Virus record (IMG/VR): IMGVR_UViG_3300037504_000276
Coordinates: 1 to 34,226 of that record
DNA length: 34,226 nucleotides
Source: a virus
Direction: 5' to 3' (one strand)
Both the position numbers and the translations under genes were made by a program. Below the pieces are notes generated by a model, which did not search any database, was not told the origin of the DNA, and saw only the letters and a list, made by a program, of their open reading frames with translations. Shown piece by piece: positions 1 through 34,226 of the stretch (position 1 is the first letter of the stretch; every line of letters starts with the position of its first letter).

Positions 1-127
1 ATGCACATTCTCCGTTTCCGAGCAACTTATATCAGCCTGTATCCGGATCGTGGTCGCACTCTGCTGGCAATGGCTGGCAGCCAGCGGCCCCAACAACGAG
101 AGAGGGTCCGGGAATGATCATACCGCT
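1..127. repeat. Terminal direct repeat (left copy), circular closure
   Basis: These 127 bases are identical to the last 127 bases of the window (34100-34226). A tail gene reads in the same frame through both copies, so joining them yields one intact gene and a 34,099-bp circle. 127 is also a common largest k-mer in short-read assemblers, so the repeat is probably an assembly overlap of a circular or permuted genome. A short biological terminal repeat is the alternative. Confidence 0.95.
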
Positions 128-563
128 TGCGCGGCCAGGCGACTGGAGTATATCCATCGATCTGGATCTAACCAGCGCCACAGCCAGCCGGAAGGACAAC
201 TGTGTGCTTGGATATGCAGCATCCAGCAATCACTATGGTGCATTCGCGTTCATCGCGGGCGCGACGGATTCTGCTATCCGATATAATGCAGAGCTGTACA
301 CTAACGATGGCGATGATACGATCACCAAACAGTATGATGGCGCTGACGTGACCGGCGCTGGCGTGTACACGATTAAATTGCGTAACTACCACGGCGCAAT
401 CAGCGTCTGGGATGACCAGGACGACGCATGGCACAACTATGAGGGTCGCCAGAGCACAGGGATCGCATATACGGCGGCCTATGTATTTGTCCAGATATAC
501 AAACACCCGGATACAGTGATTTCCGATCAGTATCTGAGCAACATCAAACTTGAATACCTATAG
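1..563 (+). CDS. Tail protein with lectin-like C-terminal domain (3' part of a gene starting at 33862)
   Basis: This is the downstream part of a gene whose start lies at 33862; position 1 is the second base of a codon. The joined product is about 266 residues. Its C-terminal 150 residues, from the internal methionine at 114, have alternating beta-strand character rich in Ser, Asp, Gly and Tyr, and end in a strand-like NIKLEYL. This resembles the jelly-roll or concanavalin-like folds of phage receptor-binding and carbohydrate-binding domains. It lies after the tail hub gene and before the lysin, as expected for a tail tip or fibre protein. The fold is inferred from composition and position; no catalytic motif is visible. 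Confidence 0.75.
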   Translation, partial: AHSPFPSNLYQPVSGSWSHSAGNGWQPAAPTTREGPGMIIPLARPGDWSISIDLDLTSATASRKDNCVLGYAASSNHYGAFAFIAGATDSAIRYNAELYTNDGDDTITKQYDGADVTGAGVYTIKLRNYHGAISVWDDQDDAWHNYEGRQSTGIAYTAAYVFVQIYKHPDTVISDQYLSNIKLEYL

Positions 564-570
564 GAGGCGA

Positions 571-708
571 ATGGCCGAGATAGCATTGAGCGACCTGGCG
601 CGTGTCGCAGCTAGCGCAGATGACTACGCAGGCGACGCGCTTGTGATGACCGTCGGCCTGCACTACCAAGTAGACACACTCGGCAGCCGCCAGATAGCCA
701 CAAAGTGA
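571..708 (+). CDS. Small hypothetical protein, 45 aa
   Basis: A 45-residue reading frame starts with ATG four bases after a strong TAGGAGG ribosome binding site (561-567). It follows the tail protein stop by seven bases and ends ten bases before the lysin start. The product begins MAEIALSDLARVAASADDY and is acidic, with no membrane segment or cysteines. I do not recognise it. The strong ribosome binding site and the tight fit between two virion genes support it as real. It could be a small tail-tip accessory protein or a chaperone for one of its neighbours. Confidence 0.6.
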   Translation: MAEIALSDLARVAASADDYAGDALVMTVGLHYQVDTLGSRQIATK

Positions 709-718
709 TGGAGGTGTG

Positions 719-3223
719 ATGATCTTCGAGGAGCGCTTCGACAGTGACGCAGACTGGCACCATAGCGTGCTAGTCATCCGGCCCGACAGCTCGCAGTATG
801 AGACAGAGATTGGCAACGTGTTTTCGCCGCGCGACTGGGTCGCGTGGTACCAGCACGATCCAGGCACTTGGGATCAGCCAGAGGCTGGATACATCTGGGC
901 ACGCGACGGCTATGCTGAACGCATTCAGGCTGGCGCTGGGGCCTACAAGCTCTTCACATTCTACCGCCGTCACGACGCTGGCTTGTTGCGGATCGTCAAG
1001 GTGGCGCCGGGCACGAGACTGAGGCTATCAGCCTGGTCGCACGCCTGGAGCAATGGCCTGAGCGCAGAGCATGGAGGCAAGCTGGACTACAGCCTCTGGT
1101 CGGACGGCTCGCTAGTCGGCGAGCGCGTCGTGGCACTGACGCAGGACGAGATACCGCCGCTATCACCGAGCGCGCCGGAGAAGATCGACCGCCAGAACGA
1201 CGCTAACGGCAACATCCGCCAGCAGATCGGCATCGATCCGACAGGCGGCATATATCCGCTGTCGGGCTCTGTCATCTGGAGCGAGCCGCTCTACATTTAC
1301 AATGGCTACGCACGTCAGCACGTGATCGAGGCGACGGCAGGCAATAGAGGCGTGGTCACGATCTGGCTACGCTCACGGACGCTCTGGCCCTTCAAGCACA
1401 ACGACGTGTATTGGGACTCGGTGACACTAGAGGCACTAGGTGAGGAGCAGGAACCCGACTGCGAGGGCCTACCGCGTGAGCAGTACGACCGCACCTATCA
1501 CGTCCTGCCAGCATCCACGCCTGCCGAGCGCGTCGGCGACATCGTCGCGGGCCTCTGGGCTGAGCAGCCGGTGACTGCCGGGCCGAGCTACGACGATGCG
1601 GGGATTGGCGCACTGGAGCACAAGCGCGCAGTCCTCTGGGACATTGACGAGACGGATCGCGCAGAGTACGAGGCGTGGTACATTGAGCACTATCCAGGCA
1701 CGTTCGTCGAGTTCGCAGGCGAGGGGCAGCCGCCTACGCCTGGGGATCCCTGGCAGCGCGACATCAGAGCCGACTTGCCTACAAACGATGACTGTCCGCC
1801 GCCGCTGGACAACGGCTGGTGGCGCAGGAGCCTCGACCAGATTGACGGCGTCACGCTGCATCACACACTGGGCGATGATCCGATCGCCCTCGCTGAAAGA
1901 TACGTGCAGAAGGATGGCGGCAGGCCGTCGATCCCGTACACGCTCTGGATCGCGCGTGATGGCACGACGTCGCTCTGCAACGACCTCGAAGCCGGCTGCT
2001 GGCACGACCACACCGGCCATGAGAATACGCATCTAAGCATCGGCCTCGCAGGCAGGCTCGACACCAATCCGCCGACCGAGGCGCAGATCGACGCGGCTGC
2101 ACGTGCATCCGCCTGGGCGGTCCAGCATCCGGGCATGGGCGTGGACGCCGACACCGTGCGAGGTCACCAGGACTACATCGCAACGATCTGCCCCGGCTGG
2201 GCAACCTGGCGCAGCGAATTCTACGCCGCGCTAGCTGAGGCACTGGGCGAAGATCCGCCGGAGCCTGAGCCAGAACCAGAACCAGAACCAGCCTGGCCAG
2301 TCGGCGCGCCGACTTCGCTCCACTGCCAGAACCTGATCGCAGGCGTGGAGCAGTTCGTGAGGGACGTGCGTCCGGGCGTGATCAAGCTGCTGGCCGGAAT
2401 GGAGGACGCGCCGACCATGCGCCAGTGGAGCCGCTGGACGCTGCCAATCTGGCGGCAACACAGAGACCATCAAGCCGAGTTCGTCTGGCACCCCGACGGC
2501 CCACGCGCTGGAGCGGCTGCCTGGGTGGACCTCTTCCGCGATAGCCTGCACGCTGTCTGCGAGGAGTTCCGCCGACGCATCCCTGACATCGAAGCGCCGT
2601 TCTTCGCGGTGGAGAGCGTCAATGAAGAGTACCCCACATTCAACGCCGAGAAGCTGGCGCGCGTCGTGGAGTTCGATACTGAGTTCATCCGCGAGATCGA
2701 GGCGACCGGCCTGCCGATCTTGCCAGTCGTGTTCACGGCGGCTGTCGGCAACCCGCACGAGACGGAGTACAGCGCGCTGCTACCACTCGCCGCCGAGACC
2801 GTCGCGCATCAGCGCCGCACCGGCTGGCCGTTGACGCCGCTGTGGGGCTATCACGGCTACTGGTGGATCCCGCACGGTCAGACGCAGCATCTGCTCGACG
2901 ACTGGGAGTGGTTCGCCGGTCGCTGGATGGAGATCGATCGCCTGCTAGTCGCCAACGGCTACCGCGTCAACTGGGCATTAACAGAGACAGGAGCCTATGA
3001 AAGCGTGGAGCGCGGCTGGCGCGCGCCCGAATGCCTGAGCGGTGATTGGGAAGAGTACCGACGCGAGATACTGGTGGTCGATCGGAAGATCAAGGAATGG
3101 AACAAGCAGCACGGCGGACGCTGCTTGGGCCAAACGCTCTTCACAGTCAACCAGTTCGCCGGCTGGGAGTGGTTCAAGCTCGCACCTGAGGAGATCGTCT
3201 CACTGATCGAAGCGCTTATCTGA
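719..3223 (+). CDS. Tail-associated lysin: sugar-binding N-terminus, amidase, TIM-barrel glycosidase
   Basis: This is an 834-residue modular protein. Residues 1-340 look like beta-rich, galactose-binding-type modules. Residues 360-510 match the PGRP/T7-lysozyme amidase family. The Zn ligands are His381 or His382, His483 (in GHQDY) and Cys491 (in TICPG); the His-to-Cys spacing of 8 is that of T7 lysozyme. This domain would cut the MurNAc-L-Ala bond. A Glu-Pro repeat linker near residues 515-526 leads to a C-terminal domain of about 300 residues rich in Trp and Tyr. It carries an Asn-Glu pair (635-636) and a Glu in TETG (756), spaced like the acid/base and nucleophile of clan GH-A barrels. ATG at 719 is preferred over the overlapping GTG at 716 because of GGAGG at 710-714. 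Its place after tail genes suggests a virion-bound lysin, but it is also the only endolysin candidate. Confidence 0.85.
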   Translation: MIFEERFDSDADWHHSVLVIRPDSSQYETEIGNVFSPRDWVAWYQHDPGTWDQPEAGYIWARDGYAERIQAGAGAYKLFTFYRRHDAGLLRIVKVAPGTRLRLSAWSHAWSNGLSAEHGGKLDYSLWSDGSLVGERVVALTQDEIPPLSPSAPEKIDRQNDANGNIRQQIGIDPTGGIYPLSGSVIWSEPLYIYNGYARQHVIEATAGNRGVVTIWLRSRTLWPFKHNDVYWDSVTLEALGEEQEPDCEGLPREQYDRTYHVLPASTPAERVGDIVAGLWAEQPVTAGPSYDDAGIGALEHKRAVLWDIDETDRAEYEAWYIEHYPGTFVEFAGEGQPPTPGDPWQRDIRADLPTNDDCPPPLDNGWWRRSLDQIDGVTLHHTLGDDPIALAERYVQKDGGRPSIPYTLWIARDGTTSLCNDLEAGCWHDHTGHENTHLSIGLAGRLDTNPPTEAQIDAAARASAWAVQHPGMGVDADTVRGHQDYIATICPGWATWRSEFYAALAEALGEDPPEPEPEPEPEPAWPVGAPTSLHCQNLIAGVEQFVRDVRPGVIKLLAGMEDAPTMRQWSRWTLPIWRQHRDHQAEFVWHPDGPRAGAAAWVDLFRDSLHAVCEEFRRRIPDIEAPFFAVESVNEEYPTFNAEKLARVVEFDTEFIREIEATGLPILPVVFTAAVGNPHETEYSALLPLAAETVAHQRRTGWPLTPLWGYHGYWWIPHGQTQHLLDDWEWFAGRWMEIDRLLVANGYRVNWALTETGAYESVERGWRAPECLSGDWEEYRREILVVDRKIKEWNKQHGGRCLGQTLFTVNQFAGWEWFKLAPEEIVSLIEALI

Positions 3224-3237
3224 CAAGGGGGCCTACA

Positions 3238-3582
3238 TTGACGACAGAGCGTGAGCGCACGGAGCTTGAGCGCCTGGCCGATGAAGTAGCTCGACTTTCT
3301 GCACACATCGCAACGCAGAATGGGAGCATTGGTCGAATGAGCCACGCTATCGCAGATCACGAGGAGCGCCTGAGGGCAGCAGAGGCCTCGGCTAGCAGAC
3401 TGGAGCAGTCGGTCGCCGTGATCGTCGAACGAACCGACTGGATGCGCGCTTGGGCGGAGGACGCAGACCAGCGGCACGATGCGGACGCCAAAACTCTCGG
3501 CGACCTCGCGCGCAAGCACGGATTGCAACTAGCTACGCTTGCCGCGCTCGTCGGGCTCCTGGTCAAGCAATTGATACCATAG
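3238..3582 (+). CDS. Coiled-coil protein with C-terminal membrane segment (XhlA-like)
   Basis: The 114-residue product starts at TTG behind an AAGGGGG ribosome binding site. Residues 5-95 are charged and heptad-like, indicating a coiled coil. The last 17 residues (ATLAALVGLLVKQLIP region) form one hydrophobic membrane segment at the extreme C-terminus. This matches the plan of hemolysin XhlA-like phage proteins, which sit in the membrane next to holin and endolysin genes. Here it directly follows the lysin, which supports a role in lysis. The true holin candidate is elsewhere (15708). A membrane-tethered tail accessory is the alternative. Confidence 0.6.
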   Translation: MTTERERTELERLADEVARLSAHIATQNGSIGRMSHAIADHEERLRAAEASASRLEQSVAVIVERTDWMRAWAEDADQRHDADAKTLGDLARKHGLQLATLAALVGLLVKQLIP

Positions 3583-3620
3583 CAATATAGAGGAGCGGCC
3601 ACGACACAGAGGAGGAATCC

Positions 3621-3905
3621 CTGAACAGCTATGAGGTCGAGCAGCCTGAGAGCAATGTCGCTATCGTTCGCTTCGACAAGGTATCAGCAGGATGGGAACA
3701 GTGGATACTGCTCAGCGGCAACCAGCAGCGCGACATCGTGCACTTCGTGCGCACGCCAGGCTACAAAGATGCGTGGGGCCTGCGGCACGGCGAGACTGGC
3801 TACGAGGCAAGATTCGGCGCACCCAAATCGATCGGGTGCGCCTGGTTACGCTTCGAGTTCGCGAGCGACCGCGTAGCCTGGTCGGTCGTCGTGGACGTGG
3901 AGTGA
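3621..3905 (+). CDS. Hypothetical protein, 94 aa, probable CTG start
   Basis: An open frame runs from a stop at 3588 to TGA at 3903-3905. It contains no early ATG, GTG or TTG, but has CTG at 3621 four bases after a perfect AGGAGGA (3610-3616). The translation starts (M)NSYEVEQPESNVAIVRFDK and ends WSVVVDVE. It has well-mixed, protein-like composition with alternating hydrophobic strands. The ATG at 3631 lies in another frame and gives a Ser/Arg-rich shadow. I do not recognise the product. It is the last rightward gene, and its stop abuts the stop of the leftward gene at 3906 with no intergenic base. Confidence 0.65.
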   Translation: MNSYEVEQPESNVAIVRFDKVSAGWEQWILLSGNQQRDIVHFVRTPGYKDAWGLRHGETGYEARFGAPKSIGCAWLRFEFASDRVAWSVVVDVE

Positions 3906-4385
3906 CTAGCTGATGATCGGCGTGATTGCCACGTCAGCCTCGTCCGGCGCATCGCCAGAGATCGGCAGGCCCTCGACGACCACGCGCCCAGCGTCCGCCT
4001 GCCAGGCCTTCACGCGCCCGCGTCCGCGGAAGAGCGTGCGACTCTTGTGGCGGCCCTTGGCGATGTCGTGCGCGTCGCGCAGCTGCCTGCTGCTCCAGCC
4101 ATGAGCGACCGCCTCCTCCAATGCGGCGACGGGATCGTCGCATTCCAGCGCCGCGCCGTAGAGCGACAAAGGGACGTCGGGCGTGATCGCGGCCTCTGGG
4201 AATGCGTCGTAGATCGCCGCCATTCGATTGACGGCGGTCGTCGAGCATCCCCAAAGCGCGGCGAGGTCACGCGCCGCGCCTGCCTCCGCGAACGTGGCGG
4301 CCAAGTCGCACTGTGCCCGGAATATCTCCGTCAGGCGCTCCTTGACCGAGACCGCTATCGCCTCCATTGTAGCATAGTCGCGCAT
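3906..4385 (-). CDS. Predicted helix-turn-helix DNA-binding protein
   Basis: The 159-residue product starts at ATG 4385, which overlaps the upstream gene's stop (TGATG). Residues 30-65 (AARDLAALWGCSTTAVNRM) look like a helix-turn-helix. A second helical segment (SLYGAALECDDPVAALEEA, then WSSRQLRDA) resembles the C-terminal regions of ParB-HTH-like or phage regulatory proteins. The tail is basic and then acidic. It is the last gene of the leftward operon. A role in late-gene switching or DNA packaging control is possible, but no specific family is recognised. Confidence 0.55.
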   Translation of the reverse strand: MRDYATMEAIAVSVKERLTEIFRAQCDLAATFAEAGAARDLAALWGCSTTAVNRMAAIYDAFPEAAITPDVPLSLYGAALECDDPVAALEEAVAHGWSSRQLRDAHDIAKGRHKSRTLFRGRGRVKAWQADAGRVVVEGLPISGDAPDEADVAITPIIS

Positions 4386-4621
4386 CACGCTGGCTCCGCC
4401 CAAGCGACGCGGCGCCCGCGCAGGGCTAAGCGCGCTTCAGCCTCGTCAGCGACGAGGAATGAGACAGTGAGCACGTCAGCATCGTCACGCTGTAGTCGCA
4501 TGTTGAGAAGCTGCGCCGCCTCCACGGCGTCCTCGTCGTAGGTGTACCAGCGGTCGCCATCGCGGATAAGCAGCAACATCCCGTGGCGTTCCTTCAATTC
4601 CTTCCAAGCCTCGTATGGCAT
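4385..4621 (-). CDS. MutS domain I-like miniprotein, 78 aa
   Basis: ATG at 4621 follows GGAGGGG. Residues 3-45 (WKELKERHGMLLLIRDGDR, then YTYDEDAVEAAQLLNMRL) closely follow the pattern of the N-terminal mismatch-recognition domain of MutS: a Lys-rich helix, a strand with G-D, an aromatic, E/D-DA, then AA-LL-I-L. Whole MutS is over 800 residues, so this is a free-standing domain I fold only. The Phe-x-Glu mismatch wedge is not evident. Small MutS-I-like proteins occur in phages next to recombination genes, and here the gene lies just downstream of a RecT-like protein. A role in annealing or mismatch discrimination is inference. Confidence 0.6.
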   Translation of the reverse strand: MPYEAWKELKERHGMLLLIRDGDRWYTYDEDAVEAAQLLNMRLQRDDADVLTVSFLVADEAEARLALRGRRVAWAEPA

Positions 4622-4638
4622 AACCCCTCCAATGATAG

Positions 4639-4663
4639 GCCCCGGCCCATTGCGGGCCGGGGC
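4639..4663 (-). other. Intercistronic GC hairpin
   Basis: A perfect 10-bp inverted repeat (GCCCCGGCCC / GGGCCGGGGC) with a 5-nt loop lies between the RecT-like stop and the ribosome binding site of the MutS-I-like gene. No U-tract follows on either strand, so it is more likely an mRNA-stabilising or processing hairpin, or a partial attenuator, than a full intrinsic terminator. Confidence 0.75.
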
Positions 4664-4673
4664 TGCCTTCCAT

Positions 4674-6032
4674 TTACAGTAGCGCTTCCTGCCCGACGAC
4701 CTCATTCGCCGCCTCGCGCAGCAGAGCGGCGGTCGGCGCTTGGCCCCATTCGCCGGTCGCCTCGTCTTTCGTCGCCGCCAGGTCAATGAGGGCGCTTGCC
4801 TGCGCCTTCGTGAGGCTCTTGGAGCTCTGGTCGCTGAAGAGTGCCTCTAGCAGGGCGTGCCGCTTCGCGTCAGCATCGTCGCCGAACACGACACGCGTGG
4901 CGTAGGCGACGAGCTTGGCCTGCGCTTCGCTGCATGGCGCATCAGCCGCGCCGTCGTTCCGCCACCCGTCGCGCCGCTCCTGGATGGCGGCATGCAGGCG
5001 CGTCAGCGCGTCCGGGCCGTCGTCGCCAGTCTCCTGGCGCGCAGCTTCGATGCGCTGCTTGAGTGCCTTCCCAGCGGCGATGATCGCATCGGGCGCCAGG
5101 CTGCTGCCAATGCTAGGCGCGCTGAGCCCCAGCCCCTCAGCCTCGCCCTTCAGCTCATCGTAGCGTGCAAGGAGCTTGAGCACGCGCTCGCCGTCTTCAG
5201 GATCGGCAGGCACTTCGTCGGCTGGCTCCTCGACAGGCGCTGGCTCTGCGACCTCGGCCACCTCGGCCTCGATAACGTCGCCGCCATCACCTTCATCCTT
5301 ATATAGCTGATGGCGGCGCGATTCGTGAGCAGCAACGGGCTTGAGATCGCGATCTGTTGGCCCGTCGTCACGCCGCATCCGGCGTAGCTCCACGATGTCC
5401 GATCTCGACGGGACACCGAAGCGCATGCGGATCGCGTCTGTGTAGGCGCGCTTGCGAACCTTCCACAGTTTCGACCGTCCGTTAGGTGCGAAGTGCTTGT
5501 TGTTCCACTCTTCAGCTAGCGCGACGCCTAAGCCGCGCGCTGCGAATTTCTTGGCTGCCTCTTCGTAGCTCATGCCGCGATCCATCAGAGCCATGACACG
5601 ATCCCAGTCCTTGTCCAGCGGCACGTAGCAATAAGCCGCGTGGTCGTTGGATGTCAGGCCCTCGGCCAAGAGCTGATCGTCCGTCAGTTCCTCGTATAGC
5701 GGCTCCGCGTGGCCGCCGCATATCTGCTGCGCAAATTGCGTCATCAGCGTATAGGCAAGCTGGAATTGCACGCCTTTCCAGTCGCGCCATACCTGCACCT
5801 CGTGCTGGTTGAGTGGATCGACTCCCAGCGCCATACAGCGGCGCACGACAAGGCTGATCTCCTCGCGGGTCATTTCGCGCCAGCTCCCGCCATCCTTGTA
5901 GCGCACCCAGGGCGCCACCATGCGCACCCGTTCGGCGAGCTCTGCTACCTGCTCGTCGTCGCCATACAAATGATCAGCGGAGACTGCTTGCTCACGCCTA
6001 GCTAGCTCGTACTGTCCACGTTCCTCGGTCAT
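4674..6032 (-). CDS. RecT/Bet-like single-strand annealing protein
   Basis: The 452-residue product starts at ATG after AGGAGGAGG. Residues 55-100 (EISLVVRRCMALGVDPLNQ, then VWRDWKG, FQLAYTLMTQF) match the opening of Bet/RecT annealing proteins, in which a helix precedes G-x-DP and a strand describing a substrate. A later segment (near residues 190-215: LWKVRKRAYTDAIRMRFGVP) resembles the 'K-x-A-x-x-x-A-x-R-x-xFG' helix of that family. The region from about 235 to 285 is acidic and Pro/Glu-rich, followed by a helical C-terminal domain of about 160 residues not typical of RecT. It would anneal ssDNA during phage recombination, together with RusA at 12593. No exonuclease partner was found. Family assignment is by motif only. 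Confidence 0.6.
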   Translation of the reverse strand: MTEERGQYELARREQAVSADHLYGDDEQVAELAERVRMVAPWVRYKDGGSWREMTREEISLVVRRCMALGVDPLNQHEVQVWRDWKGVQFQLAYTLMTQFAQQICGGHAEPLYEELTDDQLLAEGLTSNDHAAYCYVPLDKDWDRVMALMDRGMSYEEAAKKFAARGLGVALAEEWNNKHFAPNGRSKLWKVRKRAYTDAIRMRFGVPSRSDIVELRRMRRDDGPTDRDLKPVAAHESRRHQLYKDEGDGGDVIEAEVAEVAEPAPVEEPADEVPADPEDGERVLKLLARYDELKGEAEGLGLSAPSIGSSLAPDAIIAAGKALKQRIEAARQETGDDGPDALTRLHAAIQERRDGWRNDGAADAPCSEAQAKLVAYATRVVFGDDADAKRHALLEALFSDQSSKSLTKAQASALIDLAATKDEATGEWGQAPTAALLREAANEVVGQEALL

Positions 6033-6044
6033 TGTCTCCTCCTC

Positions 6045-6257
6045 CTAGTAAGGTATCTCGTCTTCAATGCCCCAACGCTCACGCCATGCACGCATCTTGC
6101 TGGCGTGATACTTGCAGTAGGCACAAACCCATAGCGGGGTGCAGGAGCACTCACGCTCATCAAATTGCGGCTTATCGTCCTCCGGCCTGAGGATCGAACC
6201 GTGCTGATCCTCCTGATCGGGTGTTGCTGCGTAGTCGTCTGCTGTCTGGTGGTCCAT
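6045..6257 (-). CDS. Small cysteine-rich protein, 70 aa
   Basis: ATG at 6257 follows GGAGGAGCA, which is better placed than the upstream ATG at 6272. The C-terminal half contains CSC, then CAYC and a His (ECSCTPLWVCAYCKYHASK), enough for one structural zinc site. The N-terminal half is acidic and hydrophilic. It sits between the RecT-like and ADP-ribosyltransferase-like genes. It may be a small zinc-ribbon accessory or anti-host protein. No family is recognised. Confidence 0.6.
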   Translation of the reverse strand: MDHQTADDYAATPDQEDQHGSILRPEDDKPQFDERECSCTPLWVCAYCKYHASKMRAWRERWGIEDEIPY

Positions 6258-6271
6258 TGCTCCTCCATTCA

Positions 6272-6742
6272 CTAGTCCCGCGCTACAATCTCAATCTGCG
6301 ATGTGGAGAAAACCAGGTAGCTCTCACCGGGTCCTTCCGCCTCGTTGGCGTAGGTCGCCCCGTCGTAGCCCAGGGCCATCAGCTCCTGCCGGAGCCGCAT
6401 GCGCGGCAGATCATCGTCCGCCACGTCGAAGCGATAAGGCATGTGGCGGTAGCGCCGCGCCACCGCCAGCAGCTCCGGATCGTCCTGGCTTTCAAGGATC
6501 GCCCATGCGATTGACTGGTGATCGCCCCAGTCGTCGATGTCGGGCATCCCCACGATGGGGTTCTGGAGGTCAATCTCGCACTCCAGGATGATGCGGGGTG
6601 CTCCTCTGTCCAAGTCGGCGCAAGAGTTGATCCTCGCCTTCGCCTGGGCGCGGCTACCGAAGTGGAAGCCGATCTCGGTTGTGAAGCCGAGATTGAAGCG
6701 GATGAACTCTGTCCTCGTCCCGTGGTAGGCTCGCACTCGCAT
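6272..6742 (-). CDS. Putative ADP-ribosyltransferase (ART-PolyVal-like)
   Basis: The 156-residue product starts at ATG 6742 within the upstream stop (TGATG). It reads AYHGT (residues 5-9), GFHFGS (25-30), AKAR (34-37), then GYDGATYANE (125-134) and GESYLVFSTSQIEIV near the end. This order (Y-H-G-T; F-x-F-G/S; G-Y-D-G; E-x-Y-x-VF-xx-xQI) is that of the small phage and toxin ADP-ribosyltransferase domains found in polyvalent proteins. His7 would bind NAD. The catalytic residue would be in or near GESYLVF, but I cannot assign it firmly. If active, it would transfer ADP-ribose to a host protein or nucleic acid early in infection. Confidence 0.6.
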   Translation of the reverse strand: MRVRAYHGTRTEFIRFNLGFTTEIGFHFGSRAQAKARINSCADLDRGAPRIILECEIDLQNPIVGMPDIDDWGDHQSIAWAILESQDDPELLAVARRYRHMPYRFDVADDDLPRMRLRQELMALGYDGATYANEAEGPGESYLVFSTSQIEIVARD

Positions 6743-7086
6743 CAGTCGATCCACTCGGCTGGGATACCATCTCGCATGGCTAGATAGCCCTCGCTCGTCT
6801 CTGTCGGTTGCGGGTGGATGGTGCCGAAGCGCGTGTCCCACGCTATCGGGTCGTCCACGTCCTCCGGCGCGACCGTGATGGTGAGTATGCGTCCCTGTGG
6901 TGCAAAATCGCGCACGAAGGCGCGGGCCTCTTCGATGGTATCGAAGACACAAACCACGTCGTGGTCGTGTCCCTCTTCTGCTTCCCACTTCCACTCTGTT
7001 TCTATACCGGCCTCCATGAGGCGGTCACGGCAAAGCAGCGGGTCTCCCTCTCTATATTCTTGTCCGGCCACGTGGTAGACTTTCAT
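6742..7086 (-). CDS. ART-fold-like small protein, 114 aa
   Basis: ATG at 7086 follows CAGGAGGAAGCG and promoter 7123-7150, so this is the first gene of its transcript. It opens MKVYHVAGQEYREGDPLLC and has VVCVFDTIEEARAFVRDF in the middle, then ILTITVAPEDVDD and EGYLAMRDGIPAEWI at the end. The succession 'YHV', 'xxVFDTxEEAxxFxxxF', 'ILxIxV', 'EGYxxxxxxIPAE-I' is what I associate with small enzymes of the ADP-ribosyltransferase/Tpt1-like fold. It overlaps the next, also ART-like, gene by one base. Function is unproven; the pair suggests a two-component effector or a donor and modifier. Confidence 0.5.
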   Translation of the reverse strand: MKVYHVAGQEYREGDPLLCRDRLMEAGIETEWKWEAEEGHDHDVVCVFDTIEEARAFVRDFAPQGRILTITVAPEDVDDPIAWDTRFGTIHPQPTETSEGYLAMRDGIPAEWID

Positions 7087-7122
7087 CGCTTCCTCCTGTC
7101 TCAGTGCCTCTCAACTATCTAT

Positions 7123-7150
7123 ATTATACCACACTAATGAGATATTGCAA
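7123..7150 (-). promoter_or_regulatory. Leftward promoter for the ART-like operon
   Basis: Read leftward: TTGCAA (7150-7145), a 16-bp spacer, then TATAAT (7128-7123) with an extended TGG before it. The spacer carries CTCATTAGTGTG, shared with the promoter at 12285, and ATTTTAAGATT lies upstream in both. The shared block is a likely operator. Confidence 0.85.
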
Positions 7151-7171
7151 GCCGTAGGCACCCATCCAATC

Positions 7172-7546
7172 TTAAAATTCCGCAGCCTCTTCGACCATCC
7201 ACGCCTCAGGCCGACCGGCCATGAGCCACTCGGAGACGGCCCAGCCATTCCGCTCGACGGCGCACCACTCGCAGACCATTCGCCGCTGACCATCGCAGCC
7301 TGGCTCCACAAGGTCGCGCCAATCTCGCATGAGGCGATTGTCGGGTGTATCCACCATCGTGCAGCGATAGCAGCGCGCCGAAGCCACATCCGTATGCTTG
7401 TTGCGCCACTCCCGCATGTAGCTGTGGATCGTGCTTTCCCCCGCCTCGATGCCGCGCTCTTGCAGCCTGGCATTGACAGCCCGCCAATCACGATCGATCC
7501 CAGGCTCCTCGTCTAGGATCGAATCCACTTCGTCCTTGATGCTCAC
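7172..7546 (-). CDS. Predicted DNA-binding protein with N-terminal HTH and Cys motif
   Basis: The 124-residue product begins at GTG 7546, overlapping the upstream stop (GTGA). Residues 17-50 (DRDWRAVNARLQERGIEAG then STIHSYMREWRNK) resemble the winged helix of KfrA_N-like plasmid proteins. CYRC and CEWC lie further on and could hold one zinc. The upstream gene ends with a similar segment (VNDRLQALGY ... STARRWARE), so the two may share a duplicated HTH. It is the last gene before the promoter at 7123. Function unknown; a regulator is plausible. Confidence 0.55.
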   Translation of the reverse strand: MSIKDEVDSILDEEPGIDRDWRAVNARLQERGIEAGESTIHSYMREWRNKHTDVASARCYRCTMVDTPDNRLMRDWRDLVEPGCDGQRRMVCEWCAVERNGWAVSEWLMAGRPEAWMVEEAAEF

Positions 7547-8172
7547 TCCGTCTCCTCTCGCGCCCAGCGCCGCGCCGTGCTCGCTGGTAGCTTCTCATAG
7601 CCAAGCGCCTGCAAGCGATCATTGACCGCCGGCCCGCTCGCTGGTCGCTCATCCGACGCCCACTCCGCCAGCAGTGACCGCCATTGATCGATGCTCATGC
7701 GCCCACTGGCCGCCGGTGGCTGCTCACTCTTCGCCGGTGACCGCTCACTGACCGCCGCCGGTCGCTCACTCCGCTCAGGCGGCTCGTCAGCGAGCGCCTG
7801 GGCGAGGCCGGTGAGCGCTATGGCGACCGGCACCAGGCAGCTCGTGATCGCCGCGTGGACGAGCGGCAGGCCAAGGGTGAGCAGGTACATCGTGGAGAGA
7901 TAGGCGGAGTAGGCGACGAGGATGGCGTTACCACCATAGAGCAGCCACGACATTCGGTGCAACTTGCTGCCCTTGCGGTTCTGGCGGCGCAATTGCGTCG
8001 CCTGGTGGATCACGACCTCCGTCGCCACGTCAACGGTCGTGTTAAGCAAGTAGCCCAGCGGCCCGATCAGCGCCGCCAGGTATGCGCCGTCGAGGCCGGA
8101 GGAGGCCAGCATGAGGCCCCCTCCAACCAGCCAGAAACGCCGCGCCCAGAGCCAAGCCCCGAAACGGCTCAC
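7543..8172 (-). CDS. Membrane protein with C-terminal HTH-like domain
   Basis: The start is GTG 8172, overlapping the lipoprotein stop (GGTGA), with AGGAG upstream; the longer upstream extension is Arg/Ala-rich shadow. The 209-residue product has about four hydrophobic segments between residues 8 and 130 (for example LVGGGLMLASSGLDGAYL and ILVAYSAYLSTMYLLTLGL). A Ser/Glu/Pro-rich linker follows, then a C-terminal domain of about 60 residues with an HTH-like end. This plan is seen in DUF2637-type membrane proteins of plasmids and phages with a cytoplasmic DNA-binding tail. It could anchor DNA or sense the membrane. No specific function can be given. Confidence 0.55.
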   Translation of the reverse strand: MSRFGAWLWARRFWLVGGGLMLASSGLDGAYLAALIGPLGYLLNTTVDVATEVVIHQATQLRRQNRKGSKLHRMSWLLYGGNAILVAYSAYLSTMYLLTLGLPLVHAAITSCLVPVAIALTGLAQALADEPPERSERPAAVSERSPAKSEQPPAASGRMSIDQWRSLLAEWASDERPASGPAVNDRLQALGYEKLPASTARRWAREETE

Positions 8173-8381
8173 CAACCGCGCTCCTGGCGCTGCTCCCAGC
8201 CACGCTCCACGCAGCGCTCGGTGCACATGCGCTGCTTCGGCGCGTGCGACTGGCAGATGTCCCGGCAGAGGCTCACGCGCTGATAGTCGTCCCGCGGCCC
8301 CGGCTCCGACCCGTCGCCGTCGCACGCGACGAGAAGCGCGGGGATGATCGCCAGTGCTAGCAGAAGCTTCCTCTCGGTCAT
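8169..8381 (-). CDS. Small lipoprotein, 70 aa
   Basis: ATG at 8381 follows GAGAGGAGGATAACG. The N-terminus is a classic lipoprotein signal: TERK, a hydrophobic run (LLLALAIIPALLVA), then Cys20 in the lipobox LVAC. The mature part is about 50 residues, hydrophilic, with four further cysteines (CRDIC, CTERC) that could form two disulfides in the periplasm or outside the cell. It is upstream of and overlapping a membrane protein. It may be a superinfection exclusion lipoprotein or a spanin component (Rz1-like). It is not Pro-rich, which argues against Rz1. Confidence 0.65.
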   Translation of the reverse strand: MTERKLLLALAIIPALLVACDGDGSEPGPRDDYQRVSLCRDICQSHAPKQRMCTERCVERGWEQRQERGW

Positions 8382-8383
8382 CG

Positions 8384-8623
8384 TTATCCTCCTCTCACGT
8401 GTATGGACCATGCGAGACCGTGCTTGGCTGCGGCCTTGGCTTCTCGCACTGTCCAGGCAGATGCTGGCACTGCCTTTCGATGGGTTGGCCGCTCATCGAC
8501 CCAAGCGTCTCGCAAACGCTTGGTGTCAAAGCGATGCACACTATTGGCTTGCGCGCCGCTAGTGTTGAGCGATCTGAGGCCATACGGGTTCTCAAGTGCA
8601 TAGAAGTTTCGGTTTCTGGTCAT
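8384..8623 (-). CDS. Hypothetical protein, 79 aa
   Basis: ATG 8623 overlaps the MazG-like stop (ATGA) and has GGGAGAAAAG upstream. The product is basic (TRNRNFYALENPYGLRSLN at the start) and has no membrane segment. The stop lies within the ribosome binding site of the next gene, suggesting translational coupling. The central Lys/Arg-rich helix (DTKRLRDAWVDERPTHRKA) and the end (WTVREAKAAAKHGLAWSI) could bind nucleic acid, but no family is recognised. Confidence 0.55.
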   Translation of the reverse strand: MTRNRNFYALENPYGLRSLNTSGAQANSVHRFDTKRLRDAWVDERPTHRKAVPASAWTVREAKAAAKHGLAWSIHVRGG

Positions 8624-9276
8624 TGACGCTTTTCTCCCTTGCGGATCGCGCCATCGCGCAGGCGCCTGTACAGCTTGCGGATGTTTGAAGCAGCGACCTC
8701 CTCAACAGACAGGCCAAACGCTTGCAGCACTTCAATGTACTGGACCACAGCACCATTGAGTGCATACCGCGTGGACTTGTGATCGTCCGCATGCCAGGCC
8801 GAGACCGCCATGTTGGCTGCCCGAGTCAGCCCATTCAAAAACACTGCGGCGATGGCTTCGCCAGGCACTGTCCTCCGCCTGCCCATTTGGGCTAGCTCCG
8901 GGACCTGACGCTCAAGCGCCATCATGTCCCACTCCTTGAGCGACATGGCGAGCATCCAGGCGATGTCGCCCAGCTCAGAGACGATTGCCGCACCCTGCTC
9001 TGTTGCAGCGGGATCGCCTCGCGCCTTCGAGGCAATCAGTCCCCACAGCTCCCCGATCTCGGCCTGTAGCCCCGCCAACAGATACAGCCTCGCATTCTCA
9101 GGCGGATAGATCGCCGTCCTGGCTGCCAGCTTTGTGTAGTTTCCCCACAATGTTCTATCTTCTGCCTCTTCAACCCAACGAGCCCATCGCTCGTGGCGGG
9201 CCCAAATCTCGACGTCGCTCATGCCCTCCAGCACGTGGCGGTAGCCTTCCGCCGTGACTGTCCAGCGATCACTCAT
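8620..9276 (-). CDS. MazG-like nucleoside triphosphate pyrophosphohydrolase
   Basis: The 218-residue product starts at ATG after GGAGGAGACA. The all-alpha NTP pyrophosphatase signature is present: Glu73-x-x-Glu76 in QAEIGELWG and Glu101-x-x-Asp104 in SELGDIAWML, which would bind Mg2+. The C-terminal GLSVEEVAASNIRKLYRR is also typical of the family. The domain starts only near residue 60. MazG homologues hydrolyse (d)NTPs or (p)ppGpp-like nucleotides. Phage copies are thought to clean modified nucleotides or dampen the stringent response. It overlaps the upstream gene by 8 bases. Confidence 0.85.
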   Translation of the reverse strand: MSDRWTVTAEGYRHVLEGMSDVEIWARHERWARWVEEAEDRTLWGNYTKLAARTAIYPPENARLYLLAGLQAEIGELWGLIASKARGDPAATEQGAAIVSELGDIAWMLAMSLKEWDMMALERQVPELAQMGRRRTVPGEAIAAVFLNGLTRAANMAVSAWHADDHKSTRYALNGAVVQYIEVLQAFGLSVEEVAASNIRKLYRRLRDGAIRKGEKRQ

Positions 9277-9724
9277 TGTCTCCTCCTTCGTATTCGCTCA
9301 AGTCCCTCGAAATCCGTACCGAGGGCTCCTGGATGATGCTCACGAATGGCAGCTCAAGCGCCTCTGCTGCACGCTTGAACGCCCGCTTGTCGATTGAGCA
9401 GTCGATCAAATGCGGAGCTGCTGTTTCTGCCCATTCCACGGCCTCGTCGGGGTCGTACTCGTAGACTTTCCGCATGACGACGCTCACGCCGTCCGGCATC
9501 TCCTCGCCATCTCCATGTGCATCAACAGCCGCTTGGCGGATTTGCTGGTCGAGCTTGGCCGCCCGCTTCGCAGCCTCTTGCACCTCTGCATCGGCCTCTA
9601 TGTAAGCCTGGCCCAGAGGAGACGCCTCCATCTGCTCCTGTACCTCAGAGAGCCTCTGCTCTGCGGCACGGGCCCGTGCCCGTGCTACTGCTAACCGCTT
9701 CACCTGTTGCTTCAAGTTACTCAT
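9269..9724 (-). CDS. Coiled-coil phage protein of unknown function
   Basis: ATG 9724 follows GAAGGAGGAGACG. Residues 1-75 form a long charged helix (RLAVARARARAAEQRLSEV, AEVQEAAKRAAKLDQQI), likely a coiled coil. The C-terminal half is a compact alpha/beta segment (VVMRKVYEYDPDEAVEWAET, IDKRAFKRAAEALELPFV, ISRDL). The plan resembles several early phage proteins of the Gp157 or nuclease-inhibitor (Gam-like) kind: coiled coil, then a small domain. I cannot assign it. The product is 151 residues. Confidence 0.6.
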   Translation of the reverse strand: MSNLKQQVKRLAVARARARAAEQRLSEVQEQMEASPLGQAYIEADAEVQEAAKRAAKLDQQIRQAAVDAHGDGEEMPDGVSVVMRKVYEYDPDEAVEWAETAAPHLIDCSIDKRAFKRAAEALELPFVSIIQEPSVRISRDLSEYEGGDNE

Positions 9725-10073
9725 CGTCTCCTCCTTCGTTCTCGTTCGTTCGTTCGTTTCCGTTCGCCCCGGTGTTGTCCCACGGCTCATACCACGCCGT
9801 GGGGTAGGTGGCGCGCGCGATATACGCCAGCTCACGCGCGTCAAGCGCGTCGAGCAGAGCGACCGCCGTGCCGCGATCTGGCGCAAGCCAGATCAGCCGG
9901 GACACGCTCTCCAACGCAGGCGCGCCGGGGCCGCCATTCTCCCAGCGGCCAACAGTGGCAAGGCCGACGTCGATCGCGTCGGCTAGCTCACGCTGCGTCA
10001 GCGAGTTTGCGTCGCGGATCCTCCGCACCATCTTCGCTACGCGCTCCCGGTCTATGTTCCGTTCCTGTCTCAT
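9717..10073 (-). CDS. XRE-family (Cro/CI-type) transcriptional regulator
   Basis: The 118-residue product starts at ATG after GGGGAGGTAGG and overlaps the upstream stop (ATGA). Residues 14-50 are a clear HTH_3: MVRRIRDANSLTQRELADAI, then LATVGRWENGG. The C-terminal 65 residues contain a helix and an acidic, Asn-rich tail but no LexA-like peptidase domain. It is therefore Cro-like or a small repressor rather than a full CI. Candidate targets are the conserved promoter boxes at 7123, 12285 and 18154, or the CGTGGTATACT promoters at 15373-15580. Confidence 0.85.
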   Translation of the reverse strand: MRQERNIDRERVAKMVRRIRDANSLTQRELADAIDVGLATVGRWENGGPGAPALESVSRLIWLAPDRGTAVALLDALDARELAYIARATYPTAWYEPWDNTGANGNERTNENEGGDDE

Positions 10074-10918
10074 CCTACCTCCCCTGCTATAGCTTCCAGA
10101 AACGCCACGCCAGCGGGCGTGACCTCAATCCCCTGGCGATGCGCATCCTCGTCGCGCCATCGCCAGAGGCTCCGACCGTCTTCCATTCCCCAGTCTCGCA
10201 GGCGCTCGAATTCCGCGCGCGACAGAGGCCGGTCGCCGCCGACTAGATGCGGCTCCGAGAGAGACCCGCCAGCGAGCACAATCCGTGCGACCTGGCCCAG
10301 CGCGGCGAGGCTCAGAGGAGCGTCAGAGTACCACATCCGCGCCTCGCCAGGTACGCTCACCTCGATCCGCGCCGGCGGCTCCACGGGCTCCGGCTCCTCC
10401 TGGTCGATGCGATCCTGCCACCACGGCCCGCCCTCGCCGCCGATGATGTTCGCTAGCGCTTGCTCGACAAACGGCGACCGTAGCGCGCTCTCCTGTAGCG
10501 TGCTGAGCCAGATCCAGATCATCGCCACGAGTGCGCCGATGAGAGGAGTCACGCCCAGCGCGGCCCGGATCGGCACCACGAGCGACAGCCGGAACATCGC
10601 CCAGGCCGCCACAGCTCCGACCGCGCCGACGAGGATGCCGGTCATCAGCGTGCCCGCCGTCCATTCGGCCCCGCGCCAGCCGCGAAGCAGCGTCCAGCAG
10701 AGGAGTGCCGTGGACCAGAGGAGAGCGGCGACCGTGGCGATCTCGCGCCCCAGCGACCGCACGGCGAGGAGTAGCGAGAGCCAAACGAGCATAGCGGCGA
10801 CGCCGGCGGCAAGGCCGAGGAGGACCGGCACCACCACATCGTTGGTGATGCCGGCCTCCCTCTGCTCGCGAGACTCAACTGGCGTGCGCACGCCAAACTC
10901 TCCGCCGCGCTCACGCAT
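10070..10918 (-). CDS. Multipass membrane protein with soluble C-terminal domain
   Basis: The start is ATG 10918, overlapping the end of the upstream gene. The 282-residue product has four hydrophobic segments between residues 27 and 145, with a Trp/Leu-rich composition (VVVPVLLGLAAGVAAMLVW; LIGALVAMIWIWL). A Pro/Glu linker follows (EEPEPVEPP). The C-terminal domain of about 100 residues includes PLSRAEFERLRDWGM and a small winged-helix-like end (GIEVTPAGVAFLEAIA). The plan recalls the gene at 7543: membrane anchor plus DNA-binding-like tail. Function unknown. Confidence 0.6.
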   Translation of the reverse strand: MRERGGEFGVRTPVESREQREAGITNDVVVPVLLGLAAGVAAMLVWLSLLLAVRSLGREIATVAALLWSTALLCWTLLRGWRGAEWTAGTLMTGILVGAVGAVAAWAMFRLSLVVPIRAALGVTPLIGALVAMIWIWLSTLQESALRSPFVEQALANIIGGEGGPWWQDRIDQEEPEPVEPPARIEVSVPGEARMWYSDAPLSLAALGQVARIVLAGGSLSEPHLVGGDRPLSRAEFERLRDWGMEDGRSLWRWRDEDAHRQGIEVTPAGVAFLEAIAGEVG

Positions 10919-11303
10919 TGAGCATGCTGCCCATGTTCACTACGTGCGCAGCGTCGGCCAGTGCCGACGGCGTGATCTCGTCGTCCAGCACGGCCCGTGC
11001 CAGGCGCGTCGCCCTCACGCCTGGCAGCGTCTCAAGCTGGATGATAGTCAGCTCAACCTCTCCAGCCTCGATGTCGTAGAGTGTCCCGCCGTTGATAGTC
11101 GGCGGTGACCAGTAGCGGTCGAACATTATGCAGCCGCCCGCCTCTGTCTCGATCTCGATGAGGCCCTCGCCCCATTTGATGCTGCTGATTGTGGCGACCC
11201 TCAGGCCGCCGACGCTAGTGCCGCGGTCGCTCCAAAGTATGCGATAGCCCTCTCGCAGCTCGTGGAGCCACATCTTCAGCTCTCTCCACTCCTGGTCTGT
11301 CAT
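10911..11303 (-). CDS. Hypothetical protein, 130 aa, first gene after ribozyme 1
   Basis: ATG 11303 follows GGAGGAAACACG. Residues 1-25 form a helix (TDQEWRELKMWLHELREG), followed by beta-rich segments (LRVATISSIKWGEGLIEIET) and a helical end (ITPSALADAAHVVNMGS). I recognise no family. Its leader begins inside the hammerhead at 11327-11388; after self-cleavage its mRNA would start with a 5'-hydroxyl at 11363, about 60 nt before the start codon. Confidence 0.6.
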   Translation of the reverse strand: MTDQEWRELKMWLHELREGYRILWSDRGTSVGGLRVATISSIKWGEGLIEIETEAGGCIMFDRYWSPPTINGGTLYDIEAGEVELTIIQLETLPGVRATRLARAVLDDEITPSALADAAHVVNMGSMLNA

Positions 11304-11326
11304 CGTGTTTCCTCCGTTGTCTCGTT

Positions 11327-11388
11327 GGCCTATCTCATCAGCGGCGGGCGGCCAGTCCCGGCGGAGCCCCTTGCGGGGCTTTCGACTA
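11327..11388 (-). ncRNA. Type II hammerhead ribozyme, copy 1
   Basis: Read leftward from 11388: UAGUC, GAAA (11383-11380), stem III GCCCC-GCAA-GGGGC (11379-11366), U-C (11365-11364), stem I CGCCGGG (11363-11357), loop ACUGGCCG, CCCGCCG (11348-11342), then CUGAUGA (11341-11335) and GAU. This is the circular order of a type II hammerhead, open at stem II. All core positions are kept: CUGAUGA, GAA, the A-U closing pair and H17=C. Cleavage is expected between 11364 and 11363. Stem I has one C-C mismatch. Stem II is weak: C-G, U-A and G-U, then an A-A mismatch. The upstream gene's stop codon UAG forms part of it. Confidence 0.85.
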
Positions 11389-11664
11389 TGCGGCGGGCAC
11401 CTCAAACGCGCCGCTGTCGAATGTCCTAGCGTCGCCTGGGCGATACACCCAGACGAATTCCGTCCCCCGGTCATCGCGGTAGATTGGACGCCCGCAGGCG
11501 TCCACAGCCCCAGTGTCCTCGCACCGGATGTCCGTCTTGACACGGTAGCACTTGCCGTTTGGCACAGTGCTGTACCGGAACTCGGCGCGCTGGTCATCGA
11601 TCTTAACCCCTGCCGTGTTCTTCGGGCGGCGGCCAGCCGGAACAGTAAAAGTCTTGGCTTGCAT
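11386..11664 (-). CDS. Hypothetical protein, 92 aa, flanked by two hammerhead ribozymes
   Basis: ATG 11664 follows AGGAGGAACACG. The 92-residue product is beta-rich and basic at its N-terminus (AKTFTVPAGRRPKNTAGVK), with two cysteines in the middle (DIRCEDTGAVDACGR) and an end typical of a small beta domain (TEFVWVYRPGDAR). I recognise no family. Its reading frame ends exactly where ribozyme copy 1 begins, and its leader holds the 3' part of copy 2. Double cleavage would release it as a 357-nt monocistronic RNA with a 5'-OH and a cyclic phosphate. Confidence 0.65.
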   Translation of the reverse strand: MQAKTFTVPAGRRPKNTAGVKIDDQRAEFRYSTVPNGKCYRVKTDIRCEDTGAVDACGRPIYRDDRGTEFVWVYRPGDARTFDSGAFEVPAA

Positions 11665-11683
11665 CGTGTTCCTCCTGTCTCGT

Positions 11684-11748
11684 GGCCTATCTCATCAGGC
11701 GCGGGCGGCCAGTCCCGCGCGACGGGGCCGAAGCCCCGTTTCGACTAG
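11684..11748 (-). ncRNA. Type II hammerhead ribozyme, copy 2
   Basis: Read leftward: UAGUC, GAAA (11742-11739), stem III CGGGGC with a UUCG tetraloop and GCCCCG (11738-11723), U-C (11722-11721), stem I GCGCGGG (11720-11714), loop ACUGGCCG identical to copy 1, CCCGCGC (11705-11699), CUGAUGA (11698-11692), then GAUAGGCC. Stems I and III are perfect (7 and 6 bp). They differ from copy 1 by compensatory changes, while the core and loop I are unchanged. Cleavage is expected between 11721 and 11720. Stem II may extend past an A-A mismatch with U-G and C-G pairs. The upstream stop codon overlaps the 5' edge. Confidence 0.9.
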
Positions 11749-12239
11749 TCCTCCAGCCAGTCCCATTGATTGAGCTCGTCCATTGTCGTCTCTGCAATGG
11801 TGCGCAGCTCGTCGTAGATCGCCGCCTCGTCCGGTAGATGCTGGTCGATCTCATATCCACAGACTGCGAAGCTCCACGCCGATGAGTGTGAGTGCCCCTC
11901 CCAGTCTACAGCCCAGCCCAGGCGGAGGCGGATCTGCTCCGCGAATCTGTCACGCAGAGCCTCGATCTCGTGCTCATCCATCTCACCGTCTGGATCGACC
12001 CACAGATCGAATTCGTCGAGGTTGTGCACCCAGACGACCGTCTCAGGCTCCTCCAGACGGAACTCGTCGGCCCGCTCATTGACCGCGCGGCCTTCCTCGG
12101 CGTCGTACTCGAACAGAGGTAACGACTCCGCTATCACCTGTGTGTAGTCCAGCGGCCCGCAGGCCCCAGTCACTACGCCGCTTCCGTCGGTCTCGACTGC
12201 CCACGTCCCACTGTTGTCACTCCAAAATTGCTTCGCCAT
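11745..12239 (-). CDS. Hypothetical acidic protein, 164 aa
   Basis: ATG 12239 follows CAGGAGGAAACAA, downstream of the promoter at 12285, so it is the first gene of that transcript. The product is acidic and rich in Trp and Asp (LDEFDLWVDPDGEMDEHE; NQWDWLED at the end), with no membrane segment. An early conserved-looking part is VVTGACGPLDYTQVIAE. No family is recognised. Acidic DNA-mimic or anti-host proteins often look like this, but that is only a possibility. The stop codon lies in ribozyme copy 2. Confidence 0.6.
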   Translation of the reverse strand: MAKQFWSDNSGTWAVETDGSGVVTGACGPLDYTQVIAESLPLFEYDAEEGRAVNERADEFRLEEPETVVWVHNLDEFDLWVDPDGEMDEHEIEALRDRFAEQIRLRLGWAVDWEGHSHSSAWSFAVCGYEIDQHLPDEAAIYDELRTIAETTMDELNQWDWLED

Positions 12240-12284
12240 TTGTTTCCTCCTGTGTCTCAGTGTCTCCATTCCTTAACTGTCCCC

Positions 12285-12313
12285 ATTATAGCACACTAAT
12301 GAGGTGTTGTCAA
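12285..12313 (-). promoter_or_regulatory. Strong leftward promoter with shared operator
   Basis: Read leftward: TTGACA (12313-12308), 17-bp spacer, TATAAT (12290-12285), both consensus, with TG one base before the -10. The spacer contains CTCATTAGTGTG, as at 7123. The transcript would carry both hammerheads and the genes down to at least 10070. Confidence 0.92.
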
Positions 12314-12330
12314 GGGGTGAATCTTAAAAT

Positions 12331-12366
12331 CGCATCGAATTCGCGGAACTCGTGCTATTCGATGCG
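12331..12366 (-). terminator. Terminator-like hairpin at the end of the replication operon
   Basis: CGCATCGAAT and ATTCGATGCG form a perfect 10-bp inverted repeat with a 16-nt loop. Read leftward it is followed by ATTTTAAGATT. The stop codon of the gene ending at 12355 lies in the 5' arm and loop edge. The long loop and weak U-run make it a moderate terminator. Confidence 0.55.
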
Positions 12367-12591
12367 CGAAGGCCGCCGCCAGATGAGCACAAAATGGCCA
12401 TCGGGCACGCAAACACGCGGACCGTCAAACGACGCATCTAGCACGCGCGTCAGCCGGTCTAGCCGCTTCTGGTCGCGGATCGTGTAGCACGTCATCCGCC
12501 AATCGCGGTTGATTGTGACGGCGACGCCGGTCTTGCCAGTGCCGTCGATCCGCCGGTCGTGCAGCCAAACGCTGTGCACCTTTTGTCTCAT
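12355..12591 (-). CDS. Hypothetical basic protein, 78 aa
   Basis: ATG 12591 follows AAGGAGGTGTGAA, which overlaps the RusA-like stop, so translation is probably coupled. The product is basic (MRQKVHSVWLHDRRIDGTGK; TCYTIRDQKRLDRLTRVL) and beta-alpha-beta in appearance. No family is recognised. As the last gene of the initiator-helicase-resolvase operon it may be a replication accessory. Confidence 0.55.
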   Translation of the reverse strand: MRQKVHSVWLHDRRIDGTGKTGVAVTINRDWRMTCYTIRDQKRLDRLTRVLDASFDGPRVCVPDGHFVLIWRRPSRIE

Positions 12592-12592
12592 T

Positions 12593-12964
12593 TCACACCT
12601 CCTTCACAATGAGCGTGATCCTCTCCTGGTCGCCATCTGTCCGCCAGGCTTCGATGTCGTCCACCCAGCGATCGTCCTCGAATACCACGCCCTGAGCCGC
12701 GTCGAGGATCGCCTTGACCTCGTTATCGAGGTCGCGGTTGTGAAAGCCACCAGCGTGCTCAATGATGATTGTGACGTGCAGCGGATTGCCGCGCTGGATC
12801 ATCATCCAGCCGGAGCGCGACATCGCCACACGAAACGCCAATGCTAGCTCATGCTGGCTGTCGAGGTAACGCCTTGCTCGCGACGTCCACTTGCTGCGTT
12901 GGGTCATCCGCGTGTACGGTACTGCTCGTTCCTGTAGCTCAAGATAGAATCGCATGCTAGGCAT
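12593..12964 (-). CDS. rusA: RusA-like Holliday junction resolvase
   Basis: The 123-residue product starts at ATG five bases after AGGAGG. Residues 77-103 (RDLDNEVKAILDAAQGVVF, EDDRWVDDI) carry the RusA signature: Asp78, Asp80 and Asn81, Lys84, Asp88 and the acidic triad Glu96-Asp97-Asp98. The length is the family norm. It would cut four-way junctions as a dimer with Mg2+ during recombination-dependent replication or before packaging. It follows DnaB directly. The ATG chosen is upstream of a second in-frame methionine at residue 4. Confidence 0.9.
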   Translation of the reverse strand: MPSMRFYLELQERAVPYTRMTQRSKWTSRARRYLDSQHELALAFRVAMSRSGWMMIQRGNPLHVTIIIEHAGGFHNRDLDNEVKAILDAAQGVVFEDDRWVDDIEAWRTDGDQERITLIVKEV

Positions 12965-12965
12965 G

Positions 12966-14315
12966 CTAACCTCCTATGTTCAGCGGTCGATGGATCTCGC
13001 CAAGCCGCATCTGATCGCCAATCCAGTACATTTCTGCTGCCACGTTTGCCGGTCCACCCAGGCGATTCTTTCGCACCCATAGTTGCATCACGCTCGCGTC
13101 TTCGGCTGCCGGGTCGTAGTAGCCTGATCGATAGAGCATAAGCACCACGTCGGCGTCTTCCTCGATGTGGCCGCTCTCTCTTAAGTCGCTCAATTGTGGC
13201 ACGCGATCCATCCGCGTGTCCACGCTGCGATTAAGCTGGTGCAGCGCCAGGATCGGCGCTCCGAGGTCCTTCGCGGCCAGCAGTAGGCTCCGGCTCATTG
13301 CTCCTAGCTCAAGATTCCGGTTGTCGCTGGACGAGGAGCTAGCCAGGAGGCCGAGATAATCCACCACGCAGAGAGCAGCGGGTTCGCCTACGAGCGCCGC
13401 GTGTTGCATCGCTGCGCGCACGTCGCCAGCCTCGAATGTCCCGACGCGAATCTCGAGCGGCAGCTCCGAAAGTGTAGCTAACGCATCCATCACGCGCGCT
13501 AGCTCCTCGCTTGTCGCCGTGCCGCGCACGACGCTGGTCAAAGCGACGCCGCTCAACTGCGACGCCAGCCGCAGGCCAAGCTGCTGCTCATCCATCTCCA
13601 GCGAAAAAAGCATCACGCGGCGGCCACTTTTCGCCACGTTCGCGGCGATCTGCAATGCTACGGCGGTTTTCCCCATCGAAGGCCGCGCCGCCATGACATA
13701 AAGCCCCGGCTGCAGGCCGCCAAGCAGCTTGTCGAGAGGCTTCAGGCCAGTCGGCAAGCCGCGTGTCTCACCAGGATGCTCGGCCCAGTCGCCGACCAGG
13801 TCGGCGACTGCGGATGCAATATCTGCGATGTCGCGCGTCTGGCCGCTATCACGGCGCAGGGTAAGCGCGGCTTCCTCGGCTGCGATGGTCATCTCATCGA
13901 CGGTGATCCGCGTATCCTGCGCGGCGACAGCGATTCTCTCCGCCGCTATGATCGCATCCCGGCGCCGAGCTCGATCGCGCACAATCTTGGCATAGGTCGC
14001 GGCATAGTAGCTGTTCGGGCACCGCGCTGCCAGGCCGGTGATATAAGCGAATCCGCCGATCTCGTCGAGCAGGCCGCCAGGCTCAAGCTCGTTGGCGAGC
14101 GTGATCGGGTCCACGTCCTCGCCGCGTTCACGAATCGCCGCGATCGCCTGCCACACCCAGCGCGCATCCTCCTGGTAGATGTCGCCAGGTTCCACAATCG
14201 CCGCCGCCTCCCAGTAGGCCTCGTCATTGATGATCGCTGCTCCAACGAGCGCCTGCTCCTCGTCGTGCGCGTATAGCGCCTCTGAGGTTTGTCTAGCGTC
14301 CGTTTGCGTGGTCAT
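12966..14315 (-). CDS. dnaB: DnaB-type replicative DNA helicase
   Basis: The 449-residue product matches full-length DnaB. The N-terminal helical domain spans residues 1-110 (EEQALVGAAIIND; CPNSYYAATYAKIV). A linker is followed by the RecA-like domain with Walker A ARPSMGKT at 210-217, FSLEMDEQQLGLRL, Walker B LCVVDYLGLL, the QLNRSVDTR region, and an arginine-finger-containing DLRESGHIEEDADVV segment. It would form a hexamer and unwind the fork 5' to 3' using ATP. The start ATG overlaps the initiator stop (ATGA), so it is translationally coupled to it. No primase was found, so host primase is probably used. Confidence 0.96.
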   Translation of the reverse strand: MTTQTDARQTSEALYAHDEEQALVGAAIINDEAYWEAAAIVEPGDIYQEDARWVWQAIAAIRERGEDVDPITLANELEPGGLLDEIGGFAYITGLAARCPNSYYAATYAKIVRDRARRRDAIIAAERIAVAAQDTRITVDEMTIAAEEAALTLRRDSGQTRDIADIASAVADLVGDWAEHPGETRGLPTGLKPLDKLLGGLQPGLYVMAARPSMGKTAVALQIAANVAKSGRRVMLFSLEMDEQQLGLRLASQLSGVALTSVVRGTATSEELARVMDALATLSELPLEIRVGTFEAGDVRAAMQHAALVGEPAALCVVDYLGLLASSSSSDNRNLELGAMSRSLLLAAKDLGAPILALHQLNRSVDTRMDRVPQLSDLRESGHIEEDADVVLMLYRSGYYDPAAEDASVMQLWVRKNRLGGPANVAAEMYWIGDQMRLGEIHRPLNIGG

Positions 14316-15160
14316 CGCACGACCTCAATCGGGACGCTATTCCGTGAGCCGGGTGCCCCCTGCTTCTCCTTCTCTTTTTTGGCGATGCCGCTCACATAGA
14401 CAAGCGGATTGCCAGTGACGCGGTATATGTTCGCCTGCCAGAGGAGCTGAGCGAGTCGCGCGTAGCCTCCGACTCGGCTGGCCGTTTTTGCTGCTAGGCC
14501 ATACGATCCCTTCTCCGGCGTCCACCTCGGCCAGAGAGTCTCCACCATCTTCACTACTCTGGCCTGTGGCCCACCGCGTCCGTTCCCGTGAGCCACAAAG
14601 TCGATCCAGCCATCTAGGTTGTGGGGTAGCGTGTCAGTGTGTGGCGCTTCGGGCTTTGGCTTGTCAGAGCGTGGCGCAGCCGCCTGCGAAGCAGGCGAAG
14701 TCTTTTCCTGGTTTCTTTCTATAGTATCTTTCTCTGATCGAGGTAAAGTCTCTTTACCCCCCTGGTAAAGTCTCTTTACCTCTGTGGTAACATCTTCTTC
14801 ATCCTGGGCGATTGACAAGGCGTAGGCCTTCTTGACGCGCGCGCCATCGCTGTTGTCCGTTGTTGATGTTATGAAGCCGTGCTCCTCAGCACGCTTCAAG
14901 CCGTCGATGACCGTAGGGCGGCTCAGCCCAGTGCCTGCGTCTATTCGTGCTCCGTCCCGCCGCTTGCGCCCGTTACAAAACTCATCTAACGTGATCTTCT
15001 TCATTGCGCTGAATTCCTGATAGCCCCAAGTGTGACGCAGAATGTATAGCAGCACCTTGAGCTCGCCAGACGTTTCGATGAGCGGTAGTGCCTCAATGAG
15101 CGCGTGAGGGAGCTTGCTCCAGTTCTGTTGTGGTACATCGAATCCGCGGAAGCGATCCAT
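14312..15160 (-). CDS. Replication initiator / helicase loader with winged helix
   Basis: The 282-residue product starts at ATG after GGAGGTCTAG. Residues 5-105 resemble the N-terminal winged helix of phage replication protein O or DnaD-like initiators (QNWSKLPHALIEALPLIETS, LYILRHTWGY, LSRPTVIDGLKRAEEHGF). The middle is low-complexity and encoded by repeats that look like an origin. The C-terminal 100 residues (GWIDFVAHGNGRGGP, LWPRWTPEKG) may contact DnaB, the next gene. It is the first gene after the leftward promoter at 15373, with a leader of about 205 nt that can form two strong hairpins. Confidence 0.75.
   Translation of the reverse strand: MDRFRGFDVPQQNWSKLPHALIEALPLIETSGELKVLLYILRHTWGYQEFSAMKKITLDEFCNGRKRRDGARIDAGTGLSRPTVIDGLKRAEEHGFITSTTDNSDGARVKKAYALSIAQDEEDVTTEVKRLYQGGKETLPRSEKDTIERNQEKTSPASQAAAPRSDKPKPEAPHTDTLPHNLDGWIDFVAHGNGRGGPQARVVKMVETLWPRWTPEKGSYGLAAKTASRVGGYARLAQLLWQANIYRVTGNPLVYVSGIAKKEKEKQGAPGSRNSVPIEVVR
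14700..14791. other. Candidate replication origin: iterons plus AT-rich stretch inside the initiator gene
   Basis: Two identical 17-bp units, GGTAAAGTCTCTTTACC, lie at 14742-14758 and 14764-14780. A partial third, GGTAAC, starts at 14786. The period is exactly 22 bp, about two helical turns. Each unit is itself an inverted repeat (GGTAAAG / CTTTACC). A T- and AT-rich stretch flanks them at 14701-14740. Iterons inside the initiator gene next to AT-rich DNA are the arrangement of lambda-type origins. Confidence 0.7.
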
Positions 15161-15181
15161 CTAGACCTCCATAAACAACGG

Positions 15182-15211
15182 GATACCCCTTCAGGAACCT
15201 GAAGGGGTATC
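15182..15211. other. Perfect 30-bp palindrome
   Basis: GATACCCCTTCAGG and CCTGAAGGGGTATC form perfect 14-bp arms around AA. It lies 22 bp upstream of the initiator start, within the leader of the leftward transcript. As DNA it could be an operator for a dimer. As RNA it would be a 13-bp hairpin next to the initiator ribosome binding site, fit for attenuation. No clear U-tract follows. Confidence 0.85.
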
Positions 15212-15220
15212 ACTCCAATG

Positions 15221-15305
15221 CAAAAGAGCTTCTTGCTTGAGTGTAGACGGTCGCTGTGGCCATGAGGACGTGGCCTCGCCTACGCTCAAGCAAGAAGCTC
15301 GTTTG
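15221..15305 (-). other. Long imperfect hairpin in the initiator leader
   Basis: Positions 15226-15245 pair with 15281-15300 over 20 bp with a single G-U wobble. After one mismatch, 15221-15224 pair with 15302-15305. The 35-nt interior can form a second small stem (GGCCA / TGGCC). An 85-nt structure of this strength in non-coding DNA suggests a structured leader, a processed RNA or a replication structure. No known riboswitch is recognised. Confidence 0.75.
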
Positions 15306-15372
15306 TGTCATCGATCCTCATCCTTCCAGTCGGTTCGCCAGCGACGGCGGTGAGCAATCGCCCACGACCAAC

Positions 15373-15401
15373 AGTATACCACGCTTCTCAGAATCTGTCA
15401 A
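15373..15401 (-). promoter_or_regulatory. Leftward promoter of the replication operon
   Basis: Read leftward: TTGACA (15401-15396), 17-bp spacer, extended TGG and TATACT (15378-15373). It is back to back with the rightward promoter at 15415; the two -35 boxes are only 13 bp apart. Both share GCGTGGTATACT, so one regulator could control both. Confidence 0.92.
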
Positions 15402-15414
15402 GGCCGTCGGCGGC

Positions 15415-15443
15415 TTGACACCATACGCGAGGCGTGGTATACT
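15415..15443 (+). promoter_or_regulatory. Rightward promoter P1
   Basis: TTGACA (15415-15420), 17-bp spacer and TATACT (15438-15443) with an extended TGG. A strong terminator lies only about 100 bp downstream and no gene lies between, so the direct product would be a small RNA. Confidence 0.92.
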
Positions 15444-15449
15444 GGTTGT

Positions 15450-15550
15450 GGATAAGGGATGCTGTGGCCGTACTTGTACGGCATTCGGGTCAGACCGAAA
15501 CATCCATATCCATGTCAAGCTCGCAGGCGTGTGAGCCTGCGAGCTTTCTT
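15450..15550 (+). ncRNA. Putative small structured RNA between P1 and an intrinsic terminator
   Basis: This segment runs from the expected P1 start (about 15450) to the end of the terminator (about 15550), roughly 100 nt. It contains a perfect hairpin GCCGTAC-TT-GTACGGC, a second stem TTCGG/CCGAA around GTCAGA, an unpaired stretch, then the terminator stem. No convincing reading frame with a ribosome binding site fits. The layout promoter, two stems, single-stranded region and terminator is that of a small regulatory RNA. Expression is inferred. Confidence 0.6.
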
Positions 15551-15551
15551 C
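15517..15551 (+). terminator. Strong intrinsic terminator
   Basis: AAGCTCGCAGGC and GCCTGCGAGCTT form a perfect 12-bp stem with a 6-nt loop, followed by TCTTCTT. The T-rich tail abuts the -35 box of P2. Confidence 0.88.
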
Positions 15552-15580
15552 TTGACACTCTCCGAGGGACGTGGTATACT
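15552..15580 (+). promoter_or_regulatory. Rightward promoter P2
   Basis: TTGACA (15552-15557), 17-bp spacer, TGG-TATACT (15575-15580). It shares ACGTGGTATACT with P1 and the leftward promoter. Its leader holds GTTTCCTCC (15595-15603) and then a GC hairpin. Confidence 0.9.
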
Positions 15581-15607
15581 AGGGTCGTCTCGTTGTTTCC
15601 TCCAATC

Positions 15608-15635
15608 GGGGCGGCCCCTCCGGCCGCCCCACTTT
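15608..15635 (+). terminator. GC hairpin, weak terminator or attenuator
   Basis: GGGGCGGCC and GGCCGCCCC form a perfect 9-bp stem with loop CCTCC, followed by ACTTTC. The tail is weak, so partial read-through from P2 into the holin gene is likely. Confidence 0.6.
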
Positions 15636-15647
15636 CGCGTCAGGCAC

Positions 15648-15676
15648 TTGACAAACTAGAACGCTTGTGCTACACT
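15648..15676 (+). promoter_or_regulatory. Rightward promoter P3 of the holin-ParB-methyltransferase operon
   Basis: TTGACA (15648-15653), 17-bp spacer, TG-C-TACACT (15671-15676). The predicted start is about 25 bp before the holin ATG. Confidence 0.85.
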
Positions 15677-15707
15677 GAGACTGGTGGATTGTAGCGTTGG
15701 AGGTGCC

Positions 15708-16190
15708 ATGCGATATACTCGTTCTGTGTTCGCCGCCTCGATCTGGGCCTGCTCTCTGGCCCTGTCCGTCCTCATCCCCGCATCTTCCGTGTTCGCCGCG
15801 TCTGCCGTCGCGCCTGCGGTCTCCGCCGATGACCTGGTGGAGTATCTGATCGCGCTGGCGTCTGACGCGCGGCTCCACGTGCTGATGGCGCTGATCGCCG
15901 CCGACTTCATCCTAGGCGTGAGTGCGGCGCTGAAGCGTGGCGAATTTGAATTCGCGAAGCTGGGCCGGTTCTACCGCACGAACGTGCTGCCGTACATGCT
16001 GAGCTACGGCGTCCTGTTCGTCCTGTTCCGTCTCGTGCCTGGCCTCGGTGAGTTCATCGAGGAAACGATCATCACGCTCCTGTGGGCCGTCATGGTGGGG
16101 AATCTCAGCGGTTCGCTGGGCCGTAACATCGCGGTGCTGCTCAAAAGCGGCGGCTTTCCCGTGGAGCTACTCGGAGGCGACGGTGAGTGA
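15708..16190 (+). CDS. Holin-like membrane protein with N-terminal signal-like segment
   Basis: The start is ATG after GGAGGT (15699-15704). The 160-residue product begins with a signal-peptide-like segment (RSVFAASIWACSLALSVLI, then SSVFAASA). It then has three hydrophobic segments: one near 57-75 (LHVLMALIAADFILGVSAAL), one near 92-110 (LPYMLSYGVLFVLFRLV) and one near 120-138 (TIITLLWAVMVGNL). The order 'xLIAADFILGVxAALKRGxF' followed by 'LPYxLxYGVLF' is characteristic of one phage holin family. It would make membrane lesions to release the lysin. It lies far from the lysin and under its own promoter P3, which is unusual. The final codons overlap the ParB-like start. Confidence 0.7.
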   Translation: MRYTRSVFAASIWACSLALSVLIPASSVFAASAVAPAVSADDLVEYLIALASDARLHVLMALIAADFILGVSAALKRGEFEFAKLGRFYRTNVLPYMLSYGVLFVLFRLVPGLGEFIEETIITLLWAVMVGNLSGSLGRNIAVLLKSGGFPVELLGGDGE

Positions 16191-16779
16191 GCCGCTGACG
16201 TGGCACGAGGAGCGGCGGCGGCTGGGCGATCTCAGGGCGCGGCCAGACAATCCGCGGCAGATTGGGGAGGATGAGGCGCGGCGTCTGGTGCGGTCATACG
16301 GTGAGTATGAGCAGCCGGTCCCGATGCTCGTCAACCCCGACGGCACGCTGCTGGACGGCCATCAGCGCCTCGATGTCTGGCTCGCAGAGTACGGCCCGGA
16401 GTTCGAGGTGGACGTGCGGATACCGAGCCGACCGCTGACACAACGCGAGTGGCAACGCTTGACGGTGTATCTGCACCGCGGCGCGACGGGCTCTTGGGAC
16501 TGGGACAAACTGGCGGCCTGGGATGGCGATGACATGCTTGAGTGGGGTTTCGATGATTTGATGCTAGCTGAGCTAGAGCACGACGCGAAGCGTTTGGAAG
16601 CCATGATCGAAGCTGCCCAGGAGGAGGAGGAGATACCAGAGCAGTCAATGGAGCTACGGCCGAAGACGATGGCGCGGATTCTGGTATCTGTGCCCATCGA
16701 TCTTGCTGCCGATGCGCGCGCAGTGCTGTCTGAGCTAGATGACATCGACGGGATCGAGATTCTATACAGTGCCAACTAA
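16183..16779 (+). CDS. ParB N-terminal-like (ParB/sulfiredoxin fold) protein
   Basis: The start is GTG 16183 after GGAGG, overlapping the holin by 8 bases. The 198-residue product has the ParB-N signature: LRARPDNPRQIGEDEARRLV (box I, residues 17-36), MLVNPDGTLLDGHQRL (48-63, box II with DGHQR) and a trailing helix. No ParB HTH follows; instead there is an acidic helical part and a C-terminal beta-alpha-beta domain (ARILVSVPIDLAADARAVL, IDGIEILYSAN). Phage proteins of this type often accompany DNA methylases, and some act as nucleases or in nucleotide modification rather than partition. The next gene here is a methyltransferase, fitting that pattern. Confidence 0.8.
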   Translation: MSEPLTWHEERRRLGDLRARPDNPRQIGEDEARRLVRSYGEYEQPVPMLVNPDGTLLDGHQRLDVWLAEYGPEFEVDVRIPSRPLTQREWQRLTVYLHRGATGSWDWDKLAAWDGDDMLEWGFDDLMLAELEHDAKRLEAMIEAAQEEEEIPEQSMELRPKTMARILVSVPIDLAADARAVLSELDDIDGIEILYSAN

Positions 16780-17311
16780 GACGCAGCATTCGTACCTTGG
16801 CAACAAGGTAGCGCTAAGGCTCTACGACTTACCAAGCGAGCCGTCTGTGCTAGATTGCTATGCTGGAGAGGGGCTCGTCTGGGATGCAGTGGAGAGGGAG
16901 ATAGGCCGGCCGGTGCGTAGGATCGGGATCGACATCCACGACTGGGGCGCGGGCTTCTACCTGCCCGGCGACAATACTCGCTACCTGCGCACAATTGATC
17001 TCACACAGTTTAACATCGTTGACTTGGACGCGTACGGCGTGCCTTACGAGCAATTGAGGATCCTGATAGATCGTGGATTCTCTGGCCGTGTATACGCGAC
17101 GGTCATACAGACCATCGTGGGCGAAATGCCGCATGGCATGCTGCGTGAGATCGGCTTCACTGACGACATGATCTCTGCCTGTCCGACGATTTTCGGCAAG
17201 AGAGGATGGCAGTTTTTCCTAGAGTGGCTAGCATTGAGCGGTGTCCGAGAGATCAGACACCGCTCAATGGGCCGGAAGCATTATGTAGCGTTCGACCTAG
17301 ATGAGGGGTAG
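16769..17311 (+). CDS. Class I SAM methyltransferase with Trm1-like DLDAYGxP motif
   Basis: GTG 16769 is preferred because it overlaps the ParB-like gene by only 11 bases; an in-frame ATG at 16739 would add ten residues. HSYLGNKVA opens the protein. Motif I SVLDCYAGEGLVWDA is at residues 26-40, an acidic IGIDIHDW follows, and motif IV reads IVDLDAYGVPYEQL at 83-96. The D-x-D-A/P-Y/F-G-x-P form is that of Trm1-type guanine-N2 methyltransferases and their relatives, so the substrate is more likely an exocyclic amine on RNA or DNA than cytosine C5. At about 180 residues it is only the catalytic domain. The 3' end overlaps the convergent radical SAM gene by 15 bases. Confidence 0.7.
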   Translation: MPTKTQHSYLGNKVALRLYDLPSEPSVLDCYAGEGLVWDAVEREIGRPVRRIGIDIHDWGAGFYLPGDNTRYLRTIDLTQFNIVDLDAYGVPYEQLRILIDRGFSGRVYATVIQTIVGEMPHGMLREIGFTDDMISACPTIFGKRGWQFFLEWLALSGVREIRHRSMGRKHYVAFDLDEG

Positions 17312-18112
17312 TTGTCCGCGATGAGTAGCAGCATTTTCAAGTTGCTCAACAGTCACGTGGAGCGGGCCCAGCTCGCCCGGGACATGCGCGGCGAGGTCGT
17401 CTTTGATGTAGTACGGCTGGCCGAGCCCCTCACAGACGTCAATGGCGCGCCTTGCGAAGCCCGCCCAGTCGAACCGCTCGGCGAGCGGATGGTGGTTCAG
17501 CATGCCGATTTTGAACAGGTCAACGAAGCCGCTGGTTTTGTTGATGATCTCGATAGCGCTGTCCGGGTTCAGGACTGGCTCCAGACTGGCCCAAGTCGGG
17601 ATACCTGCCGCGTGAAACTCTCGCAGGGTGTTGATCCTGTCGTTCGGCAGTGCGGCCCCCGGCTCCCATCTCCGAGTGTGGTCGTTAGACAGGAGCGTGA
17701 GCGTGGACGCGAATGCGTCGGCAGGCGTGAACAGATCGAGGTCGCGAAGCGCGCGGCTGCCACCCTTAGTCAGCACCTGCACATTGTAACCGTGCTGGTG
17801 CAACGTCTCAATGACCTGGCGTGTGAGGTGATGTCTTTCGTCAGCGGGCTGGTACGGGTCGGTCGTGAACGACAACAGAACCCTCTCGCCACGACCGGGC
17901 CGCTTGCGGCAGTCAGAGGCGAGGCGCTTGATGACGTTTGCTCGTGGTGTCGCCGCTCCGTGAAAGGCCTGGCGACTGTTGTCGGCGAACTTGTACGGTG
18001 GTATCGTGGGGACGTAGCAGTACCTGCAACCGTGCGTGCATCCAGAGTAGTGATTGACGGCGAGCGGGGCGTACTCTCTTGCGCGGCCCTTGGGGGTATA
18101 TAAAACTGCCAT
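17297..18112 (-). CDS. Radical SAM enzyme, spore-photoproduct-lyase-like family
   Basis: The 271-residue product starts at ATG after GGAGGAAACAGC. The radical SAM cluster motif is CTHGCRYCYV with Cys25, Cys29 and Cys32, binding a 4Fe-4S cluster. LLSFTTDPYQPAD, VQVLTKGGSRALRD, STLTLLSND and ASLEPVLNPDS then match successive strands of the SPL-type TIM barrel. SPL repairs thymine dimers, but many phage and bacterial relatives have unknown substrates. It has its own leftward promoter (18154) and points opposite to its neighbours. Its position beside ParB-like and methyltransferase genes suggests a nucleic-acid repair or modification job. Confidence 0.85.
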   Translation of the reverse strand: MAVLYTPKGRAREYAPLAVNHYSGCTHGCRYCYVPTIPPYKFADNSRQAFHGAATPRANVIKRLASDCRKRPGRGERVLLSFTTDPYQPADERHHLTRQVIETLHQHGYNVQVLTKGGSRALRDLDLFTPADAFASTLTLLSNDHTRRWEPGAALPNDRINTLREFHAAGIPTWASLEPVLNPDSAIEIINKTSGFVDLFKIGMLNHHPLAERFDWAGFARRAIDVCEGLGQPYYIKDDLAAHVPGELGPLHVTVEQLENAATHRGQLPLI

Positions 18113-18153
18113 GCTGTTTCCTCCTGTCTGTTCTGTTGCCTCCAATATGACCA

Positions 18154-18181
18154 ATTATACCACTATTGTGTTATTTGTCAA
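18154..18181 (-). promoter_or_regulatory. Leftward promoter of the radical SAM gene
   Basis: Read leftward: TTGACA (18181-18176), 16-bp spacer, TGG-TATAAT (18159-18154). The spacer has the imperfect dyad CACAATAGTG, similar to the block at 7123 and 12285. Confidence 0.9.
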
Positions 18182-18214
18182 GTGCCAGACGCGAAAAGTG
18201 ACGGAGGAGTAGAC

Positions 18215-18565
18215 GTGCCATCTTACTCGGCGCAGCAATTTCTAGACGCGATACCGGGCACAGGCGGTGTGCTGTCCATCCTGGCTGAGCGCGTTGGCTG
18301 CGCCTGGCATACGGCCAAGCGCTACGTTACAGAGTATGCGACGGTCGCCCAGGCATGGGAGGCGGAGCGCAGAAAGATCAACGACAAAGCGCTGCATCAC
18401 ATTATCCGCGCTGTGATCGAAGGTGACCTGCAGATGTGCAAGTGGTTCCTCGCTACGCGCGAGCCAGAGTTCATGCCCAAGCAGAGGACTGAGGTCACGG
18501 GAGCTGGCGGCGAGCCGATTGAACTGTACTGGCCGGACGAGCTGGCGACGCCGGAGGATGACTGA
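18215..18565 (+). CDS. terS: Terminase small subunit
   Basis: GTG 18215 is preferred because GGAGGAG lies five bases upstream; the in-frame GTG at 18182 falls in the radical SAM promoter and has no binding site. The 116-residue product has an HTH (GVLSILAERVGCAWHTAKRY), then a long helix (AQAWEAERRKINDKALHHII), typical of small terminases that form a ring and recognise packaging sites. It ends three bases before TerL. The end (IELYWPDELATPED) is acidic. Assigned by HTH and place. Confidence 0.8.
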   Translation: MPSYSAQQFLDAIPGTGGVLSILAERVGCAWHTAKRYVTEYATVAQAWEAERRKINDKALHHIIRAVIEGDLQMCKWFLATREPEFMPKQRTEVTGAGGEPIELYWPDELATPEDD

Positions 18566-18568
18566 AGT

Positions 18569-19756
18569 GTGGCGCGCATTCCGCTACCACGGCTGCATGA
18601 GCAGCAGGGCATCGTCGCTCGATGCGACGCGCGTTTTGTCGTGCTGGCGGCAGGGCGGCGCTGGGGTAAGACGCTTTTCGGTTGCGGCGAGTGCGTTCGC
18701 GTTGGTGCAGGCGGCGGCCGTGCCTGGTGGGTCGCGCCGTCGTACAAGCTCGGTGCGGTCGGCTGGCGGGGGCTTCGCGTGCTAGGCGGACAGATACCAG
18801 GGACGGAGATCCGCCTGGGAGATCGCATGCTGCGCTTCTCATCCGGCGGCAGCGTGCAGGTGCGCAGCGCCGATGATCCGCAGTCGCTACGCGGCGAGGG
18901 CCTCGACTTGGCAATCTGCGACGAGGCGGCCTTTATGGCGGAGGCTGCCTGGGGCGAGGCCTTGCGCCCTGCGCTGTCGGATCGCGAGGGGCGAGCCATA
19001 TTCATCTCCACGCCCAAGGGCCGCGGCTGGTTCTGGCGCATCTGGCAGCAGGCGGCGGATCGCGACGACTGGCAGGCGTTTCGCTTTCCGACGGCTGGCA
19101 ATCCGTTCATTGCGTGCGACGAGATCGAGGCGGCGCGGCGACAGCTACCTGATCGAGTGTTCCGCCAAGAGTATCTAGCTGAGTTTGTCGAGGATGGCGG
19201 CGGCGTGTTTCGTGGCATCCCGGCTGTTGCGACTGGCAAGCCACGCGACGCTGAGGACGATCACGACTACATCATCGGCATCGATTGGGGCAAGCACGAG
19301 GACTGGACAGTTGCCATTGTCATCGATGCAACAGAGCGGCGGGTCGTGGCAATGGACCGCTTCCAGCGGATCGACTATCGCCTGCAGGTCGGGCGGTTGG
19401 AGACGCTAGTGGACGAGTATCAGCCGCTGACCATCGTCGCCGAGCGGAACTCGATGGGCGAGCCGCTGGTCGAGGAGCTACAATACCGCGGCCTGCCTGT
19501 CGAGCCATTTACAACCACGAACGCCAGCAAGGCGCAGGCGATTGACGCGCTGGCTTTGGCGATTGAGCGAGAGGAGCTGACATTGCTCGATGACGGCACG
19601 ATGGTCAATGAGCTGCAGGCGTTCGAGGCGCATCGGCTGCCGTCTGGCAGCCTGCGCTACCAGGCGCCCGATGGTCTGCACGATGACATTGTGATGGCCC
19701 TCGCTCTTGCCTGGTCGGCCGTGGCCTATGCCGGCCCGATGGCGGTGCTGCTATGA
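18569..19756 (+). CDS. terL: Terminase large subunit
   Basis: The 395-residue product starts at GTG. The ATPase domain shows Walker A AGRRWGKT at 28-35, Walker B LDLAICDEAAF with Asp118-Glu119, and the coupling motif STPKGRGWF. The RNase H-like nuclease domain shows Asp239 in GIDWGKHEDWT, VAERNSMG, and the acidic pair in LHDDIVMALALA near residue 372. It pumps DNA into proheads and cuts concatemers. The ATGA overlap with the portal gene shows translational coupling. It is at the short end for TerL but all motifs are present. Confidence 0.95.
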   Translation: MARIPLPRLHEQQGIVARCDARFVVLAAGRRWGKTLFGCGECVRVGAGGGRAWWVAPSYKLGAVGWRGLRVLGGQIPGTEIRLGDRMLRFSSGGSVQVRSADDPQSLRGEGLDLAICDEAAFMAEAAWGEALRPALSDREGRAIFISTPKGRGWFWRIWQQAADRDDWQAFRFPTAGNPFIACDEIEAARRQLPDRVFRQEYLAEFVEDGGGVFRGIPAVATGKPRDAEDDHDYIIGIDWGKHEDWTVAIVIDATERRVVAMDRFQRIDYRLQVGRLETLVDEYQPLTIVAERNSMGEPLVEELQYRGLPVEPFTTTNASKAQAIDALALAIEREELTLLDDGTMVNELQAFEAHRLPSGSLRYQAPDGLHDDIVMALALAWSAVAYAGPMAVLL

Positions 19757-21957
19757 GAAGCGAGGTCAAGATTGTCGCCCCAGCCGCTGGCGGCGATGCG
19801 GTCAAGGCGCTGTCGATTGATCAGTTCTTCGACTACCTCGAGAGCCACAGCTCCCGGAGCGACAATGCTCGCGGTCTCTATGCCGCGACTGCGTGGCTGT
19901 ACCGCGCCGTGAACATTCGGGCCTCGGCGCTGGCGGGCATCCCGTATGCCGTGAGCACGCTCGCTGGCGAGGACGCGGGCTGGGATACGCGGGTCACTCC
20001 GCTGCACCGGCTGCTCAACAATATCGAGGCCGACATCTGCCTGAGCGGCGCGGCCTATCTCTACAAAGCGGTGGCGTTCGGCGGTACTCCGCAGGCAGAG
20101 CTGGCGGACGTCGAGCGCCTTAATCCCTGGACGATGACGCCGCTGACAAAGCCGGAGCCAAGCGCCGGGCTGACGGAGGCCTCGCGCGGCGTCTATGGTT
20201 TCCGGCAGGTTATCAGCGGCCAGAAGCCGCGCTACTACTCGCTTCAAGATGTGGTCTATTTCGATCACCTCTACAACCCCAGCGATGACGTCGGCCCCGG
20301 CGTCGCTCCAGCTGATGTGGCTGGCGTGCCATCGGCCATCACCAGGCACATGAACGAGTATGCAAGCGGGTTTTTCGCCAACGGCAGTGTGATCCCGTTT
20401 GTGTTAAAGACTGACAAAGCGGTGACGCCAGACGAGCAGGATCGCCTGCGCAGTATGTTCCGGCGCCTCTACCAGGGCGTGCGACAATTCTTCCAGGTGC
20501 CGCTACTTCAGCGCGGCTTGAGCATCGAGAAGCTTGGCACGGCGCCCAGCGACCTGGCCATGCCGGAGCTTGAGGACAGCGCCAAGAAACAGATCGCGGC
20601 GGCGATTGGTATCCCGCCCGGCCTCTTGGAGCAACAGGACACGAGCCACGCCACGGCGAAGACGCACCAGCTGTCGTTTTACACCGAGACGATACTACCC
20701 GAAGCGGCGATGCTTGAGGAGAAACTAAACGAACATCTGTTCGCGCCGATTGGGTTGGATTTTGCATTCCGGACGGACGAGCTAGAGGTGCTCCAACAGA
20801 ACGAGCTCGAAAAAGCAGGAGCATCGTCCACGCTCCTGCGCGAAGTGCGCGAAAGCGTGCGAGCTGACATCTTGCAGCCTTGGGAGGCGCGTGCCATTCT
20901 AGGCGTTGCGCTGGAGCGAATGGAGTATCCAGCACTGGACGAGCTGGAGCCGCCAACGGCGCCGATGCCAGAGCCGCAGCCGGAGATTGAGGAGCCGGAG
21001 CCCCCCGCTGAACCGCCGGATGAAGGAAAAAAAGCGCATGCCCCGGCGGCGGGGCCGGGGCAGCTCCCAGACTGGTGGTCCGATCTCGGCCAGTGGCGGC
21101 GGAAAGCGGAGAGGCGCAATGAGCCGACTGACTTTGACAGCGCGATCATCCCCGGCTGGCTCGCTGCGCAGATTCAAGCAGCACAGCGGTCCGTTGGTGT
21201 TCGAGGGGCGTTTCTCTTTCTCAAGCAGGCGCCAGCCGCGCAGGAGGAGATTGAGCGCCGCCTCCGCCGCCGGATTGAGCAGGTCCTCGACCAGTACGAA
21301 GATCGTGCGCTGGCAGCCGTCGAAGCTGGCCGACAGATCGACTACTCGGAGTTGTTCGACGACCTGCGCGGCATCCTCGCACCGGAGGTGCAGGCGATCA
21401 TGACGACGCGCGCCCTTGAGCTGGCGTCCGAGGTCGGCATTGCGTTCGACCCGGCGATGATCAATGTTGAGGCCGCCGAGATTGCACGGCGCTATACCTA
21501 CGATCTGGTGCGCGGCCTGAATGATACGACACGCCAGCTACTGCAACAAGCGCAGTCGATGTACATCGAGACGCCGGGGATGACGCAGGGCGACCTGCGC
21601 CAGATACTTCAACAGGCCTTCGGCGAGCAGCGGTCGCGGATGATCGCCACGACGGAAACGACACGCGCATTCAGCGAGGCAACCAACCAGTATCAGGATC
21701 GGCTGCGCGAGGAGGGCCTTGCCATGCGCCGCGTCTGGCACACGCACAACGATGAGATAGTCTGCCCGATCTGCGGACCGCTCAATGGCAAGCCAGAGCC
21801 GGATTGGGATGACAAGTTCCCTTCCGGCCCTCCGGCTCACCCCAACTGCCGCTGCTGGACGGAGCTGAGCCTGCGCAAGCTGAGCGAGCATAGAGCCGAG
21901 GCGCGCGAGTTGGCGGAGCAGCGTGAGCGGATGCTTGAGGAGCAAGCCAATGGCTGA
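19753..21957 (+). CDS. Portal protein fused to MuF-like minor head protein
   Basis: The 734-residue product joins two normally separate functions. Residues 1-390 are an HK97-type portal: ARGLYAATAWLYRAVNIRAS, then ISGQKPRYYSLQDVVYFDHL and AAIGIPPGLLEQQDTSHATA. A Pro/Glu-rich linker spans about 394-436. The C-terminal part from about 490 is helical and ends in a Phage_Mu_F domain: MTQGDLRQILQQAF near 609, ATTETTRAFSEATNQYQ, CPICGPLNGK near 670 and HPNCRCW near 697, with paired cysteines that may bind zinc. No stop or internal ribosome binding site separates the domains. The portal makes the packaging vertex; MuF proteins are ejected or line the head interior. Confidence 0.88.
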   Translation: MRSEVKIVAPAAGGDAVKALSIDQFFDYLESHSSRSDNARGLYAATAWLYRAVNIRASALAGIPYAVSTLAGEDAGWDTRVTPLHRLLNNIEADICLSGAAYLYKAVAFGGTPQAELADVERLNPWTMTPLTKPEPSAGLTEASRGVYGFRQVISGQKPRYYSLQDVVYFDHLYNPSDDVGPGVAPADVAGVPSAITRHMNEYASGFFANGSVIPFVLKTDKAVTPDEQDRLRSMFRRLYQGVRQFFQVPLLQRGLSIEKLGTAPSDLAMPELEDSAKKQIAAAIGIPPGLLEQQDTSHATAKTHQLSFYTETILPEAAMLEEKLNEHLFAPIGLDFAFRTDELEVLQQNELEKAGASSTLLREVRESVRADILQPWEARAILGVALERMEYPALDELEPPTAPMPEPQPEIEEPEPPAEPPDEGKKAHAPAAGPGQLPDWWSDLGQWRRKAERRNEPTDFDSAIIPGWLAAQIQAAQRSVGVRGAFLFLKQAPAAQEEIERRLRRRIEQVLDQYEDRALAAVEAGRQIDYSELFDDLRGILAPEVQAIMTTRALELASEVGIAFDPAMINVEAAEIARRYTYDLVRGLNDTTRQLLQQAQSMYIETPGMTQGDLRQILQQAFGEQRSRMIATTETTRAFSEATNQYQDRLREEGLAMRRVWHTHNDEIVCPICGPLNGKPEPDWDDKFPSGPPAHPNCRCWTELSLRKLSEHRAEARELAEQRERMLEEQANG

Positions 21958-22429
21958 CGCGGTTCTAAAACTGGAGGGCGCCCGCGAGCTCGTTGAAAAG
22001 CTGCGCGAGCTAGGCGCCGATATTGAGGATCTCAGCGGCCAGATCGCCGAGCGTGTTGGGCGGCAGATCAAGCAGCGTCTGACGCGAGAGCCGCCGCCTA
22101 ATCGAGAACCGATGACGTTCGTCAGCGCGAAGCAACGCGCCTGGTTTTTCTGGGCGCTTGAGGAGGGCGTGATTGAGGTGCCCTATCGGCGCAGTGTCTC
22201 ACCGACGAGTCAGAACCTTTCGCAGTCCTGGACGGTACGCCGTCGTGGAAGCGGCGCTGAGGTTGGGACGAAGGTGACCTACGCGCGCTACGTGCAGAGC
22301 GAGGAGGACCAGGCACCGCGCCACGCGGCCTGGCCGACGGATGCTAGCGCGATTGAGGACACACTCAAGGCCGACGACGTGGACAAAATAGCTGATAGGA
22401 TTTTGAGCAAGGCACTACGGAGGCTATAA
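21950..22429 (+). CDS. HK97 gp10-like / virion morphogenesis protein
   Basis: ATG 21950 follows GAGGAG and overlaps the portal-MuF stop by 8 bases. The 159-residue product has an N-terminal helix pair (LEGARELVEKLRELGADIED; AERVGRQIKQRLTREP), a beta region (QSWTVRRRGSGAEVGTKV), then YARYVQ and a helical end. This is the plan of gp10-like head-tail joining or Mu gpG-like morphogenesis proteins. It stands before the protease rather than after the connector, an uncommon order. Family assignment is tentative. Confidence 0.6.
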   Translation: MADAVLKLEGARELVEKLRELGADIEDLSGQIAERVGRQIKQRLTREPPPNREPMTFVSAKQRAWFFWALEEGVIEVPYRRSVSPTSQNLSQSWTVRRRGSGAEVGTKVTYARYVQSEEDQAPRHAAWPTDASAIEDTLKADDVDKIADRILSKALRRL

Positions 22430-23091
22430 TGAATGGCGAAACTCTGGTCAACCTGGGCGGGGCCGTCAAGGCGTTGGGTGATGGCCGCGTCGGCGGCTAC
22501 CTGGTACAGTTCACAGACGCCGAGCATCCTGACCTGGAGGCCGACTACTTCGATGCGGCGACCGACTACGGCCCGCATGAGCAGTCTCTGGCATACTACC
22601 AGCACGGCTTCGACGAGGTGCTTGGTTGCCGTCCGCTCAAAAACCTGGCGGCCTTGGAGCGTCGCGATACTGGCATCTGGATGGAGCACCAACTCGACCT
22701 ACGCGACGAGTACGAGCGGATGATCTATGACCTGGTCGAGCAAGGCAAGCTCGGCTTATCTAGCGGCACGGCGCCGCACTTGATCGAGCGAAAGGCCGAG
22801 GGCGACGCTGCGCACATCACGCGCTGGCCTCTGGGGCTCGACGCCAGCTACACACCGACGCCGGCAAACTGGCAGAGCCAGATCATGCCGCTGAAGACTT
22901 GGATCAAGACAGCAGCTACCGGCAGCTTGATCGCCGACATGGAGGGTACAACCGCCGACTCAGCGAACGAGGCAGAGGCATCGAGGCCGGAGACGGACAA
23001 CCAGGCCGTGGCCGAGGATGCAGCCGAACGGGAGCAGGCGGCGGCGCTAGCACGATCAATCGAAATCACTATCAATCTGGAGGTTATCTAA
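22429..23091 (+). CDS. HK97-type prohead maturation protease
   Basis: The 220-residue product begins at ATG overlapping the upstream stop (TAATG). The fold signature is clear: GGYLVQFTDAEHPDLEADYF, His59 in YYQHGFD, LERRDTGIWMEHQLD, Ser111-Ser112 in KLGLSSGTAPH, then WPLGLDASYTPTPAN. His59 and one of the serines fit the catalytic pair of U35/HK97 proteases. The last 70 residues are acidic and probably cleaved or scaffold-like. It processes the capsid delta domain during maturation. Confidence 0.85.
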   Translation: MNGETLVNLGGAVKALGDGRVGGYLVQFTDAEHPDLEADYFDAATDYGPHEQSLAYYQHGFDEVLGCRPLKNLAALERRDTGIWMEHQLDLRDEYERMIYDLVEQGKLGLSSGTAPHLIERKAEGDAAHITRWPLGLDASYTPTPANWQSQIMPLKTWIKTAATGSLIADMEGTTADSANEAEASRPETDNQAVAEDAAEREQAAALARSIEITINLEVI

Positions 23092-23092
23092 G

Positions 23093-24445
23093 ATGAATCA
23101 CGTAGAATTGTATAAGGAGGCACGGTCACTCTATGAGCAGGCGGCGGAGACGGCGGACGCCGGGAAGCGGCACGAGCTCATGGAACAGGCCGAGGCCCTG
23201 GCCGAACGAGCCGACGCGGCCAGCAAGGCCGCGCATCTGGCTCCGCAAACGGAAGATGAGGCGGATCAGCCGGACGTGAAAAGCGCGCCGACATCGCGCA
23301 CGATCCGCGACATCATGGCGGACGCAGGCTACACGGACGAACAGAGTGCCGCGGTTGTCAAGGCTTTGGCGCAGGTCGATGCGCCAACGCCGGCCGCTGG
23401 GAACATCGAGGCAAAGAGATACGGTTTCAACGACTTCCTCCGCGCGGTCCGATACGAAGACCGCGCCAGCCTGAAGGCAATGGGAGCCCGCCTCGATAGC
23501 GATCCGGAAGCCAAGGATCTGCTGGAAAGCGGCGGCGCTTCGGGTGGCTACCTTGTGCCGACGGAGCAGCTGAGCGAGCTGCTGATGGTCGGGGGCAGCC
23601 CCGCCGTTGTGCGACCACGCGCGCGGATCATCCCCATGTCCAGGCGGTCGGTCACCATGCCCGCGCTCGATCAGGGCGACGTGCCGTCGCAGGACTATTA
23701 CCCCGACTACTACGGCGGAGTGCATGCCAAGTGGACGGAGGAAGGCGGCACCAAGACCGAAACCGAGCCAGCCTTCAAACAGATCGAGCTTGTGGCTCAC
23801 AAGCTCGCCGGCTACACGCAGGCGAGTGACGAGCTGCTAGCAGACGAGGCGACGGGACTGGAGAGCGTGTTGCAGATGCTCTTCGCCGAGGCGATCGGAT
23901 TCCGCGAGGATTATGCGTTCCTTCGCGGCAATGGCGTCGGCCAGCCGCTTGGCATCCTCAACAGCGGTGCGCTGATCGCCTCCGCGCGCGACACGGCGAA
24001 TGAGGTGAGTTACGGCGACATCGCCACGATGTGGAGCCGCCTGCATCCAGCGTCTGTATCCTCAGCCGTCTGGCTGGTGGATCAGACCGCGTTGCTGGAG
24101 TTCCTGACAATGGAGGACACGGCGGGCAACAACGTCTTTATGCCACAGGAGTCCGGCGGCGCGAGGCAGAGCGTGATGGGGACCGTGTTCGGTCGGCCCT
24201 TGATTGTCACCGAGAAGCTGCCTACCCTTGGCACGCAGGGTGATGTGCTGCTCGCCGATATGGCCTACTACCTGATCGGCGACAGGCAGCAGACGACCAT
24301 CGCCAGCTCGATTCACTACGCTTTCGTCGACGACCTCACAACCTGGCGATTCGTCCACCGCGTAGACGGCCAGCCCTGGCTCGACGAGCCGATCTACATC
24401 GACACGACCAACACTGTCAGTCCATTCGTGGCGTTGGCTGCCTAG
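23093..24445 (+). CDS. Major capsid protein, HK97 fold, with N-terminal delta domain
   Basis: The 450-residue product has a charged coiled-coil delta domain in residues 1-105 (LYEQAAETADAGKRHELMEQ), then the HK97 fold from about 110: ESGGASGGYLVPTEQLSELL, KLAGYTQASDELLADEA, YAFLRGNGVGQPLGILNSG, and the C-terminal VMGTVFGRPLIVTEKLP and LLADMAYYLIGDRQ. GGAGG lies eight bases before ATG. The length fits an uncleaved precursor. Removal of the delta domain by the upstream protease is expected. Confidence 0.95.
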   Translation: MNHVELYKEARSLYEQAAETADAGKRHELMEQAEALAERADAASKAAHLAPQTEDEADQPDVKSAPTSRTIRDIMADAGYTDEQSAAVVKALAQVDAPTPAAGNIEAKRYGFNDFLRAVRYEDRASLKAMGARLDSDPEAKDLLESGGASGGYLVPTEQLSELLMVGGSPAVVRPRARIIPMSRRSVTMPALDQGDVPSQDYYPDYYGGVHAKWTEEGGTKTETEPAFKQIELVAHKLAGYTQASDELLADEATGLESVLQMLFAEAIGFREDYAFLRGNGVGQPLGILNSGALIASARDTANEVSYGDIATMWSRLHPASVSSAVWLVDQTALLEFLTMEDTAGNNVFMPQESGGARQSVMGTVFGRPLIVTEKLPTLGTQGDVLLADMAYYLIGDRQQTTIASSIHYAFVDDLTTWRFVHRVDGQPWLDEPIYIDTTNTVSPFVALAA

Positions 24446-24458
24446 AGGAGGATCACAC

Positions 24459-25007
24459 ATGTACACTGAGAAGCTTTCTGAGCAATTGGTACCGACGTTC
24501 GTCGTGGCCGGCACGACCACCACGACCTCTAGCAGCGCCAGCGCGGACATGGCCAAGAGCCACCGCCTGGTTGCCATGGCATTCGGTTCCGCGACCAGTA
24601 CGGCGACCAAGACTGCATCCAGCGCTACCAAGCTGGCGACCGCCACGGCCACGGCCTCAACCTCGTGCAAAGTTCAGATCAAGGTGCAGGCCAGCCCGGC
24701 CACGGCTTTCACCGACGTGACGACCTTCACTACGGGCCAGTTCGGCGGGACGGGATCGGCCTCGACTTGGGCTAGCACGTTCTCGTCCACGGTTAAGGCC
24801 ACGGCCACGAATGGTAGCTCTGGCAAGACCACAGCCAAGGCAAGCGCGACCGCCTCTGGCTGGGTCGAGTTGGAAATTCCCGGCGAGTTAGTGCAGAGCC
24901 AGCGGGCCGCCGAGGATCGCTACGTTCGCGCCACAATCACGCTCACCGGCGTCAACAACGGGACCGGCGTGATCATGGCCGACACCAAGCGCTATAAGCC
25001 GAGCTAG
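24459..25007 (+). CDS. Probable capsid decoration or head protein, Thr/Ser/Ala-rich
   Basis: ATG follows AGAGGAGGATCACAC. The 182-residue product is extraordinarily rich in Thr, Ser and Ala (GTTTTTSSSASADMAKS, TATATAST), with beta-strand signs (CKVQIKVQA, GWVELEIPGELVQ, RYVRATITLTGV). It follows the major capsid gene directly, as decoration proteins do. The C-terminal half (SQRAAEDRYVRATITLTGV) resembles small phage capsid-stabilising proteins. The N-terminal half looks like a surface-exposed Thr/Ser stalk. Because a sulfotransferase gene follows, this exposed hydroxyl-rich surface is an attractive, unproven substrate. Confidence 0.65.
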   Translation: MYTEKLSEQLVPTFVVAGTTTTTSSSASADMAKSHRLVAMAFGSATSTATKTASSATKLATATATASTSCKVQIKVQASPATAFTDVTTFTTGQFGGTGSASTWASTFSSTVKATATNGSSGKTTAKASATASGWVELEIPGELVQSQRAAEDRYVRATITLTGVNNGTGVIMADTKRYKPS

Positions 25008-25020
25008 ATCTAGCATCCGA

Positions 25021-25053
25021 TTTTTTTTGGGGGGGGGCGGAAGCCCCTCCCCT
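25021..25053 (+). other. T8-G9 homopolymer and hairpin between decoration and sulfotransferase genes
   Basis: Eight T (25021-25028) run straight into nine G (25029-25037), then CGGAAG, CCCC and TCCCC, so the G-run can pair with either C-run. A U-tract would precede rather than follow the hairpin, so this is not a normal terminator. Length variation in the runs could alter access to the ribosome binding site GGGAGAA at 25053. Assemblers and sequencers are also error-prone here. Confidence 0.6.
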
Positions 25054-25062
25054 GGGAGAACT

Positions 25063-25980
25063 ATGATCGAGACAGAAACACTACTGCCAAACACACAGAT
25101 CGAGGAAGGCGAACGGAAGGAAGTCATCATCGATCCGCGCGTCTTTGTCTGCTCGTTTCCTAAGTCTGGCACACACCTGGCCGAGCAGCTAGTGCAGCCG
25201 ATCGTGACGCCGATGCCGGCAGACAAGCCTTGGGCCGGCACTTTCCAGGACCACTCCTGGACAACGCGATGGGCGCCGGTCAAGAAGGTATTGCAACGCA
25301 TCGGGTACATTCGTGATGGCACATACGCTAAAGGCCACTTGGGCTACACCGAGACCATTGAAAACTATCTGTATGGCATTGGCGCCGCCGTCCTGTTTGT
25401 CTACCGCGACCTGCGCGACGTGGCGGTCAGCCTGACGCATCACATCCTGGATGGCAAGACGCACAGCCGAAACGAGTGGTACCAGGCGATCGGCTTCGAT
25501 GCCGCGCTGATGGCCGTGATTCAGGGCCTCGGTCCCTACGCTGGCGTGCTTGAGCGATGGAACCTCTACGCTGGATGGCTCGATGTGCCTTGGGTGCAGA
25601 CGTGGAAGTTTGGCATGCTGGTCAATCACAAGGAGCAGGCGTGCCGCGACATCCTGAGATACATCGTCGGCCACGCTGCGGCCCATCGCGGCTTTGGAGC
25701 AGAGTTGTCGCAGGAGGTGGAGGATCAGACTGTGGCGCTGATGATCGCTAACAGCGAACGGACAGAACGATCGCCGACCTATCGCAGCGGCCTGGCTGGA
25801 GCCTGGCGAAAAGAGTTCAAGCCGGCGCACTGCGTCGCATTTGCGTGGAATGATTGGAGGTGGTCCGAAGAGTACGGCCTAGATGAGCCTTGGTTAGTAC
25901 ATCTAGGGTTCGAGGACGATCCCGATTGGTGGAAAGAGCATGCCATTGAGGACGACGAAACGGGAGGCGAAGATGACTGA
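25063..25980 (+). CDS. Putative PAPS-dependent sulfotransferase
   Basis: The start is ATG 25063 after GGGAGAA; an upstream TTG frame in the G-run is rejected. The 305-residue product shows the 5'-phosphosulfate loop VCSFPKSGTHLAEQL (residues 29-43, PKSGT) and the 3'-phosphate element VYRDLRDVAVSLTHH (113-127: RDxRDVAVS). The C-terminal SPTYRSGLAGAWRKEF near 238-252 matches the family's 'R-x-G-x-x-G-x-W-K/R-x-x-F' PAPS motif. All three motifs in order make this a cytosolic-type sulfotransferase fold. It would move sulfate from PAPS to a hydroxyl of a protein, glycan or lipid. It is embedded in the head-tail gene series and overlaps the next gene, which points to virion or receptor modification. 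Confidence 0.8.
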   Translation: MIETETLLPNTQIEEGERKEVIIDPRVFVCSFPKSGTHLAEQLVQPIVTPMPADKPWAGTFQDHSWTTRWAPVKKVLQRIGYIRDGTYAKGHLGYTETIENYLYGIGAAVLFVYRDLRDVAVSLTHHILDGKTHSRNEWYQAIGFDAALMAVIQGLGPYAGVLERWNLYAGWLDVPWVQTWKFGMLVNHKEQACRDILRYIVGHAAAHRGFGAELSQEVEDQTVALMIANSERTERSPTYRSGLAGAWRKEFKPAHCVAFAWNDWRWSEEYGLDEPWLVHLGFEDDPDWWKEHAIEDDETGGEDD

Positions 25981-26320
25981 AGCAAAACGGCCGCCCGGTG
26001 TGGACGAGGGGCGAACGCTGTCAGATTACTGCCTCGCGGCCTGCGACGCTGACTGCTGCCGGAAGATCGGTTTTGTGGTCAAGCCGAACGACCTCATGCG
26101 CGGACTGCTGCAGGCACACTACGGCACGGACATTGAGCAGGTGCGTTTCACGCTACGCCACGACTGCCCGCATCTCGACGGCAACGTCTGCACGCTCTGG
26201 GACAAGGACGAGGAAAAGGATGCGCGCCCAGAGTTTTGCCGCAACTTTCTATGCGGCCGCGCCCGCGAGAAACGCATCGAGCTGGATGCATTCGACGATG
26301 TCGAGATCGAGCTAGGGTAG
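25973..26320 (+). CDS. YkgJ-like cysteine cluster (metal-binding) protein
   Basis: ATG 25973 follows GGAGGCGAAG and overlaps the sulfotransferase stop by 8 bases. The 115-residue product carries eight cysteines in the YkgJ pattern: Cys20, 24, 28, 29 (CLAACDADCC), Cys65 in CPHLDGNVC with Cys73, and Cys89 and Cys94 in RPEFCRNFLC. The family is described as zinc- or iron-chelating with unknown activity. Its co-translation with the sulfotransferase suggests the two act together, perhaps in redox or metal handling. No such role is known to me. Confidence 0.75.
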   Translation: MTEAKRPPGVDEGRTLSDYCLAACDADCCRKIGFVVKPNDLMRGLLQAHYGTDIEQVRFTLRHDCPHLDGNVCTLWDKDEEKDARPEFCRNFLCGRAREKRIELDAFDDVEIELG

Positions 26321-26329
26321 GAGGCAGGC

Positions 26330-27172
26330 ATGGCAGCCGCGGACTATGTGACCCTGGCGGAGCTCAAGGCGTACATTCTCGACGACTATAGCTGCACGTT
26401 TACGGCGTCCGCCGGGACAGACAAGCTGACGCTGGCCTCCGTCCGTTACGCCAACAGCCTGACTACTGGCGCAGCCGTCGAGGTGAGCACGACCGGGACA
26501 CTGCCCGCGCCGCTTGTGGCTGATACTGTCTACTATGCCATTCTGGACGCCGATCAGCTCATCCAGGTGGCGATATCAAGCGCCAATGCAAGCGCGGGGA
26601 CACAGATCGACCTCACCACAGCTGGTACAGGCGTTCACACAATTTTCTCGCCCGAGAGTGACGACGCGCTTTTAGAGGCGATCCGCGACGCCGCCGTCTC
26701 CTGGCTGCAGCGCTACACCAATCGCGAGTTCGTGGCTACCGCCGATACGCGATACTACGGTCGCGAGGCGGTGGACGGCCTATGGCTCTACCTCGATGAG
26801 GACCTCTACACGCTCACGAGTGTCGCCAATGGCAACAGCAGCGGAACGGCGATCGCGACGGCAGATGTGACACTGTTCCCGCAAAACAACGGGCCGCCCT
26901 ACAGCCGTATTCGCTTAGACGCTGACAGCAGCAGCACGTGGCAGACTGACACCGACTACTACATCGGAGTAACCGGTACCTGGGGCTACACGGCGACGCC
27001 GCCGGACGATATCAAGCACGCGGCCAAGCTGATCGCCAAGTATCTCTACGATCAGCGACGGACGGAGCGCTTGGAGACTATCGTCGCGCCGAATGGATCG
27101 ATCACGATCCCGCAGGGCACGCCTGAGACGGCGATTGCGATCCTAGAGCATTATCGGAGGTTTTCGCTGTGA
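26330..27172 (+). CDS. Head-tail connector with inserted beta-domain
   Basis: ATG follows GGAGGCAGGC. The 280-residue protein has connector (gp6/gp15-like) features: the N-terminal helix YVTLAELKAYI, a helix DDALLEAIRDAAVSWLQRY, TNREF, then YSRIRLDAD, and an end with PPDDIKHAAKLIAKYLYDQR. Such connectors are usually about 100-200 residues. Here about 87 extra residues, roughly 18-105, separate the first two helices. They contain GTLPAPLVADTVYYAILDA and AGTQIDLTTAGTGVHTIF, a beta-sandwich signature common in phage tail and fibre adhesins. The insertion probably projects from the neck. Confidence 0.7.
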   Translation: MAAADYVTLAELKAYILDDYSCTFTASAGTDKLTLASVRYANSLTTGAAVEVSTTGTLPAPLVADTVYYAILDADQLIQVAISSANASAGTQIDLTTAGTGVHTIFSPESDDALLEAIRDAAVSWLQRYTNREFVATADTRYYGREAVDGLWLYLDEDLYTLTSVANGNSSGTAIATADVTLFPQNNGPPYSRIRLDADSSSTWQTDTDYYIGVTGTWGYTATPPDDIKHAAKLIAKYLYDQRRTERLETIVAPNGSITIPQGTPETAIAILEHYRRFSL

Positions 27173-27630
27173 CGGCGACGGCGGAAGATCGGCGCCTCAA
27201 GCTCCAGGAGATCAACGGCGGCGTGCAGGGCGTGATGACGGCGCCGGATCGGATGCCAGACCGGCTTAACGAGAGCTGGCTTCCCTGCGCCGTCACCTAT
27301 CCCGGCCCCGCGCGCCACAACCTGGCCGCCGTCGGCTACCGTCGGGTGGAGCGCACCTGGATGATCCGGCTCTACGTGAGGCCGTTTGCGATCGGCCAAG
27401 ACACGCACCAGGGTTTCTACGCCTGCGTGCCGTTCTTAGAGCGGTTCCCAGAGACATACATGGCGAGGAGCAACATCGCCGTCGCGACCGGAGAATGGGA
27501 ATTTCTGGAGTTCGGAGAGCCGGATGGCGATGGAGGCATCAGCATCATCGGCTTGCATGGTGATCCGGGCGGCCCGAGCTATTGGGGCATCGAGTTTGAG
27601 GTAGTCACGGTACACAAGGAGTCGGTATGA
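27169..27630 (+). CDS. Neck / tail terminator-like protein
   Basis: GTG 27169 overlaps the connector stop (GTGA). The 153-residue product has an N-terminal helix (AEDRRLKLQEINGGVQGVM) and a beta-rich body (PCAVTYPGPARHN, RTWMIRLYVRPF, SIIGLHGDPGGPSYWGIEF). Tail terminator or head-completion proteins have this size, fold and position between connector and tail tube. Assigned mainly by gene order. Confidence 0.55.
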   Translation: MTATAEDRRLKLQEINGGVQGVMTAPDRMPDRLNESWLPCAVTYPGPARHNLAAVGYRRVERTWMIRLYVRPFAIGQDTHQGFYACVPFLERFPETYMARSNIAVATGEWEFLEFGEPDGDGGISIIGLHGDPGGPSYWGIEFEVVTVHKESV

Positions 27631-27845
27631 CCACAGATGATGAGATCTACGACATCAGCGCAACGCTGGAGCCAGAGGAGCAGGAGGCCGGCGCTGTGGC
27701 GTTTCGCTACGGCGGTCAGTCCTTCGTTCCCGGCATTCCGGCACGCGACTTGACGGCGGAGGAGGCGGACGCCATTGGGCGCGACATGCTGCGAGGCATC
27801 GTCTGCGCCAACAGTGGCGAGCCACTATATAAGGAGGTCACATGA
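27627..27845 (+). CDS. Small acidic protein before the tail tube gene
   Basis: ATG 27627 overlaps the upstream stop and follows AAGGAG. The 72-residue product is acidic (TTDDEIYDISATLEPEEQEA) with a short beta segment AVAFRYGGQSFVPGIPA and a helix EEADAIGRDMLRGIV. No family is recognised. Its stop overlaps the tail tube start. It may be a connector accessory. Confidence 0.6.
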   Translation: MTTDDEIYDISATLEPEEQEAGAVAFRYGGQSFVPGIPARDLTAEEADAIGRDMLRGIVCANSGEPLYKEVT

Positions 27846-28864
27846 GTGGGTCTGATGTATTCCGCACAGTAGAATACGGCACGGAAACGACGCACGGCAC
27901 AGCCGTCGCGGCAGACACAAAGTTGCTCTGTTCGGTCACACCGACGGATGGAGACAGGCAGATTATCATACCATCGCTTGGCACCGGCCAGAGGATCGCT
28001 GGCACGCTTGACAGCGCCTACGTCCGCCGGATCATGGCGGACGGCCTCACAATGGAGTTCCCGGCTGACGAGGCCGGACTCTACTTCCAGGCGTTACCGT
28101 TCTTGCTCAACTGCGGCGTCAAGGCCGACGTCGGAGCAGAGCAGACAGGCGGCGAGGGAGACTATCTCTACGAGCACGCCGCTCCACTTACCGGCGCCGA
28201 GACGGTGGACACGATCACGCTGGAGGCCGGAGACGACTCGCAAGCGTATGAATGGGACTACTGCCTACTGAGGCAGCTTGTCATCGCGGGCAACGCAGAC
28301 ACCGGCGAGGTTACGGCCACGGCGACCTGGACGGGCACCGAGAGGACGGCGACGACGTTCACCGGCAGCAGCATCCCGACGACGACGCCGATGATCGGCA
28401 AGCTGATGCGATTGTACATCGACGATTCCTGGGTGACGCTGGGCACGACCGAGGTGGAGGACGCGCTGCTCGACTGGACGATCACGCTGGACACCGGCGT
28501 GCATCCCAAGATGCGAGGATCGGCTACCAGACTCTACGAGGCGCACGGACAAGACCGAATGATGCTGACAATCGAGCTTGCACTTGAGCGCGTCGCTGCG
28601 GTGGATACGGAGCATGACTACTTCCTTGCTGACACGCCGACGACGCGGCATGTGCGACTGGAGCTAGACAGCGGCGTGGCAATCGGCGCCGGGGAGAATC
28701 ACCAGTTCTGGCTCGATGCAGCCGGCGTCTGGACAGCGTGGACGCCGATGGGGCGCAACCAAGACGGCAACCTACTGGACGTGGTCACGTTCACTTGCGG
28801 CTACGACGCCACGGGGTCGTCGGCCTTCCAGTTCAACACGATCACGAACATCACGACGCCTTAG
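27842..28864 (+). CDS. Major tail (tube) protein
   Basis: The 340-residue product begins SGSDVFRTVEYGTETTHGTA, the opening of many siphovirus tail tube proteins. It continues with beta-rich segments (GQRIAGTLDSAYVRRIMADG, TMEFPADEAGLYFQALPFL, LVIAGNADTGEVTATATWTG). It lies just before the frameshifted chaperone and the tape measure, the canonical order. Its last third (NHQFWLDAAGVWTAW, DVVTFTCGYD) closes the tube domain. Translation is coupled to the upstream gene (ACATGA) and AAGGAGG precedes the start. Confidence 0.88.
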   Translation: MSGSDVFRTVEYGTETTHGTAVAADTKLLCSVTPTDGDRQIIIPSLGTGQRIAGTLDSAYVRRIMADGLTMEFPADEAGLYFQALPFLLNCGVKADVGAEQTGGEGDYLYEHAAPLTGAETVDTITLEAGDDSQAYEWDYCLLRQLVIAGNADTGEVTATATWTGTERTATTFTGSSIPTTTPMIGKLMRLYIDDSWVTLGTTEVEDALLDWTITLDTGVHPKMRGSATRLYEAHGQDRMMLTIELALERVAAVDTEHDYFLADTPTTRHVRLELDSGVAIGAGENHQFWLDAAGVWTAWTPMGRNQDGNLLDVVTFTCGYDATGSSAFQFNTITNITTP

Positions 28865-28866
28865 CT

Positions 28867-29292
28867 ATGAGACTGACCGAGGCACTTGGGGCGATCGGCG
28901 AAGCGGAGATCATCACGCGCGAGATCGACCTTGGCGATGGCGTCACAGTCGATGCGCGCGTCAACTGGAGCCGGCGCATGCTCAATCAGTACATCGCGCT
29001 GGAGGAGGCTCTCGGCACCAAGGACCCAAGCACGTTCGAAGAGAGCGCCGATGACCTAGCTGCGTTCTGGTCGCAGGTGTTTCTGTGCGAGCCGGATGAG
29101 TTCCGGCACCTGATGGAGGTCGCCGACTCTCTTGTGATGGCGACGCTGTACAATCGCGCAATCGCACTCTGGATCGAGCACCGGGAGGCGACGCTAAAAA
29201 AAGTGAGCGGGCTGTCGTCAGCGCCATCAGAGGCAAGCCAGGCGGAAGATATCCAGACATCTGGAGCAGAGCCCAGCGCGCCCGCATCCTGA
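28867..29292 (+). CDS. Tail assembly chaperone (zero-frame product, gpG-like)
   Basis: The 141-residue product has an N-terminal beta part (EAEIITREIDLGDGVTVDAR) and a helical core (MLNQYIALEEALGTKDPS; LAAFWSQVFLCEPDEFRHLM). The tail is Ser/Ala-rich after the slippery site. It precedes the tape measure, as gpG-like chaperones do. The helical core contains the expected long amphipathic segment. The start lacks a strong ribosome binding site, being three bases after the tail tube stop, so it is probably coupled. Confidence 0.85.
   Translation: MRLTEALGAIGEAEIITREIDLGDGVTVDARVNWSRRMLNQYIALEEALGTKDPSTFEESADDLAAFWSQVFLCEPDEFRHLMEVADSLVMATLYNRAIALWIEHREATLKKVSGLSSAPSEASQAEDIQTSGAEPSAPAS
29196..29202 (+). 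promoter_or_regulatory. -1 ribosomal frameshift site (A AAA AAA)
   Basis: In the zero frame the codons read CTA AAA AAA GTG. Tandem slippage of two Lys tRNAs by one base keeps full pairing. The -1 frame then stays open to TAA at 29412-29414. Siphoviruses use such a site between the two tail assembly chaperones. Confidence 0.85.
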
Positions 29293-29414
29293 ACGAGATC
29301 ATGAGAACCGGCCAGTTCACGGCCTGGAACATCGACAGCCTGCCGGTCACAGACGTTGAGCAGATCATACAGGCCTACACGATGAGGCAGCGATGGCATT
29401 CGAGAAACTCCTAA
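29202..29414 (+). CDS. -1 frame extension of the tail assembly chaperone (gpGT-like)
   Basis: After slippage at 29196-29202 the ribosome adds 70 residues, beginning SERAVVSAIRGKPGGRY and including PDIWSRAQRARILNEIMRT, AWNIDSLPVTDVEQIIQAY and a basic end. The full fusion is about 182 residues. The frame has no good start of its own and ends 22 bases inside the tape measure gene, as in lambda gpGT. The T-like part would bind the tape measure and recruit tube subunits. Confidence 0.85.
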   Translation, partial: SERAVVSAIRGKPGGRYPDIWSRAQRARILNEIMRTGQFTAWNIDSLPVTDVEQIIQAYTMRQRWHSRNS

Positions 29415-31234
29415 AGCTCAGGATCGTCACCGACGCCGACACGGACGGCATCGAGAAGGCTAGCGACGACGTCGGCGGCTTGCAGAAGGCGGTCAGAGTC
29501 GCTGGCGCCGTGATGACCGCATTCGCCGTCAAGGAGGTCGCGCAGGCCACCTTCGAGCTGGCGAAGCTCGGCGCGCAGAGCCTGCGCACGCGTAACGCAT
29601 TCCAAAACATCAGCGGCGGCACGATGGAAGCGCGCGCGAACCTTGAGGCGATGCGAGAGGCAACGCGCGGGGCAATGAGCGACCAGGAAGCAATGGCTGC
29701 GGCTTCGCAGCTTCTGCAGATGGGGCTCGCGACCAACAGCGATGAGCTGCAAGAGATGACCACAATGGCCGTGCGCCTCGGCACGGCGATGGGGCGCGAC
29801 GCCACGCAGTCGGTCGAGGAGTTCGGCTTGCTGCTCGCCAACCAGTCGGTGCAGCGCCTGGACACGTTCGGCATCAGCAGCGGCAAAGTCCGGGAGCGTG
29901 TCACCGAGCTGATGGACGCCACCGAGGATATGACGCGCGAGCAGGCATTCATGCAGGCCACCATGGAACAGGGTGCGGTGGCGATGGAGCGCTTGGGCGA
30001 CGCCACGGAAGACGCTGCGCTAAAGGTCGAACAGAGCGAGGCGGCTTGGGCCAACTTCAAGAGCGCGATCGGCGAGGCTCTCGCCCCGACGCTCGGAAGC
30101 CTGGCTGAGGCTCTGCGCCCGGTCACCGAGGAGACGCAGCGGCAGACGGACACGTTCAACACGCTCGTCGAGGTCATGGGACGCGAGGAGGCCGTCGCGC
30201 TGCGAGCGCAGGCGCAGAGTGCGCGCTTTGGATTCACGCTGGAAACCCTGGCGCGCTCCGTCGAGGATGGTCGTGATCAGTTCCTTGAGCACCAAGCGAC
30301 GCTGCCAGAATACATCGGCTTGACCGGAAGTGCTGCTGGCGCCACAGAAGGACTGGCGGGCGCCGCGCAGGCGGCCAACAAGCAGGTGGAGGCGCTGGGC
30401 GGGAAGGCGGGCGCCTACGCGCAGCAGCTCGAACGATCGAACGTCGGGACAGAACAGGCGTTCGGGCTCGTCTCGCAGATGGCCGATGAGGCTGGGCTGT
30501 CGCAGGAGCAGATCGGCAATCTGGCTGTGGAGCTTGGCGTCTCGTCGCGGGCGCAGGTAAGGGCAAACAACACGATGAACCGCGCGGCGACGGCGTACGC
30601 CAATGGGAGGATCAATGCGGGCCAGCTTCGGCGCGTCGTGGAATGGCTCGACCGCGCGCAAGGCAACCTCGACGAGTCTACAGAGCTCGCCGAAGAGGGC
30701 CTAAACGATGAGGCCGATGCCGCCGAGACGGTTGCTGAGAAGCAGATCGACGCTGCCGAAGAGGCGCTAGCGCTAGGCGGCGAAATGGCTGATCTGGAAG
30801 GCAGCGCTGACGGCGCGGCGCGAGCTCTCAACAGCCTGCCCAGTAACGTGCGCACGAGCGTCGAGGCAACAACGAGCGGGTTTGCAGAGGCGCAGCAGGC
30901 GGCGGAGGATACACAAACCGCAGTGGATGGAATCGATCGCTATGTCCTCATTCAGGTCGAATATGAGGAGGTCAATGACCCGCCGCCGCCGCCAGGAGAT
31001 CCACCTCCACCGTATGATGATCCGCCTTACTACGACGACGCGGGTGGCTGGTCGCGCGTCGATGCACCGCCAAGCGGTCGGCGGAGGCGCTTCAGTGACG
31101 GCCCGCGCACGAGCTTCAGCAACACTTACAATCGTGGCGGCGACACATACAACATCATCGATCCCCTAGCCGCGCAGATCGCGATTGAGCGTGCCAAGAT
31201 CGATCGGCGCGCGAGCATCAAGAGAGGACTATAA
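29393..31234 (+). CDS. Tape measure protein
   Basis: The 613-residue product is mostly helical and Ala-rich. It starts FEKLLKLRIVTDADTDGIEK, then VGGLQKAVRVAGAVMTAFAV, and contains ATRGAMSDQEAMAAASQLLQ and LLANQSVQRLDTFGIS, standard for tape measures. The C-terminal 80 residues carry a Pro/Asp/Tyr tract (PPPPPGDPPPPYDDPPYYDD) and a tail rich in basic residues. At about 0.15 nm per residue the tail would be near 90 nm. No peptidase or lysozyme domain is visible. Confidence 0.93.
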   Translation: MAFEKLLKLRIVTDADTDGIEKASDDVGGLQKAVRVAGAVMTAFAVKEVAQATFELAKLGAQSLRTRNAFQNISGGTMEARANLEAMREATRGAMSDQEAMAAASQLLQMGLATNSDELQEMTTMAVRLGTAMGRDATQSVEEFGLLLANQSVQRLDTFGISSGKVRERVTELMDATEDMTREQAFMQATMEQGAVAMERLGDATEDAALKVEQSEAAWANFKSAIGEALAPTLGSLAEALRPVTEETQRQTDTFNTLVEVMGREEAVALRAQAQSARFGFTLETLARSVEDGRDQFLEHQATLPEYIGLTGSAAGATEGLAGAAQAANKQVEALGGKAGAYAQQLERSNVGTEQAFGLVSQMADEAGLSQEQIGNLAVELGVSSRAQVRANNTMNRAATAYANGRINAGQLRRVVEWLDRAQGNLDESTELAEEGLNDEADAAETVAEKQIDAAEEALALGGEMADLEGSADGAARALNSLPSNVRTSVEATTSGFAEAQQAAEDTQTAVDGIDRYVLIQVEYEEVNDPPPPPGDPPPPYDDPPYYDDAGGWSRVDAPPSGRRRRFSDGPRTSFSNTYNRGGDTYNIIDPLAAQIAIERAKIDRRASIKRGL

Positions 31235-32724
31235 TGGCGCAGGTACTGCGCATACAAAACGAGCTGATCAATCAAGGCGGCGACACTACGCTGAGCCTAG
31301 TGAGAGACAACGCAACTGGCATGATCTACGTCACAGCCCCCAGCACCGGGCGAGGCTGGATACCGAGCGTAGCGACCCCGCGATTTTACGGCGACCCGCC
31401 GCCGGTCACGGAGCTTTTGGAGCTTCGCGTCGAGGGCAGCGACGCCGATGAGCTAGCCGACCGCGTCCAGGACTTGATGCAGTACTTGGGATATATCACG
31501 CGCAGCAACGACGCCAAGGAATTGATGGGCTCTTGGACGGCCCTCGAATGGCAGCTAGATGGCGAGACCTCGGCGCGGCGCTGTTGGCTCCGCGATTGCT
31601 CCGTGGAAATGATCTCGCAGGCCAACAGCGAGGAGATCATCGGTTATCAAACGGTCTATCAGATAGCCTTGCAGCGACAGCCGTACTGGGAGGACGAGAC
31701 GCTACAAGCGCTGCCAGACGCGACGTTGTCGGCTGGCCCGTCCGCTCTATATGACTACACGGCGGCGGGGGCAAGTAACGGCGCGGCGGCTAACGATCCA
31801 GCGGGTGACGTGCCTGCGCGCATCAGCCTGATTGATGTTGGCCCGGATGATGCGAGCGCGGGCGATCGGCTGGGCGACGTATGGATCGGCATTCGCAGCG
31901 ATGCGATCAGCGGCGCGGGCAACGGCGCCGCATCATACATCACAACGTGGGAGATTGAGGATGGCACTTTGAACGGCTCCGCCACATCAGACGCGGACGC
32001 AACAGCCTCGGATGGCACGCGTGTTTCGTGGGGCAATTCCACGACTGCGACCAAGATCGCCAGCGTGACCTACGATGATGTTGATCCGGGTGCCAACTAT
32101 CGAATAACCAACATGTTCGGCGACCATCTTTGGCTGATGCGCGCGTCAGAAGACACCACCGGCACCTGGTACATGCAGCTGCGTTTCGGCATCGGAGGCT
32201 GGAGCGATGATGAGATGATTCGCGGGCCGTGGGTTAAGCTGGATTCGACAAACTGGAAACTCTACGAAATGGGCATGGCCTCTATACCACCATCAGGGCC
32301 TCAGTCGATCTGGGGCGATTCTGCCTTGCTGTCCGCGGATGATCCGGACTTCGAGGTGCAGGTCTGGGCCTATTCAGCAAGCGGGTCCTCCGATCTCTAT
32401 GTGGATTGCCTCTGTCCAATACCGATCTCCGAAGGTTACCTGATCGCCAAGGGCCTCGACCTCGATGACAGCACGCGCTACCTGGCGTTTCGCGAGGGCC
32501 CGCTTGGCTTTGTAGGCGTCCAGGCGTACGACAGCGGCCGGACGGCCTACGATGATGTGCCGGAGCTGCACACCTGGAATTTTCGCCTCCCGCCTGGTGA
32601 CGGCCGGATGGTCGTAGCGCATCAAGGCGCATCCTCGCAGGTGATCGGCTCGCAAGTCAAGATGTGCCAGGTGACAGGCTCAGGTTACTACATCCGTTGG
32701 GCGTCGCTATCAGGGGACGAGTGA
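31234..32724 (+). CDS. Distal tail / minor tail protein with beta-sandwich insert
   Basis: The 496-residue product overlaps the tape measure stop (TAATG). The first 150 residues (ELLELRVEGSDADELADRVQ, WTALEWQLDGETSARRCWL) follow the distal-tail (Dit-like) plan, ending with YQTVYQIALQRQPYWED. The middle 250 residues are beta-rich with Ser/Asp/Gly turns (GTWYMQLRFGIGGWSDDEM, DFEVQVWAYSASGSSDLYV), resembling carbohydrate-binding jelly rolls. The end returns to the hub-like fold. It would form the distal ring and may contact the receptor. Confidence 0.7.
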   Translation: MAQVLRIQNELINQGGDTTLSLVRDNATGMIYVTAPSTGRGWIPSVATPRFYGDPPPVTELLELRVEGSDADELADRVQDLMQYLGYITRSNDAKELMGSWTALEWQLDGETSARRCWLRDCSVEMISQANSEEIIGYQTVYQIALQRQPYWEDETLQALPDATLSAGPSALYDYTAAGASNGAAANDPAGDVPARISLIDVGPDDASAGDRLGDVWIGIRSDAISGAGNGAASYITTWEIEDGTLNGSATSDADATASDGTRVSWGNSTTATKIASVTYDDVDPGANYRITNMFGDHLWLMRASEDTTGTWYMQLRFGIGGWSDDEMIRGPWVKLDSTNWKLYEMGMASIPPSGPQSIWGDSALLSADDPDFEVQVWAYSASGSSDLYVDCLCPIPISEGYLIAKGLDLDDSTRYLAFREGPLGFVGVQAYDSGRTAYDDVPELHTWNFRLPPGDGRMVVAHQGASSQVIGSQVKMCQVTGSGYYIRWASLSGDE

Positions 32725-32725
32725 C

Positions 32726-33865
32726 ATGGCGTATAGTCTCAATCTGTATCAACGTCTCGTCGGGCCGACGGCGATAGACGGCAGGGCGTACCATGATGAC
32801 CTCACGGCGCAGGCCGAGGACTACGAGAGGACGATCACGCGCATCGGCGGGGCCGATGTGGGAGAATTCACTCTCACTCCGCGCACAATGTCACGCGCCG
32901 CGATGGATCGATTCTTCTCGACCATGCTCGGTTGCCGATTCGTCGAGAGCACGGCGGGCCGCACGACCTGGGAAGGCTTTATCCTGGAGATGCGCTACAA
33001 CGTCGGCGGTGTGCAGCATATGATGAGCCTGCGAAAAAAGTACTTTCACAATGCCATCACGGTCTACTACTCTAGCGGCATCGGCGAGCGCGCCAGTGTC
33101 ACCGACAGCGACACGGACAGCCAAGATATTCTTGGCAAACACGAGATAATCACGTCGATGGGCGGAGCCACGGCGGCCGGAGCGACGGCACTCGCTGCCG
33201 CAGAGATCGCTGACTACGGATGGCCCGCACCGCGCGTTGTCGGCAGCGCTCGGATCAATCGCGAGCGGCCTCTTGCTGTCGAGCGCGAGCTAGAGGTGAT
33301 TGTCGCCGGTTACTGGCACACGCTCAATTGGCTGTCGCGCAACACGACGCAGACTGATACGGCCAGCGCGCTGATGAGCAGCTTGCTGGATACCACCGAT
33401 GGCTTTGTCGGCGCCGGCCGAATCGAGACCAACAGCACGAGCCTGCGCGTGGACATGTACCCCAACCCGCGCTACATCGGCGATCTGCTCACGGAGGTAG
33501 TCGAGCAAGGCGACAGCAGCGGCAACCTCTATCGCGCCGGCGTCCTCGCTGACAGAGATCTCTACTATGAGCAGATGGACGAGGACTGGCGCTATCGATT
33601 CAGAGGCGGCGTCCTCGAAGGCCGGCACGGAGACATGCCACAATTCACAGAGATACAGGCCGGCGAGCTAGTCTATTTTGTCGACATGCCGCCTCAATCG
33701 ATGTGGCCCGCGAGCGGCGATAAATACAAGGGCAACACCGGCTACATCGAAGAAGTGGAGTTCAAGGCAGGCGGCGACGGGGCCGACTCTCTCAAGCTCA
33801 AGTTCAGCGACAGCGAGGAGAGCCTGCTCATCACCGACTGGATCAGGAGAGGCAACGTTCTATGA
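32726..33865 (+). CDS. Tail baseplate hub-like protein
   Basis: The 379-residue product starts SLNLYQRLVGPTAIDGRAYH and contains AEDYERTITRIGGADVGEF, LVYFVDMPPQSMWPASGD and GNTGYIEEVEFKAGGDGADS. The last resembles the 'xxVxxVxxxxxxxxLxL' end of hub (gp27/Tal) beta domains. It lies after the Dit-like gene and before the lectin-like protein, as hub proteins do. No peptidase motif is present in it; the lytic domains lie in the lysin at 719. Confidence 0.65.
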   Translation: MAYSLNLYQRLVGPTAIDGRAYHDDLTAQAEDYERTITRIGGADVGEFTLTPRTMSRAAMDRFFSTMLGCRFVESTAGRTTWEGFILEMRYNVGGVQHMMSLRKKYFHNAITVYYSSGIGERASVTDSDTDSQDILGKHEIITSMGGATAAGATALAAAEIADYGWPAPRVVGSARINRERPLAVERELEVIVAGYWHTLNWLSRNTTQTDTASALMSSLLDTTDGFVGAGRIETNSTSLRVDMYPNPRYIGDLLTEVVEQGDSSGNLYRAGVLADRDLYYEQMDEDWRYRFRGGVLEGRHGDMPQFTEIQAGELVYFVDMPPQSMWPASGDKYKGNTGYIEEVEFKAGGDGADSLKLKFSDSEESLLITDWIRRGNVL

Positions 33866-34226
33866 AAACGCAGCCAGATCGCCTGGGCGAACGCACACTA
33901 CTTGAGGACGCGCAGCACCTCAATACGCTCCTGCGCCTCTGGGATATGACGGGCAACATGCAAGCCGACGGATACTACCAGGCGGGCGCGCCACAATCGC
34001 CATGGCTCCTCGGCCAGGGCACGGCACTCGACCTCGACCTGACAGGCACCGACTACGACACAAACGCCGAGATGTTGGCGGCCGGCGTAGCACTGAGCGA
34101 TGCACATTCTCCGTTTCCGAGCAACTTATATCAGCCTGTATCCGGATCGTGGTCGCACTCTGCTGGCAATGGCTGGCAGCCAGCGGCCCCAACAACGAGA
34201 GAGGGTCCGGGAATGATCATACCGCT
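33862..34226 (+). CDS. Tail protein with lectin-like C-terminal domain (5' part)
   Basis: This is the start of the 266-residue gene that continues at position 1. ATG 33862 overlaps the hub stop (ATGA) and GGAGAGG lies upstream. The N-terminal 80 residues include a helix (DRLGERTLLEDAQHLNTLLR) and a hydrophilic linker. They probably attach the protein to the hub. The reading frame is open at the window end and matches the frame from position 3, confirming that the molecule is circular or circularly permuted. Confidence 0.75.
   Translation, partial: MKTQPDRLGERTLLEDAQHLNTLLRLWDMTGNMQADGYYQAGAPQSPWLLGQGTALDLDLTGTDYDTNAEMLAAGVALSDAHSPFPSNLYQPVSGSWSHSAGNGWQPAAPTTREGPGMIIP
34100..34226. repeat. 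Terminal direct repeat (right copy)
   Basis: Exact copy of positions 1-127; see the left copy for the interpretation. Confidence 0.95.

Follow-up and report, generated by a model that had tools for sequence, protein, structure and literature searches.

The window, here the whole virus record of 34,226 nucleotides, carries phage head, portal, terminase and endolysin genes on its plus strand, and genes for a DnaB-like helicase, a RusA-like resolvase and a CI/CII-like regulator on its minus strand, according to family scans of the record's proteins. The locus described here is on the minus strand and contains three genes, which we call A, B and C, with a ribozyme candidate in each of the two gaps between them. 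Gene A (11745-12239, minus strand, 164 aa) starts with an ATG at 12239 that follows the Shine-Dalgarno sequence AGGAGG. Gene B (11386-11664, minus strand, 92 aa) has the Shine-Dalgarno sequence GGAGG at 11675-11671, and gene C (10911-11303, minus strand, 130 aa) has GGAGG at 11315-11311. All three are orphans and could therefore not be linked to a function: relatives of gene A were not found in viral contigs, cultured phages or family scans, those of gene B were not found in cultured phages or among solved structures, and those of gene C were not found in family scans. The search of viral contigs for relatives of the DnaB-like helicase was also negative. A match of gene B to PF08789 was weak and spanned 20 residues, and it was not used; an apparent identity of about 50% between gene B and one ORF lying between ribozymes elsewhere was a product of the multiple alignment, as pairwise BLASTP failed to reproduce it. 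Upstream of gene A we identified a predicted sigma-70-type promoter (12285-12313, minus strand), TTGACA and TATAAT separated by 17 nt and with the extended -10 TG, which matches the consensus at 12 of 12 positions. From its position, this promoter would drive leftward transcription of a unit made of gene A, ribozyme 1, gene B, ribozyme 2 and gene C.

An earlier note on this DNA had proposed that two tandem type II hammerhead ribozymes lie here on the minus strand, and had suggested Infernal with the Rfam type II model as a check. We ran cmscan against all Rfam families and recovered both copies at full length as RF02276 (Hammerhead_II), ribozyme 1 at 11746-11681 (48.3 bits, E 4e-7) and ribozyme 2 at 11387-11324 (39.8 bits, E 6.8e-5), both on the minus strand and both above the curated gathering score of 37 bits. 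There was no third type II hammerhead at E<=1 anywhere in the 34,226 bases. Our own core-plus-stems descriptor also detected the two ribozymes, with one hit in 300 windows of a shuffled control. In ribozyme 1 the elements follow one another on the minus strand as GAAA (11742-11739), stem III (11739-11722), the predicted cut (11721/11720), stem I (11720-11699) and CUGAUGA (11698-11692), and in ribozyme 2 as GAAA (11383-11380), stem III (11380-11365), the predicted cut (11364/11363), stem I (11363-11342) and CUGAUGA (11341-11335). The invariant core, as read from the sequence, is intact in both, including CUGAUGA, GAAA, an H17 that is not G and the C11.1-G10.1 pair, and in the Rfam alignment loops close stems I and III while stem II is open. 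GAAA, CUGAUGA, the closed stems III and I with the UC between them, the cut positions and their spacing of 357 nt all agree with the earlier proposal.

The two copies have the identical loop I, ACUGGCCG, and the ribozyme cassettes are 94% identical over a shared block of 35 nt. In ribozyme 2 stem III is GCCCC/GGGGC and in ribozyme 1 it is CGGGGC/GCCCCG, so that the strands are exchanged and pairing is preserved, and the first two pairs of stem I are likewise swapped with pairing preserved. The claim that the copies differ by compensatory changes around an unchanged core therefore stands for stem III and for stem I pairs 1 and 2. It does not extend to stem I pair 3, which is G-C in ribozyme 1 and a C-C mismatch (C11361/C11344) in ribozyme 2; the differences in stem I are thus not all compensatory. 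This mismatch, together with the recent duplication that the shared block would allow, might suggest that the copies are decayed or inactive hammerhead relics, or that the sequence is kept for another reason, such as a 3' hairpin or recombination between the repeated cassettes. We consider this highly improbable, since none of the core bases has been lost in either copy, stem III has changed wholly and still pairs, and the pseudoknot described below is intact in both.

Stem II, with three base pairs, had been regarded as the weak point of the proposal. Examination of relatives led us to a different view. Among the matches listed there were 386 distinct relatives, nearly all from viral contigs, and three base pairs was the commonest length of stem II in them (exactly three in 264 of 386). 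In addition, both ribozymes have a pseudoknot that had been missed, in which loop I pairs with a GGCCA tail located directly 3' of stem II. This complementarity involves UGGCC at 11711-11707 and GGCCA at 11687-11683 in ribozyme 1, and UGGCC at 11354-11350 and GGCCA at 11330-11326 in ribozyme 2 (minus strand), and yields a helix of 5 bp in each. A pairing of at least 5 bp between loop I and tail was possible in 268 of the 386 relatives among the matches listed, versus a mean of 123 and a maximum of 142 when tails were swapped among relatives 100 times. The same 386 relatives among the matches listed contain 201 different pseudoknot helices of at least 4 bp, and the pairing therefore reflects covariation and not common sequence. 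Perreault et al. (PMC3088659) showed by mutation and compensation that the contact between loop I and tail is required for fast cleavage, and this held even when stem II had a single base pair. As three base pairs are usual and the pseudoknot supports stem II, the concern about this stem is not justified.

One further feature of ribozyme 2 may matter for its rate. In folding calculations that ignore pseudoknots, its hammerhead fold is not the minimum-energy fold (-18.8 kcal/mol for the hammerhead, -21.6 kcal/mol for the minimum), and because of this and of the C-C mismatch in stem I ribozyme 2 may be slow. The cut is predicted to follow C17 in both ribozymes, and among the matches listed 471 of 492 relatives have C as H17.

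Fold, core and placement of the two ribozymes were established by computation, and so was the conservation of the arrangement in relatives. Our pattern scans of viral contigs returned relatives in at least about 120 stretches. In all 82 loci with at least two copies among the matches listed, the copies were on one strand, and in 61 of 119 segments of up to 1 kb between ribozymes, again among the matches listed, one ORF filled at least 75% of the segment. The densest arrays were found in two single viral contigs, with seven type II hammerheads in about 3 kb in one (L037:8402-11316) and eight in about 3 kb in the other (L074:3617-6710), nearly one per gene end; most of these copies were confirmed by Rfam at its cut-off. 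The same plan of genes and ribozymes recurs in well over a hundred viral contigs, with up to seven or eight copies per 3 kb. There was no common family among 66 genes enclosed by ribozymes in the matches listed, and ArdA appeared twice among these 66, in agreement with the ardA gene of the 2011 report (PMC3088659). Two further matches came from a pattern scan of bacterial genomes; they had no gathering-level Rfam hit and were treated as chance.

Tandem type II hammerheads that flank single phage genes, and the pseudoknot, were already published in 2011 (PMC3088659), and the two ribozymes here are therefore a further case of a known arrangement. The published arrays are those of prophages of Agrobacterium tumefaciens (a triple array around ardA), Azorhizobium caulinodans and Clostridium scindens, and such tandem hammerheads cleave in vitro and in E. 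coli (PMC3088659). Like them, our locus has several hammerheads on one strand that flank single small genes of varying identity, and like the type II consensus of that study it has the type II order, a short stem II and the pseudoknot between loop I and tail. It differs from those arrays, for which cleavage was shown, in that it is known from sequence alone, and also in that it belongs to a different phage and that its flanking genes A, B and C are orphans. A further comparison is offered by a cultured phage, Roseobacter phage CRP-212 (MZ892988.1), in which two type II hammerheads flank gp55. Both of its ribozymes have GGCC-type pseudoknots and a UAG just 5' of UCGAAA, and a Shine-Dalgarno sequence and start codon follow a short way downstream, as in our phage. 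In contrast, the flanked gene of CRP-212 is much longer (locus 2371-3036) and unrelated to gene B, the stop of its annotated gp55 is a UGA located 4 nt upstream of the UAG, and the second ribozyme, at 32.1 bits, is under the Rfam cut-off.

Tandem hammerheads also bound a unit in the retrozymes of plants and animals and in other hammerhead-bounded circular RNAs. Two ribozymes of the same type flanking a unit would yield the right end chemistry for a host RtcB-like ligase to join the 5'-OH to the cyclic phosphate, so that gene B could be carried on a circular mRNA; retrozymes use tandem hammerheads in this way (PMC4918200, PMC7229834). However, retrozymes have type I or type III ribozymes and are non-coding retroelement RNAs that circularise, whereas the ribozymes here are of type II and lie between phage protein genes, and the unit that they enclose is a protein gene. 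The arrays in relatives reach seven to eight copies with different genes between them, no ligase gene was found among the scanned proteins of the record, and a search for spliced or circular products of comparable arrays in bacteria was negative (PMC3088659). We therefore give a circular gene B mRNA very little credence.

The detail that appears to be new is the tight fit of the ribozymes between the stop of one gene and the start of the next, the arrangement itself having been known since 2011. Each ribozyme begins on the UAG of the upstream gene and is followed by GGAGG and then ATG; the UAG of gene A (11747-11745) and that of gene B (11388-11386) fall within the 5' strand of stem II in ribozymes 1 and 2, respectively. 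To describe this fit in relatives we used a scan that placed no constraint on the third pair of stem II or on any position 5' to it, and that gave 112 non-redundant ribozymes among the matches listed. Earlier scans had shown an enrichment of UAG, but their pattern had fixed the G; this enrichment was set aside and re-tested with both sides of the pair free. Of 110 non-redundant relatives among the matches listed, 94 had the stop of an ORF of at least 60 codons ending no more than 12 nt 5' of C11.1, a placement seen at 4% of random positions in these contigs, and in 1 of the 110 the upstream stop lay inside the ribozyme before the cut (+1 to +25). In 90 of 112 relatives among the matches listed, the 72 nt downstream contain a Shine-Dalgarno sequence and a start codon. 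In 43 of the 112, about one third, the last base of the stop is itself part of stem II pair 3 (among the matches listed). In these fused cases UAG is combined with C in 28 and with U in 2, UAA with U in 11 and with C in 1, and UGA with U in 1. The phage under study has UAG with U, that is, the G-U form of pair 3.

These data can be read as translation gating of the ribozyme, in which a ribosome terminating on the upstream gene would cover stem II and the GAAA core and block folding, so that the RNA would be cut only when the upstream gene is not heavily translated, and the cut would then switch the fate of the downstream RNA. In this reading the ribozyme would act as a sensor of translation and would not cut constitutively. 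In most relatives the stop directly adjoins stem II, in about a third it contributes to pair 3, mismatched combinations of stop and partner are rare, and the stop almost never extends beyond the 5' edge of the ribozyme, all among the matches listed. If true, type II hammerheads of phages would have the upstream stop as an integral part of their design, and the translation of a gene would be coupled, generally and without a protein, to cutting of the mRNA and to the fate of the next gene. Yet the same distribution of stops is expected from close packing of phage genes. Moreover, the covariation of pair 3 is the same in ribozymes whose upstream stop has another position, and the A just outside stem II, before pair 3, is conserved in 55 of 69 such ribozymes (both among the matches listed), so that ribozyme structure alone can explain the fit of UAR. 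UAG and UAA are the natural stops to fuse with the ribozyme because of the ribozyme's own ARUC sequence. We therefore regard gating by translation as unlikely, though less so than the other alternatives, and the exact fit between stop codon and Shine-Dalgarno sequence favours the processing of mRNA into one-gene pieces as the role of the ribozymes. Stop codons and translation are not mentioned in the main text of PMC3088659, and in the open-access literature we found no paper on stop-codon placement at type II hammerheads. The stop-codon fit is a modest addition to the 2011 description.

Altogether, we consider it likely that these are two genuine type II hammerheads that act in cis as processing sites between the genes of an A-B-C mRNA. 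The proposal that a 357-nt RNA with one small gene would be freed from a polycistronic phage mRNA is supported by the Rfam hits, by covariation of stems and pseudoknot among relatives, by the promoter and by the placement relative to stops and starts. According to this processing scheme, RNA from the promoter at 12313-12285 would run leftward across genes A, B and C, and the ribozymes would fold between the stop of one gene and the Shine-Dalgarno sequence of the next, with the UGGCC/GGCCA pseudoknot holding stems I and II together. Each ribozyme would cut once, after C17; that cleavage takes place in this phage is suggested by strong family evidence. The predicted products are an RNA with gene A that has the GC-rich stem III hairpin at its 3' end, the 357-nt gene B RNA (11364-11720, minus strand, with ends placed by the core alignment) and an RNA starting before gene C, the first gene 3' of the second cut. 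From its 5' end, the gene B RNA would consist of a 5'-OH with the stem I hairpin, gene B, and the stem III hairpin with the 3' end, and after cutting every gene would retain its own stop, Shine-Dalgarno sequence and start. From general knowledge of RNA decay, the 5'-OH directly before stem I may shield the pieces from 5'-monophosphate-dependent decay and the stem III hairpin at the 3' end may shield them from 3' exonucleases, and cutting may uncouple the expression of neighbouring genes. Such RNA fates may benefit the phage. The role of bacterial and phage hammerheads is still called an open question (PMC6155905), and the phage under study presents a clean case, with a promoter, three genes and two ribozymes in the gaps. 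As CRP-212 is cultured and has the same arrangement, infection of its host offers a way of testing the role.

Several other elements were observed in the record. The leader of gene A (12241-12258) repeats the sequence GAGACA..GGAGGAAACA that is found after the ribozymes, e.g., at 11306-11323. This repeat is a shared ribosome-binding module, and the copy in the leader of gene A has no ribozyme: a decayed third ribozyme, suspected there from the repeat, gave no Rfam match, and the promoter is found there instead. At 15373-15580 there are three sigma-70 promoters that are nearly perfect (TTGACA-17-TATACT) and have GCGTGGTATACT-like repeats in common; one of them points leftward and the other two point rightward. 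The region is a divergent control region of the phage and probably includes a repressor operator. In the presumed leader of the leftward transcript there is an inverted repeat (15221-15305) with 29-nt arms that are 90% complementary and spaced by 27 nt. A match to mir-208 at 15216-15312, under its Rfam cut-off, was dismissed as a chance hairpin. Finally, two adjoining copies of GGTAAAGTCTCTTTACC lie at 14740-14785 within a replication-initiator-like gene; the pair is iteron-like and possibly marks a replication origin.
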